Source of the DNA: a virus
Reading direction: 5' to 3' (one strand)
Length of the DNA stretch: 43,658 bases
Virus record (IMG/VR): IMGVR_UViG_3300044618_000246
Coordinates: 1-43,658 of that record
In this document: one piece after another, positions 1 to 43,658 of the stretch
How the letters are laid out: the number at the start of each line of letters is the position of its first letter
How positions within the stretch are numbered: position 1 is the stretch's first letter
Translations under genes and position numbers: made by a program
Notes under the pieces: generated by a model
The model's database searches: none
Seen by the model: only the letters and a program-made list of their open reading frames with translations
What the model was told of the DNA's origin: nothing

Positions 1-375
1 GACTGCAGCAGCCTTAACTTGCTTGGTGTAAGCCATGGCACGAGCCAAAGACTTGGTGTAACGAGCAGACAAGCTGTCGTACAAGTTATCTTCAATCGCT
101 TCTTCAGTGATTGAGAAACCCAAGGCGATGGTTTCGTGTGTGTATCGAGTTGACCATGCTTCTTGTGCATTGTCGTAAGCGATGGCTGAGCCCTCGTTCT
201 TGACAGGTGCGGCTGAGAAGCCAGAAAGCTTGGTCTCTTCTTCGAATGAACGCTCAGAGGTCTCTGTTTCGTAGATCTCTTTGTGCTCTTCGCCGTAGCG
301 AGCATACTCCATACCGAACAAAGCGTTCAGACCGGGGAGCAACTCTTTCAGCAGTTGTGCGCGTGAAATAGCCAT
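1..375 (-). CDS. Major capsid protein, N-terminal 125 codons (partial)
   Basis: This is the 5' part of a gene that leaves the window at base 1; the ATG is at 373-375. The translation begins MAISRAQLLKELLPGL, followed by LFGMEYARY and an acidic stretch with EIYETETSERSFEEE. From memory this start is typical of HK97-fold major capsid proteins of aquatic podoviruses, which assemble the icosahedral shell around a scaffold. Position supports the call: it is downstream, in transcription order, of terminase, portal and scaffold genes. The fold and C-terminus cannot be seen. A small early gene at 19367-19603 has a strikingly similar N-terminus. The name is fairly sure from context and sequence together, but no search was run. 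Confidence 0.8.
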   Translation of the reverse strand, partial: MAISRAQLLKELLPGLNALFGMEYARYGEEHKEIYETETSERSFEEETKLSGFSAAPVKNEGSAIAYDNAQEAWSTRYTHETIALGFSITEEAIEDNLYDSLSARYTKSLARAMAYTKQVKAAAV

Positions 376-390
376 GTTTTAGCTCCTTGA

Positions 391-1047
391 TTAAACGCCA
401 GAAGCGATAGTGGTTGTATGAATCTCAAAGTTCCAACGAACGATGAGCTCGGGGAAAACGATGTTGCCGGAACCGTTGACATAAGATGTCTCGGGAACTA
501 CGTCAACAACGTTCATAGGCAATGTACCTGTAGTAGCAGAAGAGGCAACTGCAACGCGGCTATCGCCAGTTGTAGTCAAACCAGAGTTCTGCACCAATGC
601 TACGTTAGTACCAATAACGGTATATTGCGTAGTAGAGGAAGGCAACAAGCCAGAAGTAACATCGTTAGCTGTAGCGCCAGTAGCGATCACAGCCTTGAAC
701 AGCGTATTGGGGTCATTACATACGTAAGCAGTAATGACTGTACCAGTAGGCGCTGCAGTGTTAGCAGGGAAGTACTGAGCAAAAATGGTCTGACCTTGCG
801 CGTTAACGTAAGAGCAGCCCAAGAAAACGCCAATGATCTGTGACGTAGTCACAGTTGCACGGGCAGTTGTAATGGCAGACTTAATGATCGTGCCTGAATC
901 AACAATCTCTACGGGGTCGCCGTAAAAAATGCTGGTGTCGTATGCCGAAGCAATGCGGTACTGGCGAGTTGCGCCTGCGAAGGGCGTACCACCGTACAGA
1001 TTGATCGGCTTGAGCCCGTAAGGGGCGTTTACCGTTGGATAAGCCAT
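391..1047 (-). CDS. Conserved virion-type protein, possible capsid decoration protein
   Basis: A 218-residue protein rich in Thr, Val, Ala and Gly with few charged residues, beginning MAYPTVNAPYGLKPINL. This composition suggests an all-beta structural protein. Similar N-termini occur, from memory, in proteins annotated as structural in uncultured aquatic phages. It lies 15 bp upstream of the capsid gene in the same transcription unit, where decoration or cement proteins are commonly encoded. No enzyme motif or membrane segment is visible. A head-decoration role is inference from position and composition only. Confidence 0.6.
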   Translation of the reverse strand: MAYPTVNAPYGLKPINLYGGTPFAGATRQYRIASAYDTSIFYGDPVEIVDSGTIIKSAITTARATVTTSQIIGVFLGCSYVNAQGQTIFAQYFPANTAAPTGTVITAYVCNDPNTLFKAVIATGATANDVTSGLLPSSTTQYTVIGTNVALVQNSGLTTTGDSRVAVASSATTGTLPMNVVDVVPETSYVNGSGNIVFPELIVRWNFEIHTTTIASGV

Positions 1048-1061
1048 AAAAGACTCCTAAT

Positions 1062-1535
1062 TTATGAACCAGAACCGAAAGTGACCTTGGTTTTCTTTTC
1101 TGAGAAAAGGGGCATCCGAGGATCGCTTTCACGAAGGAAATTGTTGTCCACTGAATCCATCTGAGCTTTGTTTTGTTTGGAGTAGTACTCCATACGTTGT
1201 TTCAAGAACTCGTCAGGGATACGGCAGAGCAACAGACCGCCCACTTCAATGTTGCCTTTAAAGCGACCTTCCGTGGTAGCGTGCATCATGAGTTCGGGAT
1301 ATTCTTCTGCTTTGCAGGGTTCATATCCTTCACGTAACTTAGAAGAAATGTTACTTGGATCGGCAGTGCCCATAGTGCTTGTGCGCACCCAGCGATGTGC
1401 CCAGCCCGGACGTGGGTCAGGACTCGGCAGGACTTCGGGAGGACGCCACGCTTCAGGGCGTTGCATCACTTGACGAGTGTCCGCTTCACGAGCAGTACGA
1501 TTTTGTGTCTTTCCAGACGATAAAACTTGATCCAT
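1062..1535 (-). CDS. Hypothetical late protein of the head block
   Basis: A 157-residue protein with no recognisable domain. It has a basic, Arg/Pro/Trp-rich N-terminal third (including RPEAWRPPEVLPSPDPRPGW), a middle with two Cys residues, and a C-terminal part with a Gln/Lys-rich helix. Its start codon overlaps the stop of the upstream scaffold-like gene by one base (TAATG), which implies translational coupling. The operon position between scaffold and capsid genes suggests a virion or assembly role. It could be a minor capsid or head-completion protein, and nothing in the sequence decides between these. Confidence 0.55.
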   Translation of the reverse strand: MDQVLSSGKTQNRTAREADTRQVMQRPEAWRPPEVLPSPDPRPGWAHRWVRTSTMGTADPSNISSKLREGYEPCKAEEYPELMMHATTEGRFKGNIEVGGLLLCRIPDEFLKQRMEYYSKQNKAQMDSVDNNFLRESDPRMPLFSEKKTKVTFGSGS

Positions 1536-2542
1536 TATTCACCTCTTTTTAGTTGAGCAACCTGTTTAGCGTATTCTTCCAAAGGAACCCCAAGACGGCG
1601 AGCGATCGCTGCTTCGGATTGCTTCAGCCTAATACGATTAGGCGGAGTGCTACGGGAGGCGGGTGCCACCACATTAGCGGGTTTAGTTGCACGGCGCGGA
1701 GGTTCGTCCTCGTAAGCCGGTTCTGATACCTTTTTCGAAGTTGTATCCTCTTCATCGCTCTGAGCATCTTCAAAATACTCAGGAAATCTTCGACGCATAG
1801 TAGCATCTACTCGTTTGTAGTAGTCATCAGACCCCACAAAGTTAGCACCGTGTTCCTTAGCCAGCTTTTGATGCAACCCGAGGGCGGAAGCTGTCATTTC
1901 AGGATCGGTACCAAACCATGTGTTTCTCTGCATCCAACGTTGATCGCGTTGTGATACAGGCGGCTGGTTTGTACTACGTTGTTGTATTTGTACATCTTTT
2001 TCTTCAGATTGTAAAGGCCTCATGTTCTGAACTTTGTCTAAATTCAGTGTTGCCCGTGAAACTTCTGCCTGTGCTTCCACAACAGCATCAGAATCTCCGG
2101 ACTCATAAGCCTCTTTGTACTTCTTCTTAGCGTTCTCAAATTCCATTTCAGCGGAACTCTTTGACTGCTCGATGTACGCTCTTGACCCAAGCTCAACTTG
2201 TTCTTGTAGCCTGCGGTTTTGCTCCCACAATTGCTTGGCCAGCTTTTCAGCAGCCTCACGTTCACGCAGTGCTTCTTCTTTAGCACGGCGCTCATCATGG
2301 TAGCCACGTGTAAATTTCTTCAGACGCGACTGGACTTTCTCGTCGTAGGTGGCGAGTTCATCTTCAGTTGGGTCTTCAGGTGGTGTGTCGTCGGGCTTGC
2401 GGCCACGATCTTTTTTAGGCGTGTCGTCTTCGATTTCAATATCAAAACCGTCGTCTTCTGCCTCTGTATCTACGGGTTTACCCTTAGCTTCCTTTTCATC
2501 AGGAAATTCAAAGTCTTCTCCCTTAAACTCTGCTTGTGCCAT
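1535..2542 (-). CDS. Scaffold-like protein
   Basis: A 335-residue, very charged protein. Residues about 1-60 are strongly acidic (FDIEIEDD), residues about 65-180 are a long predicted coiled coil rich in Glu, Lys, Arg and Gln (for example REREAAEKLAKQLWEQNRRL), and the C-terminus is basic with a short RIRLKQSEAAIARRLG helix. This architecture (acidic N-terminus, central coiled coil, basic C-terminal helix that docks on capsid protein) is usual for internal scaffolding proteins of portal-type phages. The gene sits between portal and capsid genes, the normal place for a scaffold. There is no protease signature. The call rests on architecture and position, not sequence identity. Confidence 0.65.
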   Translation of the reverse strand: MAQAEFKGEDFEFPDEKEAKGKPVDTEAEDDGFDIEIEDDTPKKDRGRKPDDTPPEDPTEDELATYDEKVQSRLKKFTRGYHDERRAKEEALREREAAEKLAKQLWEQNRRLQEQVELGSRAYIEQSKSSAEMEFENAKKKYKEAYESGDSDAVVEAQAEVSRATLNLDKVQNMRPLQSEEKDVQIQQRSTNQPPVSQRDQRWMQRNTWFGTDPEMTASALGLHQKLAKEHGANFVGSDDYYKRVDATMRRRFPEYFEDAQSDEEDTTSKKVSEPAYEDEPPRRATKPANVVAPASRSTPPNRIRLKQSEAAIARRLGVPLEEYAKQVAQLKRGE

Positions 2543-2553
2543 GCGTTAGCTCC

Positions 2554-2964
2554 TTATGATGCACGTGTGATTCCACGGGGGTCTTCCACAACTGCTTCAA
2601 CCGAATCATCATTGAGGATGCGGAATTCACGGCCATGGATCTTCAGGCGGGTGCCTGAATTTGGTCGGACGATGATGAAATCACCCTCCTTGCAACTCGG
2701 GCCGCTAGGGAACCGAGTGGTGTCTTTGTAGCAGTCAGGCCCAAGCTTGACGACAAACAGCACGGGTGTCAGCACTTCTTCATAGTGCATCGACTGGCTG
2801 GATTTAATGATGCCCACTTCACTGTCGGCATACTCTTGCATAGCTTCCGGAACCACACACAAGATGTGAAATGTTTTCGGGTCAGGCAACTGCTTAGCTT
2901 TGTCTTCGGCTGACTTATTAAGAATGCCAGACAAGTCCACGGCAGCGACGTCAAATTCAGTCAT
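2554..2964 (-). CDS. GroES-like co-chaperonin (Cpn10 family)
   Basis: A 136-residue protein starting MTEFDVAAVDLSG. The ATG at 2962-2964 is preferred over one ten codons upstream because it gives an 8-bp overlap with the preceding gene. The second half matches the GroES pattern: GDFIIVRPNSGTRLKIHG aligns with GroES GDIVIFNDGYGVKSEKIDN, followed by EFRILNDDSVEAVVEDP, like EEVLIMSESDILAIVEA. The N-terminal half is longer than in bacterial GroES (about 97 residues) and contains the region expected for the mobile loop. Phage GroES proteins such as T4 gp31 replace host GroES in folding the capsid protein. Its position between portal and scaffold genes fits this. Family assignment is from eye alignment. 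Confidence 0.7.
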   Translation of the reverse strand: MTEFDVAAVDLSGILNKSAEDKAKQLPDPKTFHILCVVPEAMQEYADSEVGIIKSSQSMHYEEVLTPVLFVVKLGPDCYKDTTRFPSGPSCKEGDFIIVRPNSGTRLKIHGREFRILNDDSVEAVVEDPRGITRAS

Positions 2965-3154
2965 CAGATTTCTCCATTTTTTGCACGAGCTCATTAATGA
3001 TGGTTTCTGCTAGGTTGAGACCTCGGATTACCCCGCAGACACTGCGATACTCTTCTATGTGGTCAGCTCTACCCGCTGCAACATAGGCTTCTCGCTCTTG
3101 TTTTAGTTTGCCAATTTCTTTGACGACGTGCGCCAAAAGTTTGTAGTCGTTCAA
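2957..3154 (-). CDS. Small helical hypothetical protein
   Basis: A 65-residue protein, MNDYKLLAHVVKEIGKLKQE onward, with heptad-like Leu/Ile/Val spacing and many charged residues, so probably one or two alpha-helices. It is linked on both sides by overlaps: 4 bp with the portal stop and 8 bp with the GroES-like start, so it is translated as part of the portal-GroES cluster. There is no recognised family. A head-assembly accessory role is a guess from position. Confidence 0.6.
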   Translation of the reverse strand: MNDYKLLAHVVKEIGKLKQEREAYVAAGRADHIEEYRSVCGVIRGLNLAETIINELVQKMEKSDD

Positions 3155-5652
3155 TCTTTCTCCTTCTTAGGTTTCTGGGAAGCTCTTTGTGCAGACTGAA
3201 CTGCCATCTGAGCACGGTGCTTAGCAATGTCAACGCCAAGTCTGGTTCCTTCGAGCATTTGCTGCTTCTGAAGTTTGTCTTTTGCAGCGGCAGCGGTCGC
3301 ACCAACCTGCATAGCCGCGATTTCTTTTTGCGCCGCGATACGGGCTATCTCAATCTCAAGCTGATCTGCCTTAGTAGCGGCGTCAATCTGTTGCTTCTGT
3401 GCTTTAAGCTGGAGCTCCTGCATCTTGATTTGCAACTCTTGCTGCTGCATCTGAATGATGGGGTCTTGAGCCTGCTGTTGTGCTTGCTGCTGAGCCGCCA
3501 TTGCCTGAGCTTGTTGAGTCATGCGAGTAGACGCTTGTGCTGCCAACTGTGCAACTTGCGCTGCAACTTCTGGTGCCATGTTCTTCTCTTGCTCCTCTGT
3601 GGGTAACAGGAGGCCAACAGTCTGCTCGACTTCTTTGCGATAAGCAAACGCCAAGTGCTCGTTGATGTGAGCCTGCATAGCCGCCATGATTGCTTGACCT
3701 TGTGGAGTCTGCTGGACAAGACCCATGATCTTGGGGTTCTGCAACATTGAAGTGTGGACTGCAATGTGAGCTTGGTGGTCCTGCTCAATGAACGCCTTCA
3801 TAGGTTTGCCAGTCAAGCAGTTTTGATTTTCTTGTACTGGGTCTGTAGGCGTTTGATCGTCTTCGATTGGCACCAACTTAGCTGCGTTCTTGATGCCCAA
3901 CACCTCAATCATCTGACGATGCAAGAGTGGCAAATCATACAACTGTGGAGCTGTCTGTGCTAACTGAAGTGCTGCTTGATACTGAACAATCTTCTGCGCC
4001 ATCGTTGCAGCGTTTGGATCGCTCACAGGAATTACAGCAACTGTGTCGTAGTCAGATTTCTTAGCGCGACGTGAACCTTCAATCGGCTCGTAGTCGTAGT
4101 CTTCTGGTGTGTAGTCAGCGATGATGGCCTTGAGTAACTTGAACTCTTGACGCATCGAGTAGTGCATACGTGCTTGCACTGCGCCCATCACCTTCAACGT
4201 ACGCTCAAGAATAGCCAGTGTTGTACCCACGGGTGCTTGCGCACTCATGTCGCTAACTTTCATATCACCAGCGGATGCAAACTGACGGCCCTCCTGCACA
4301 ATGTTTTGGAACAGTGTGTAGAGAACTTGGCTTGGCTCTTTGTATGGCAGAGGCAAGATGTTGTCGCGGATGGAGCCAGATGGCACGTCCACATCACGGA
4401 ACTCACCCGGTGCGATCGGCGTATCGTCGCCCTTGATTCGCAAGCCACGTGACTTCAGACCACCGGGCAAGTTAGACAACGTACCAGCGTCCACCAACTG
4501 ACGAATGAGCATCGTAGCTGACTTGGCGTAACCACCGATCAAGTGAATCAGACCATAGCCATAGAAGCCAAAGCCGGGGATGTATTGATAGTGAACAAAG
4601 TGCTGACGCTTCATGTGCAACGCATCGCCTTCGTACCAATTACGGCGGATGGCCAATATCTTCTGCGTGGCCTTTTCAACAGTCACCACGTATGGGAGCG
4701 CGATGCCAGTCTTCTCACCCTTCTTGTCTTTGTGCTCGTAACCTTTCAAGTCCAAGTCAACGTGCATCTCAAGAATACGGAAGCGATCATCCTGCAACGC
4801 TGACATGCCCATCTCTTCAGCCTTCTGCTTCTCGATGTCATCAAGCTCATGCGACGGATCACCCAAGTCCACGTCGCTGTAGAACCCAGCTTCTTGCAAC
4901 TTAAGAACTTCATTCTCTGTCTTGCGCATCACGTGGGTCACACGCTCTGAACGCTCCAAACTAGACGCGCCGTATGGCACAACAATGTCTTCCGCTGGAA
5001 TAAACATCGCAACTTGACGACCAATGCTTGGGTCGTAATAGACTTTCTTGAACGCCGAACCAGCCAGTGGCAAGTTCCACAATAACTTCTCATGCTCAGG
5101 GCGATACTCCTGCATCACCTCAGTGAGCTGGTAGTTCATATCTTCACGCACGCGAGCTGACGCTTCTTCTTTGTCGGGTGTATCTTTACCCAGAATCTGC
5201 GTCTTAACCGGCCCTGCTGCGGGGAATGTCTCCATGATCCCCTCGCTCTGGAACCGCACAACTGACTCTGTCAGCATGGGGTGGAACACACCACACGCGC
5301 CCTGCCATGGCTCAGTCCTGTCCTCATACTTCAAGCCCAGAAGCTTCAGACCGTCCACATACGTCTGTATCCACTCCTTGCGGTCACCAATATCTTTAGT
5401 AAAGTCATCAACCAACTCTTTACCCAAAGAGTCCAACGTGCTGTTGTCAATGTAGTCGGCAAGATTGGCGTCAAAGTCTTCGTCGCCTGTCTCTTTACTC
5501 TTAGGCTCAAGATCAATCTCGATGTCGCCCATGTCAATACGCACTGCCTCTGGGTCTTCAATCTCAATCTCGATGGGAGGCATGCCCATATCTTCCTCTT
5601 CAATACCAAGAGGGGCTGCGTACAAACCTTTGCCAATTGAACTCGTTGCCAT
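3151..5652 (-). CDS. Portal protein
   Basis: An 833-residue protein that fits the large podovirus-type portal, the dodecameric ring at the capsid vertex through which DNA is packaged and ejected. The first 60 residues are acidic (IEIEIEDPEA). The core has the aromatic-rich stretches usual in this family, such as HFVHYQYIPGFGFYGYGLIH at about 350-370. The last 130 residues or so are a Gln/Ala-rich coiled coil (MAAQQQAQQQAQDPIIQMQQ), comparable to the barrel helix of P22-like portals. It sits 9 bp downstream of the large terminase gene, the usual order. The length and Q-rich tail match portals I recall from uncultured aquatic phages. Confidence 0.85.
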   Translation of the reverse strand: MATSSIGKGLYAAPLGIEEEDMGMPPIEIEIEDPEAVRIDMGDIEIDLEPKSKETGDEDFDANLADYIDNSTLDSLGKELVDDFTKDIGDRKEWIQTYVDGLKLLGLKYEDRTEPWQGACGVFHPMLTESVVRFQSEGIMETFPAAGPVKTQILGKDTPDKEEASARVREDMNYQLTEVMQEYRPEHEKLLWNLPLAGSAFKKVYYDPSIGRQVAMFIPAEDIVVPYGASSLERSERVTHVMRKTENEVLKLQEAGFYSDVDLGDPSHELDDIEKQKAEEMGMSALQDDRFRILEMHVDLDLKGYEHKDKKGEKTGIALPYVVTVEKATQKILAIRRNWYEGDALHMKRQHFVHYQYIPGFGFYGYGLIHLIGGYAKSATMLIRQLVDAGTLSNLPGGLKSRGLRIKGDDTPIAPGEFRDVDVPSGSIRDNILPLPYKEPSQVLYTLFQNIVQEGRQFASAGDMKVSDMSAQAPVGTTLAILERTLKVMGAVQARMHYSMRQEFKLLKAIIADYTPEDYDYEPIEGSRRAKKSDYDTVAVIPVSDPNAATMAQKIVQYQAALQLAQTAPQLYDLPLLHRQMIEVLGIKNAAKLVPIEDDQTPTDPVQENQNCLTGKPMKAFIEQDHQAHIAVHTSMLQNPKIMGLVQQTPQGQAIMAAMQAHINEHLAFAYRKEVEQTVGLLLPTEEQEKNMAPEVAAQVAQLAAQASTRMTQQAQAMAAQQQAQQQAQDPIIQMQQQELQIKMQELQLKAQKQQIDAATKADQLEIEIARIAAQKEIAAMQVGATAAAAKDKLQKQQMLEGTRLGVDIAKHRAQMAVQSAQRASQKPKKEKD

Positions 5653-5661
5653 AATAAATCC

Positions 5662-7185
5662 TTACACTGTGTAGAACCGCTCTCTGCGGTGACTCTTAAA
5701 CCATTGAATCTCTTCAGGCTCATCGGTCGGTAGACGGAGGAACCCACCCTGACGGAACCGCATCAATGCAAGTGTTGTTGCATCAACCAAGTCATCGTGC
5801 TCCCCAGATGGGAATGCCGCGATCTCGTCCACTAACTCTTCTGCCCAGCGGGTTCGTGGAACCCACACTTTGCCACTAGCAATTATGTCTGAGACTGAGT
5901 TCAAGCGGGCAATTTTGTCTTGACCTTTACTTGGCGTGTATTCCTGCACCGGTATGCCCATCGCACGAAGCTCATAAATAAGCGGAGCACCCGTCGCCTT
6001 CTTCTCAATAATCATCCCATCAGGCTCGTACTCTTGGTACTCCTTGAACACATCTCGCTTCAAATCAACCCACTCAACACGCTTCTTATATGTGTTGAGT
6101 AAAATGATGTTGGGCGCAAAGTTATCTTCTTCGCAGGCAAAGATGCCCCACGTCGTACCTGCTGAATAGTCAGCACGCTGTGTTTTTTCAAACGCCGTAT
6201 CCCATGACTGGAGGATGTAGTCGCACACTGGGGGATCATCTTTCTCCCACCATTTCCACCAATCACGCTTAACAATCGCAGACTCGTTACCCACTGGGTT
6301 CTGCTGATACTGCGCTTGCCATTTTGCGTTCGGAAGTTCCTCACGAAGAGCTGATAGCTCTTCAATACTCCAGAACTGTGGCCATAAGGGATTACCCGAA
6401 GGTAGGATTGCAGGGAACTCAATCACTTCCCACTCTTCTCCAGACCTCTGAGCCGCAGATTTCAGCACCTGACCCGTCAAATCACGCTGTGCCCAGCGCG
6501 TCATAACAATAACAATCGCACCACCCGGCTGCAAACGCTGACGTGGACCTGACGTATACCACTCATACACCTTGTCATACACTTCGGGGTTGCTAGCTGC
6601 CATCGCAGCCTCTTGTTCTGAGTGCGGGTCGTCAATAATTAGCACGTCTGCACCCTTACCGGTCACGGCACCACCCACACCAATCGCAAAATAGTCGCCA
6701 CCCTTGCTGGTATTCCACCGGCCAGCCGCTTTTGAGTCCGCTTGGAGCGCTAAATTCGGAAAAATGTTGTTGTAAACCTCAGAATCCACCAAATTTCGCA
6801 CTTTTCGACCGAATCCGACCGCTAATTCGGCTGTGTGAGACGTCTGAATGACCTTTTTGTGTGGGAAACGACCCAAAAACCAAGCTGGAAGCAAATAAGA
6901 AGCAAACTCTGACTTAGTATGACGGGGAGGCATATTAATAATAAGACGCTTGCAAGTGCCATTCGCCACCCGCTCAAACGCTTCAGCCATTCTCTTGTGG
7001 TGAGCGCCAGATATAAAAGTGGGCCACACACGTTCGACGAATTTAATAAACTTTTCTTGGCAGAGTTCACGATCTTTTAGCTTTTCTAACTTAATAAGCT
7101 GTGCTTCAAGCACCCGCAGGTCCGACTCCGACAGCTTGCCGGAGGCAATAACCGCTTCGATGTCTTTAAGACTGAGGTTGTTCAT
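5662..7185 (-). CDS. terL: Terminase large subunit
   Basis: A 507-residue packaging motor protein that pumps DNA into the prohead through the portal and cuts concatemers. The N-terminal ATPase has a Walker A-like INMPPRHTKSEF (residues 84-94), a Walker B VLIIDDPHSE (181-190, with the acidic pair) and a coupling-type VIVMTRWAQRDLTG segment (226-238). The C-terminal RNase H-fold nuclease is marked by LQSWDTAFEK (Asp329) and EHDDLVDATTLA near residue 470. The length is normal for the family. Its start overlaps the upstream candidate small subunit by 20 bp and no good ribosome site is visible, so it is probably translationally coupled. Confidence 0.95.
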   Translation of the reverse strand: MNNLSLKDIEAVIASGKLSESDLRVLEAQLIKLEKLKDRELCQEKFIKFVERVWPTFISGAHHKRMAEAFERVANGTCKRLIINMPPRHTKSEFASYLLPAWFLGRFPHKKVIQTSHTAELAVGFGRKVRNLVDSEVYNNIFPNLALQADSKAAGRWNTSKGGDYFAIGVGGAVTGKGADVLIIDDPHSEQEAAMAASNPEVYDKVYEWYTSGPRQRLQPGGAIVIVMTRWAQRDLTGQVLKSAAQRSGEEWEVIEFPAILPSGNPLWPQFWSIEELSALREELPNAKWQAQYQQNPVGNESAIVKRDWWKWWEKDDPPVCDYILQSWDTAFEKTQRADYSAGTTWGIFACEEDNFAPNIILLNTYKKRVEWVDLKRDVFKEYQEYEPDGMIIEKKATGAPLIYELRAMGIPVQEYTPSKGQDKIARLNSVSDIIASGKVWVPRTRWAEELVDEIAAFPSGEHDDLVDATTLALMRFRQGGFLRLPTDEPEEIQWFKSHRRERFYTV

Positions 7186-7786
7186 CGTCGTTTGCCGGGG
7201 CCCCAGAATTAGCTGGTCCTAAGAGCGTATCCAGATCGTCTAATGGTGTTACGTCTGTCACTTCTACATTCATGAGCCGCTTGATGCGCTCTTTGATGGA
7301 CTCTTCGAGTCCCTTACTTGTGGTGTGGTGTACAGTAATTTCACTGCGTTCAGAGAACAGGCCAATATCTGAATGCTTGCCGAGCAGCTCGAGGGCTTTA
7401 ATCTCAATCTTTGGGTCGCCGCAGTCAGTCATCTTGACTAACTTATTAGTAATGAACGTGCGGGCCTGTTGTATATCTGCAAATGCTTGGAAGTCAAACT
7501 GCTTCACCAGCACTGCTGCGGCCTTTGCTTCCGCTGCACTGGGTACGTGTCTAGGGGTATTCGGTTTGTCTACACCGTTGATTAGATCCGCAGCTTTGTG
7601 CAAATCTTTGTCGCTGAATTCAACACTACCACCAAGCACATCTATTAGGTCTGCAGTATTTGCAGCGATGGCAATGCCGTCCTTATGAGTCTTGGGCTGC
7701 TCATCGGACAGATCAAACGGTAACTGATGTTCCGCTGTGGGTTGAAGTTCAATCATAGGCACCGTAGGAAAACGGGAATGGGGCAA
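7166..7786 (-). CDS. Candidate terminase small subunit
   Basis: A 206-residue protein directly upstream of, and overlapping, the large terminase gene, the standard place for the DNA-recognition subunit. The middle (SAAEAKAAAVLVKQFDFQAF, then ARTFITNKLVKM and IEIKALELLGKHSDIGLF) is helical and resembles the oligomerisation part of small terminases. The C-terminus is acidic and probably contacts TerL. The longest reading uses a TTG at 7784-7786; an ATG at 7754-7756 (MIELQPTAEHQL) is an equally plausible start, since neither has a clear Shine-Dalgarno. It is the first gene of the leftward late operon. Identity is from context more than motif. Confidence 0.6.
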   Translation of the reverse strand: MPHSRFPTVPMIELQPTAEHQLPFDLSDEQPKTHKDGIAIAANTADLIDVLGGSVEFSDKDLHKAADLINGVDKPNTPRHVPSAAEAKAAAVLVKQFDFQAFADIQQARTFITNKLVKMTDCGDPKIEIKALELLGKHSDIGLFSERSEITVHHTTSKGLEESIKERIKRLMNVEVTDVTPLDDLDTLLGPANSGAPANDDEQPQS

Positions 7787-8028
7787 ATGTAACAGAAAAA
7801 ATATACCCCGTGCAAATTATTTTTTGGGTCCCCTAACCGGGGGGTGTTTCTGGATTGGGTTTGATAACGTTGTGGTACAGAAAAGAGAAGGGGGTGGGGG
7901 GATTGAAATAGGCGCATTTCGATCCTTGAGTTTTAAAAATGCGTATCGAATGAGCGGCACAGTGTGTATAGGAGCGTGGGACTCCTTCGGTCAAAATCTG
8001 GGGGGTGGGGTTCGCCTGACAGCCATTC

Positions 8029-8042
8029 CTAACATTTGTTAG
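8029..8042 (-). repeat. Exact palindrome copy (reverse orientation)
   Basis: CTAACATTTGTTAG, 37 bp upstream of the first early promoter. It is one of two copies in the reverse orientation and the only one upstream of the early transcription start. Confidence 0.8.
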
Positions 8043-8078
8043 CCCTCTCCCATACTTGAATTATTGTATAGAAAAGGC

Positions 8079-8107
8079 TTGCATTGTGTGGTGCGTTTTG
8101 CTAATAT
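8079..8107 (+). promoter_or_regulatory. Predicted sigma70 promoter of the first early gene
   Basis: TTGCAT, 17-bp spacer, TAATAT, with TGC just before the -10 (extended -10). The expected start is near 8114, giving a leader of about 60 nt to the ATG at 8176. The -35 is weak (3 of 6 consensus bases), but the extended -10 compensates. Confidence 0.65.
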
Positions 8108-8175
8108 AGATACATGGCAACGAATTGTTGTCATTCCACCTAGGGACACTAGGACATTAGAAAAGGTTAGAGATT

Positions 8176-8688
8176 ATGTCTACGCAAGTTATTACAGTTG
8201 GTGAATTCGATCAGTCAATCCTCGATCAAGCCGAGATCGCTTTGGTCGATGGTGTTAGCAAAACGGGCGAGTTAATCCAAGGTTATGCCGATGCACTTTG
8301 CCAAGTGTTCGATCGTAAGGATTCGAACGGCAATGTAACCGAAAAATGGTTTAACTTAGTTGGTGCGGAGAAAAAGGGAATCAAAGCCCGTCGTGCTTCA
8401 TTTGTGCAACGCATGATTAATCGTGGGCATGTTAAGGCTGATGGTAAACCCTCCGCTACTGTCGATGTTTACTGGCAACGAGTCAAAGAGGCTTCCGGCT
8501 ATGTGCCAAAGGGCAGAGTGACGGGCGGCACGGATGTCGACAGCAAAACCTTAGCCGAGCTTAAGACAATGATTAACCGAATCCTCAAATCCGAAGAGGA
8601 TGGTCAAGAGTGCAACGCATCCATGTTCAAGGGTAACCTCATGGAAATCTTTGAAGGCATGGGCGGGGATGTCGACAATCTCGGCTAA
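8176..8688 (+). CDS. Hypothetical early protein
   Basis: The first gene of the rightward operon, 170 residues, starting MSTQVITVGEFDQSIL. It is mixed-charge and looks globular. The centre is basic (EKKGIKARRASFVQRMINRG, then KADGKPSATVDVYWQRVKEA) and the C-terminal half is predicted helical. No known domain was recognised. A purine-rich aaaaggttagag lies just upstream. The strong-looking promoter and first position suggest an immediate-early protein, possibly acting on host functions or DNA, but the sequence does not show which. The stop is followed at once by a GC-rich hairpin (8691-8717), which may reduce read-through. Confidence 0.65.
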   Translation: MSTQVITVGEFDQSILDQAEIALVDGVSKTGELIQGYADALCQVFDRKDSNGNVTEKWFNLVGAEKKGIKARRASFVQRMINRGHVKADGKPSATVDVYWQRVKEASGYVPKGRVTGGTDVDSKTLAELKTMINRILKSEEDGQECNASMFKGNLMEIFEGMGGDVDNLG

Positions 8689-8690
8689 GT

Positions 8691-8717
8691 AGGACGGGCG
8701 GGGCTTTGCCCCGTCCT
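8691..8717 (+). terminator. GC-rich hairpin after the first early gene
   Basis: AGGAC pairs with GTCCT, and inside it GGGGC-TTT-GCCCC pairs, with a GGGC bulge on the 5' side. No T-tract follows; instead the palindrome at 8716-8729 starts within its last bases. It could be an attenuator or an mRNA 3'-end stabiliser rather than a true intrinsic terminator. Confidence 0.45.
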
Positions 8718-8729
8718 AACAAATGTTAG
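8716..8729 (+). repeat. Exact palindrome copy
   Basis: CTAACAAATGTTAG, placed between the hairpin and the Shine-Dalgarno (cggagg, 8737-8742) of the next small gene. Confidence 0.8.
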
Positions 8730-8746
8730 ATTTCATCGGAGGTTTT

Positions 8747-8920
8747 ATGGTTACTCGTTTAGACAGTCTTTTATGTAAGGTTTTGCTTTCGAAGCACATG
8801 ATGTGGGCATGGCGTTTTTGGTGGATGGAAGCCGCACGAGCCGGTAATGATTACACCACCTATGTCCGTATTGGTTTGAACACCAAAGCCCGTAGACAGC
8901 AACGCATCAACTGGATGTAA
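8747..8920 (+). CDS. Small basic hypothetical protein
   Basis: 57 residues, MVTRLDSLLCKVLLSKHMMW onward, rich in Arg, Lys and Trp. The start at 8747 is chosen because cggagg precedes it by 4 bases. The in-frame ATG at 8723 lies inside the palindrome and has no ribosome site. The C-terminus (TKARRQQRINWM) is strongly basic. It is followed 20 bp later by an intrinsic terminator. No family recognised. Confidence 0.6.
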   Translation: MVTRLDSLLCKVLLSKHMMWAWRFWWMEAARAGNDYTTYVRIGLNTKARRQQRINWM

Positions 8921-8940
8921 CACCTACTAACCTAATCCGA

Positions 8941-8963
8941 GCCCGCTTCATGCGGGCTTTTTT
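8941..8963 (+). terminator. Intrinsic terminator of the first early unit
   Basis: GCCCGC-TTCAT-GCGGGC followed by six T residues: a classic Rho-independent terminator that closes the 8176-8920 unit before the gene-free region. Confidence 0.9.
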
Positions 8964-8973
8964 GCGTCTGCTT

Positions 8974-8987
8974 CTAACAAATGTTAG
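8974..8987 (+). repeat. Exact palindrome copy
   Basis: CTAACAAATGTTAG, 11 bp after the terminator T-tract and at the left edge of the half-site array. No gene follows it. Confidence 0.8.
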
Positions 8988-9032
8988 GTCGCACCACAAT
9001 GTTACATAGAAAAGTCAGGCGGGATTTTTGCC

Positions 9033-9060
9033 CTGCACCAGTTCTCTGTGCGGGGGTAGG
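9033..9060 (+). repeat. 28-bp direct repeat, copy 1
   Basis: The sequence begins ctgcaccagttctctgtgcg and continues with a G-run and tagg. It is identical to 9100-9127. Each copy holds a short GCAC/GTGC hairpin with a loop of about 9 bases. Confidence 0.85.
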
Positions 9061-9099
9061 AGCAAGCCTCTGCTTAATTTTTAGTCAATGTTACAAAAA

Positions 9100-9127
9100 C
9101 TGCACCAGTTCTCTGTGCGGGGGTAGG
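9100..9127 (+). repeat. 28-bp direct repeat, copy 2
   Basis: Exact second copy, 67 bp downstream of the first, with the same GCAC/GTGC hairpin. Similarity fades within a few bases outside the unit. Confidence 0.85.
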
Positions 9128-9139
9128 GGCAAACCGAAT

Positions 9140-9153
9140 CTAACAAATGTTAT
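9140..9153 (+). repeat. Palindrome copy with one mismatch
   Basis: CTAACAAATGTTAT: the final base differs from the consensus. It lies 12 bp after the second direct repeat. Confidence 0.6.
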
Positions 9154-9493
9154 GTTTCCATGTTGCAATGTTACATCTAATGTTACATTTATTTTTGCGT
9201 AAGTTGTTGATTTTAAAGCAATGTTATATGTTACGTTTTTTTTCGCAAGTATATGGCGGCAGATCGGCAAGACTTCTCAGAAAGTGCAAAACATACCACA
9301 TTACATTCTAGGAAGGCTTCATATATAAATATCAAAAAAACATAACTTTATAACATTACACATTTTTTCTTTTCTAACCTATTGATTTCATTGAGTTTTA
9401 TATTGTTACATTTTGTAAATTCCATTCGTAACATTCCACAACATTGTCACGCAAAACTGTAACATTCCTGCACCGATGCACTGCCCGAAATAC

Positions 9494-9522
9494 TTGACTT
9501 ATCTGTAACTTTGTGGTATAAT
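9494..9522 (+). promoter_or_regulatory. Strong sigma70-type promoter, copy 1 of a duplicated promoter
   Basis: TTGACT, 17-bp spacer tatctgtaactttgtgg, TATAAT. The -10 is perfect and the -35 has 5 of 6 bases. The whole element differs by one base from the promoter at 12097-12125. The start near 9529 would give a leader of about 95 nt that includes the reverse-orientation palindrome at 9577-9590. Confidence 0.85.
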
Positions 9523-9576
9523 ATATGAATGGGTTGGGGGATATGTTTTCGTAACATTACCAAAGCCCATGCAAAC

Positions 9577-9590
9577 CTAACATTTGTTAG
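9577..9590 (-). repeat. Exact palindrome copy (reverse orientation), in a leader
   Basis: CTAACATTTGTTAG, inside the predicted leader of the 9625 operon and about 50 bp downstream of the promoter start. Confidence 0.8.
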
Positions 9591-9624
9591 AAATGTAACA
9601 CTAGAAAATCAGAAAGGTTAGATC

Positions 9625-9939
9625 ATGCAACGATTAGAAGCAATCCTCGGCAGAGCGTACGAACTGTCTGCCCAAATCCTCAATGACTGCGAAGCTGACA
9701 TCGCCCTTGCCGAAGAGGTGTGCGGTGAGACTGCTGAACTGCTTGCCCATATCAACGGAAACCGAGATGCGTTCGAGTCCGAAGAAGTTATGGATGCCGA
9801 GTTGGTCAAGCTGACCAAGGTTATCAATCTGCTCGACAAGGCAACGACCATCATCTACAACATGGAGGGCGACTTGTTCCAAGCCAACTACGACAAGCTC
9901 GAAGCCATCCTCGACTCATTCAAGCAAGCGGAGGTATAA
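9625..9939 (+). CDS. Acidic helical hypothetical protein
   Basis: 104 residues, MQRLEAILGRAYELSAQILN onward; strongly acidic and almost certainly all-helical (Leu/Ala/Glu-rich, no Pro). The first gene after the strong promoter at 9494, with agaaaggttagatc in front of the ATG. No family was recognised. Small acidic early phage proteins are often inhibitors or DNA mimics of host enzymes; that would fit but is only a possibility here. Confidence 0.65.
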   Translation: MQRLEAILGRAYELSAQILNDCEADIALAEEVCGETAELLAHINGNRDAFESEEVMDAELVKLTKVINLLDKATTIIYNMEGDLFQANYDKLEAILDSFKQAEV

Positions 9940-9949
9940 CAAATGTTAG
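9936..9949 (+). repeat. Near-palindrome overlapping a start codon
   Basis: ATAACAAATGTTAG: one mismatch in the left arm. The ATG in the palindrome centre is the start codon of the next gene (9943), served by ggagg at about 9930-9934. Confidence 0.7.
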
Positions 9950-10167
9950 ATTGGAAGCAATGTATTGACTGCGGTGACGATGTCCCGACCGAGCGTTATC
10001 AAGCGTTCTGTATGTTCTGCGAGCAAGACCGAGAGCGTAGTGCCAACCACGAACGACTCTCATGGTGCATCGTTCAAGAGTACGGCAAGGGCAATTACCA
10101 ATATGTAACGCCTACGAGCGCACACACAACGCTCAAACAGACTAATCAGAAACATTTAAGGGGCTGA
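9943..10167 (+). CDS. Small zinc-finger-like protein
   Basis: 74 residues with two Cys pairs, CIDC (residues 7-10) and CMFC (24-27), spaced as in a single treble-clef or zinc-ribbon knuckle. The remainder is polar. The start ATG lies inside a near-palindrome and has a good ggagg 8 bases upstream, which favours this start. Binding of zinc is inferred from the CxxC pair spacing; the target is unknown. Confidence 0.65.
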   Translation: MLDWKQCIDCGDDVPTERYQAFCMFCEQDRERSANHERLSWCIVQEYGKGNYQYVTPTSAHTTLKQTNQKHLRG

Positions 10168-10170
10168 GCC

Positions 10171-10374
10171 ATGATTAGACACACCTTTTATATTGAACAC
10201 GAGGATGGGACAGTCCTCGAGTGGACAGGGCTGAGTCACAGACGAGCGCAGACCATGCTTGGTTATACGCAAGTGTGCAAACCCGAGGGCGCATGCCGAT
10301 TCGGTTGGTACGAGGAAGCCCATCCTGTTATGGGCGAGGAATTAAATCTAACAAAAGTTAGGGAGACGCAATGA
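10171..10374 (+). CDS. Hypothetical small protein
   Basis: 67 residues, MIRHTFYIEHEDGTVLEWTG onward: a beta-strand-rich N-terminus, then a helix with RRAQTML. aaggggctgagcc precedes the start. A variant palindrome (CTAACAAAAGTTAG, 10348-10361) lies within its last codons. The stop overlaps the next start by 4 bp. No family recognised. Confidence 0.6.
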   Translation: MIRHTFYIEHEDGTVLEWTGLSHRRAQTMLGYTQVCKPEGACRFGWYEEAHPVMGEELNLTKVRETQ

Positions 10375-10574
10375 AAGTCAAAGACATACGCAAGCGTAGG
10401 GCAAAGAGCAAGTACCAATCCAATGGTGTGTTTAAGTTCTTACGCATGAGTCAGACCAAGCGATGCCGAGTCTATCAAAAAGGGTGTTGGCATTGTGACT
10501 TTTGGCACTTCTACGATACGCATAAGCGGTTCGCAACATGGCACGAAATGACAGACGAAGGAGTAATTAAATGA
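10371..10574 (+). CDS. Small basic Cys/His protein
   Basis: 67 residues, very basic N-terminus (MKVKDIRKRRAKSKYQ), then CRVYQKGCWHCDFWHFYDTH, with three Cys and several His that could bind zinc. ATGA overlap with both neighbouring genes. The charge and the Cys/His cluster suggest nucleic-acid binding; no family recognised. Confidence 0.6.
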   Translation: MKVKDIRKRRAKSKYQSNGVFKFLRMSQTKRCRVYQKGCWHCDFWHFYDTHKRFATWHEMTDEGVIK

Positions 10575-10741
10575 GACCAAAGTATGTGAAGGTGGACAAG
10601 CTGTCCAAACCCATTCGGCAGACCGACTACTTACAAATGTTAGGTGAGGTGATGCAGACATTGAAGGTCACCGAGCCGAAGCCTGTGATGGAAGAACTGA
10701 CAAGGGGCTTGCCCATACAAAGAAAGCGAGAGATCAAATGA
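10571..10741 (+). CDS. Small hypothetical protein (56 aa)
   Basis: The protein reads MRPKYVKVDKLSKPIRQTDY at the start and ends RKREIK. It is basic with a central helix. It overlaps both neighbours by 4 bp (ATGA), and aggagtaatta precedes the start. A near-palindrome (CTTACAAATGTTAG, 10630-10643) is inside it, encoding LQMLG. The overlap chain is the main support that it is translated. Confidence 0.5.
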   Translation: MRPKYVKVDKLSKPIRQTDYLQMLGEVMQTLKVTEPKPVMEELTRGLPIQRKREIK

Positions 10742-10866
10742 CACCGAAGGAAATGTACGAAGTTTTAGATAAGGCAGAGCTTGAGTACGAAGTGGTTGAA
10801 ATCTTTGAAGGCGTGCGCATTGTGCGTATTGAAGTAGACGAAGAGGAGCAAGACCATGATGACTAA
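10738..10866 (+). CDS. Small acidic hypothetical protein (42 aa)
   Basis: Begins MTPKEMYEVLDKAELEYEVV and ends with an acidic EVDEEEQDHDD tail. It overlaps the upstream stop by 4 bp and the next gene by 11 bp. Support is the tight overlap chain and the unbroken, protein-like charge pattern. Confidence 0.45.
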   Translation: MTPKEMYEVLDKAELEYEVVEIFEGVRIVRIEVDEEEQDHDD

Positions 10867-10945
10867 TTGGGAGAAGTTCGAGCGGGTCGTGTTCGTACTC
10901 GGTCTGATTGTTGTTGCCCTTGATCTGTATTACTGGAGACCATGA
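10856..10945 (+). CDS. Single-span membrane micro-protein (29 aa)
   Basis: MMTNWEKFERVVFVLGLIVV followed by ALDLYYWRP: a short polar N-terminus, one hydrophobic segment of about 15 residues with aromatic ends, then a stop. A gaggag sits about 8 bases upstream. Very small membrane proteins of this type occur in phage early regions. A holin-like role is possible but it is unusually small. Confidence 0.4.
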   Translation: MMTNWEKFERVVFVLGLIVVALDLYYWRP

Positions 10946-11160
10946 TGGGGTTGTTACAAGACGAGAGTGAGGGGTACGAGCCCCAACGATTGAGCCGTTG
11001 GTTTGCAAGCCGACTGGATGCTAAGCAAGTGATACGAAATAATTTTAGAAAGGTAACAAATGTTAGAAGCAAGACACAAGATGAAACTGTTCTACCCAGT
11101 GCGTCCGTGGGAGAACGAGCCCGACCATGCGGAGTGGATACAAGAGCCAAGCGGTTATAG
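10942..11160 (+). CDS. Doubtful overlapping small ORF
   Basis: A 72-residue frame starting MMGLLQDESEGYEPQRL that shares a 4-bp overlap with the upstream micro-gene, but its last 100 bp run out of frame over the next, better supported gene. The N-terminal 40 residues look protein-like; the C-terminal part (VLPSASVGERARP) reads like a shadow of the overlapping gene. Either it is a real gene with a long overlap, or 10946-11059 is a short spacer. Confidence 0.25.
   Translation: MMGLLQDESEGYEPQRLSRWFASRLDAKQVIRNNFRKVTNVRSKTQDETVLPSASVGERARPCGVDTRAKRL
11053..11066 (+). repeat. Near-palindrome overlapping a start codon
   Basis: GTAACAAATGTTAG: first base differs. Its central ATG is the start of the 11060 gene, with aaagg just upstream. 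The context gaaaggtaacaaatgttagaag recurs exactly at 13898. Confidence 0.7.
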
Positions 11161-11569
11161 ATGCCGCATCAAGCGCAACGAAATCACAGGTAGTCTTTGT
11201 GGTTATGTTGGTATACCCAAGGAACATAGGTTCTGGGGTAAATGCTACCACGGGGAGAACGAAGAGGTTGATGCCATAAGTGAGGATGTGCATGGTGGGC
11301 TATCCTATTCTGCACAGGGTGACGATGGGTGGTGGTACTTTGGTTTTGATACTGCCCATGCCGATGACTTCACCCCAAAGATTGTGGAGATGTTGATTGG
11401 ACTTGGGCGTGAGGTAGGTGATCTGAGGTATCACGAGTGCATGAACTACAAGACATGGGAGTTTGTCGAAGATCAGATTTACTGGTTGGGTAAACGACTA
11501 TGGCAATACAACGAGTACGAGCAAGCGTATAGCGAGTACCACAAAAACAAGGGAGGCAAAGATGTATGA
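11060..11569 (+). CDS. Conserved-looking hypothetical protein rich in Trp and Tyr
   Basis: 169 residues starting MLEARHKMKLFYPVRPWENE, with many aromatic residues (DDGWWYFGFDTAHADDF; DQIYWLGKRLWQYNEYEQAY). The pattern suggests a compact alpha/beta fold with a C-terminal helix. The start at 11060 has aaagg 6 bases upstream; the ATG at 11081 has no ribosome site. No family recognised. It is followed by the 11562 gene with an 8-bp overlap. Confidence 0.65.
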   Translation: MLEARHKMKLFYPVRPWENEPDHAEWIQEPSGYRCRIKRNEITGSLCGYVGIPKEHRFWGKCYHGENEEVDAISEDVHGGLSYSAQGDDGWWYFGFDTAHADDFTPKIVEMLIGLGREVGDLRYHECMNYKTWEFVEDQIYWLGKRLWQYNEYEQAYSEYHKNKGGKDV

Positions 11570-11774
11570 GCAGTACTACCTTTGCCGACTACCAAGGACA
11601 GGCGTTGTGATTCTGTTGCGTGAAGGCGATTACAAATACTTGCGTAACCACGAGCGTACATTGCGCGTGCCTGACCCTGATGCGGAGGCGGTTCTGATAG
11701 CACAGGGGCGCAAGCATGAGGTGGTTGCGTATTACAACTTAATCAATGGAGGGAATCTAACAAATGTTAGCTAA
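11562..11774 (+). CDS. Hypothetical small protein (70 aa)
   Basis: Starts MYEQYYLCRLPRTGVVILLR. The ATG at 11562 is chosen over upstream in-frame starts because gggagg lies 5 bases before it and it overlaps the upstream stop. An N-terminal beta hairpin and a helix (DPDAEAVLIAQGRK) are likely. The final codons (NLTNVS) are encoded by an exact palindrome copy at 11757-11770. Confidence 0.6.
   Translation: MYEQYYLCRLPRTGVVILLREGDYKYLRNHERTLRVPDPDAEAVLIAQGRKHEVVAYYNLINGGNLTNVS
11757..11770 (+). repeat. Exact palindrome copy across a stop/start junction
   Basis: CTAACAAATGTTAG. It codes for the C-terminus of the 11562 gene in one frame, and its ATG is the start of the 11764 gene in another. Confidence 0.8.
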
Positions 11775-11925
11775 GTACTACGTGACAGGGTGGAGTGGGC
11801 GGTTCAGCATGTGGATTGCCGAGAGTCTCGAAGCGAAGAGCAAAGCGGTGGCGAAAGAACGATTCTTGTCCAAGTACCCAACGCTCAAGAAAATTAAACT
11901 TTATAAACTAAGAGGTGAAGCATGA
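11764..11925 (+). CDS. Small basic hypothetical protein (53 aa)
   Basis: Starts MLAKYYVTGWSGRFSMWIAE and ends KKIKLYKLRGEA: an N-terminal aromatic strand region, a central helix with many Lys, and a basic end. It overlaps the previous gene by 11 bp with ggagggaatc upstream, and the next by 4 bp. No family recognised. Confidence 0.5.
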   Translation: MLAKYYVTGWSGRFSMWIAESLEAKSKAVAKERFLSKYPTLKKIKLYKLRGEA

Positions 11926-12095
11926 GCGATTTAGAGATCCTGTTCTGGGTTGTGCAAGCGTGCGTAGGTGGTTGGCTGTTGTATCGAGTGGGATACCACA
12001 TCGGACACAACGATGGTGTTAACTCAGCGATGGGCTTTGTTGATACTGAATTGAAACGATTGAAGAAAATATTGGAGGATTGCACCACGGAATAA
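11922..12095 (+). CDS. Small single-span membrane protein (57 aa)
   Basis: MSDLEILFWVVQACVGGWLL begins a hydrophobic segment from residue 6 to about 25, followed by a polar helix with NDGVNSAMGF and a charged LKRLKKILED end. This is a typical N-anchored small phage membrane protein. aggtgaagc is upstream, and the start overlaps the previous stop by 4 bp. It is the last gene before the second strong promoter. Confidence 0.5.
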   Translation: MSDLEILFWVVQACVGGWLLYRVGYHIGHNDGVNSAMGFVDTELKRLKKILEDCTTE

Positions 12096-12096
12096 T

Positions 12097-12125
12097 TTGA
12101 CTTATCCGTAACTTTGTGGTATAAT
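12097..12125 (+). promoter_or_regulatory. Strong sigma70-type promoter, copy 2
   Basis: TTGACT, 17-bp spacer tatccgtaactttgtgg, TATAAT. One base differs from the promoter at 9494-9522. It starts 1 base after the stop of the upstream gene. The leader to the MoxR gene is about 105 nt and contains an exact palindrome (12197-12210). Confidence 0.85.
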
Positions 12126-12196
12126 AAAGGTTGGTATGGATAATTGTGTCTGTATCAGGGAAGGTGTAGCTGTAAATAAATGCAGAGTAAATACAC

Positions 12197-12210
12197 CTAA
12201 CAAATGTTAG
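12197..12210 (+). repeat. Exact palindrome copy in the MoxR leader
   Basis: CTAACAAATGTTAG, 27 bp before the MoxR gene start and about 65 bp downstream of the predicted transcription start. Confidence 0.8.
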
Positions 12211-12237
12211 AACTATCAGCGTATTAGAAAGAACATC

Positions 12238-13305
12238 ATGGCAGAAATCAATTTCGGTAAATCAATTACCCTCAAGCAAGCGGCAAACCTTATCCGCACA
12301 AATCCAACGACTCGATTCCTGTTGCAAGGCGAGCCCGGGATTGGCAAGTCCTCCCTACTAGAGAATATTGCCGACTCCCTCGGTTATGAGTATGCCTATA
12401 TTGACGTACCCAATATGGACTTGGGCGACATCGCAATGCCTGTGATCGACCACGACACAAAAACTACAAGGTATTACCCCAATGCTCGGTTCGGTGTGCA
12501 TACTGGCAAGCCCATGGTCATCATGCTTGACGAGTTTACCAAGGGTGCTGAGCCTGTGAAGAATATGCTTCACCCTATGCTTGAGAAGGCAAACCCTCGT
12601 TTGGGTGACATACCATTGAACCCCGACCATACCATAGTATTTTTGACGGGTAATCTTACGACCGATGGGGTAGGCGACTCCCTCAAAGCGCATAGCCGTA
12701 ACCGACTCGTACCCGTGACGATTAGCAAACCCGATGCCGAGCAATGGATTGAGTGGGCTATTGGTAAGGGACTCGAGCCCGAGGTTATTGCATGGGTCAA
12801 CCGATTCCCTCATGTGTTGGCAAGCTACACCGATGCCGCACAGGGTGACAACCCATACATCTACAACCCACGCAAGACTCAGCATGCGTTCGTATCGCCA
12901 CGCTCATTGGAGACAGCATCGAACATCGTGCGGACTCGTAAAGACAACGACCCTGATTCGGTGATTGCCGCTTTGACTGGTGCGATTGGTGAATCGGGTG
13001 CGCGTGATATGCAAGCGTACATTGAGTTCTCAGATCAACTTCCTACTTGGGAGGCGACCATCAAAGAGCCAAAGACTACTGTTGTACCCACAAGTCCAGG
13101 GGCGTGTGCCATTGTGGTGTTCGGTGCTATCGCTCGCATTACGAAAGAAACCATTGCCCCATTCATGGAGTACTTGTCTCGATTCGATGCCGAGTGGCAA
13201 GCCGTGTTCGCAATCAACATTGCGAAGAACCCAACCAAGCAAGCCATTGCGTTCTCAAGCAGTGCGTTCAAAGATTGGGTTGTTAAGAACCAAGACCTAC
13301 TCTAA
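12238..13305 (+). CDS. MoxR-type AAA+ ATPase
   Basis: A 355-residue AAA+ protein. Walker A is GEPGIGKSS (31-39), Walker B is VIMLDEF (94-100), followed by TIVFLTGN (sensor-1-like) near 135-142 and an SRNRLVPVTISKPD arginine-finger-like region. MoxR ATPases act as chaperones that insert metals or remodel partner proteins, nearly always with a VWA-domain protein. Here the VWA partner is two genes downstream (13905), which strongly supports the pairing. The operon is driven by the duplicated promoter at 12097. Length is normal. Function in a phage is unknown; remodelling a host or virion complex would be a guess. Confidence 0.8.
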   Translation: MAEINFGKSITLKQAANLIRTNPTTRFLLQGEPGIGKSSLLENIADSLGYEYAYIDVPNMDLGDIAMPVIDHDTKTTRYYPNARFGVHTGKPMVIMLDEFTKGAEPVKNMLHPMLEKANPRLGDIPLNPDHTIVFLTGNLTTDGVGDSLKAHSRNRLVPVTISKPDAEQWIEWAIGKGLEPEVIAWVNRFPHVLASYTDAAQGDNPYIYNPRKTQHAFVSPRSLETASNIVRTRKDNDPDSVIAALTGAIGESGARDMQAYIEFSDQLPTWEATIKEPKTTVVPTSPGACAIVVFGAIARITKETIAPFMEYLSRFDAEWQAVFAINIAKNPTKQAIAFSSSAFKDWVVKNQDLL

Positions 13306-13315
13306 CAAATGTTAG
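13302..13315 (+). repeat. Exact palindrome copy
   Basis: CTAACAAATGTTAG overlapping the end of the MoxR stop region. Its right arm merges into taggaagg, the ribosome site for the next gene. Confidence 0.8.
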
Positions 13316-13329
13316 GAAGGTTTAACGGA

Positions 13330-13533
13330 ATGACCGCATCAGATTTCAGAAGGTACATCGTCAGATGGGTAACAGAGTATGGCGAGCATACCAACTGGAA
13401 TCTGCAAGTGATCGGGTATTGCGTGTACGACACAAGGGACTGCATATCTTTGTTTGAGCATGCCGACCGACAAGTTTGTGAAAAGGTATTAGGAATGATG
13501 TTGGAAGGAGACAGTAATGGGCTATCGAAGTGA
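13330..13533 (+). CDS. Small hypothetical protein between MoxR and VWA genes
   Basis: 67 residues starting MTASDFRRYIVRWVTEYGEH. I prefer 13330 because aggaagg lies 9 bases upstream; the in-frame ATG at 13309 sits inside the palindrome and lacks a ribosome site. Trp- and Tyr-rich N-terminal helix, then a two-Cys region and a Leu/Met-rich helix. It overlaps the next gene by 17 bp. Position suggests it belongs to the MoxR/VWA set; no family recognised. Confidence 0.55.
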   Translation: MTASDFRRYIVRWVTEYGEHTNWNLQVIGYCVYDTRDCISLFEHADRQVCEKVLGMMLEGDSNGLSK

Positions 13534-13888
13534 TGTGGTTGCGGTGTTCTACACCCACGATATTAATGAGTTCCCTGCGATGAAGTTATTCATTGACGAG
13601 AATGTACCTGAGTGGTTCAAGGATGACGAGTACATGCGTGTAGTTAAGGGTTCTGAGCTACACGTAATCAAGTTCACGCTGAATGGTGTGAAGTGGTATC
13701 CATCGTACCCCGATGTACAAGGGTTCGAGCGCATGATCGACAAGTTCGATTCGTTGTGCGAGGGTGGGGATAAGTGGGCGTGGGAGTTCGTGCGTATAGG
13801 AGAGGAGGTAGAAGACGTAGAAGAGAAGAGCAGTTCGGAGTCAGAGAATCTGCTGTATGTAGTTAGAAATATTGAGTGTGATTATTAA
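13517..13888 (+). CDS. Hypothetical protein (MGYRSDV type)
   Basis: 123 residues starting MGYRSDVVAVFYTHDINEFP, with a strand-helix pattern and an acidic Ser/Glu-rich stretch near residue 100 (EDVEEKSSSESE). ggaaggag precedes the ATG. Proteins starting with this sequence occur, from memory, as unknowns in many phages. It overlaps the upstream gene by 17 bp. No catalytic motif seen. Confidence 0.65.
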   Translation: MGYRSDVVAVFYTHDINEFPAMKLFIDENVPEWFKDDEYMRVVKGSELHVIKFTLNGVKWYPSYPDVQGFERMIDKFDSLCEGGDKWAWEFVRIGEEVEDVEEKSSSESENLLYVVRNIECDY

Positions 13889-13897
13889 CATCGAAAG

Positions 13898-13911
13898 GTA
13901 ACAAATGTTAG
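13898..13911 (+). repeat. Near-palindrome overlapping the VWA gene start
   Basis: GTAACAAATGTTAG with gaaag upstream; the ATG at 13905 is the VWA start. The surrounding 20 bases match those at the 11060 gene start. Confidence 0.7.
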
Positions 13912-15152
13912 AAGAAAGAAAAGTTCAGAAAGCGAAGATTACATTGATGCGTGACCCGAGGTTTGCCCTTTGGTCTGGCATCTTGATGGTTGGGCGTACG
14001 AGTGTAGTGGATAGCATCCCGACTGCATGCACCAACGGGCGTGATGAGAAGTACGGACGCAAGTTCGTGGCTGAGTTGAAAGAGCCGGAGTTGAATTTCG
14101 TGGTACTCCATGAGAATCTGCACAAGGCGTTTCGACACCTCACCACATGGAAGAAACTGCATGACGAGAATCATCGGCTGGCTAATGCCGCTTGCGACTA
14201 CGTGATTAACCTCAAGCTCAAAGACCTCGATCCAAGTGAGCGAACCATTGCTATGCCCAAGTGGGCAGATGGTGAGTTGAAGGGTAAGGCTATGGGTCTT
14301 GTGGATGAGCGATTCCGTGGTATGAACGCCAAGCAAGTGTTCGACATTCTTAAGCAGGAGCAGAAGAGTGGAGGCGGCGGTGGCGGTGGAAGCGAAGGCG
14401 ACGGCGCAGGTAATGGTTCTGGTAATGGTGGTACGCAAGAAGGCTTTGACGATCACGACTGGGATGGTGCGAAGGACATGACCGAGGCGGAGAAGAAAGA
14501 GCTTGAGCGTGAGATAGATCAGGCTATTCGTCAAGGCGTAATGGCGCATCAGAAAATAGCGGGAACTGGTGGTGGTGACCTCGATCGTGATTTGCTTGAA
14601 TTGCTTGAGCCAAAAGTTGATTGGCGTGAGATGTTGCGTGAGTTTGTGAAGTCAACATGCCACGCAAAGGATACGTCCTCATGGCGTAGGGTTAACCGCA
14701 GATTTTTGTCTGCCGGTACTTATATGCCGAGTTTGATCGGTGAGAAGGTTGGTCACATGGTTATTGCCGTAGACACATCGGGTTCGGTTGGTCAGGAAGA
14801 ACTGTCGGGATTCCTAACAGAAGTTAAGGGTATCGCAGAAGAAGTTAAGCCGAGCCAAGTGGACTTGATCTATTGGGATAGCCGAGTAGCCGCACACGAA
14901 GAGTATACCGAGAACATGGTGGGCGACATCATCAACTCTACTAAACCTAGGGGCGGTGGTGGTACGTCACCCTCATGTGTATCAGCGTATCTGAAAGAGA
15001 AAGCAATCGTACCTGAGTGCGTCATCATGCTCACCGATGGGTATGTTGGTAGCGACTGGGGTAGTGACTGGACTGCGCCTGTACTGTGGGCGATCGTAGG
15101 AGGAAACGATTGTGTTGCAGACAATGGCAAAACAGTTCATGTCAAGGATTAA
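13905..15152 (+). CDS. VWA-domain protein with metallopeptidase-like N-domain (DUF2201 type)
   Basis: 415 residues in three parts. (1) Residues 1-150 carry a zinc-peptidase-like HENLH (69-73), the HExxH pattern of the DUF2201 N-terminal domain. (2) A Gly-rich linker at about 160-190. (3) A VWA-like domain at about 280-415 with the MIDAS start DTSGSVG (Asp near 289) and LTDGYVG near 375. Proteins of this type work with MoxR ATPases such as the one at 12238. Asp, Ser and Ser of the MIDAS are present, so metal binding is plausible. The start ATG overlaps a near-palindrome. Whether the HExxH is an active peptidase cannot be told from sequence. Confidence 0.75.
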   Translation: MLEERKVQKAKITLMRDPRFALWSGILMVGRTSVVDSIPTACTNGRDEKYGRKFVAELKEPELNFVVLHENLHKAFRHLTTWKKLHDENHRLANAACDYVINLKLKDLDPSERTIAMPKWADGELKGKAMGLVDERFRGMNAKQVFDILKQEQKSGGGGGGGSEGDGAGNGSGNGGTQEGFDDHDWDGAKDMTEAEKKELEREIDQAIRQGVMAHQKIAGTGGGDLDRDLLELLEPKVDWREMLREFVKSTCHAKDTSSWRRVNRRFLSAGTYMPSLIGEKVGHMVIAVDTSGSVGQEELSGFLTEVKGIAEEVKPSQVDLIYWDSRVAAHEEYTENMVGDIINSTKPRGGGGTSPSCVSAYLKEKAIVPECVIMLTDGYVGSDWGSDWTAPVLWAIVGGNDCVADNGKTVHVKD

Positions 15153-15162
15153 ATGGTTTTAT

Positions 15163-15176
15163 CTAACAAATGTTAG
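15163..15176 (+). repeat. Exact palindrome copy merged with a ribosome site
   Basis: CTAACAAATGTTAG followed at once by GAGG, so the right arm forms the Shine-Dalgarno TTAGGAGG for the 15187 gene. Confidence 0.85.
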
Positions 15177-15186
15177 GAGGTATCAG

Positions 15187-15441
15187 ATGGTAGTAGTCGA
15201 CTTAGGGTACAAGAAAGTTGTACTTAACAAAGAACGTGCAATGGCTTTGGTAGAAATACTTGAGACCGGAGACGTTTACGAAGAAGTGTATTGGAGTGAA
15301 ACCGACCGCATCCGGTTGGGTATGGGTAACGAGACTTACACGTACCACGTGTATCCGAACGACACCAACTTTAGTATGCAGATCATGAGCGAGTCTAAGT
15401 ATCAAATGGCTAAGTTAGCCGGTAAACCTGTTAGAAATTAA
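15187..15441 (+). CDS. Small hypothetical protein after the VWA gene
   Basis: 84 residues starting MVVVDLGYKKVVLNKERAMA. Start chosen at 15187 because taggagg lies 6 bases upstream; an earlier in-frame start would overlap the VWA gene. Predicted strand-helix-strand with a Tyr-rich beta end (NETYTYHVYPND). No known family. It lies in the same operon as MoxR/VWA. Confidence 0.6.
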   Translation: MVVVDLGYKKVVLNKERAMALVEILETGDVYEEVYWSETDRIRLGMGNETYTYHVYPNDTNFSMQIMSESKYQMAKLAGKPVRN

Positions 15442-15452
15442 GGAGAAATGAA

Positions 15453-16301
15453 ATGAGTATCAGTGCATCAGCAGTATTAGTCGAGTTGAACATCAGCGTT
15501 TGGCCTGCCGCAAAGATTGATCGTGAAATTACGAGTCAAGTCAACGCCAATGCGTCTGCACATAAGGACGCATCCCAAACCAAGAAGAACCTGTTTGCGG
15601 GTACAAGCCTACGAGCAGACATCGAGAAGTTCGCCGCAAGAGTGCGACTCTACAACAACCAACACACCCTGCCATGGGCAGACAAAGGTGAGCGTATGTT
15701 GCCGACCAAGTTGTTCATGGATTACAAGCAGACCATGAATGGCTACGAGCGTACGTTCAATATGTTGTGCGATAACTTCTTTGATGAGTACGAGACATTG
15801 GTTGAGGAAGCCAAGGTCAATCTCGGTTCGTTGTACAAGGCAGAGGACTACCCCGACCTAACAGAAGTTAGGAAGAAGTTCAGCTTTAGACGTAGCGTGA
15901 AGCCATTGCCCGAGGCTGGTGACTTTCGCTTAGACATACCCGCGCATGACTTGGAGGAAATGCGAGCCGCGTATGAGAATCAATATTCTGAGAAGCTGGC
16001 CGAAGCGATGCGCACACCATGGGAGCGTCTGCACGAAGTTCTCTTGGGTATGTCCAAGAAGTTGGAAGACAACGGAGACGGGAAGAAGCGTTATCACGAC
16101 TCATTGATTACCAACCCATTGGAGTTGTGTGAGCTGTTGACAAAATTAAATGTTACTAACGACCCCAAGTTAGAGGATGCACGTAGGCAAGTAGAGCTAG
16201 CGATGCTTGGTGCTGACATTGAGGAAGTTAAGGACAGCGCCATCGTGCGTGAGAATTTGAAGTCCAAGGTCGATGCGATCTTGGGTAAGTTCGAGTGGTA
16301 A
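15453..16301 (+). CDS. Hypothetical protein, possibly DUF3150-like, linked to MoxR/VWA
   Basis: 282 residues starting MSISASAVLVELNISVWPAA; mostly helical with conserved-looking Trp and Arg. The opening LVELNISVWPAAKIDREIT and a middle DNFFDEYETLVEEAKVNLG recall DUF3150 proteins, which occur beside MoxR and VWA genes, but this is from memory and by eye. aaggag precedes the ATG. A variant palindrome (15858-15871) lies within the reading frame. Probably the third member of the MoxR/VWA set. Confidence 0.55.
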   Translation: MSISASAVLVELNISVWPAAKIDREITSQVNANASAHKDASQTKKNLFAGTSLRADIEKFAARVRLYNNQHTLPWADKGERMLPTKLFMDYKQTMNGYERTFNMLCDNFFDEYETLVEEAKVNLGSLYKAEDYPDLTEVRKKFSFRRSVKPLPEAGDFRLDIPAHDLEEMRAAYENQYSEKLAEAMRTPWERLHEVLLGMSKKLEDNGDGKKRYHDSLITNPLELCELLTKLNVTNDPKLEDARRQVELAMLGADIEEVKDSAIVRENLKSKVDAILGKFEW

Positions 16302-16314
16302 TAACAATTGTTAG
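16301..16314 (+). repeat. Palindrome variant with AT centre
   Basis: ATAACAATTGTTAG: TAACA-AT-TGTTA is perfectly symmetric. It lies between two genes, and its right arm runs into taggag, the next ribosome site. Confidence 0.65.
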
Positions 16315-16326
16315 GAGTAATTGAAT

Positions 16327-17187
16327 ATGAGTATGAATACATTGAACCTGAGTAACGTGGTGCTTAGCGAAGACTTGGAGAAGCATCGGGACAAAGTTGC
16401 GGGCGTGCATGATGTGATCGAGCCCGTGATTAACCGACTGGCTACGTTGAATCCTCTGTGGACGTTCGTAGCTACAAACCGACCATACAACATGCAAGCG
16501 GGATTCAAGGTGACTGACTTTGTAGTCAAGCTAGATGGTGAGGTACTGGGTCAGATTGGTACGAGCTACATGGGTAGCCGTGGGGTGGTCATTGCTATTA
16601 CCAACGATCGTATTGGTAGGAACAGACAGCGTAGTGAATCGTATCGTACGCAGGATGCAGACAAAGCTGTACTCATGGCGAAGAAGATGTTCGGCAAGAT
16701 GAATCCGACCGAGCGTGTTTCTAAGGCTAGAGAAGCGGCAGAACGTGTAGTGACTCGTGCATCGTGGAACAAAGAGCGTGAGCGTAACAACCTCAGAAGT
16801 TCGGTGAAGGGCGAGATGATGCAGTGGGTTGAGACCAAGGGCTATGCAATGTTCTTAGAGTATGTGGAGAAAGAAGCATCCACTATTGTGCGTAACACCA
16901 TCAACAACAACATCGAGAAGCTAGAGACACTCGACACTGAGATGAAGACTATTGAGAAGGTGCAGGAGCAGTTCACCAAGAATAAGACCGCGCTAGTAGT
17001 CAGAGACTCGGGTAAGTATCTAGTTAAAGTAGGTGACAAAGTAGACCTATATGATGATAATAGCCTCCCTTTGGACGTACGAATGAAGGTAGGCATGCTC
17101 AAGTTGGTAGAGGACGAGCAGTATCTCACCGACATCGGTTGCAAAGTCACGAGTGAAATATTTGTGTTGTTGGTCGACAAAGCCTAA
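16327..17187 (+). CDS. Hypothetical protein, 286 aa
   Basis: Starts MSMNTLNLSNVVLSEDLEKH. The ATG at 16327 fits taggag 9 bases upstream better than the TTG six bases earlier. The N-terminal third may be an alpha/beta domain (NPLWTFVATNRPYNMQAGFK); the central part (150-230) is a long charged helix region likely to form a coiled coil; the end is beta-rich. No catalytic motif. Its position after the MoxR/VWA set and the size suggest a conserved phage function, not recognised here. Confidence 0.65.
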   Translation: MSMNTLNLSNVVLSEDLEKHRDKVAGVHDVIEPVINRLATLNPLWTFVATNRPYNMQAGFKVTDFVVKLDGEVLGQIGTSYMGSRGVVIAITNDRIGRNRQRSESYRTQDADKAVLMAKKMFGKMNPTERVSKAREAAERVVTRASWNKERERNNLRSSVKGEMMQWVETKGYAMFLEYVEKEASTIVRNTINNNIEKLETLDTEMKTIEKVQEQFTKNKTALVVRDSGKYLVKVGDKVDLYDDNSLPLDVRMKVGMLKLVEDEQYLTDIGCKVTSEIFVLLVDKA

Positions 17188-17197
17188 CAAATGTTAG
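17184..17197 (+). repeat. Exact palindrome copy
   Basis: CTAACAAATGTTAG overlapping the stop codon of the upstream gene; gagaaggag follows as the ribosome site for 17212. Confidence 0.8.
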
Positions 17198-17211
17198 AGA
17201 AGGAGAATGAA

Positions 17212-17376
17212 ATGAAAGAGTTGAAATACAGTTCGAAGGCCATTCCATTGCGCCCATGCGATCATCCTAAGTTCAAGTGGGTCAATGCCGCATCAACAGA
17301 CATTCGTAGGACATTCCGTAAGGCACGCTTGCTTATCCGTATCACCAAGGGAGCAGCGTATGAAAGCCGTACTTGA
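17212..17376 (+). CDS. Small basic hypothetical protein (54 aa)
   Basis: Starts MKELKYSSKAIPLRPCDHPK. Start chosen because agaaggag lies a few bases upstream; the ATG at 17191 sits in the palindrome. Strongly basic C-terminal half (STDIRRTFRKARLLIRITKG), so nucleic-acid binding is possible. It overlaps the next gene by 17 bp. Confidence 0.5.
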   Translation: MKELKYSSKAIPLRPCDHPKFKWVNAASTDIRRTFRKARLLIRITKGAAYESRT

Positions 17377-17539
17377 GTTCACGTATCCACAAGACGAAGG
17401 CAAGCTCAAGCATGCGCTCAAAGGTGAAGAGTATTACCTTGCGTTGGTTGAGATTGACAGGGTGTTGGGTATGGGCGATCACCCCGAACAACTACTGGAT
17501 AGGATTGCGGATTTAGTTGCGAAGGGATTAGCCGAATGA
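17360..17539 (+). CDS. Small hypothetical protein (59 aa)
   Basis: Starts MKAVLEFTYPQDEGKLKHAL; a beta strand followed by two helices (EEYYLALVEIDRVLGMG). A recurrent small phage protein type from memory, of unknown role. aagggag precedes the ATG at 17360. ATGA overlap with the next gene. Confidence 0.6.
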   Translation: MKAVLEFTYPQDEGKLKHALKGEEYYLALVEIDRVLGMGDHPEQLLDRIADLVAKGLAE

Positions 17540-17736
17540 ATGGGTTTGTAAACCGACAGCTCCAGCTTGGTAGTAAGCAACCCATACACAAGTACAAGCT
17601 GTGCAACAAATGCGAAGAGATGCGTCCCCCCGAGGGGGGCATCGAATTGTCACCGACTAGGTGGTCGTGTGCCGGATGTTGGACTAACCGAGTAACCAAA
17701 AGGAATTTATTAAATGCCGAGACCAAAACCGCCTGA
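17536..17736 (+). CDS. Small zinc-ribbon-like protein (66 aa)
   Basis: Two Cys pairs, CNKC and CAGC, 21 residues apart, form a zinc-ribbon-like frame; Lys/Arg-rich ends fit nucleic-acid binding. Coupled by ATGA to the upstream gene and overlapping the next by 23 bp. Confidence 0.6.
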   Translation: MNGFVNRQLQLGSKQPIHKYKLCNKCEEMRPPEGGIELSPTRWSCAGCWTNRVTKRNLLNAETKTA

Positions 17737-17899
17737 GCCTATTAAGGTTACGAGTATCCGCTTGACTGCAAGACACAAAGCCATGCTCGAAGAATTAGGC
17801 GGGTCAGTGTGGATACGCAAGATGTTGGAGAAGCACGCCAAGATGCCAAAGAAGTATTACGACAACCTAGTAAAGGAGAAAGATGACAACAGGAATTGA
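17714..17899 (+). CDS. Candidate ribbon-helix-helix DNA-binding protein 1
   Basis: 61 residues: a basic N-tail, then VTSIRLTARHKAMLEELGGS and VWIRKMLEKHA, which fit a strand, helix, turn, helix order as in Arc/MetJ-type regulators. These proteins bind short inverted repeats as dimers. It lies beside a second similar gene, in the region that carries the palindromes, so it is a candidate binder of that repeat. The fold is inferred from pattern only. Confidence 0.5.
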   Translation: MPRPKPPEPIKVTSIRLTARHKAMLEELGGSVWIRKMLEKHAKMPKKYYDNLVKEKDDNRN

Positions 17900-18089
17900 G
17901 AATTTAAAACCGGAACAAAAAAAGAAAGGGCGGGGACTTGGTAAGAAACCTGCGCTTTTCTGTACGAGCTTGCGTCTACCAAAGGAGGTGATGGACTACT
18001 TCAACACCAACCATGCGTATACAAAGCAAGCCAAAATGAGAGAGATTCTTACCGATTACGTTAACAACCAAACCAAGGAAACACCATGA
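17883..18089 (+). CDS. Candidate ribbon-helix-helix DNA-binding protein 2
   Basis: 68 residues: a Lys-rich N-tail (EQKKKGRGLGKKPALF), then CTSLRLPKEVMDYFNTNHAY and a second helix KQAKMREILTDYVNNQ. The strand (TSLRLP) and two helices fit the ribbon-helix-helix fold. It overlaps the upstream candidate by 17 bp and the next gene by 4 bp. Either could be a transcription regulator of this operon; DNA target not shown. Confidence 0.5.
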   Translation: MTTGIENLKPEQKKKGRGLGKKPALFCTSLRLPKEVMDYFNTNHAYTKQAKMREILTDYVNNQTKETP

Positions 18090-18634
18090 TTGAATTAATT
18101 GAAACTACAACTGACAAAGCAAAAACCAAAGCTGAGCAAGTACGTGCGTACGTAGCCAAGAACCCCAAGGCTAAGCCCGCAGAGATTGCGAGTGCCGTAG
18201 GCACAGGGCTTCAGTACGTCTATACAGTTATGTGGAACGTCAAGAAGAAAGCCAAAGCGCAACGAGCCAAGGCTAAGGCGGCTAAGATGGCAAAGGCAAA
18301 CCAATGGAAGAACATTGCGTTGGCTTCATCGGGTATCCCTCATTACGAGGACTCTGTTACGGATACGACACCCAAACGTATGGCAGAACTTGCGTATAAA
18401 GTGGGGGCGAAGGCGGTGGCGAAGGCGAAAGCAAAACCTGATCCGGTGAATCACCCTGCTCATTACAAAGTAGGTGGTATCGAAACGATTGACTTCATTG
18501 AAGCCAAGAAGCTCAACTACAACATTGGTAACGTGGTGAAGTACTTGACCCGTGCCGACCACAAAGGCAACCGCAAGCAAGACCTCGAGAAAGCGCTGTG
18601 GTACTTGAAGCGTGAGATCGACAGCCTGTCCTAA
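18086..18634 (+). CDS. HTH-like domain fused to DUF3310 (T7 gp1.7-like nucleotide kinase family)
   Basis: 182 residues in three parts. Residues 1-55 look like a winged or simple helix-turn-helix (AEQVRAYVAKNPKAKPAEIA, then VGTGLQYVYTVMWNVKKKA). Residues 55-110 are a Lys/Ala-rich linker. Residues about 120-182 match DUF3310: DPVNHPAHYKVGGIETIDFI, then NYNIGNVVKYLTRADHKGNR and LEKALWYLKREI. DUF3310 includes T7 gp1.7, a nucleotide kinase, but most members are uncharacterised. DUF3310 is clear by eye; the N-terminal domain is inferred. This is the last gene before a terminator at 18662. Confidence 0.75.
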   Translation: MIELIETTTDKAKTKAEQVRAYVAKNPKAKPAEIASAVGTGLQYVYTVMWNVKKKAKAQRAKAKAAKMAKANQWKNIALASSGIPHYEDSVTDTTPKRMAELAYKVGAKAVAKAKAKPDPVNHPAHYKVGGIETIDFIEAKKLNYNIGNVVKYLTRADHKGNRKQDLEKALWYLKREIDSLS

Positions 18635-18644
18635 CAAATGTTAG
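18631..18644 (+). repeat. Exact palindrome copy at the end of the operon
   Basis: CTAACAAATGTTAG overlapping the stop codon region of the DUF3310 gene and 18 bp before the terminator stem. It is the last exact copy in the window. Confidence 0.8.
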
Positions 18645-18661
18645 GAGTTAGGGAAACCACT

Positions 18662-18684
18662 AGCCACCTTCGGGTGGCTTTTTT
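18662..18684 (+). terminator. Intrinsic terminator
   Basis: AGCCACC-TTCG-GGTGGCT followed by a run of T: a strong Rho-independent terminator with a stable UUCG tetraloop. It separates the MoxR-to-DUF3310 operon from the replication operon. Confidence 0.9.
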
Positions 18685-18696
18685 ACGTCTGTACTA

Positions 18697-18724
18697 TTGA
18701 CTTTGTCAAACCCTATGCTATCAT
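18697..18724 (+). promoter_or_regulatory. Predicted promoter of the replication operon
   Basis: TTGACT, 16-bp spacer, TATCAT with TGC in front (extended -10). It lies 12 bp after the terminator. The expected start near 18731 gives a leader of about 23 nt to the ATG at 18754. Confidence 0.7.
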
Positions 18725-18753
18725 CAAGACTCGAAAACTTTTTGGAGTATCAG

Positions 18754-19065
18754 ATGAGGTATGAAGACGCGCAATTAGAAGACAACATATTGCTCTGCCC
18801 ACGTTGTAGTAGCAACAACTTGCACCAAGGTGCAGTCACAGTATTCAATCGCACCGAAGATGCCGAGAACGTACAAGTCACGGCAGTCACACCGGACAGC
18901 GAAGCGGTAACAACAACCATTACCAACCGAACCACAAGCAACCCAAGCTCTCGACGTCACGGATTGCTGATTGACTTTGAGTGTGAGCTTTGCCACAACA
19001 TTGGCAAGTTAACCCTAGCTGTGTATCAGCACAAAGGTCTGACGCTTGTGGAATGGGTGAAGTAA
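18754..19065 (+). CDS. Zinc-ribbon-like hypothetical protein
   Basis: 103 residues. Two Cys pairs, CPRC near residue 14 and CELC near 76, flank a Thr/Val-rich beta region, a zinc-ribbon layout. Start at 18754 because ttggag lies 6 bases upstream and the promoter occupies the upstream bases. The stop overlaps the next start by one base (TAATG). Role unknown; it opens the replication operon. Confidence 0.65.
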   Translation: MRYEDAQLEDNILLCPRCSSNNLHQGAVTVFNRTEDAENVQVTAVTPDSEAVTTTITNRTTSNPSSRRHGLLIDFECELCHNIGKLTLAVYQHKGLTLVEWVK

Positions 19066-19376
19066 TGGCAAGCACACCTGAAGCCAAGGTCAAGGCAAAG
19101 ATTAAGGCAATCCTCAAAGCCCACAACGTCTACTACGCTATGCCGATCGGCACTGGCTACGGCAATAGTGGTGTGCCCGACTTCCTGTGTTGCGTCAACG
19201 GCAAGTTCTTGGCAATCGAAGCCAAGGCGGGTAAGGGCAAAGTTACTGCGCTACAACACAAGAACCTACGTGAGATACAAGACGCAGGGGGCATAACCCT
19301 AGTTATTAATGAAGAGAGTTTTAATCTGCGCCCATCCCCCCTTGAGTTTGTATTGAAAGAACTTGCATGCCTATAA
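19065..19376 (+). CDS. VRR-NUC-type nuclease
   Basis: 103 residues with the compact VRR-NUC pattern of the PD-(D/E)xK superfamily: GYGNSGVPDFLCCVNGKFLA (the Asp of PD), then AIEAKAGKGKVTALQHKNLR (the ExK pair Glu-Ala-Lys and the trailing Gln). Stand-alone VRR-NUC proteins in phages act as Holliday-junction or structure-specific endonucleases. Start at 19065 gives a TAATG overlap with the upstream gene; an in-frame ATG 12 bases earlier is possible. Next to the DNA polymerase, consistent with DNA replication or repair. Confidence 0.8.
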   Translation: MASTPEAKVKAKIKAILKAHNVYYAMPIGTGYGNSGVPDFLCCVNGKFLAIEAKAGKGKVTALQHKNLREIQDAGGITLVINEESFNLRPSPLEFVLKELACL

Positions 19377-19603
19377 GCCGACAACAATTGGTTAACGAAT
19401 TGATGCCCGCGCTAGATAAGTTGTTTGGGCAAACGTATGCAGAGCTTAATCGCACCGAGTACCACATGAAGAGAAGATACGGCAAGTGCACCATATACCG
19501 ATGGGACTTTGTTCAAGGCAAGCGAACAAGCACAACCCTAGCCAAAGGCTTAGACAAAGAGACAGCCGAGGGCATGATGAAACTATTAAAAGACCCTGTA
19601 TGA
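19367..19603 (+). CDS. Small protein whose N-terminus mimics the major capsid N-terminus
   Basis: 78 residues. The first 25 residues, MPISRQQLVNELMPALDKLF onward, match the first 25 of the capsid protein (MAISRAQLLKELLPGLNALF onward) at 15 positions: M, I, S, R, Q, L, E, L, P, L, L, F, G, Y, A, with no gap. After that the sequences diverge: here a basic strand region (YHMKRRYGKCTIYRW) and a helix. It overlaps the nuclease by 10 bp and the polymerase by 4 bp. The shared segment may bind a common partner or compete in capsid assembly. Unknown family; the similarity is directly visible. Confidence 0.7.
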   Translation: MPISRQQLVNELMPALDKLFGQTYAELNRTEYHMKRRYGKCTIYRWDFVQGKRTSTTLAKGLDKETAEGMMKLLKDPV

Positions 19604-21417
19604 ACATCCTAACGATTGACTTTGAAACATATTATTCCCGTGAGTTCTCCCTAACAAAAGTTACCACTGAGGAATACATTCGTAGCCCACAGTTCGAGGT
19701 GATCGGTGTAGCCGTACAGGTTGACGATGGAAAGCCCGAGTGGTTTAGCGGTGATGGTGAAGCCATGCACCAGTTCCTTAAAAAGTTTGACTGGGGGAAT
19801 TCCCTTGCGTTAGCGCACAACGCTCCGTTCGATGGTGCAATTTTGAACTGGGTCTACGGACTCAGCCCCAAAGGTTGGCTTGATACTTTGTCGATGGGCA
19901 GAGCCTTGCATGGTACGCAAGTAGGCGGTAGCTTGAAGGTGCTGGCAAATTTCTACGGACTTGGTGAGAAAGGCACTGAGGTAGAAAACGCACTAGGTCT
20001 GCGGCGTCAGGACTTTAGCCCTGAGCAGTTAGCAAAGTATGGCGAGTACTGCAAGAACGACGTTGCCCTTACGTGGGAATTGTTTGGGCAGATGAGCAAG
20101 GGCTTCCCCTCAGTTGAGTTGCGCCTGATTGATTTGACTGTGCGCATGTTCACCGACCCAGTGTTGCGCCTAGATAAGGACATGTTGGTTGACCACTTAC
20201 TTACAGAGAAGCAACGCAAGGACGAGTTGCTCGAGAACTTTGCCAAAGATGATTTGATGAGCAATCAAAAGTTTGCGGACATATTGGTTGCGTATGGCAT
20301 TACGCCCCCAATGAAAACAAGCCCCACGACAGGCAAGCAGACCTATGCGTTCTCTAAAACAGATGAAGCGTTCAAAGAATTGCTTGAGCATGGCAACCCA
20401 CAAATTCAAGCGTTAGTATCCGCACGCCTTGGCACTAAGTCTACGATTGAAGAGACAAGAACAGCTCGGTTCATTGGTATTGCCGAGCGCGGTGCATTGC
20501 CTGTACCCCTACGCTACTATGCCGCACACACCGGACGTTGGGGTGGGGACGACAAACTCAATCTGCAGAACTTACAGCGCACATCACCATTGAAGAAGTG
20601 CATACTTGCCCCGGATGGGTACTCGATGATTGATTCAGACTCATCACAAATTGAAGCCCGTACGCTCGCATGGCTTGCGGAACAGAACGACTTAGTGGAG
20701 GCATTTGATCGTGGCGAGGATGTATACAAAATCATGGCTTCGGCTATCTACGGTAAAGCTGTATCTGAAATTACAAAGGATGAAAGGTTCGTTGGGAAAA
20801 CCACTATCCTCGGCTGTGGCTATGGGATGGGTGCGTCCAAATTCCAACTTCAGCTTAAAAATTTTGGGGTACAAATTGAGCTTGAGGAAGCAAAAAGGAT
20901 TATCGACACGTACCGCGCAACGTACCCGAAAATTACTGACTTGTGGAAATCTGCTGCGACATCGCTCAAAGCGATACTTCAGAATCAGCAAACCACATTA
21001 GGCCGAGGCGGTATATTGAAGATCGAGGGTAAGGAAGGCATCCTGTTGCCAAATACTTTATACCTCCGGTATCCCAACCTACGTCTAGTAGAGAACGAGG
21101 AAGGCAAGTCTGAGCTGGTGTACGACACCAAGAAGGGCAAAGCAGTTATACCAACCCGTATCTATGGTGGCAAGGTAATCGAGAACGTGTGTCAAGCCTT
21201 GGCTCGTATCGTGATCGGCGAGCAGATGCTCTTGGTTGCGAAGAAGTACCGAGTCGTGATGACTGTGCATGATGCGATCGCTTGTGTTGTGCCGACCTAT
21301 CAAGTTGAAACTGCTACCGAGTATGTTGAGATGTGCATGCGCACACGACCAAACTGGGGTATGGAGCTACCCCTTAACTGCGAAGCAGGATATGGGCCGA
21401 GTTATGGAGACTGTTAA
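19600..21417 (+). CDS. DNA polymerase, family A, with 3'-5' exonuclease
   Basis: 605 residues from the ATG at 19600, coupled by ATGA to the upstream gene. The proofreading domain has DFE (Asp7/Glu9, Exo I), HNAPFD (73-78, Exo II) and YCKND (150-154, Exo III). The polymerase domain has motif A DSDSSQIEAR (345-354), motif B around RFVGKTTILGCGYGMG (397-411) and motif C VHDA near 553. No 5' nuclease domain is present, as in T7-type replicative polymerases. It copies the phage genome, probably with the helicase and primase downstream. A motif-like LTKV at 19651-19664 reproduces a variant palindrome in the DNA. Confidence 0.95.
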   Translation: MNILTIDFETYYSREFSLTKVTTEEYIRSPQFEVIGVAVQVDDGKPEWFSGDGEAMHQFLKKFDWGNSLALAHNAPFDGAILNWVYGLSPKGWLDTLSMGRALHGTQVGGSLKVLANFYGLGEKGTEVENALGLRRQDFSPEQLAKYGEYCKNDVALTWELFGQMSKGFPSVELRLIDLTVRMFTDPVLRLDKDMLVDHLLTEKQRKDELLENFAKDDLMSNQKFADILVAYGITPPMKTSPTTGKQTYAFSKTDEAFKELLEHGNPQIQALVSARLGTKSTIEETRTARFIGIAERGALPVPLRYYAAHTGRWGGDDKLNLQNLQRTSPLKKCILAPDGYSMIDSDSSQIEARTLAWLAEQNDLVEAFDRGEDVYKIMASAIYGKAVSEITKDERFVGKTTILGCGYGMGASKFQLQLKNFGVQIELEEAKRIIDTYRATYPKITDLWKSAATSLKAILQNQQTTLGRGGILKIEGKEGILLPNTLYLRYPNLRLVENEEGKSELVYDTKKGKAVIPTRIYGGKVIENVCQALARIVIGEQMLLVAKKYRVVMTVHDAIACVVPTYQVETATEYVEMCMRTRPNWGMELPLNCEAGYGPSYGDC

Positions 21418-21544
21418 TGGCGTACGAATACTGTGGAAGTACATCAACAAGAGAACAAGGGACGTCCACTTTTCGTGGGAGCGTTGGAGACGAGGCGACG
21501 CCTACGGCTTTTGGGAATTCAGACTACCACCTGAACAGGAGTAA
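21404..21544 (+). CDS. Small Trp-rich hypothetical protein (46 aa)
   Basis: Starts METVNGVRILWKYINKRTRD and continues HFSWERWRRGDAYGFWEFRL; unusual Trp/Arg density. It overlaps the polymerase end by 14 bp. A second frame (start 21416, MAYEYCGSTSTREQ) also stays open to the next gene, but its Ser/Thr-rich, low-hydrophobic composition looks less like a protein. I favour this frame; neither start has a good ribosome site. Confidence 0.4.
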   Translation: METVNGVRILWKYINKRTRDVHFSWERWRRGDAYGFWEFRLPPEQE

Positions 21545-21547
21545 TAC

Positions 21548-21763
21548 ATGACACAAGAAGAAATTATTGAGATTACTAGGCAAGCGGGTGGCTTTGATGC
21601 TACCCCTGAGTTCCTTGCTAAATTTGCCAAGTTAGTAGAAGAACATGTGCGTAACACCATTAACGAAGAAGCCAAAGCGCATTTGGAAGAACTACGCAAA
21701 AACTTTGCCGTTGAAAGCACAGAACTAAGCATGCACAAGTGGATAAAAGAGCGATATACATGA
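21548..21763 (+). CDS. Small helical hypothetical protein (71 aa)
   Basis: Starts MTQEEIIEITRQAGGFDATP and is helical and charged, with a Leu/Glu-rich middle (EEHVRNTINEEAKAHLEELR). caggag lies 6 bases upstream of the ATG. Coupled to the next gene by ATGA. No family recognised. Confidence 0.6.
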   Translation: MTQEEIIEITRQAGGFDATPEFLAKFAKLVEEHVRNTINEEAKAHLEELRKNFAVESTELSMHKWIKERYT

Positions 21764-21855
21764 CTTGGCCTTTCCCGCCATTCCCAAACCCCAAGGACAA
21801 GGGCAACCGAATCCCTAAGTTCAACCCTGACAACCACGAGGATGCACCAATATGA
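21760..21855 (+). CDS. Pro-rich micro-protein (31 aa)
   Basis: MTWPFPPFPNPKDKGNRIPK onward; about a quarter Pro. It overlaps both neighbours by 4 bp (ATGA and ATGA), which supports translation through coupling. Probably disordered or a binding peptide. Confidence 0.45.
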   Translation: MTWPFPPFPNPKDKGNRIPKFNPDNHEDAPI

Positions 21856-22064
21856 ACGAACCAACAGCATGGATTAACAAAGAGCGTGATGTGATTACGT
21901 TTGACAATTTGTTTCCCGAGATGACACCACTGTACGAGAAGCGTGAGTGGGTTGGACTGACGGATGATGAGATTTACGATTCGTATAACGAGCCAAGAAG
22001 TGATGCCGAAATGGTTGCATTTGCCCGAGCCATTGAAACCAAATTAAAGGAGAAAAACGGATGA
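21852..22064 (+). CDS. Small acidic hypothetical protein (70 aa)
   Basis: Starts MNEPTAWINKERDVITFDNL, with EWVGLTDDEIYDSYNEPRSD in the middle. A widespread small phage protein type from memory, of unknown function. Coupled both sides by ATGA. Confidence 0.6.
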   Translation: MNEPTAWINKERDVITFDNLFPEMTPLYEKREWVGLTDDEIYDSYNEPRSDAEMVAFARAIETKLKEKNG

Positions 22065-22276
22065 AAGAAGATGACGACGACATTCAAGACTACGAATCAT
22101 CAGGTTGGCGTAAGCGTGAAATAGCCCTACAAGAAGTATCAAGGATTGGGCAAGAAATTGAAAACATACAACGCAATGAAACACTTGAAGAAGTTGCAAG
22201 GGAGTTCGACAAGATGAAAACTCTTGGTGATACTGCCGCAAGCTTTGCTATTTTTGTAAGGAACATGAAAAGATGA
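22061..22276 (+). CDS. Small helical hypothetical protein (71 aa)
   Basis: Acidic N-terminus (MKEDDDDIQDYESS), then a continuous helix with regular Glu/Lys/Arg. ATGA overlap with the downstream nuclease gene, so expression is probably tied to it. No family recognised. Confidence 0.55.
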   Translation: MKEDDDDIQDYESSGWRKREIALQEVSRIGQEIENIQRNETLEEVAREFDKMKTLGDTAASFAIFVRNMKR

Positions 22277-22935
22277 GTATCGTTTGGTCATTCAGTAGCC
22301 TGAAAACATTTCAACAATGTCCTAAGAAGTACTACCACACCAAGATTGCTAAGGACGTTGTTGAACCTGACACACAGGCAACGCTGTATGGCAAAGCGGC
22401 TCACACTGTGGCGGAAGAATACATCCGTGATGGAACGCCGATCCCAGATCAGTTTGCTTATATGCAAGCGACACTAGACGTATTAAAAGACATCCCGGGG
22501 GAAAAGTTATGCGAAGTCAAACTTGGGTTGACGAAGAACTTAGAGTCGTGCGAATTCGATGCTCCGCATGTGTGGTGGCATGGGGTAGCGGATTTGGTGA
22601 TTATCAATCCGACCACGAAAACGGCACACTCCATAGACTACAAGACAAGCAAGAGTGCGAGATATGCGGACGTGAAGCAACTCGATCTTGTCGCTTGTGG
22701 ATTATTCGCCAAGTATCCGGAAATTCAGAAGGTGAAGTCGGCCCTCTTGTTTGTAGTCAGCAAGGAATTCGTGAGAGCTACCCACCACCAAGAGATGATG
22801 CAAAAGTACATCGAAAAACCCGCACAAGACGTCGCAAGAATTGAAGCGGCGCTAGAGAACGGGGTTTGGAACCCCATACAAGGCCCACTGTGCAAGTTCT
22901 GCTCAGTGAAAGAATGTGAATACAACAGGAACTAA
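22273..22935 (+). CDS. PD-(D/E)xK nuclease with Cas4/RecB-type Fe-S cysteines
   Basis: 220 residues. N-terminal SLKTFQQCPKKYYHTK, then GKAAHTVAEEYI (His of motif I), GVADLVIINP (Asp) and SIDYKTSKSARYAD (the D-x-K catalytic pair), finally CKFCSVKEC near the end. One Cys early and three late are the pattern of the 4Fe-4S cluster in Cas4/AddB-like exonucleases. The family trims or resects DNA ends. Neighbours (polymerase upstream, helicase downstream) suggest a role in recombination-dependent replication or degradation of host DNA. Confidence 0.85.
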   Translation: MSIVWSFSSLKTFQQCPKKYYHTKIAKDVVEPDTQATLYGKAAHTVAEEYIRDGTPIPDQFAYMQATLDVLKDIPGEKLCEVKLGLTKNLESCEFDAPHVWWHGVADLVIINPTTKTAHSIDYKTSKSARYADVKQLDLVACGLFAKYPEIQKVKSALLFVVSKEFVRATHHQEMMQKYIEKPAQDVARIEAALENGVWNPIQGPLCKFCSVKECEYNRN

Positions 22936-22938
22936 CCC

Positions 22939-23250
22939 ATGACACAACAAATGCCCAATGACGAAATCGACACCGCCATCATTCTTGAAGGTGAAATCAA
23001 ACGCAGGGTTAAAGAAGTAGCCCGAACTGTGGTGCGGGAAGAAGTTAAGGCTCAAATTGATGCGCTTTTCATGGAGAAGAAAGCCGAGATGCTCATGGAA
23101 GTATGCCTAGCAGTTGGCAAAACCCTTCGAGTCATCGAAAATGAGGGACGTGCGCCACTTTGGGAAGCCAAACCCGAAGAGTTTGGCTTAACACACGAAG
23201 AACTTAACCGCTCCCACATGGAAAAGGACACCGACTATGCCATACGTTAA
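22939..23250 (+). CDS. Helical hypothetical protein (103 aa)
   Basis: Starts MTQQMPNDEIDTAIILEGEI; mostly helical and highly charged up to residue 70, then EAKPEEFGLTHEELNRSHME. No domain recognised. It lies between two nuclease-like genes and overlaps the next by 14 bp. Confidence 0.55.
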   Translation: MTQQMPNDEIDTAIILEGEIKRRVKEVARTVVREEVKAQIDALFMEKKAEMLMEVCLAVGKTLRVIENEGRAPLWEAKPEEFGLTHEELNRSHMEKDTDYAIR

Positions 23251-23551
23251 CAAACCCCGCCCCTACAAAAAAGAATATCAACAACAAATAGCAAGAGGAG
23301 AAGCCGATGAACGGCTCGAACGACAACGCGCACGAGAATCAATCGACAAGAAGAGCGCCGACAGAAACAAAGATGGACGTGCTGACGTACGCGAAGGCAA
23401 AGATGTTGCGCATATCAGAGCTTTATCTAAAGGCGGCACTAACAAAGACGGAGTCAAACTCCAGTCGCCATCAGCCAATCGCTCATTCAAACGTGGTTCT
23501 AACCACAAAGTTGTGTCAGAAGTAAGCGCCAAAGAACGTAAGAAAAAATGA
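23237..23551 (+). CDS. Possible HNH-like endonuclease (degenerate)
   Basis: 104 residues, very basic. The part GKDVAHIRALSKGGTNKDGV followed by KLQSPSANRSFKRGSNHKVV resembles the HNH order (His, Asn, His) with spacing typical of small phage HNH proteins: D-x-x-H-I, then N, then N-R-S-F and H. The usual CxxC zinc knuckles are absent. The family call is tentative. It is next to the helicase. Confidence 0.4.
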   Translation: MPYVNKPRPYKKEYQQQIARGEADERLERQRARESIDKKSADRNKDGRADVREGKDVAHIRALSKGGTNKDGVKLQSPSANRSFKRGSNHKVVSEVSAKERKKK

Positions 23552-23814
23552 CACCCGAGCAGAAGTGGCTTCTTATTTTTGGCAGTGGTTGGGTGGACTG
23601 GGTAGATGTACTCAACCATTCACACGACCTATTGTTCAATCAGATACCCCACGACAGTATAGAAATAGACCGACTAAGGCAACAAGTTAGATTGAAAACA
23701 AATGAACCTATCAGAGTACACATGGCCCCGCCCACCGGGGTTCGCACCATTCGAGCATCAGAAGACAACAGCAGAATTCTTGGCAGGGAACCCAAAAGCT
23801 TTCTGCTTCAATGA
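23548..23814 (+). CDS. Hypothetical protein overlapping the helicase start
   Basis: 88 residues starting MTPEQKWLLIFGSGWVDWVD, coupled by ATGA to the upstream gene. From 23702 to 23814 it runs out of frame over the first 113 bp of the helicase. The part up to about residue 55 is protein-like (Trp, Asp and a charged helix EIDRLRQQVRL); the rest reads as if out of frame with the helicase, so the natural C-terminus might be shorter in relatives. No family recognised. Confidence 0.45.
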   Translation: MTPEQKWLLIFGSGWVDWVDVLNHSHDLLFNQIPHDSIEIDRLRQQVRLKTNEPIRVHMAPPTGVRTIRASEDNSRILGREPKSFLLQ

Positions 23815-25105
23815 GCAAGGTACAGGTAAGACAGCGTCAGTGATTTGGGCTGTCGACTACCTGATGACCATTGGATTAGTGAAGCGTGTGTTAGTGATCT
23901 GCCCCTTGTCGATTATGAAGTCGGCATGGCAGAACGATTTGTTTAAGTTTGCAATTCACCGAACCGTATCAGTCGCTTATGGTGCGGCACGTAAGCGCAA
24001 GGAGATTGTGAATACCGGTGCCGAGTTCGTCATCATCAACTTCGATGGTGTCGGCATTGTTAAGAAAGAAATCATGGCGGGTGGCTTTGACCTCATCGTG
24101 GTGGACGAGGCATCAGCCTATAAGAATGTGCAGACCGAGCGTTGGAAAGACTTGCGCGACCTAACAAAAGTTATTAAGGGTCTGTGGATGTTGACTGGTA
24201 CGCCTGCCGCGCAGTCGCCTGTGGATGCTTACGGATTGGCAAAGCTTGTGAACCCCAAGGGTGTGTCACCTTTCTTTGGTCAGTTCCGCGACACAGTGAT
24301 GATGAAGCTGACTATGTACAAGTGGATACCCAAGCCAACGTCACAGCTCATCGTGCATAAAGCACTACAACCCGCCATCAGGTTTGAGAAAGCCGACTGC
24401 CTCGACTTGCCGCCTGTTACGTTTGTTGAGCGAGATGCACCATTGACACCGCAGCAACATAAGTTCTACACCATACTAAAGAAGCAGATGCTGATTGAGG
24501 CTGCTGGAGAAGAAGTAAGCGCAGTTAACGCTGCCGTTCAAATCAACAAACTTCTTCAAATAGCTGGAGGTGCGGTGTATACGGATACGGGCGAAGTGGT
24601 TGAGTTTGACGTGAGTAGCCGACTGAATGTGGTGCAGGAAGTCATTGAAGAGTCGAGCCACAAGGTGCTTGTGTTTGTTCCGTTCACGCACACCATCGAG
24701 TTGCTTGAGAAGCACTTAATTAAGAACGGCATCACATGTGACGTCATCAACGGGTCAGTGTCTGTAAACAAACGCTCTGATATTGTCAAGCACTTTCAAG
24801 AGCAAGCGGAACCGAAAGTGTTGCTGATACAACCAAAGGCGGCATCACACGGGTTAACTCTAACTGCCGCCAACACAATCATTTGGTATGCTCCATGCAC
24901 AAGTGTTGAAACGTACTTGCAAGCCAACGCACGTATCGACCGCCCGGGGCAAGTCAATAACATGACCATTGTGCATATCAAGGGTAGCCCCATCGAAGCC
25001 AAGATGTACTCGATGCTTCAAAACAACATCAACAACCATCAAAAAGTAATTGACTTGTACAAGCAAGAAATTTCTTCAGAAGATGTTGACATTGTCAAAA
25101 CTTAA
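23702..25105 (+). CDS. SNF2-family superfamily II helicase
   Basis: 467 residues. Motif I is FNEQGTGKTASVI, motif II VVDEASAYKN (DEAS), motif III WMLTGTPAAQSP, and motifs V-VI are near the end with QANARIDRPGQVNNMTIVHI, the Arg/Gly/Gln pattern of SNF2/Rad54-type translocases. The protein is the core motor without extra chromatin-type domains, as in T7-like and aquatic phages that use such helicases in replication. The ATG at 23702 is chosen because the first residues carry the Q-like motif PRPPGFAPFEHQKTTAEFL. Confidence 0.9.
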   Translation: MNLSEYTWPRPPGFAPFEHQKTTAEFLAGNPKAFCFNEQGTGKTASVIWAVDYLMTIGLVKRVLVICPLSIMKSAWQNDLFKFAIHRTVSVAYGAARKRKEIVNTGAEFVIINFDGVGIVKKEIMAGGFDLIVVDEASAYKNVQTERWKDLRDLTKVIKGLWMLTGTPAAQSPVDAYGLAKLVNPKGVSPFFGQFRDTVMMKLTMYKWIPKPTSQLIVHKALQPAIRFEKADCLDLPPVTFVERDAPLTPQQHKFYTILKKQMLIEAAGEEVSAVNAAVQINKLLQIAGGAVYTDTGEVVEFDVSSRLNVVQEVIEESSHKVLVFVPFTHTIELLEKHLIKNGITCDVINGSVSVNKRSDIVKHFQEQAEPKVLLIQPKAASHGLTLTAANTIIWYAPCTSVETYLQANARIDRPGQVNNMTIVHIKGSPIEAKMYSMLQNNINNHQKVIDLYKQEISSEDVDIVKT

Positions 25106-25113
25106 TATATAAT
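25086..25113 (+). promoter_or_regulatory. Predicted promoter of the structured leader
   Basis: TTGACA, 16-bp spacer, TATAAT: both hexamers match consensus. It overlaps the last codons of the helicase gene. The expected start is near 25120, exactly where the leader stem begins. Confidence 0.85.
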
Positions 25114-25119
25114 TTGAAT

Positions 25120-25222
25120 TGTGTGGTGCTAGTGGCTGACGGGTTAGCGCCGTTAGACTCTCCTTTCATTGCGGACAAAGCGCTAAAAAACACTGCTTTA
25201 TGTGAACCGCTAGCACCACACA
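25120..25222 (+). ncRNA. Structured 5' leader or small RNA closed by a 16-bp stem
   Basis: Bases 25120-25135 pair with 25207-25222: thirteen perfect pairs (TGTGTGGTGCTAG with CTAGCACCACACA) plus TGG with CCG. Inside, 25144-25150 (TTAGCGC) pairs perfectly with 25180-25186 (GCGCTAA), and CAC 191-193 can pair with GTG 202-204, giving a three-way junction. The element starts at the predicted transcription start and ends 7 bp before the aggaga ribosome site of the next gene. It could be a regulatory 5' UTR, a stabilising 5' stem, or a stand-alone small RNA. It is not a tRNA. No known RNA family recognised. Confidence 0.6.
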
Positions 25223-25240
25223 CCTTATTAGGAGAATCAG

Positions 25241-25663
25241 ATGGAAGAAGCACGAGACAGAATCACCCCGATGGACTTAGCCAAGCTAACGTCAATCTAC
25301 ATCAAGATCAGAGACAAGCGTGCCGAAAACAAGCGCATGTTTGAAGCTGAAGACACAGACCTCAAAGAGCAGATGGATGTTTTAGAAGCACAGATGCTCG
25401 ATGTATGCAAAGAGATGAATGCCGACAGCATTCGCACCCCACACGGCACGATTATTCGCTCAGTAAAGTCACGGTACTGGACGAACGATTGGGATTCAAT
25501 GTACGACTTCATAGAGGAGCATGGTGCATTTGGCCTGTTAGAGAAGAGACTTCACCAAACAAACATGAAGGACTTCCTCTCTGAGAATCCCACAGTTCTA
25601 CCACTTGGTCTCAATGTGGAGAATGCTTATACCGTGGTTGTTAGACGTTCTAAGGAAAAATGA
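25241..25663 (+). CDS. Gam-like protein (possible host nuclease inhibitor)
   Basis: 140 residues. The first 60 form a coiled-coil helix (LAKLTSIYIKIRDKRAENKR), followed by IRTPHGTIIRSVKSRYWTND and LPLGLNVENAYTVVVRRS, a layout that resembles Gam-like proteins of Mu type that bind double-stranded ends. This is a by-eye resemblance. aggaga precedes the ATG. It is the first gene after the structured leader at 25120 and is coupled by ATGA to an SSB-like gene, which fits a DNA-end protection role. Confidence 0.45.
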   Translation: MEEARDRITPMDLAKLTSIYIKIRDKRAENKRMFEAEDTDLKEQMDVLEAQMLDVCKEMNADSIRTPHGTIIRSVKSRYWTNDWDSMYDFIEEHGAFGLLEKRLHQTNMKDFLSENPTVLPLGLNVENAYTVVVRRSKEK

Positions 25664-26553
25664 AAATGAGTAATCTCACTATTCTCAACCAAGACCTCCC
25701 CGACTTCCTGCAAACCGCAGGTGTTAGTGAGCTTACAAAACAACTCGCTGGCAAGTCTGGCGTTAAACGCATCGTGCCTAAAAACGGAATCTTCCGTAAG
25801 ACAGTCGGCGGCGAAGAGATGGGCAAGGTCAAGGGTAACTTGAACGCTATCATCGTTAACGCATCCCCTGCTGTGGGTCGTATCTTCTACGCAAAGCAGT
25901 GGAGTCCCGATGCCGAGCCGACTGCGCCCGACTGCTTCTCTAATGACGGTCGTGTACCTGATGAAGGTTCTGCAAACAAGCAATCTGAGCGTTGCGACAA
26001 CTGCACTCAAAACACCAAGGGTTCAGGTATGGGCAACTCCAAAGCTTGCCGCTACTCACGCCGTATTGCGTTGGTGTTGGAAGAAGACTTCGGCACATCG
26101 TTGGAAGGCGAAGTCTACCAAATGAACTTGGCTTCTAAGTCATTGTTCGGTGACGGTGCGGGCGACAACACGCACACCTTTGAAAACTATTCTAAGTACC
26201 TAGCCAACAACGGCAAGAGCTTGGACTATGTGATTACGCAGATCAGCTTCAATGAAGAGAACGACAACCAGTCAGTGCTGTTCACACCCGCACGCTTCAT
26301 TAACAAAGGTGAGTACGCTGTTACTAGCGAAGTGGCTAAGAAGCCCGACGTGCTGAAGATGGTCGTTATGACACCATACCAAGCTGACATGGCGGGTAAG
26401 CCTAAGTTAGAAGCACCAGCCCCTAAAGCCGACGCGCCAAAAGTTGAGTCTCCCATCGAGGAACCAACCAAGCGTGAGAAGAAAGCCGAGCCAAAGCCAA
26501 CTGTCAAGAAAGACCTTGACTCTGTGGTGAAGGCTTGGAGCGACGAGGAGTGA
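25660..26553 (+). CDS. SSB-like protein with central Cys cluster
   Basis: 297 residues. The N-terminal half has beta-rich segments (LNAIIVNASPAVGRIFYAKQ), the middle has Cys residues (DCFSNDGR, CDNCTQNT, KACRYSRR) that could bind zinc, and the end is a Pro/Lys-rich linker and an acidic tail (LDSVVKAWSDEE) like that of phage single-stranded DNA-binding proteins. It follows the helicase and Gam-like genes, as expected in a replication operon. It begins with two ATGs (25660 and 25666); the second has the better spacing to aagga. SSB function is inferred. Confidence 0.6.
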   Translation: MKMSNLTILNQDLPDFLQTAGVSELTKQLAGKSGVKRIVPKNGIFRKTVGGEEMGKVKGNLNAIIVNASPAVGRIFYAKQWSPDAEPTAPDCFSNDGRVPDEGSANKQSERCDNCTQNTKGSGMGNSKACRYSRRIALVLEEDFGTSLEGEVYQMNLASKSLFGDGAGDNTHTFENYSKYLANNGKSLDYVITQISFNEENDNQSVLFTPARFINKGEYAVTSEVAKKPDVLKMVVMTPYQADMAGKPKLEAPAPKADAPKVESPIEEPTKREKKAEPKPTVKKDLDSVVKAWSDEE

Positions 26554-26557
26554 ACGC

Positions 26558-26806
26558 ATGACCTATGGTTATAGCCAAAGCTTGGTGTACGCCAATAAAA
26601 AAGCAAGCATCAAGTCTTTGGGTGTGGCCTTGGGTCGTGTGTGTATCCGCGCAAATATAAGCGTCAGCAAAATTGCAGATGACTTCGGAGTGACTCGGAT
26701 GACTATCTACAATTGGTTCAAGGGCGACCGAGAACCGCATCCGAGTTATGCGCAAGCAATCAGCGACTACATCACCAACACCAAAGCTCACCATCAAATA
26801 AAGTAA
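26558..26806 (+). CDS. Helix-turn-helix DNA-binding protein
   Basis: 82 residues. The central part ISVSKIADDFGVTRMTIYNW is a clear helix-turn-helix with the T-R-M-T-I-Y-N-W-F recognition helix, flanked by a basic N-terminal helix. A small Cro-like or XRE-like regulator is likely. Position inside the replication operon suggests it controls phage gene expression, possibly by binding the palindrome repeats or the leader promoter. Not matched to a named family. Confidence 0.7.
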   Translation: MTYGYSQSLVYANKKASIKSLGVALGRVCIRANISVSKIADDFGVTRMTIYNWFKGDREPHPSYAQAISDYITNTKAHHQIK

Positions 26807-26809
26807 AAC

Positions 26810-29662
26810 ATGTCAACCTTCGATCTACTGGATACAGTACTGCCACCGGAAGGGCGCTACTGTGTGATGGGGATTGGTAGGTATCCTGACCAGCATTTTG
26901 TAGATACTAAAGAAGAGGTTGAAGAGTTAGCGCAGCGATTTGTTCAACGTAGGATTGACGCATACTTCGGTTGCGCCAAGTACGGCTCGTTAAACAACCG
27001 CACCCATGAGAATGCCAAATACTTCCGTGCTCTGTGGATGGACATTGACTGTGGCCCCACAAAAGGTGTACCCGACGAAAAAGGCATTATCAAAGGCTAT
27101 CTCGATCAGCAGATCGGACTCGATGAGTTCAAGAAGTTCTGCAGTGCAGTCGGCTTACCAAAGCCAATATTAGTTAGCTCCGGCTACGGCATTCATGCGT
27201 ACTGGTTGCTAGAAGAAACAGTGTCCCGCACCGAGTGGGAACCACTAGCCAATCGGCTTCGTGAGTTGTGCGTTGAGCATGGGTTAATTGTGGACTCCTC
27301 AGTCTTTGAGGCTTCACGTATCCTGCGCATCCCCGGCACATTCAACTTCAAACAAGAAGACGCCAAAGAGGTAACAGTACTAAACCAACTGACACCTCGC
27401 ATGACATACCAAGAGTTGAAAGACTTGCTTGGTGCGCCCGACCCGAAAGACGATGTACCCGACTTCATCCCGCGCTCTATGAGCCCGATGATGGAAGCAC
27501 TGATGGGCAACAAGGTCAAGCGGTTTAAGACGATCATGCTGAAAGGCGAGGCTGGGTGCGCCCAACTTAACCACTGCTTTGAAAATCAAAACAGCATTGA
27601 AGAACCATTGTGGCGATCCGCTCTTTCTATTGCAGCTTTCTGCGTAGATGGTGACAAAGCCGCGCACAAGTTATCTAGCGAACACGAAGGCTACGACCCA
27701 GTAGAAGTTGACAACAAGATCAATAACCTACGAAAGAAGGGTGGCCCACATCATTGCTCTACGTTTGCAAAACTCAACCCGCAAGGTTGTGAGGGTTGTA
27801 TCCACAGAGGCAAGATCAAGTCACCCATCATGCTCGGCGTTGAGATTGAAGAAGCCGATGCAGAAGACAATGAGTACGCCGTCGAGAGTGATGACGGTTC
27901 AGTAGAAATACAACAAATACCCGAGTATCCATTTCCGTTTTTCCGTGGCAAAAAAGGTGGTGTCTACATTCGCCCTGAGAGCGAAGATGCCGAAGCCGAG
28001 CCCAAACTTGTTTACGAGCATGACTTCTATGTGGTCAAGCGTATGCGTGACCCTGAGATTGGCGAAGTAGCTTTGTTCCGTTTGCACTTACCGCACGATG
28101 GCGTTAGAGAGTTCAGCATCTCCACGATGTCAATCTCGTCGCCTGATGAGTTGCGCAAACAGTTGGCACAGCATGGGGTCGTAGCCCACAAAACACAGTA
28201 CGAATTGCTTGCAAGGTATGTTGTTTTCTTTATAAAAAATTTGCAGTACGTTAGAAAGGCAGAGACCATGAGAACTCAGTTTGGTTGGGTCGAGGGGGAC
28301 AGCAAGTTCATCCTTGGCGATCGAGAAATTACAAAGGACGGAGTGTTTTACAGCCCCCCATCAAGCACCACAAAAGATGTAGCCGAGAAGATCATCCCCA
28401 AGGGTACGTTTGAGAAGTGGAAAGAAGCATTCAATATGTACGCTAGGCCGGGTCTTGAACCCCATGCGTTTGCCGCACTAACAGCGTTCGGCTCACCACT
28501 GTTGAAATTCACAGGGCTTGAAGGTGCGATCATTAACGTGATTCACCCCGAGTCAGGTTCGGGTAAGTCGACAGCGTTGTTTATGTGCAACAGTGTGTAT
28601 GGTCAGCCCAAAGAACTTACATCCATGTATAAGGATACGTTCAACGCAAAGATGCACCGACTCGGCGTGATGAACAATCTGCCCAATACGATTGACGAGA
28701 TCACCAACTTGAGCGGCATGGAGTTTTCAGACTTGGCTTACAGCATCTCCCAAGGGCGGGGCAAAGACAAGATGAAAGGCTCAACCAATGAGTTGCGTAT
28801 AAACAACACTAAGTGGCAAGGGATTACCCTATGTTCTGCAAACGCCAGCTTTTATGAGAAGTTAGGGGTAGCTAAGAACTCGCCAGATGGTGAGTCCATG
28901 CGTCTGCTTGAGTACAAGATTGAGCCTAACAGCATCATCGACGTGCAAGAAGGCAAGCAGATGTTTGACCATCAGATGCGCGAGAACTTTGGGCATGCTG
29001 GGGACATCTACATCCAGTGGCTTGTAAACAACTTAGAAGAAGCCATAGCTTTGATGCGTAAGGTTCAGGCTAGGATTGACCGAGAAGTTCAGTTCAACCA
29101 GAAAGAGCGCTTTTGGTCTGGTGTGTCTGCATGCAACATAGCCGGTGGTTTGATTGCCGGTAACTTGGGTCTGCACGACTACGACATGAAGGCAATCTAC
29201 GACTGGCTGAAAGACATGCTCGGCGACATGCGGTTTGAGATTCAACCACCAAACTCAACTCCGGTGACTATCCTTGGCGAGTTTGTGAACGCTCACATTA
29301 ATAATGCTTTGGTTGTAAATGGTGAGGTCGACGCTCGCAGTAACCTGCAGTCGATGCCCATGCTCGAGCCCCGTGGAGAGCTGCTCATACGCTACGAGCC
29401 AGATACCAAAGAACTTTTTATTGCAGCCAAGCAGTTCAAAGACTTCTGCGTCAAACAGCAGATCAACTACAAAACGACCTTGAAAGAATTGGGTAACGCC
29501 AAGATTTACGTTGAGGGTGTGAACAAGCGAATGTCCAAAGGCATGAAGATTGTTGCCCCTGCAGTTCGGGTGCTGAAGTTTGACGCATCCAACTCTGAGT
29601 TCTTACAAATGGATGCACTTGTGAGTACCGATGAAAATCGAGACAGTGTCGTATCAGATTGA
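26810..29662 (+). CDS. Primase-helicase: AEP-like primase fused to DUF927-type helicase
   Basis: 950 residues. The primase part has the AEP signatures: ALWMDIDCG (Asp78/Asp80 DxD), SSGYGIHAYW (His129) and DSSVFEASRILRIPGTFNFK (Arg near 170 and 173). A Cys/His cluster near 318-340 (HHCSTFAKLNPQGCEGCIHR) probably binds zinc. The helicase part has Walker A HPESGSGKSTA (579-589) and DEITNLSGMEFSDL (Walker B-like). It should make primers and unwind DNA for the polymerase at 19600. The fusion is common in phages that lack a DnaG-type primase. The C-terminal 250 residues are not recognised. Confidence 0.85.
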   Translation: MSTFDLLDTVLPPEGRYCVMGIGRYPDQHFVDTKEEVEELAQRFVQRRIDAYFGCAKYGSLNNRTHENAKYFRALWMDIDCGPTKGVPDEKGIIKGYLDQQIGLDEFKKFCSAVGLPKPILVSSGYGIHAYWLLEETVSRTEWEPLANRLRELCVEHGLIVDSSVFEASRILRIPGTFNFKQEDAKEVTVLNQLTPRMTYQELKDLLGAPDPKDDVPDFIPRSMSPMMEALMGNKVKRFKTIMLKGEAGCAQLNHCFENQNSIEEPLWRSALSIAAFCVDGDKAAHKLSSEHEGYDPVEVDNKINNLRKKGGPHHCSTFAKLNPQGCEGCIHRGKIKSPIMLGVEIEEADAEDNEYAVESDDGSVEIQQIPEYPFPFFRGKKGGVYIRPESEDAEAEPKLVYEHDFYVVKRMRDPEIGEVALFRLHLPHDGVREFSISTMSISSPDELRKQLAQHGVVAHKTQYELLARYVVFFIKNLQYVRKAETMRTQFGWVEGDSKFILGDREITKDGVFYSPPSSTTKDVAEKIIPKGTFEKWKEAFNMYARPGLEPHAFAALTAFGSPLLKFTGLEGAIINVIHPESGSGKSTALFMCNSVYGQPKELTSMYKDTFNAKMHRLGVMNNLPNTIDEITNLSGMEFSDLAYSISQGRGKDKMKGSTNELRINNTKWQGITLCSANASFYEKLGVAKNSPDGESMRLLEYKIEPNSIIDVQEGKQMFDHQMRENFGHAGDIYIQWLVNNLEEAIALMRKVQARIDREVQFNQKERFWSGVSACNIAGGLIAGNLGLHDYDMKAIYDWLKDMLGDMRFEIQPPNSTPVTILGEFVNAHINNALVVNGEVDARSNLQSMPMLEPRGELLIRYEPDTKELFIAAKQFKDFCVKQQINYKTTLKELGNAKIYVEGVNKRMSKGMKIVAPAVRVLKFDASNSEFLQMDALVSTDENRDSVVSD

Positions 29663-29825
29663 CTGGTCTAAATTCCGGCGCGGCTATTCTTTCTTTGTAC
29701 CCTGCATCGAGGAAAAGGCCGCCCGGGAAACAATTGCGGCAGTAAGTAGACGTCTAAAAATGACTGTGGTTACGAAAGTAGTTATAGAAGAAGGCATTAA
29801 AGGTTTACGGGTGTGGAGAGTTTAA
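29631..29825 (+). CDS. Small hypothetical protein (64 aa)
   Basis: Starts MKIETVSYQIDWSKFRRGYS; a strand-turn-strand-helix pattern with a basic C-terminus (IKGLRVWRV). It overlaps the primase-helicase end by 32 bp. Known type of phage small protein by general shape only. It is the last gene of the early operon before the terminator. Confidence 0.55.
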   Translation: MKIETVSYQIDWSKFRRGYSFFVPCIEEKAARETIAAVSRRLKMTVVTKVVIEEGIKGLRVWRV

Positions 29826-29898
29826 GTTAGACTGTCCATGTTGGCTATGCAGTTGCTGACATGGGAACTCTCCTTGGGGGGTAACTAGCCCCCTTTAG

Positions 29899-29926
29899 CC
29901 CCCGGCTCATCACCGGGGGTTTTTTT
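29899..29926 (+). terminator. Strong terminator between convergent operons
   Basis: CCCCCGG-CTCATCA-CCGGGGG followed by seven T. A second hairpin (GGGGG...CCCCC, about 29875-29892) and a CCATGT/ACATGG inverted repeat lie just upstream. The stop codon of the leftward 2248-aa gene (29910-29912) is in the terminator loop. The opposite strand has no T-tract. Confidence 0.9.
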
Positions 29927-32900
29927 CTGCCCTACGCTTAGCCATTTCCATGGCGCGTTTGTCCAAACGATCTTCAAGCGTACTTACAGCTTCTTCAACG
30001 ATCACAATATTTTTCTTAGTGACGTTCACACCGGCACGAGAACTTTCACGTTGCTTAGCTTTTTCCCGCAGTGAATTTTTAATGCTCTCGCCGTCTAACT
30101 TGTATGTCGGATACTTGATATTAAATTTGGTTACTTCATCCGCTAAGATTTCATTGAACTTGTCGATGCCTTCGGGCGTGTCTTTGCGAAGATTGAAGTC
30201 CAACTTGTTTAAAAGCAAGTTGCGTTGGTTGTTAATTTTTTGGTCGATGCCGGTCAACTTGAAGCTCGGACCTTGGGTAACTGCAAGAATGTCAGGGCGG
30301 AAACCAATTGCTTGACCAATCAATTCACCTGTCTTGACATCGTCTTTGCTAACCAATTCTTTACCACGTGCAGTCTTCATGCCTTCGTCTGCGTATTTGT
30401 TGGCAACCACAAGATTGCGTGCGGCAGCAGGGAGCATCTTCTCTAGCATCTTTTGGTAGTCACCCAATGCGTAAGCGTCATAGGCGTCGGCAAAACCAAG
30501 TAACAAACTAGCTGTTGGGCCACCAAAGTGATCCAGCATAAAAGCAATTGCGCTTTCTCTAGAAGTCTTAGTTTCTTTGCTATCACGGCCCCACAGATCA
30601 TTTAGACCGATACGGGAACCAATGTCATAGCCAGTGATTGCATTCAGTGGGCCCCGGTCAACAATGTCACTTACAGGCACGCCGCCGAGCGTAACGTCAC
30701 CCAACTTCTCAGGCAGGAACACAGTGCGGAACCAAGTCTCAAAGTCTATGTCTTTGAGTTCTTCAGGCCAGTCATCGTCAAGCCCCATCTGACTCCAAGC
30801 CCATCCCGCAAGCCCCATGATTGGGCTGAACAACGCCATGTTCGCGGCACCGGCGAGCAAGTATGAAGTGCCCAACATGCCAAAGAATTTAGTAGCCGCT
30901 TCTTTTTTACCTTCTTTGTTAAGGAAGGGAATCATCTTCTTGAAGTTGGTCAACAACAACAAAGACATCTGCAGTGGGTACGTCTTAAACTGGAACGCAA
31001 TCTTACCGATACCTTGTTGCATGTATCGTGGGCGGTTAGTGACGTCGTAGTTGCCCAGTGCTTCATTAGTAGAGTCAACAGCTTTTTGAACAGCAGCGTC
31101 GTAATCAAGCCCTTGCTTTCTACCTAAACGATACGCCGCTAGGTAGACGGCTTCGCGGCTCAAACGCTCAGTGTTGTGCATCAGTGCGCCGACCATCAAG
31201 TTAGCAAGACGCTTACCTTTTCCAACAACACCTTCAAACCGCTCGGTGGACATGCTCTTGTAGCCCCACACCAAAGAAGCGTAGGTAGATTCAGACACAC
31301 CACGTGCAGTCATCTCACTGATAGCTTTGCGCTCGTCTTCAGGGAGTGATTTGTTGTTGGCAATACTTGGCGCAGAAATAGAAGTCTTGCCGTCTACGTT
31401 AGTACGGAACACACTGTACTGATTGACCAACGTAGTCATCTTTGCAAGTTCTGCCGCCGCGCCCGTAGCGTTGTTGTAGTTACCAGCAAGTACAGGCAAA
31501 CCAGAAATGAATACGCTAGAAGGCTGAATCAAAGCCGACGCAGCAGAAGACAAGTACCAGAAGTAGGACGCCTTGTTTGCAACACCTGCAACAGCTTCGC
31601 TCAAAGAGCCGTGGTCACCAGACAGCGCCATGTCAATACGCTTCTCAGCTTCTTGCACAAACGGAGACAACTCTTCACGCTCGCGGATTGAATCACGTGC
31701 GGCTGATAGTGAGAGGCGAAGCTGTGGTGCGTACTTCAACCGAGCCAATTGAATGGATTGCTTAGAAGCCGTAGTTGCAATGTTGCGTTGCAAGTCTGTA
31801 CTGAAACCAGCACGGCCTTTACGATGTGTGAACTGACGACGGAACGATTGCTCCGGCATCGTGGTCAAATAAATTTGGTAGATCGCATCTTTCAAACCTT
31901 CTTTAGCGGAAGGGGAGCCCAAGTCTTTTGCATCAATTGCTTCAAAAACTTTCTTGAGCATCTCACTTGCGTTCTGTGATGCGGCACGTAGCGTATTCAG
32001 GTCATTACCTTGTGTGAACTCTTGACGGAACAGCGCGTCTTCGTAGTCTTCTCCACGACCTGCGGCTAACTCCTTAGCCTTAGCGTTTCGTTCTGCGCGT
32101 GTTTCAAACAAATAGAACAGACGGTTTTCGTCTTTGCCAATTGCCAACCAATAGTCACCACGGCGCACCAATGGGAAGAAGGGTTTAATTCTTGCTTCAG
32201 ACTCAAAGGTCTTGCGCAGAATAGCCATCAAGTTTTTCTTCTCTTCAGGAGCCATACCCTGAATGCCGTTGATCTGCTCATCCAGCAAGTCTGAGTACAA
32301 CTCAATCACTGCTTCATAGTAGTCGCGCAACTGTTTGTACATGCGCTGACCGACGGGGCCGAGTGCTTTGTAGTCGGCGGCAAGAGTCGTTGTCTTTGGT
32401 TGAGGTTTAGCGCCTTTTTTAGTTTTCTTTTCTTTGCGCTCTACCTCTACGTCACGAAAGTTTGGATCGGATGGGTCAACCTCTGCCAACGTAGTGGCAT
32501 ACACAAAGTCTGAGAACTTTTCACGACTAAGGTTAGGGTCTTCTTTAAAGCCACGATTGAGCGAACCAATGACCTGCTCAGCACCAGCTAAGAATTGCTG
32601 AGACATACCCAACATGCGTTGTAGTTGTGTATTTGTTTGTTTCAGCGCAGAGATACCAACGTCGTCGGCCCACTTAGCCAAGAAGTCAAACGTAGGCATA
32701 AGCACAGAAGCCTGTAGCTTTTTATACCCTAGCTCATCAACTGCGTTAGCCAATATCTCGCGCACGGCTTTGGGGTCACGTGCCAACTGCATCAGCTCTA
32801 CATTTTTAGTCAGCTCACCTTCACGAGACAGACGCACCTTTTCTTTTGCAATCTTCACGTCTTTGGTTAATTGAAGTGCCGAGCGTTTCGCTTTAATATC

Positions 32901-35900
32901 TGCTTGCTCGTCAAATTCGGGAGGAGTGAACTTGCCCTTTTGTTGGAGCGAACCGCCTTTAGTCTGTACAGCAGTCCGCCTTGTGCCAAGCATCTTGTCA
33001 GTGATGTCAACTAAGTCGGTAAACGCAGTAGCGTCACTAGCTTTAACACCAAACAAATCACGGATACTGCTAACAAACCCAGAGAAGCCTGTACCCCGTG
33101 TACCTTGCACGCTCATCAAGAATTTTTGGAACTCAGGGCTAGACATGCCGTAAGCCAAGAACTCATGCGGGTTGTTGAATATCTCAAACTTAGGACGGCC
33201 TCTGCTGTCGAAATCCACATTTTCTGCACCGGTTTCAACTAAGTCTTGAACTTCATTAGGTACGGTGCCACGGCGCACGCCTTGGTGGTATTCGTTCTCC
33301 ACCTTCTTCATCAGGCTTTCCATCTCGCGCATGAACTTTTGGAGGCTGGCGTTCCTAAAGCCTTTTAATAGACCTGCTTCAATACGACTAGCAGTAGCTG
33401 CGTGCAGTAATTCGTGCAACACAGTTATAACGTTGATGCCTTGTTGGTCTCCGAAGCTAGCACCACGTACGTATATGGTACGTTCTTTAGAACCCGGGGT
33501 ATACACAAACAAACCACGCGCACCGCTAAGTTCAGAAAGAATCTTAGCTGGGGTTCCATCACCCTTTTCAACCACCACAAACTTAACGCCGACTACAAAG
33601 TTGCGGATGCGCTGAGCCACAAATCGCTGGAACAAATTACCAGTCTTAAGGATGTGCGCAATTGCTTGTGAACCGTTGGTAAGTTTGCTAAACCCAGTGT
33701 CAGCTTTGCCAACTTTAACGTCAGACGACTTATTAACTTTAGCCTCTGTTTTTCCTGACACACCAGAAGTTGCAACCCCACCGAGTACGTCTTCTTTGGG
33801 TCCGGTGAGAACTTCTTCGGCGGCTTTCATGCCCCGGCGTATATCTGCTAGCTCTGCTTCCGTAGCCTTAGACGCTTTTAGTGCTGCACTGATTCGTTTA
33901 CCGACCGCGCTGCCACGAGCGATGTTAGGGTTGCCTTGCAACTCCAGCAAACCACGGAGCGCACTGCGGCGGGACTGCCGTGCATCAATCTCAGCTTGCT
34001 CAGCTTCTTCCAAACTAAGTTCTTCAATCTGCTCAGGCGTGAGAGTTTGTTCAAGCTGAGCAGTGTACTTTTTCAGTTTGTAGTCGGCATCGTTGTTAAT
34101 CCGGTTCTGTTCGTTGCGGGTTAACTTCTTTTGCTCTTTGACTTCGGCAGGTGCGGCTTTACGACCACGTTTACCTTTTACTGCTCCGGTTGCTGGTGCT
34201 TCTTGTCCTTCTTGCGTTGCTTCGACGGCTTCAGTGGTCTCAGTGCCAAGGTCGGCTCCTTTAGTTTCAGTTGGGGTCATAGCGTTATCAGTCAACGCTA
34301 CAAATTCGCTAAACGCTGGGTCTTTATCAGCTTGCCAAATAGCATCGTATCCAGCTTTTTTGGCTAGTTGCGCACCTAAAGCCTCCATAACTTCTTGGGC
34401 GTCGTAATACTTACTAAAGTCTACATCGGGGAAGTGGACATTTGCCGCTATAACTAGAACGTCTTTGCCCATCCCTTTAAGGAGTTCAAAATGCTCTGCA
34501 CCTAATAATTTTTTAGCCGCAGCCACACCCGCGCCCGCACCAACAGCGCTTTGGCGCATAGCTACATCTGGCCCTGCAAGTGGTGTTACGTCTAAAACAT
34601 TTGCATTTGGATTAACGTCCCATGTCGAACGCTCACCGCCTAAGTCTTTATGTGGGGACTCCACATTTGCAGGGGTTGTATAGATACCATGCGGTTTGTC
34701 TGTAGTGGCTCTACCTACCCCGGGTTCCTCGTAACGCTGTACTTGGCCTAGGTTTTTCCAACTTTCATCCGCTTTTTCAGATTTGGCTTCTGGTGGTTTA
34801 TTGTCTTCGGGGGGAAGTCGCTCTTCTAATGTAGTCGGCTTTGTTCCCTCTCCACCAGCAGTGCTTGGAGCATTCTGTCCAGCAACATCCACTCCACCTG
34901 TGTCAGCGACTCCAGCTCCTCCGGCGGGGGGCTCTGTATCGGGCTGTCCAGCCACGCTAACGCTTTCTCCACTTGGTGTAACGACAGGTTGTCTAACATT
35001 TGCTGTTCCTCCCGTTTCTGCCTGCGCAAGCTCATCTGCTTGTGCCTCCTCTTGGGCTAACTGTTCTGCATCTAGCCTTGCCTGTTGTGGGTCTACCCCA
35101 GCGGCAATTAAATCTTGAGTGATCTGGGCAACACGACCTTCAGGTATCTTAATAGCAGCAGTCTTGGCTTCAGCTTTTAACTCTGCATCGACTTTGCGTG
35201 CGGCAATATTTCCAGCGTTTTCTATTGGGATGCCTTGCTGTCTGAGTATTTCAGTAAGTGCAGCAATCCTGTCAGCACGAATTTGTTCAGGCGTTACTTT
35301 CTTCCCAGCCGCAAGTTCTGCATTGATAGCGGCTTCTTGTTCAGCCAGCTTAGCTTCGCGCAAATTAGAACGTGCTTCAAGTGGGGCAGTCATGCCCTCA
35401 GCAACGGCTTCCAACAACACATCGGCGGGTTTGTTTTCACCTGTAGCTTTTTGTGCGGCTAGTTCACCGCCAGCGCCACCAGCCATCTGAGTTGCTAACT
35501 CTTTACCCCACGCCGCCATCGTAGCTTTTTTAGCCGCAGCGCCAGCAAGTTTGCCTTCAGCGATCAGAGCTTGCGCAGGTTTCAGGAACCTACCAGCCAT
35601 ACCCATAGACAACGCATCAAATGCGCCGACAATTAAACCACGCTTAGCGCCCTTTTCTTTGATCTCTTCCATGATCTTGGGGTCAGACAATGCCTTGGAC
35701 ACTGCATTTGCATCCAGCATATTGACGCCCTTGTCTTGCAAGACATCAGCCATGACCGAGCCATACTCAAGACCACCAGAACTAAGACCTGCCGCAGTAG
35801 AACGAGCCACAACTCCTGCTGGGCCGAGCACCAAAGAAGGCACCATACCGGGCAAAGATACAGCCAAAGACTCCACCAGCATCGTGAATGTTGCACGTGG

Positions 35901-36656
35901 GTTAGAAGCCAGAGCACTAATAGCTTCACCGTAAGTTTCGGCGCTACCAATCTCTTCCATACCCGCACGAATAGCTTGTGAGGGGGCTGCGGCTGCTCTT
36001 TGCTTTGCGTTGCGTGCCAGTAAACGACCTGCGCCGTCGGCATCGGTTACGCCTGTTTGGAGTAAATAACTTGTAGCAACATCACCCAGACTTGCATCTA
36101 CGCGCTTAAAGGTATTGCCGATTGCTTCCGCAGTCCAGTCGTATGGAGTGGAGAAAAATTCTTTTTCTGGTGTAGCTTTGATTTCACCGGTAGGGCTAGG
36201 TTCAGCTAGGGCTGGCGCTGGCGTAGCCATTGGCGCTTGCTGTTTAAAGTAAGGACTGCCTCGTTTCCGTCCATGGGCAATTATGTCTTCCCATTTAATA
36301 CCCGCATTTTGTAGTGACTGCTTCACTTCGTCACGGTCTGCGCCTTCTTCAAGAAGGTTGACAACATCATCGAGCATCTCGAGACGGTTTTTGTACGGGG
36401 TAGGTTTAGCAGGGGCCGGTTCTTTTCCTACTACGGGCTTAGCTGGAGCTGGCTGAGCCGCTGCCATGATTTCATCTGAACCAGTTCCCATTGGGGAATT
36501 AAAGTTGTAACCCTCGACCACCGGAGTTTTTGACGCAACCGGCGCAGGTTTTGGTGCTTCCTGAGTACCAAGGTAGCCAAGAATTTTGGCTTTAGCTGCG
36601 GCTGGGTCATTGGTAGCAATATCGTAATGCTTACCTTGGTATTCGTAGATGGGCAT
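29910..36656 (-). CDS. Giant polyvalent virion protein: ART-like domain, HExxH metallopeptidase-like domain, hydrophobic C-terminal half
   Basis: 2248 residues, the largest gene in the window. Parts seen: MPIYEYQGKHYDIATNDPAA at the start; a hydrophobic helix region near 250-290; a Pro/Gly/Ala linker at about 550-620; an ADP-ribosyltransferase-like stretch (HGIYTTP near 657, later AGYDAIW and EFVALTDN near 784); a zinc-peptidase motif HELLH (1081-1085); and hydrophobic segments near 1700 and 1920-1950. Large polyvalent proteins of this kind are packaged and ejected into the host. The ATG at 36654-36656 has taagg upstream. The ART call is low-confidence by eye; HExxH is direct. Could be an internal virion protein of the gp16 type. 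Confidence 0.7.
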   Translation of the reverse strand: MPIYEYQGKHYDIATNDPAAAKAKILGYLGTQEAPKPAPVASKTPVVEGYNFNSPMGTGSDEIMAAAQPAPAKPVVGKEPAPAKPTPYKNRLEMLDDVVNLLEEGADRDEVKQSLQNAGIKWEDIIAHGRKRGSPYFKQQAPMATPAPALAEPSPTGEIKATPEKEFFSTPYDWTAEAIGNTFKRVDASLGDVATSYLLQTGVTDADGAGRLLARNAKQRAAAAPSQAIRAGMEEIGSAETYGEAISALASNPRATFTMLVESLAVSLPGMVPSLVLGPAGVVARSTAAGLSSGGLEYGSVMADVLQDKGVNMLDANAVSKALSDPKIMEEIKEKGAKRGLIVGAFDALSMGMAGRFLKPAQALIAEGKLAGAAAKKATMAAWGKELATQMAGGAGGELAAQKATGENKPADVLLEAVAEGMTAPLEARSNLREAKLAEQEAAINAELAAGKKVTPEQIRADRIAALTEILRQQGIPIENAGNIAARKVDAELKAEAKTAAIKIPEGRVAQITQDLIAAGVDPQQARLDAEQLAQEEAQADELAQAETGGTANVRQPVVTPSGESVSVAGQPDTEPPAGGAGVADTGGVDVAGQNAPSTAGGEGTKPTTLEERLPPEDNKPPEAKSEKADESWKNLGQVQRYEEPGVGRATTDKPHGIYTTPANVESPHKDLGGERSTWDVNPNANVLDVTPLAGPDVAMRQSAVGAGAGVAAAKKLLGAEHFELLKGMGKDVLVIAANVHFPDVDFSKYYDAQEVMEALGAQLAKKAGYDAIWQADKDPAFSEFVALTDNAMTPTETKGADLGTETTEAVEATQEGQEAPATGAVKGKRGRKAAPAEVKEQKKLTRNEQNRINNDADYKLKKYTAQLEQTLTPEQIEELSLEEAEQAEIDARQSRRSALRGLLELQGNPNIARGSAVGKRISAALKASKATEAELADIRRGMKAAEEVLTGPKEDVLGGVATSGVSGKTEAKVNKSSDVKVGKADTGFSKLTNGSQAIAHILKTGNLFQRFVAQRIRNFVVGVKFVVVEKGDGTPAKILSELSGARGLFVYTPGSKERTIYVRGASFGDQQGINVITVLHELLHAATASRIEAGLLKGFRNASLQKFMREMESLMKKVENEYHQGVRRGTVPNEVQDLVETGAENVDFDSRGRPKFEIFNNPHEFLAYGMSSPEFQKFLMSVQGTRGTGFSGFVSSIRDLFGVKASDATAFTDLVDITDKMLGTRRTAVQTKGGSLQQKGKFTPPEFDEQADIKAKRSALQLTKDVKIAKEKVRLSREGELTKNVELMQLARDPKAVREILANAVDELGYKKLQASVLMPTFDFLAKWADDVGISALKQTNTQLQRMLGMSQQFLAGAEQVIGSLNRGFKEDPNLSREKFSDFVYATTLAEVDPSDPNFRDVEVERKEKKTKKGAKPQPKTTTLAADYKALGPVGQRMYKQLRDYYEAVIELYSDLLDEQINGIQGMAPEEKKNLMAILRKTFESEARIKPFFPLVRRGDYWLAIGKDENRLFYLFETRAERNAKAKELAAGRGEDYEDALFRQEFTQGNDLNTLRAASQNASEMLKKVFEAIDAKDLGSPSAKEGLKDAIYQIYLTTMPEQSFRRQFTHRKGRAGFSTDLQRNIATTASKQSIQLARLKYAPQLRLSLSAARDSIREREELSPFVQEAEKRIDMALSGDHGSLSEAVAGVANKASYFWYLSSAASALIQPSSVFISGLPVLAGNYNNATGAAAELAKMTTLVNQYSVFRTNVDGKTSISAPSIANNKSLPEDERKAISEMTARGVSESTYASLVWGYKSMSTERFEGVVGKGKRLANLMVGALMHNTERLSREAVYLAAYRLGRKQGLDYDAAVQKAVDSTNEALGNYDVTNRPRYMQQGIGKIAFQFKTYPLQMSLLLLTNFKKMIPFLNKEGKKEAATKFFGMLGTSYLLAGAANMALFSPIMGLAGWAWSQMGLDDDWPEELKDIDFETWFRTVFLPEKLGDVTLGGVPVSDIVDRGPLNAITGYDIGSRIGLNDLWGRDSKETKTSRESAIAFMLDHFGGPTASLLLGFADAYDAYALGDYQKMLEKMLPAAARNLVVANKYADEGMKTARGKELVSKDDVKTGELIGQAIGFRPDILAVTQGPSFKLTGIDQKINNQRNLLLNKLDFNLRKDTPEGIDKFNEILADEVTKFNIKYPTYKLDGESIKNSLREKAKQRESSRAGVNVTKKNIVIVEEAVSTLEDRLDKRAMEMAKRRAEKNPR

Positions 36657-36664
36657 TTAAAGCC

Positions 36665-38140
36665 TTACTTAATTACGATTGGGTTATCGGCAGTACCGGC
36701 TTCTGCTTTATTACCACCACTGGTAAGCCCTTCTGTTCTTTCATGCGTAGCACGGAATTCTTTTTCCGCCTCTCTCAACAACCTAGCGGCTTCTTGTGTG
36801 GCCTTAGCTTTTACAGCCCTTCTATACGCCGCACCCGCTGGATCGAACAGTTTAAAGTCAGCTATGTCTTGTGCTACTTTTGCATCAACACGTTGTTGTA
36901 CAGGAGCCAAAGCCGCAGCTTGCTTGTTAGGCGCATTCTCACTTGTAGAGAACGAAGTCTTCATCTTTGCAGCCGCGCTACTTAAGGCATCCAAAATAGC
37001 TTTATTTTTTGGGTTCGGGTCTAATGCGTATGCTTCTTCAGCGTCGGCCAACCGTTCAGCCAATTTAGCCGCGCTAGCCCCTTTACCAGAAGTTTTGCTA
37101 TACCCAACAGTACGTGCTGCAATATCAGCACCGTAGCGAAGTTTTTCGCCTTGGGCTTTGTTAGCGTCCTGCTGGAATTTACGGGCCTCTGCCAAAGCAG
37201 CTTGAGCACCACGAACATCACCCATGCGTTCTTTACGCTGGGCATCCTTAAGCAAAAATTGCGCTCTTGCATTGGCAGATTTTGCAGCTTGGTCAAGTTT
37301 CTCAACTTCATTCATTGCACTGCCGTATGCTGGCAACGCTTCACTAGCGCCTTCTGCCAAATTGCGACCCTTAAGAATCTTTCCAGCGGCAGTAAACAAT
37401 GCGTTAGCTTCGCCAATTCGTCTTGCTTTAGCTCTGTCGGCTTCGTCCTGTGGGCCACGCGCAAGCTCTGCAGCATATATATCTTCCCCGCCAGCTTTTT
37501 TCACACGTGCCATATACCTATCAAGAAAAGCTTCTTGTTCTTTGGTGGACATTTCTTTAGGCTCAAAGTTCATGTAACGTTCAAGCGCTTCTTGCGCTCT
37601 ATTTATTGCCGTTGAGTCAGCGCCACCCCATCCGGGTTCTTGTTCAGTACCATAATCCGCACGCCGCTTGTCATCCGCAATTGCATCAAGGATTCTTTGT
37701 GTAGGATCTTCTACTTGTTGATTACCAGAGGCTCCGCTAAACGCAACAATACCGCCTTTGGCGTACTCATACTCTGGGGTCGGCATGCTAGCCAAACCGC
37801 CAGATGCTGCTTGCATAACAGGAGCTTGGGGCATCTGACGAGGTGCACTTTGTGGCGGCATACCTTGCGGGCCTTGAGGAGCTTGACCCATTGCACCGGG
37901 CACCATTGCACCGAGGCCCATCTGTGGAGCCATGTTCTCAGCAACAAGGGAGGGGGATGAAGTAGGCTGCTGCGCCTGTCTTGACATCGCCATCATGTTG
38001 GATTCTTTAAGGAGCCGCAGTGCGTTTAATGCAGTGTAGGGGTCTAGCTTGGGGTCAGGACTCTGCCCCATGACTGCCGCTTGCAGCATTTGTGGGTTCT
38101 TTTCAAACCGCTTGGCGTATACAGATGCCATGTCGATCAT
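36665..38140 (-). CDS. Internal virion-type protein (491 aa)
   Basis: A 491-residue protein starting MIDMASVYAKRFEKNPQMLQ. The N-terminal third is Pro/Gln/Met-rich (GLGAMVPGAMGQAPQGPQG), the rest is helical and Ala/Lys/Glu-rich with long charged helices (KRIEEA-like pattern; ERMGDVRGAQAALAEARKF). Composition and position between the giant protein and another Q-rich protein suggest an ejected internal virion protein. No enzyme motif. It is 8 bp upstream, in transcription order, of the 2248-aa gene. Confidence 0.6.
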   Translation of the reverse strand: MIDMASVYAKRFEKNPQMLQAAVMGQSPDPKLDPYTALNALRLLKESNMMAMSRQAQQPTSSPSLVAENMAPQMGLGAMVPGAMGQAPQGPQGMPPQSAPRQMPQAPVMQAASGGLASMPTPEYEYAKGGIVAFSGASGNQQVEDPTQRILDAIADDKRRADYGTEQEPGWGGADSTAINRAQEALERYMNFEPKEMSTKEQEAFLDRYMARVKKAGGEDIYAAELARGPQDEADRAKARRIGEANALFTAAGKILKGRNLAEGASEALPAYGSAMNEVEKLDQAAKSANARAQFLLKDAQRKERMGDVRGAQAALAEARKFQQDANKAQGEKLRYGADIAARTVGYSKTSGKGASAAKLAERLADAEEAYALDPNPKNKAILDALSSAAAKMKTSFSTSENAPNKQAAALAPVQQRVDAKVAQDIADFKLFDPAGAAYRRAVKAKATQEAARLLREAEKEFRATHERTEGLTSGGNKAEAGTADNPIVIK

Positions 38141-38149
38141 GATTATTCC

Positions 38150-39169
38150 TTAGACCAAGTTGTTCAAAGCAAGTGCGCCGAGGCCGCCACCAGATTTAAC
38201 TTCACCACCTTCAGCAAATAGTTTACTGATACCCGCCGCGCCGAGGCCTAGCGAGGCAAGATTTTGCGCAGTTGAAGGAGGGGCTTGATACAAGCTAGAA
38301 CCTGTCTGCATCATAGGGGCACCACGAAGAATGTCAGACATGAAGCCCAACTGCTTATATGGATAGTTCTGGAAGTTCAAAAAGTCCTGATACTTATTGT
38401 TCAGGTCTTGCTGCATCTGCTGTTGCTGTTGGCCACCAAACTGGTTCTGCATGTTGGTGATGCCCATGTTCTGCTGATACTGGGTGTTACCTAAGTTACC
38501 TAGCGTGCTGGCGCTAGTCAAAGCTGTTTGCAGCCCTTGCAGACCCAGACCCGCACCAAACTGGCCTTGTTGTGCGTTGAGTTGAGCGGCAGCTTGACGC
38601 TGTGCTTGCTCTTGATTGAACTGCTGCATGCCCTGTGTGTAAGCATTCTGCAAGCCAGTAGCTTGGATGTCGCCTTTTTGACGAGCTAAGTTAGCCGCAC
38701 CTTGAGCGCGCATCAAGTAATCACCGCTACCACCAAACGCACCCGCACGAGCAGCTTGAGCACCTTGTGCTTGCTGGGCAATAGCCGCTTGACGTGTGGC
38801 ATCCTGTTGCTGGCGCTGAACCACGTTCTGCATGTACGGAGACATATAACCTTCAGCGTTTTCGCCGAACGACTTAGTCGTCATTGGGTTGTATGTGTAG
38901 CCCGTGTTAATTGCCGCAAGACCCGCTTGCCCCGCCAAAGCCGTTGCATCTTGAAGCTGGGGAGCAGTCTGCATTAACGCCGCATTTTCGTACGACTGTT
39001 GTTGCAATGGAGAGAACTGCGCAACACGCTCACCCTGATACTGCATGTATGGGTTGTATGTGGTGTCAGTAAGCGCCGCCGCTTGACCTAAGAGCGCTTG
39101 TCCATAAGGTGCAAGTTCAGGTGCAAACCCTACTTGGTTTTGCGTTATTTGTGTTGGGGTATCAGCCAT
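38150..39169 (-). CDS. Gln/Ala-rich ejection-type protein (339 aa)
   Basis: 339 residues starting MADTPTQITQNQVGFAPELA. Very rich in Gln, Ala and Gly (AIAQQAQGAQAARAGAFGGS), predicted mostly helical with repeated Tyr/Asn turns. This protein type recurs in uncultured aquatic podoviruses and is usually placed near tail or ejection genes (from memory). Probably a structural or internal core protein. No motif tells which; there is no signal peptide or membrane span. Confidence 0.6.
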   Translation of the reverse strand: MADTPTQITQNQVGFAPELAPYGQALLGQAAALTDTTYNPYMQYQGERVAQFSPLQQQSYENAALMQTAPQLQDATALAGQAGLAAINTGYTYNPMTTKSFGENAEGYMSPYMQNVVQRQQQDATRQAAIAQQAQGAQAARAGAFGGSGDYLMRAQGAANLARQKGDIQATGLQNAYTQGMQQFNQEQAQRQAAAQLNAQQGQFGAGLGLQGLQTALTSASTLGNLGNTQYQQNMGITNMQNQFGGQQQQQMQQDLNNKYQDFLNFQNYPYKQLGFMSDILRGAPMMQTGSSLYQAPPSTAQNLASLGLGAAGISKLFAEGGEVKSGGGLGALALNNLV

Positions 39170-39180
39170 TTATCGGCTCC

Positions 39181-41934
39181 TTATGCGGGAAGATATTTTT
39201 CAGCACGGCTATTCTTAGCCACTCTACCTTTGCCGACTGTGCCTCGGCGAGCTGCTTGGATGCGGTCCATCATTGCGTACAACTTACGCGCACCAGCTTC
39301 AGTTGAGCCGTTACCCAACTCAGACACGATACGTGCAGGGACTACAAATTCACCGTCGGCTAAACGAGCAGGTTGTTTTTTGCGCCCAATTGTTGCGGGA
39401 ATAGAGTCAGATACGCCATCACCGGGGCCTTTGAGCAGTCGGCCACCATCGGAGTATGAACCCAAGTGACTCATGCCACCAGCAGCTAAAGCGGACAGAC
39501 CACCAGCGGCCATACCGACGTAAGTAGGTAAAGCGATCCATTTATTGCTGCTGTCAGACCAAGCCCACTCGTTGCCCGTGCCGGGGTCAGAAGTTGGTTT
39601 ATTTGATTTGTTTGTTAAATCTTCTGTACCACCTGTACCACCTGTAGAACCAGCCTTAACTGCTTCGTACTTAGCACGAATCAAAGCAACATCAACCCCA
39701 AGCGCCGCAGCAACTTGTTCGGGGGTCAACTTGTTTGCAATCATGTAATCGTACGTAGCCTTATCGTCCGTTGGGTTAGGCAGGGCTTGCAGACCCCTTA
39801 AGATTTGATTAGACGACATACCAGCAGTGCGCTCACGAGTAGCTGGGTCGTAGATAGGGGCTTGGTAGTCGGGGTTCAACTTGTACTGTCTAGTAGTTGG
39901 GTCAAACAAATATTTTTTGGTTGACTTGTCTACAGGCACACCTAGAACCGACTCGGCGTAAGGCTTCATCACTTCACCAGTGGGAGTCCAAGGCGTTGGG
40001 GAATAAGGGGTCTTACCCATCAGGTAGTCGTAGGCTTGCTTAGAACCGCCAGTCAACTTGTTAAACCGAGTATTAAACTCTTCCATTGTCTTGGGCGCAT
40101 TGACCACGTAGCCTGTGCTACCACCGCCTTTTGTGTACAAGTTTCGAATGTCGGCCATAGTGTTGGTCGGCATCACCGTCTTAGTACCGTCATCATTTGT
40201 AATGACGTTTGTACCGCCCAAAGCGGTTGTCGTAATCGTACCGTTTTCGTTTACCTTGGCGTCTGTTCCACCACCAGCGCCTTCAGCAAGATTCTGTACT
40301 TCTGTAATAGGCCCCATAGCGTATTTGTTTACGTCAGTACCTGTGGCACGGATGAAGTCCGCCTCCGATATACCGTACTTTGCCATCTCTCTGCGAATGT
40401 CTTGCGCAGATGCACCGGGGTGGTTTTGCAGCCAATAGTTGATGTTGTCGCTCAGGCCTTTAAGACCGCCGTAAGTTTCAGAGGTGTTAGCCGCACTGCC
40501 AATATCTGAATGGGTAAGCGCGTACTTAGCCGCGTCTGAAAGACCTGAAGCATCTAACGCAGCGGTAACGTCAGCTTGGTTGTAGCCAGAAGTGCCTTTG
40601 AGGAAATCATCGGCGGTGCTATCGTTTGTAGCCAGATTATTAATAATGTCGGTAAGACCACCACTAACTGTGTCATTACCCAATCCACCACTGATTGTGT
40701 CGTTACCTGCACCACTTATAACTGTATCGTTACCTGCGCCACTTACAACTGTATCGTTACCTGCGCCACTTACAACTGTGTCGTTACCGCTTGTGTTGGT
40801 GTTGGTGTTGGTGTTTGTGTTGGTGTTTGTGTTGACGGTTGGCTTAATGCCGTACGATGCCATTACAGCGTCGTAATCTGCAGTCGTAAAATTTGTGCCT
40901 AGAGCACTGTTCCACAAGTCTGTAGTTTGTTGGCCAGTCAAGCCTTGGTCGGCAGCGTATTGCAAACCACGTCGAGTAGCTTCAGTATCGTTCGCACCGC
41001 CAGCGTAAATATTTTTCTTGAAGTCTGCTGCAGACCACAAACCACCGTCAGCCATACGCACAACGGGCTCACTGCGCTGAGCAAAATCTAGTACGCCGGG
41101 GTTATATCCACCGTCGGCCATACTCATTAAGCCACCTTCAGCACCTTTTTGGGGTGGTGGGTTAATTGGATAAACACCCTGAGACTCAAACGTACCGCCG
41201 TATGGGTCGTAAGAATATGGACGATAAGCCGCAGTAGCTGGGGCAGTTGTTGTTTTGGGCATGTTACTCTGCACATTAGCACCAGCAGCAATAGCTGGGC
41301 CCGCAGCGTACATTAGAGGTTTAGCGTAGTCTTTAACCGCCTGCATTGGGTTGCTTGCGGCTTGACCAGCGCCAGCTACTACTTTTTCCCAAGGACTTGC
41401 ATTTTTAACTATTTCAGACACCGCAGGGTTAGCATCACTTGTAAGGAATTGTCTAAATGCATCTCCTTCGGAAATTCCAGATTGAGCTGCTTGCGCTAGT
41501 CGCGTATCTAAAGCGCCTTGACTTAAGGCTGCCCCTGTACCCCCTGCGGCTTCCAATCCAGCACCTAAACTAGCACCGCCATAAGCACCCAAGCCAGCCG
41601 ATATACCACGACCAATATCGCCTGTACGTAACGCCTCAACTCCACCTACTGCAATACCGGTACCTACCGCCGCGCTAGTACCTAGAGCGTTTCCAATTGC
41701 TGTGCCAACTCCGGGAGCAAAAGTATTAATAGCAAAACCAATAATTGCAGGGAGAAGCTTTTTCAAGAACCCAGCTTCAGGAAGACCGGTCTCAGGGTTA
41801 ATAGTCAGTGACCCACCGTGCGCCATAGCAAGCGCTTGAAGGCCCCGCACTTCGTCGGGGGCCATGTGGATAAGCATCGAATCTGGGCCGCGACCCTTCG
41901 ATGCCATGTGGTCGGCTAGTACTGCAAGGCTCAT
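39181..41934 (-). CDS. Large tail/virion protein with RTX-like Ca-binding repeats
   Basis: 917 residues. The N-terminal quarter has Gly/Ala-rich hydrophobic stretches (GLGAYGGASLGAGLEAAGGT). Residues about 380-425 hold five near-identical 9-residue units of the type GNDTVVSGA, preceded by a Asn-Thr repeat. The 9-residue units resemble the calcium-binding beta-roll of RTX proteins (GGxGxDxxx). The C-terminus has GPGDGVSDSIPATIG and PARLADGEFVVPARI, a tail segment I recall from other aquatic phage virion proteins. It is a virion protein by position; calcium binding and receptor contact are inferred. Confidence 0.65.
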   Translation of the reverse strand: MSLAVLADHMASKGRGPDSMLIHMAPDEVRGLQALAMAHGGSLTINPETGLPEAGFLKKLLPAIIGFAINTFAPGVGTAIGNALGTSAAVGTGIAVGGVEALRTGDIGRGISAGLGAYGGASLGAGLEAAGGTGAALSQGALDTRLAQAAQSGISEGDAFRQFLTSDANPAVSEIVKNASPWEKVVAGAGQAASNPMQAVKDYAKPLMYAAGPAIAAGANVQSNMPKTTTAPATAAYRPYSYDPYGGTFESQGVYPINPPPQKGAEGGLMSMADGGYNPGVLDFAQRSEPVVRMADGGLWSAADFKKNIYAGGANDTEATRRGLQYAADQGLTGQQTTDLWNSALGTNFTTADYDAVMASYGIKPTVNTNTNTNTNTNTNTSGNDTVVSGAGNDTVVSGAGNDTVISGAGNDTISGGLGNDTVSGGLTDIINNLATNDSTADDFLKGTSGYNQADVTAALDASGLSDAAKYALTHSDIGSAANTSETYGGLKGLSDNINYWLQNHPGASAQDIRREMAKYGISEADFIRATGTDVNKYAMGPITEVQNLAEGAGGGTDAKVNENGTITTTALGGTNVITNDDGTKTVMPTNTMADIRNLYTKGGGSTGYVVNAPKTMEEFNTRFNKLTGGSKQAYDYLMGKTPYSPTPWTPTGEVMKPYAESVLGVPVDKSTKKYLFDPTTRQYKLNPDYQAPIYDPATRERTAGMSSNQILRGLQALPNPTDDKATYDYMIANKLTPEQVAAALGVDVALIRAKYEAVKAGSTGGTGGTEDLTNKSNKPTSDPGTGNEWAWSDSSNKWIALPTYVGMAAGGLSALAAGGMSHLGSYSDGGRLLKGPGDGVSDSIPATIGRKKQPARLADGEFVVPARIVSELGNGSTEAGARKLYAMMDRIQAARRGTVGKGRVAKNSRAEKYLPA
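40670..40791 (-). repeat. 27-bp tandem repeats encoding RTX-like 9-residue units
   Basis: Five units of 27 bp at 40670, 40697, 40724, 40751 and 40778, the central ones nearly identical. On the left of the coding direction a 6-bp GTT/GGT-type repeat (about 40792-40845) encodes alternating Asn and Thr. Both are likely to change length by slippage or recombination. Confidence 0.85.
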
Positions 41935-41968
41935 GTTTGCCTCTCAAAATGGGGGTTAGTCGATAATA

Positions 41969-42643
41969 TCATGTTGGTAACGCAGACACAAATGTTATAG
42001 AGCCGATTGCGGCTGGAATAGATGGGCGGATGTACGGGCTCGTAGCTGCTGGCGCGGCTTCTATATAAACACCTGATGCGCCACCGCTGACAGCAGCTTG
42101 ATCCGTTGCCCACCACAATTCAATCCGATCGTTAGCGTCCACGGGGAACACTATGCTAGAAAACGCCAGCAACTCAAAAGGCTCGCCCGCACTTTTACGT
42201 GCAGGGAGGGTGTACTTCACCCCAGACAAAGGCACATCATTACCATTCACACGAAGCCATACTGTTGCAAAATGAATAGCGTTATCGTTGTTGGCAAGCT
42301 GTATACCGTAGTCAATTTTGTATACGCCAGCAAAATCATTTGAAGCGTATCCGGTAGGGTCAAGTGTAAAACCTTCTATGGTCTCCGTAGAAGTCCAACC
42401 TATTTTTGTAGGGGTGTTATCCCCCGTAGCGTATTGGTCAAGATTGCTAGAAGCCGAGATGTGCGGAAAGCTGATGTATTTACCCCCGGTTGGGCCTAGC
42501 AGTTCTGTCAAGGCGTTACGCAGTTGGTTGAAATACAAACGCAAAACGTTAGCAAACTGATCCTGATACCGGCGTTCGTACTCCTGTGGCCCCAGTGGTA
42601 AGTTAGGTGGGGCAGGGTTGATGATGCGGTTGGATGTAGCCAT
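41969..42643 (-). CDS. Tail or collar structural protein (224 aa)
   Basis: 224 residues starting MATSNRIINPAPPNLPLGPQ. The N-terminal 60 residues are helical (YERRYQDQFANVLRLYFNQL) and look like a trimeric or coiled stalk; the rest is beta-rich (IELWWATDQAAVSGGASGV), like a receptor-contact or collar domain. It overlaps the upstream gene by one base (TAATG), so it is translated with the upstream beta-rich structural gene. Role in the tail is inferred from context. Confidence 0.6.
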   Translation of the reverse strand: MATSNRIINPAPPNLPLGPQEYERRYQDQFANVLRLYFNQLRNALTELLGPTGGKYISFPHISASSNLDQYATGDNTPTKIGWTSTETIEGFTLDPTGYASNDFAGVYKIDYGIQLANNDNAIHFATVWLRVNGNDVPLSGVKYTLPARKSAGEPFELLAFSSIVFPVDANDRIELWWATDQAAVSGGASGVYIEAAPAATSPYIRPSIPAAIGSITFVSALPT

Positions 42644-43658
42644 TAACGACGACCGTCCGGTCTGATGTCAATACGAGGAGCGCCAAGCTGCCAAGCCGTA
42701 TTAATCTGGTTTGAGCTGATCTTAAAGATCATCTGGCGACCGCGAAGGCGTGTGAAGATTTGCCCTGTAAACTCTTCAGTAATCACATAGTTACTACCCT
42801 TAACCACCGGCTGACTTACGGAACTTGTCGTGCCAGAGCCTGAATTGGTAAGCCCGTACAGTGTCATGTTCACAGTAGCCGCAGCGCCAGTTGGCGAAGA
42901 CGTGGCATTCTCAAAGGTCAGGTCAGGTAGTACGCGCCACACAAAACCGAAGTTATGGCCGTCACCAATGTCAAACTCAGACGAGGAAATGTAGGCGTCG
43001 ATGGCTGTGGTTGTGGCGGTCTCGTTATTGTTCAGACCATTCTCGTGGTACACCAAGTTGTTGATGTATGTTGCCGCAATAGGGTATGGCTGCAAGCCCG
43101 AGTCAAGCCAAGCAGTACGCGCCATCGTGCCGTAGTACCAGATTTTCTCAAGGTAGTTGTACACCACATACTTGTCAACTGTGGTGGAACCAGCGGAACA
43201 GTAGAACCACCAGACTTCGTTGAAGCCTTCGTTTGTGCCGCAGAACACCTGTTCATTCTGGTCTTGGTTCAGGTCTTGGAATATGTAGCGGCGCAGGTCA
43301 CAGTTAAGCGTTTGTACACGGCCATCATAGGCATAGAACTTGTCAACACCCATCCAATACACAATACCCGAAGCAATCACCGCCGCATTGGGGCCCATGA
43401 TAGAGATGTTGTCACCAAGCAACTGCGGTGCCCATACGTAAGGGGGGCCAAGGTACTGCAAAGAGTAGATGGCCGAGTCGGTAAACACCACAATCTCTTG
43501 ACGAGCCTGCACGGTTGTAATGATCTGAGAGCCGTGAGAAAGGCGGGTGAACCCCGCTTGGTTTGTTGCGTCAGGCGTCCAGTTGTAGATGTCGTCCTGC
43601 CCTGACCAGCGAATCAACATAGGGTCGATTGCGCTAGAGCCGTAATCGTTTGTGCCAA
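42643..43658 (-). CDS. Tail-stopper or stabilisation-type structural protein (partial at 5' end)
   Basis: The reading frame stays open to the right window edge (in-frame codons read GTNDYGSSAIDP before an internal Met), so the true start is outside. The visible part is beta-rich with repeated Trp, Tyr and Asp (YLGPPYVWAPQLLGDNISIM; NEVWWFYCSAGS). It resembles large beta-propeller-like tail or DNA-stabilisation proteins of podoviruses. Transcription order (upstream of the tail genes, near the missing capsid-connector region) agrees with a head-tail joining protein. Family not certain. Confidence 0.6.
   Translation of the reverse strand, partial: GTNDYGSSAIDPMLIRWSGQDDIYNWTPDATNQAGFTRLSHGSQIITTVQARQEIVVFTDSAIYSLQYLGPPYVWAPQLLGDNISIMGPNAAVIASGIVYWMGVDKFYAYDGRVQTLNCDLRRYIFQDLNQDQNEQVFCGTNEGFNEVWWFYCSAGSTTVDKYVVYNYLEKIWYYGTMARTAWLDSGLQPYPIAATYINNLVYHENGLNNNETATTTAIDAYISSSEFDIGDGHNFGFVWRVLPDLTFENATSSPTGAAATVNMTLYGLTNSGSGTTSSVSQPVVKGSNYVITEEFTGQIFTRLRGRQMIFKISSNQINTAWQLGAPRIDIRPDGRR

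Follow-up and report, generated by a model that had tools for sequence, protein, structure and literature searches.

Why should a 78-aa protein encoded beside the DNA polymerase of a freshwater phage begin like the phage's own major capsid protein? We addressed this question in a linear IMG/VR virus record of 43,658 bases, analysed over its whole length and hereafter called the window (Table 1). The original prediction, made from the letters of the window, was that 15 of the first 25 residues of the two proteins are identical without a gap and that the remainder of the small protein is unrelated to the capsid. Both open reading frames exist and bear this out: the N-terminal identity is 15/25 in an ungapped alignment, and nothing matches beyond about residue 27.

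Table 1. Features of the window considered in this work
Feature	Positions	Strand	Basis
Major capsid protein (Mu gpT-like), first 125 of 303 aa, cut by the window end	1..375	-	phrog_371, 9e-9
N-arm of the major capsid protein, residues 1-27	295..375	-	
Putative scaffold, 335 aa, acidic N-half, conserved basic C-tail	1535..2542	-	phrog_28737 (unknown function), position and composition
Scaffold C-tail motif RIRLKQSEAAIARRLGVPLEEYA, proposed docking site for the N-arm	1568..1636	-	
Phage GroES-like co-chaperonin	2554..2994	-	phrog_3188, E 4e-7
VRR-NUC-like nuclease gene, directly upstream of the small gene, 10-nt overlap	19065..19376	+	profile matches, conserved synteny
Small protein, 78 aa, capsid-like N-arm and C-terminal beta-beta-beta-alpha domain	19367..19603	+	ORF, AF2 model
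N-arm of the small protein, residues 1-27, 15/25 identical to the capsid N-terminus	19367..19447	+	
C-terminal domain of the small protein, residues 29-78, unrelated to capsid	19451..19600	+	
DNA polymerase A gene (polA), directly downstream, overlapping the stop of the small gene	19600..21417	+	phrog_17, E 1e-88, conserved synteny

A capsid arm on a small protein beside polA

Profile matches place the capsid in the Mu gpT-like family: a complete 303-aa copy (G002/L041) matched phrog_371 (major head protein) at 1e-22 and phrog_4523 at 3e-10, and the orthologue in Roseobacter phage CRP-902 carries the annotation Mu-like gpT. This capsid family is abundant in both fresh and marine water, with at least 600 matches in each of three scans. 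The neighbours of the small gene are equally recognisable. The product of the upstream gene matched the nuclease family phrog_93 (E 1e-14) and, under the Pfam cut-off, PF08774 (E 3e-3), and the order VRR-NUC gene, small gene, polA recurs in every locus long enough to show it. Of the earlier claim of early expression next to the polymerase, the adjacency to polA stands, and "early" describes position only; a promoter scan gave no excess over shuffled sequence.

An AF2 model of the small protein (mean pLDDT 90, pTM 0.65) predicts helices at residues 5-27 and 64-75 and strands at 29-37, 40-49, and 52-62, which models the C-terminal domain as a unit distinct from the arm. No PHROGs or Pfam family matched the small protein above cut-off, PHROG scans of its whole family gave no significant family, and a Foldseek search of the model against the PDB returned nothing at E<=1e-3. 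A dsRBD-like fold for the whole protein was considered and rejected; the dsRBD matches were weak, with a large rmsd, and fell short of the same threshold. A fold search of BFVD brought up only weak similarities, to uncharacterised viral proteins of small size, several being about 50 aa long. The AF2 model of the capsid was poor (pLDDT 53), with the arm as a low-confidence helix at residues 5-20, and was left out of the fold searches.

To what extent could a match over so short a segment arise by chance, or by convergence on a common helix, given that amphipathic helices are frequent? When the window's 2,460 start codons were each anchored to the capsid N-arm, the BLOSUM62 score was 116 for the capsid itself, 69 for the small protein, and 15 for the next best. 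The match stands at z = 8.5 against 200,000 shuffles of the small protein and at z = 9.0 against a set of 4,653 ORFs taken from related genomes; these scores and z values exclude chance as its cause. A blind tblastn search of 50,697 phage records with one homologue (L026) returned capsid N-termini as its best matches (E 4e-3), with Synechococcus and Planktothrix phage capsids at the lowest E-values, followed by pelagiphage and related capsids. Moreover, the match begins at residue 1, has no gap, and is kept in 39 of 54 distinct homologues. We therefore assign a negligible probability to chance or convergence.

It had been reasoned that the similarity would lose its meaning if it were common among unrelated phage proteins. 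No such protein appeared: among 124,567 open starts in 235 freshwater loci (2.37 Mb), N-termini scoring at least 30 belonged to capsids (39 distinct) or to the small-protein family (31) only. The idea of a general phage-protein motif was likewise rejected, since a tblastn search of the 50,697 phages with a consensus arm matched annotated head proteins and unannotated proteins of the same capsid family only. By sequence, the arm is a true homologue of the capsid N-arm.

Age, constraint, and exchange of the arm

To describe what is held constant in the arm, we compared conservation on its two sides. All N-arms listed from freshwater capsids agree over their first 21 residues, and R5, K10, L12, P14-N17, L19-G21, E23, Y24, and Y27 are invariant in a set of 35 capsids drawn from three clades. 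Arm-bearing homologues of the small protein share an invariant R5, P14, and F20, with L12 and L13 kept in 97% and Y24 in 92%; they are mostly altered at the capsid-invariant K10 and N17 and at capsid A18. Placed on a helix, the conserved positions show no significant bias to one face (p 0.16). Within the window-type group, pN is 0.012 and pS 0.40 over the arm (pN/pS ~0.03), as against 0.147 and 0.37 over the rest of the protein, the value of 0.147 being raised by a recombinant member (L019). By these estimates, no other part of the small protein is as constrained as its arm.

Certain homologues are far nearer to the capsid than others, as would be expected if recent gene conversion had repeatedly drawn on the capsid gene. 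In G030, 22 of 28 arm residues are common to the small protein and the capsid, and the codon is the same at 7 of 21 shared residues (Met excluded), where codon usage alone predicts 7.0. Codon identity is thus at chance level even at this degree of amino-acid identity, and arm pairs between the small gene and the capsid gene are saturated (pS 0.82). Codon saturation refutes recent conversion for the pairs tested, and we hold it to be very improbable overall. Because synonymous codons are saturated while residues are kept, the arm DNA was not recently copied and its protein sequence has been held. The proposal of an ancient duplication of the capsid N-arm is supported in this form, as a shared old origin followed by selection (39/54 homologues, saturated codons, pN/pS ~0.03).

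Two scans of viral contigs recovered about 80 loci that encode the small protein, many of them contig fragments; GTDB contigs held no cellular or prophage relative. The arm is present in 39 of the 54 distinct homologues, and its match to the capsid ranges from 20/24 identities down to none, often exceeding that in the window; much closer arms include MPISRAQLLKELLPGLNNLFGMQY (L065) and MAISRADLLKELLPGLNKLFGIEY (L082). In a tree of the C-terminal domain, arm-bearing members occur in every main branch and armless lineages are scattered (L036/L038, L073/L078, L077, L081, L089, and L090-L105). Relatives without the similarity had been named beforehand as grounds for calling it chance; the 15 armless homologues are such relatives, and yet their distribution looks like lineage-specific loss or replacement rather than chance. 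Co-occurrence of the small gene and the capsid gene, a check suggested beforehand, was found in all eight records whose head module reaches the capsid gene, each of which encodes this same capsid (the window, G001, G002, G006, G012, G027, G030, and G038); G042 breaks off within the portal gene, and no head module is visible in the remaining partial records that were examined. The function of the arm appears dispensable in some lineages, because two of these phages (G027 and G038) have the same capsid and a small protein with no arm.

The arm also moves as a module: one recombinant small gene (L019:7086-7322) joins a window-type arm to an L034-type C-terminal domain. Another (L064:1351-1650) carries two tandem copies of the arm, identical at 50 of 63 nt, and probably starts at a GTG. 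A second small gene with its VRR-NUC neighbour, inverted and broken, occurs in L026/L061 (G007) and may be an assembly chimera.

The main rival to a docking function is that the arm is the relic of an old gene fusion, in which the 5' end of the capsid gene was captured once as a start and a helix and now serves the protein's own folding or dimerisation with no link to assembly. This would suit an arm that is old, that has been replaced in some lineages, and that AF2 models as the leading helix of one confident protein. However, identity reaches 20/24 at saturated synonymous sites, which is beyond the needs of a generic amphipathic helix; L036, L038, and L100-L105 keep the C-terminal domain without the arm; and its neighbours at the same locus contain other capsid and scaffold segments, unrelated to the arm (see below). 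We regard the relic as unlikely, though deserving serious consideration.

The scaffold tail and other head-protein segments at the locus

The arm might also be a shared signal for one partner, for which scaffold, a GroES-like protein, and a protease had been suggested. No prohead protease was assigned in the window, and nothing specific to GroES or a protease was found; scaffold is a plausible partner, given its conserved basic tail and an analogy with P22. The putative scaffold is so called by position and composition only: its gene adjoins the GroES gene in the head module, and its middle part looks coiled-coil-like by eye. The position of its tail is conserved in 145 loci, with the pattern xVxLxxSQxxIAKxLGVxxEEYA in the freshwater and pelagiphage-like clades and a variant with a short insertion in the Roseobacter-phage clade. 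In P22, a helix formed by the coat N-arm docks on the basic helix-turn-helix at the C-terminus of the scaffold (PMC9965877), and in 80alpha the scaffold tail also contacts the N-arm helix (PMC5644958). P22 serves here as a model for the likely partner, by analogy and not by sequence homology; on that analogy, the arm's partner is most likely the scaffold C-tail.

In many relatives, polA is separated from the small gene by one to three genes in tandem, which are absent from the window (among them L089:8801-10073, L067:1720-2669, L081:1829-2720, and L079:6146). Their products share an N-domain with the motif RMxxNPEEF and end in variable tails. First, the scaffold tail motif ends three of these proteins (L067, score 34.2; L089, 32.3; L081, 24.3), whereas permuted motifs reached at most 12.1 and none of 1000 attained these scores. 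The best PHROG for the L081 protein in hmmscan was the scaffold family phrog_28737, over profile positions 311-336 of 341 only (E 0.0046). Second, searching the tails against structural-region ORFs gave 9 matches at E<=1e-3 and 35 at 0.05, compared with 0 and 7 for reversed tails; the capsid segments they resemble are about 51-69, 92-128, and 269-301. Third, when 31 distinct tails were compared with the non-redundant G030 proteome (81 ORFs), 6 of 26 strong pairs fell on the capsid and 2 on the scaffold. Capsid or scaffold pairs numbered 0/9 for the N-domains, 0/2 for the small protein beyond residue 30, and 0/52 for the tails of other regional ORFs. Since tails and windows were chosen after seeing examples, the tail statistics are descriptive and the controls are the stronger part. 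As with the arm, codon sharing in these segments does not exceed chance (3/9 in G006).

Within these limits, capsid and scaffold segments are enriched in the tandem-gene tails of this locus. The arm thus belongs to a wider sequence pattern, in which proteins of the locus across relatives bear capsid segments 1-27, 51-69, 92-128, and 269-301 and the scaffold C-tail.

Further resemblances were seen in and around this region. By eye, L079 strings capsid-like pieces and a scaffold tail together, and the tandem-gene tails of L020 and L068 resemble a tail-fibre-like motif, DSSGNLGIGT. A 58-aa ORF just past polA (L016:12061-12237) has a scaffold-tail-like motif (score 22.4). Upstream of the small gene, the window encodes a DUF3310 protein (18086-18634), whose counterparts in L090, L101, and L070 contain a scaffold-tail-like segment mid-protein that may be a generic helix-turn-helix. 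Away from polA, an unannotated lysine-rich ORF of Roseobacter phage CRP-902 (L237:5227-5361) lies upstream of the capsid gene, some 2.78 kb from its start. Most CRP-clade loci have a lysine-rich ORF of 31-49 aa at the equivalent place, mostly beginning approximately MNRASFGKLM, which resembles residues 3-12 of that clade's capsid (MNRASFAKML). In the pelagiphage-like clade, lysine-rich late small proteins (L236:14536, which is HTVC023P gp50; L265; L268; and L251:11852) start like their own capsid (MxISRSQ), a weaker likeness that possibly reflects a general motif.

A possible docking mimic in head assembly

We suggest that selection has kept the arm as a docking mimic, by which a positionally early protein engages in head assembly, most likely via the scaffold tail, and we give this reading an even chance of being right. 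It builds on homology, old age, purifying selection, modularity, and a fixed locus before polA. With its 27-residue copy of the helical capsid N-arm joined to a separate small domain, the protein would bind the partner of the capsid arm, most likely the scaffold C-tail. It would then either compete with the capsid for scaffold, so that assembly is delayed or tuned, or be taken into the procapsid as cargo bearing a tag. The original suggestion of a competitor or a shared partner is the leading idea and a plausible one. Several observations count against docking: the arm is missing from 15 of the 54 distinct homologues, among them those of phages with this same capsid; K10, N17, and A18 of the capsid are mostly altered in the small protein; the conserved positions show no significant helix face; and capsid segments 92-128 and 269-301 in the neighbouring proteins are not obvious scaffold contacts.

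Known systems offer parallels for both outcomes. The T4 capsid targeting sequence of IPI-III routes small internal proteins into the prohead core, and the first 10 residues of IPIII are enough for packaging (PMC9026906). Like that sequence, the arm is a short N-terminal segment on otherwise unrelated proteins; unlike it, the arm is about 27 residues long and is common to the major capsid protein, whereas the T4 segment is common to cargo proteins. The T4 segment is removed by gp21. SaPI1 CpmB is a small protein that copies one side of the capsid:scaffold contact and competes for it (PMC5644958). By analogy, the small protein copies one side of a presumed contact of the same kind. CpmB, however, is a scaffold-side copy that redirects capsid size for a satellite, whereas the small protein is encoded by the phage itself and copies the capsid side; the CpmB-like side, the scaffold tail, sits on neighbouring proteins of relatives and not on the window protein.

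Two other roles would draw on the same locus. The early proteins could act as hubs by the polymerase that recruit capsid and scaffold to the replication site and so couple replication to packaging. Their position beside polA is fixed, and several of them bear segments able in principle to bind capsid or scaffold; nevertheless, there is no sign of the C-terminal domain binding DNA or polymerase, and fold searches gave no significant match. We find this improbable. Slightly more doubtful still is a decoy, in which segments made early occupy or desensitise a host defence that senses capsid or scaffold before capsid is made. Capsid-sensing immunity exists, as CapRel-SJ46 recognises the capsid protein as its ligand in infected cells (PMC9712102), and several capsid segments with variable tails at one locus would suit an arms race. 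However, a bound segment might just as well trigger the sensor, the arm is conserved rather than diversifying, and no defence partner is known here.

More broadly, we propose tentatively, and at rather less than even probability, that the polA-side locus encodes early proteins made of small local domains and copied head-protein segments that are dedicated mimics of virion interfaces. Such proteins would control head assembly, be packaged, or blind capsid sensors. To our knowledge, no locus of head-protein-segment mimics beside a polymerase has been described, and searches of open-access text turned up no account of this pattern. If the docking reading is true, the phage reuses capsid-scaffold docking parts on proteins from the replication region and thereby ties replication to head assembly. 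The small protein would then offer a direct way of testing how a phage postpones assembly until its genomes are numerous enough, or how heads are loaded with small proteins.

Follow-up and report, generated by a model that had tools for sequence, protein, structure and literature searches.

A structured operon leader behind a consensus promoter

The window, that is the whole 43,658-base virus record IMGVR_UViG_3300044618_000246, carries a gene for a SNF2-type helicase (PF00176) at 23702–25105 and, directly downstream of it, a folded RNA element that we call E. Behind E lies an open reading frame of 140 aa (25241–25663, on the plus strand like all parts of E), and farther downstream a DUF927 primase/helicase-like gene (26810–29662). 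The 140-aa protein, labelled "Gam-like" in the initial annotation, falls in PHROG 13900, a family labelled 'minor head protein', and gave no Pfam match.

A consensus promoter with a transcript start near 25120 had been proposed at this site, and its elements could be read directly in the sequence: TTGACA as the −35 box (25086–25091), with a similar box in most of the relatives listed, and TATAAT as the −10 box (25108–25113), separated by 16 nt. These positions put the predicted +1 near 25120, where a 103-nt fold (25120–25222) opens 6 nt behind the −10 box. The fold is closed by a 16-bp stem, P1 (25120–25135 paired with 25207–25222), found by reading, folding and covariation, which ends 7 nt before the ribosome-binding site AGGAG (25230–25234; read in the sequence and kept in most leaders of relatives). 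Nested within P1 is a 7-bp helix, P2 (25136–25142 with 25150–25156; folding and covariation). Both stems correspond to those of the initial annotation. The fold energy was −46.8 kcal/mol; 200 dinucleotide shuffles gave −30.7 ± 3.3 (z = −4.83), and none of them was as good.

P2 carries the loop L2 (GUUAGCG, 25143–25149) and is followed by a spacer (25157–25190) that has no constant sequence and varies in length and sequence among copies. Comparison with relatives revealed two features that had been invisible at first: a small hairpin, P4, made of CAC (25191–25193) and GUG (25202–25204) around the loop L4 (UGCUUUAU, 25194–25201), and a contact, scored on the relatives, in which AGC of L2 (25146–25148) pairs with GCU of L4 (25195–25197). 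Of the three-way-junction-like architecture originally suggested, P1 with its nested P2 stands; the paired portion, however, is no simple three-way junction but comprises P1, P2, a small P4 and a lock between the two loops. The view that E is not a tRNA was borne out by ARAGORN, which found 0 genes in the window, and by the lack of an Rfam tRNA match on E. A tRNA-like cloverleaf with a 3' CCA-like tail was also considered and dropped; the spacer is without a constant arm and the tail varies.

An RNA family spread over many viral contigs

Relatives of the leader were collected with the 140-aa downstream protein as query. Among the best 80 of 596 viral loci, GGTTAGCG was present within 150 nt upstream of the gene in 66 and absent in 14; among the leaders listed, those with GGTTAGCG also had CTGCTTYATGTGAA, and differed among themselves in P1, P2 and the spacer. 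As used here, E names an RNA family of about 75–105 nt in which P1, of arbitrary sequence, closes P2, a variable spacer and a 3-bp P4, with the consensus loops GUUAGCG (L2) and UGCUUYAU (L4), AGC pairing with GCU.

The pattern GGTTAGCG..CTGCTTYATGTGAA occurred in at least 119 stretches of viral contigs, and variant loop patterns in at least 120, 86 and 12 viral stretches, the loci being partly overlapping; a pattern search for a changed U of GCU found 0 viral stretches. A relaxed scan of 448 loci yielded 295 distinct copies with a P1 of at least 6 bp, or about 300 in uncultivated viruses. L2 was identical in 283 of these 295, a figure that overstates conservation, since most viral copies were fetched by patterns requiring the loop motifs. 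The protein-found set and the bacterial CM matches were not picked by exact motif, though the CM favours it.

Membership in known families was searched with Rfam 15 (4227 models). The whole window gave 0 matches at gathering score, and the E region alone, at E-values up to 10, gave two chance-level matches (14.7 and 11.7 bits against cut-offs of 50 and 34). In 17 loci, 5 matches were obtained, none at an E position, and a relaxed threshold on 12 Burkholderiales loci produced nothing convincing on E; an Hrs13 match over the L459 copy (23.3 bits against a cut-off of 52) was taken as chance. The GOLLD and ROOL models did not match in the window or the 17 loci at gathering score. On one virus contig, a Betaproteobacteria-1 RNA (RF02932, 90.6 bits; L119:1476–1593) lies about 200 nt behind E.

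Named phages and plasmids gave no E by blastn with two typed queries and fetched copies, a weak absence given the low sensitivity of such searches for short motifs, and five named relatives, chosen by terminase, gave no CM match. One matching 17-mer, from Escherichia phage WFI101126, falls within an annotated ORF of the opposite strand and was put down to chance. In the open-licence literature, judged by title and start of abstract, no description of E was found, and the motif letters retrieved nothing related by title. E is apparently an undescribed RNA family, found in many phages and prophages of Burkholderiales, a large group of bacteria from water and soil.

Among small RNAs of phages, the stable RNAs C and D of T4, which are small, of no established function and encoded with tRNAs, resemble E by description alone. 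The abiF RNA and type III antitoxin RNAs are likewise small, structured, phage-linked RNAs, and bind protein; the abiF motif differs from E in measuring 36–37 nt and lying beside abiF genes (PMC12373285). Its model (RF03085) had no match in the window, the E region, the 17 loci or the 12 Burkholderiales loci.

Covariation supports the fold and the contact between its loops

In 25 dissimilar loci, P1 averaged 11.1 bp, against 5.3 bp when arms were swapped between loci, and P2 averaged 6.1 bp against 3.2 bp. Alignment A2 comprised 119 matches from 100 sources and was fitted to model R1; the fit favours P1 and P2, whereas P4, absent from R1, gains nothing from it. On A2, RNAalifold returned P1, P2 and P4 unprompted, with both-side changes in 14 of 18 pairs. 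Paired cells made up 91.5%, against 59.2% in shuffled and 35–52% in slid controls; cells changed on both sides numbered 662 against 186 shuffled; and the covariation score was 0.860, against 0.225 for shuffled and 0.07–0.22 for slid structures. Compensatory change among relatives, on which the initial annotation had staked its proposal, is therefore massive, and E is a real structured RNA. The stem cells of A2 also included 144 G-U against 14 A-C, which indicates that it is the plus-strand RNA that is under selection.

A second alignment, A3, comprised 53 matches (51 distinct rows) fitted to model R2, in which P4 is included and the loop-loop pairs are left out. One of its members, L557, is a false CM match without L4; it was kept in the covariation analysis and excluded from the loop count. 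Once the structure also specified P4 and the contact between the loops, 96.6% of cells were paired, with a score of 0.781 against 0.156. Two of the three P4 pairs had both-side changes on A3: the middle pair was A-U in 41 copies, C-G in 6 and G-C in 3, and the inner pair changed once from C-G to U-A. The three L2-L4 pairs were A-U (48) or G-C (2), G-C (50), and C-G (49) or U-G (1), so that both sides changed in one of three; this loop-loop covariation consists of two Burkholderiales copies (L461 and L462) plus one G-U change. Altogether, comparison of the copies shows a P1 of arbitrary sequence holding P2 and P4, whose loops L2 and L4 pair together.

Genomic contexts and copy number

The neighbours of E comprised 548 proteins in 168 clusters. 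By eye, the contexts included Gam-like or RecT-like leaders, RuvC/RusA-like resolvases, terminase subunits, a capsid gene and tRNA or tmRNA genes, the names being read from protein starts except for the window genes (family search) and the tRNAs. E adjoins tRNA or tmRNA genes in L104, L362 and L462, with phage tRNA genes directly downstream in L104 (3212–3377; Tyr and Thr) and L362 (2837–2911; Met). In L462, a phage-like stretch of genome G463, a tmRNA-like gene of the permuted or beta type (1039–1375) and a tRNA (1415–1487) adjoin E.

Fifty-nine viral records of at least 30 kb, chosen for holding E except for that of L072, contained it at an E-value of 1e-10 or better, CM E-values being rough; 51 had one copy, and in the eight with two the copies were never more than about 0.9 kb apart. 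In the L072 phage, E is missing at the Gam-like gene but occurs behind a capsid-like gene, where it has a −10-like box of its own. The argument for relocation leans largely on this single case. The records of the 14 relatives without E were mostly short fragments, and a second anchor search gave mostly the same ones. Eleven other records without E at the gene had no E anywhere, but are 4 to 22 kb long, and those of L062 and L064 (21 and 23 kb) were short too.

Further recurring modules were noticed as well. A second structured one, the helix module CAACACGCATGGRGATTG .. CAGTCYCCAGCCGTGTTGG (or near variants), contains an internal loop besides a variable insert and occurs at L137:8030–8170, L143:6370–6470, L106:13250–13500 and L153:4380–4480; in L137, E replaces its loop. 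A third, stem-closed module of approximately GCGGATGC .. GCAGCGAGTACC, which forms tandem arrays with E and with the helix module, lies near E in L362, L436, L439, L106 and L251. A noncoding stretch of approximately CCGTACTCCGCACGTTAGYAAGARCCTRYATGGG, possibly a larger noncoding RNA, is conserved behind a terminator-ended small RNA in L130, L085, L182, L143 and L169.

Copies in Burkholderiales genomes

Across 84,980 species genomes of bacteria and archaea the exact pattern had 0 matches and a relaxed pattern had 5, in genomes titled beta proteobacterium, Burkholderiales, Curvibacter, Achromobacter or Variovorax. Model R2 detected E in 4 of 6 genomes of one genus, in 6 of 399 genomes of one family (query genome included), in 6 of 268 of a second family and in 1 of 229 of the class, this one being the query genome itself; an order gave 3 of 399, one of them the false L557. 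Since ORFs beside several bacterial copies resemble terminase, RecT, exonuclease and HNH genes, the bacterial copies are probably prophages, although one (L449) adjoins a gyrA-like gene. In Achromobacter dolens, two tandem copies stand 13 nt apart (L455:1501–1687); pairs of P2 and P4 are altered in the second.

Promoters and terminators around E

Transcription signals were surveyed in viral contexts, 146 dissimilar ones out of 284 usable copies. Of these, 30.8% had a −10-like box 4–8 nt before P1, against 4.8% of control windows, and a strong −10 box in 21.2% against 1.0%. Judged from these boxes, E would stand at the 5' end of a transcript in about a third of contexts. In 8.2%, P1 was directly followed by a T-run. 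Terminators within 70 nt behind E were not enriched (5, against 6 and 5 in controls), which argues that most viral copies are not closed small-RNA genes; just upstream of E there were 22, against 19 and 8. Among the Burkholderiales copies, whole or partial units of promoter, E and terminator were found in L453, L454, L459, L460 and L465. Of the two signals expected of a small-RNA gene, both could be read in several Burkholderiales copies, whereas viral contexts show the promoter in about a third and no excess of terminators.

Proposed role of E and alternative explanations

Our preferred reading, to which we give roughly even odds (about 0.48), is that E is a folded RNA domain with locked loops that acts in trans as a stable RNA and would be recognised by a conserved macromolecule, most likely one of the host. 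Trans action is our first choice because the gene contexts are unrelated and each genome usually has one locus, and the combination of near-invariant locked loops with free stems and spacer suits recognition by one partner. The locked L2-L4 pair would be the working surface, and the phage RNA might serve as a decoy, scaffold or inhibitor. In the phage of the window, the sigma-70-type promoter of E itself would make E as the first 103 nt of the operon leader, from which a cut within the AU-rich region ahead of the ribosome-binding site may free it; the paired 5' end would also protect the RNA. Of the three roles offered in the initial annotation, that of a phage-encoded small RNA is the best supported, by the unrelated locations, the usual single locus per genome and the promoter-E-terminator units of several Burkholderiales. 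A more specific and more tentative version has E as a previously undescribed RNA that phages share horizontally, its locked loops imitating or capturing a single conserved machine of Burkholderiales (RNA polymerase, ribosome, RNase or a defence nuclease), so that phages without relation to each other retain one locus at any place that suits it.

The main rival is a cis-acting antiterminator that, like the put RNAs of HK022, would bind RNA polymerase as nascent RNA as the enzyme leaves the promoter, so that later terminators are read through. What keeps it in place is direction: the next long downstream ORF is co-directional with E in 113 of 129 contexts, compared with 88 of 142 for the upstream long ORF, a bias that suits a cis-acting leader and goes against trans action; the opposite orientation in the remaining 16 of 129 speaks against antitermination. 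That E is predicted to begin at +1 in roughly one of three dissimilar contexts fits as well, as does its position directly before an intrinsic terminator in L145, L459, L460 and L465. As described (PMC9378689), put RNAs are about 70 nt long, follow early promoters and need no protein, and putL and putR resemble E as phage RNAs that fold where an operon begins or close by. That account, however, presents them as two stem-loops in two copies at two early promoters and, as far as it goes, describes no lock like that between the P2 and P4 loops (PMC9378689), whereas within the window E stands at one promoter only, and elsewhere it also lies beside terminase and other packaging genes and tRNA genes. 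Compared by description and not by sequence, the position of E often fits that of a two-hairpin RNA behind an early promoter, but its fold differs, and we regard antitermination as unlikely, if the most serious competitor.

Less likely still is a 5' or internal element of stability or processing, in which the 16-bp paired 5' end would block a 5'-sensing RNase E, or the fold would mark a cleavage site. P1 does start at the predicted +1, and several leaders without E (L062, L063, L065, L066 and L069–L072) retain the promoter together with a short hairpin where the transcript is predicted to begin. A plain hairpin would suffice for this purpose, however, and would not account for P4, the near-invariant loops or the lock between them, and many copies lie within arrays, away from a 5' end. 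The 5' stability element of the initial annotation may therefore survive as a side effect where P1 opens the transcript, in about a third of contexts, but it leaves the loops unexplained.

It is quite improbable that L2 and L4 pair between molecules, so that E would assemble RNA-RNA complexes in the manner of phi29 pRNA, whose loops pair between molecules, or of GOLLD and ROOL cages. The covariation fits intra- and intermolecular pairing alike, and GOLLD and ROOL are phage or prophage RNAs without established function that often lie near tRNA islands and assemble by kissing loops (PMC12286853). By the same account both are ornate and GOLLD often exceeds 800 nt (PMC12286853), so E is far smaller than either, and its contact is of only 3 bp.

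A ligand-sensing riboswitch of the downstream gene, another of the roles first suggested, finds very little favour here. The purine riboswitch aptamer, a closing helix with two hairpins joined by kissing loops, shares the topology of E, and in the window E has the position of a leader. Yet the conserved positions of E are in its loops and not in the junction, and a hidden ligand pocket was dropped because the junction linkers vary. Neither a consistent class of downstream gene nor a common expression platform was seen among the many contexts and 168 neighbour clusters, in which the genes behind E are unrelated. The remaining alternative, a DNA-level origin, packaging site or mobile hairpin with incidental RNA, would suit a single locus per genome in shifting places near terminase or recombination genes, but is largely refuted by the excess of G-U over A-C cells, a mark of one-strand RNA selection, and by promoters placing +1 at P1.

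For the preferred trans-acting RNA, near-invariant loops on freely rewritten stems, kept at one locus in unrelated phages, suggest a single conserved host target. E would then offer a compact and easily mutated handle on host takeover by Burkholderiales phages, testable in a prophage. More generally, the noncoding stretches of uncultivated phages contain RNA families that current libraries miss.
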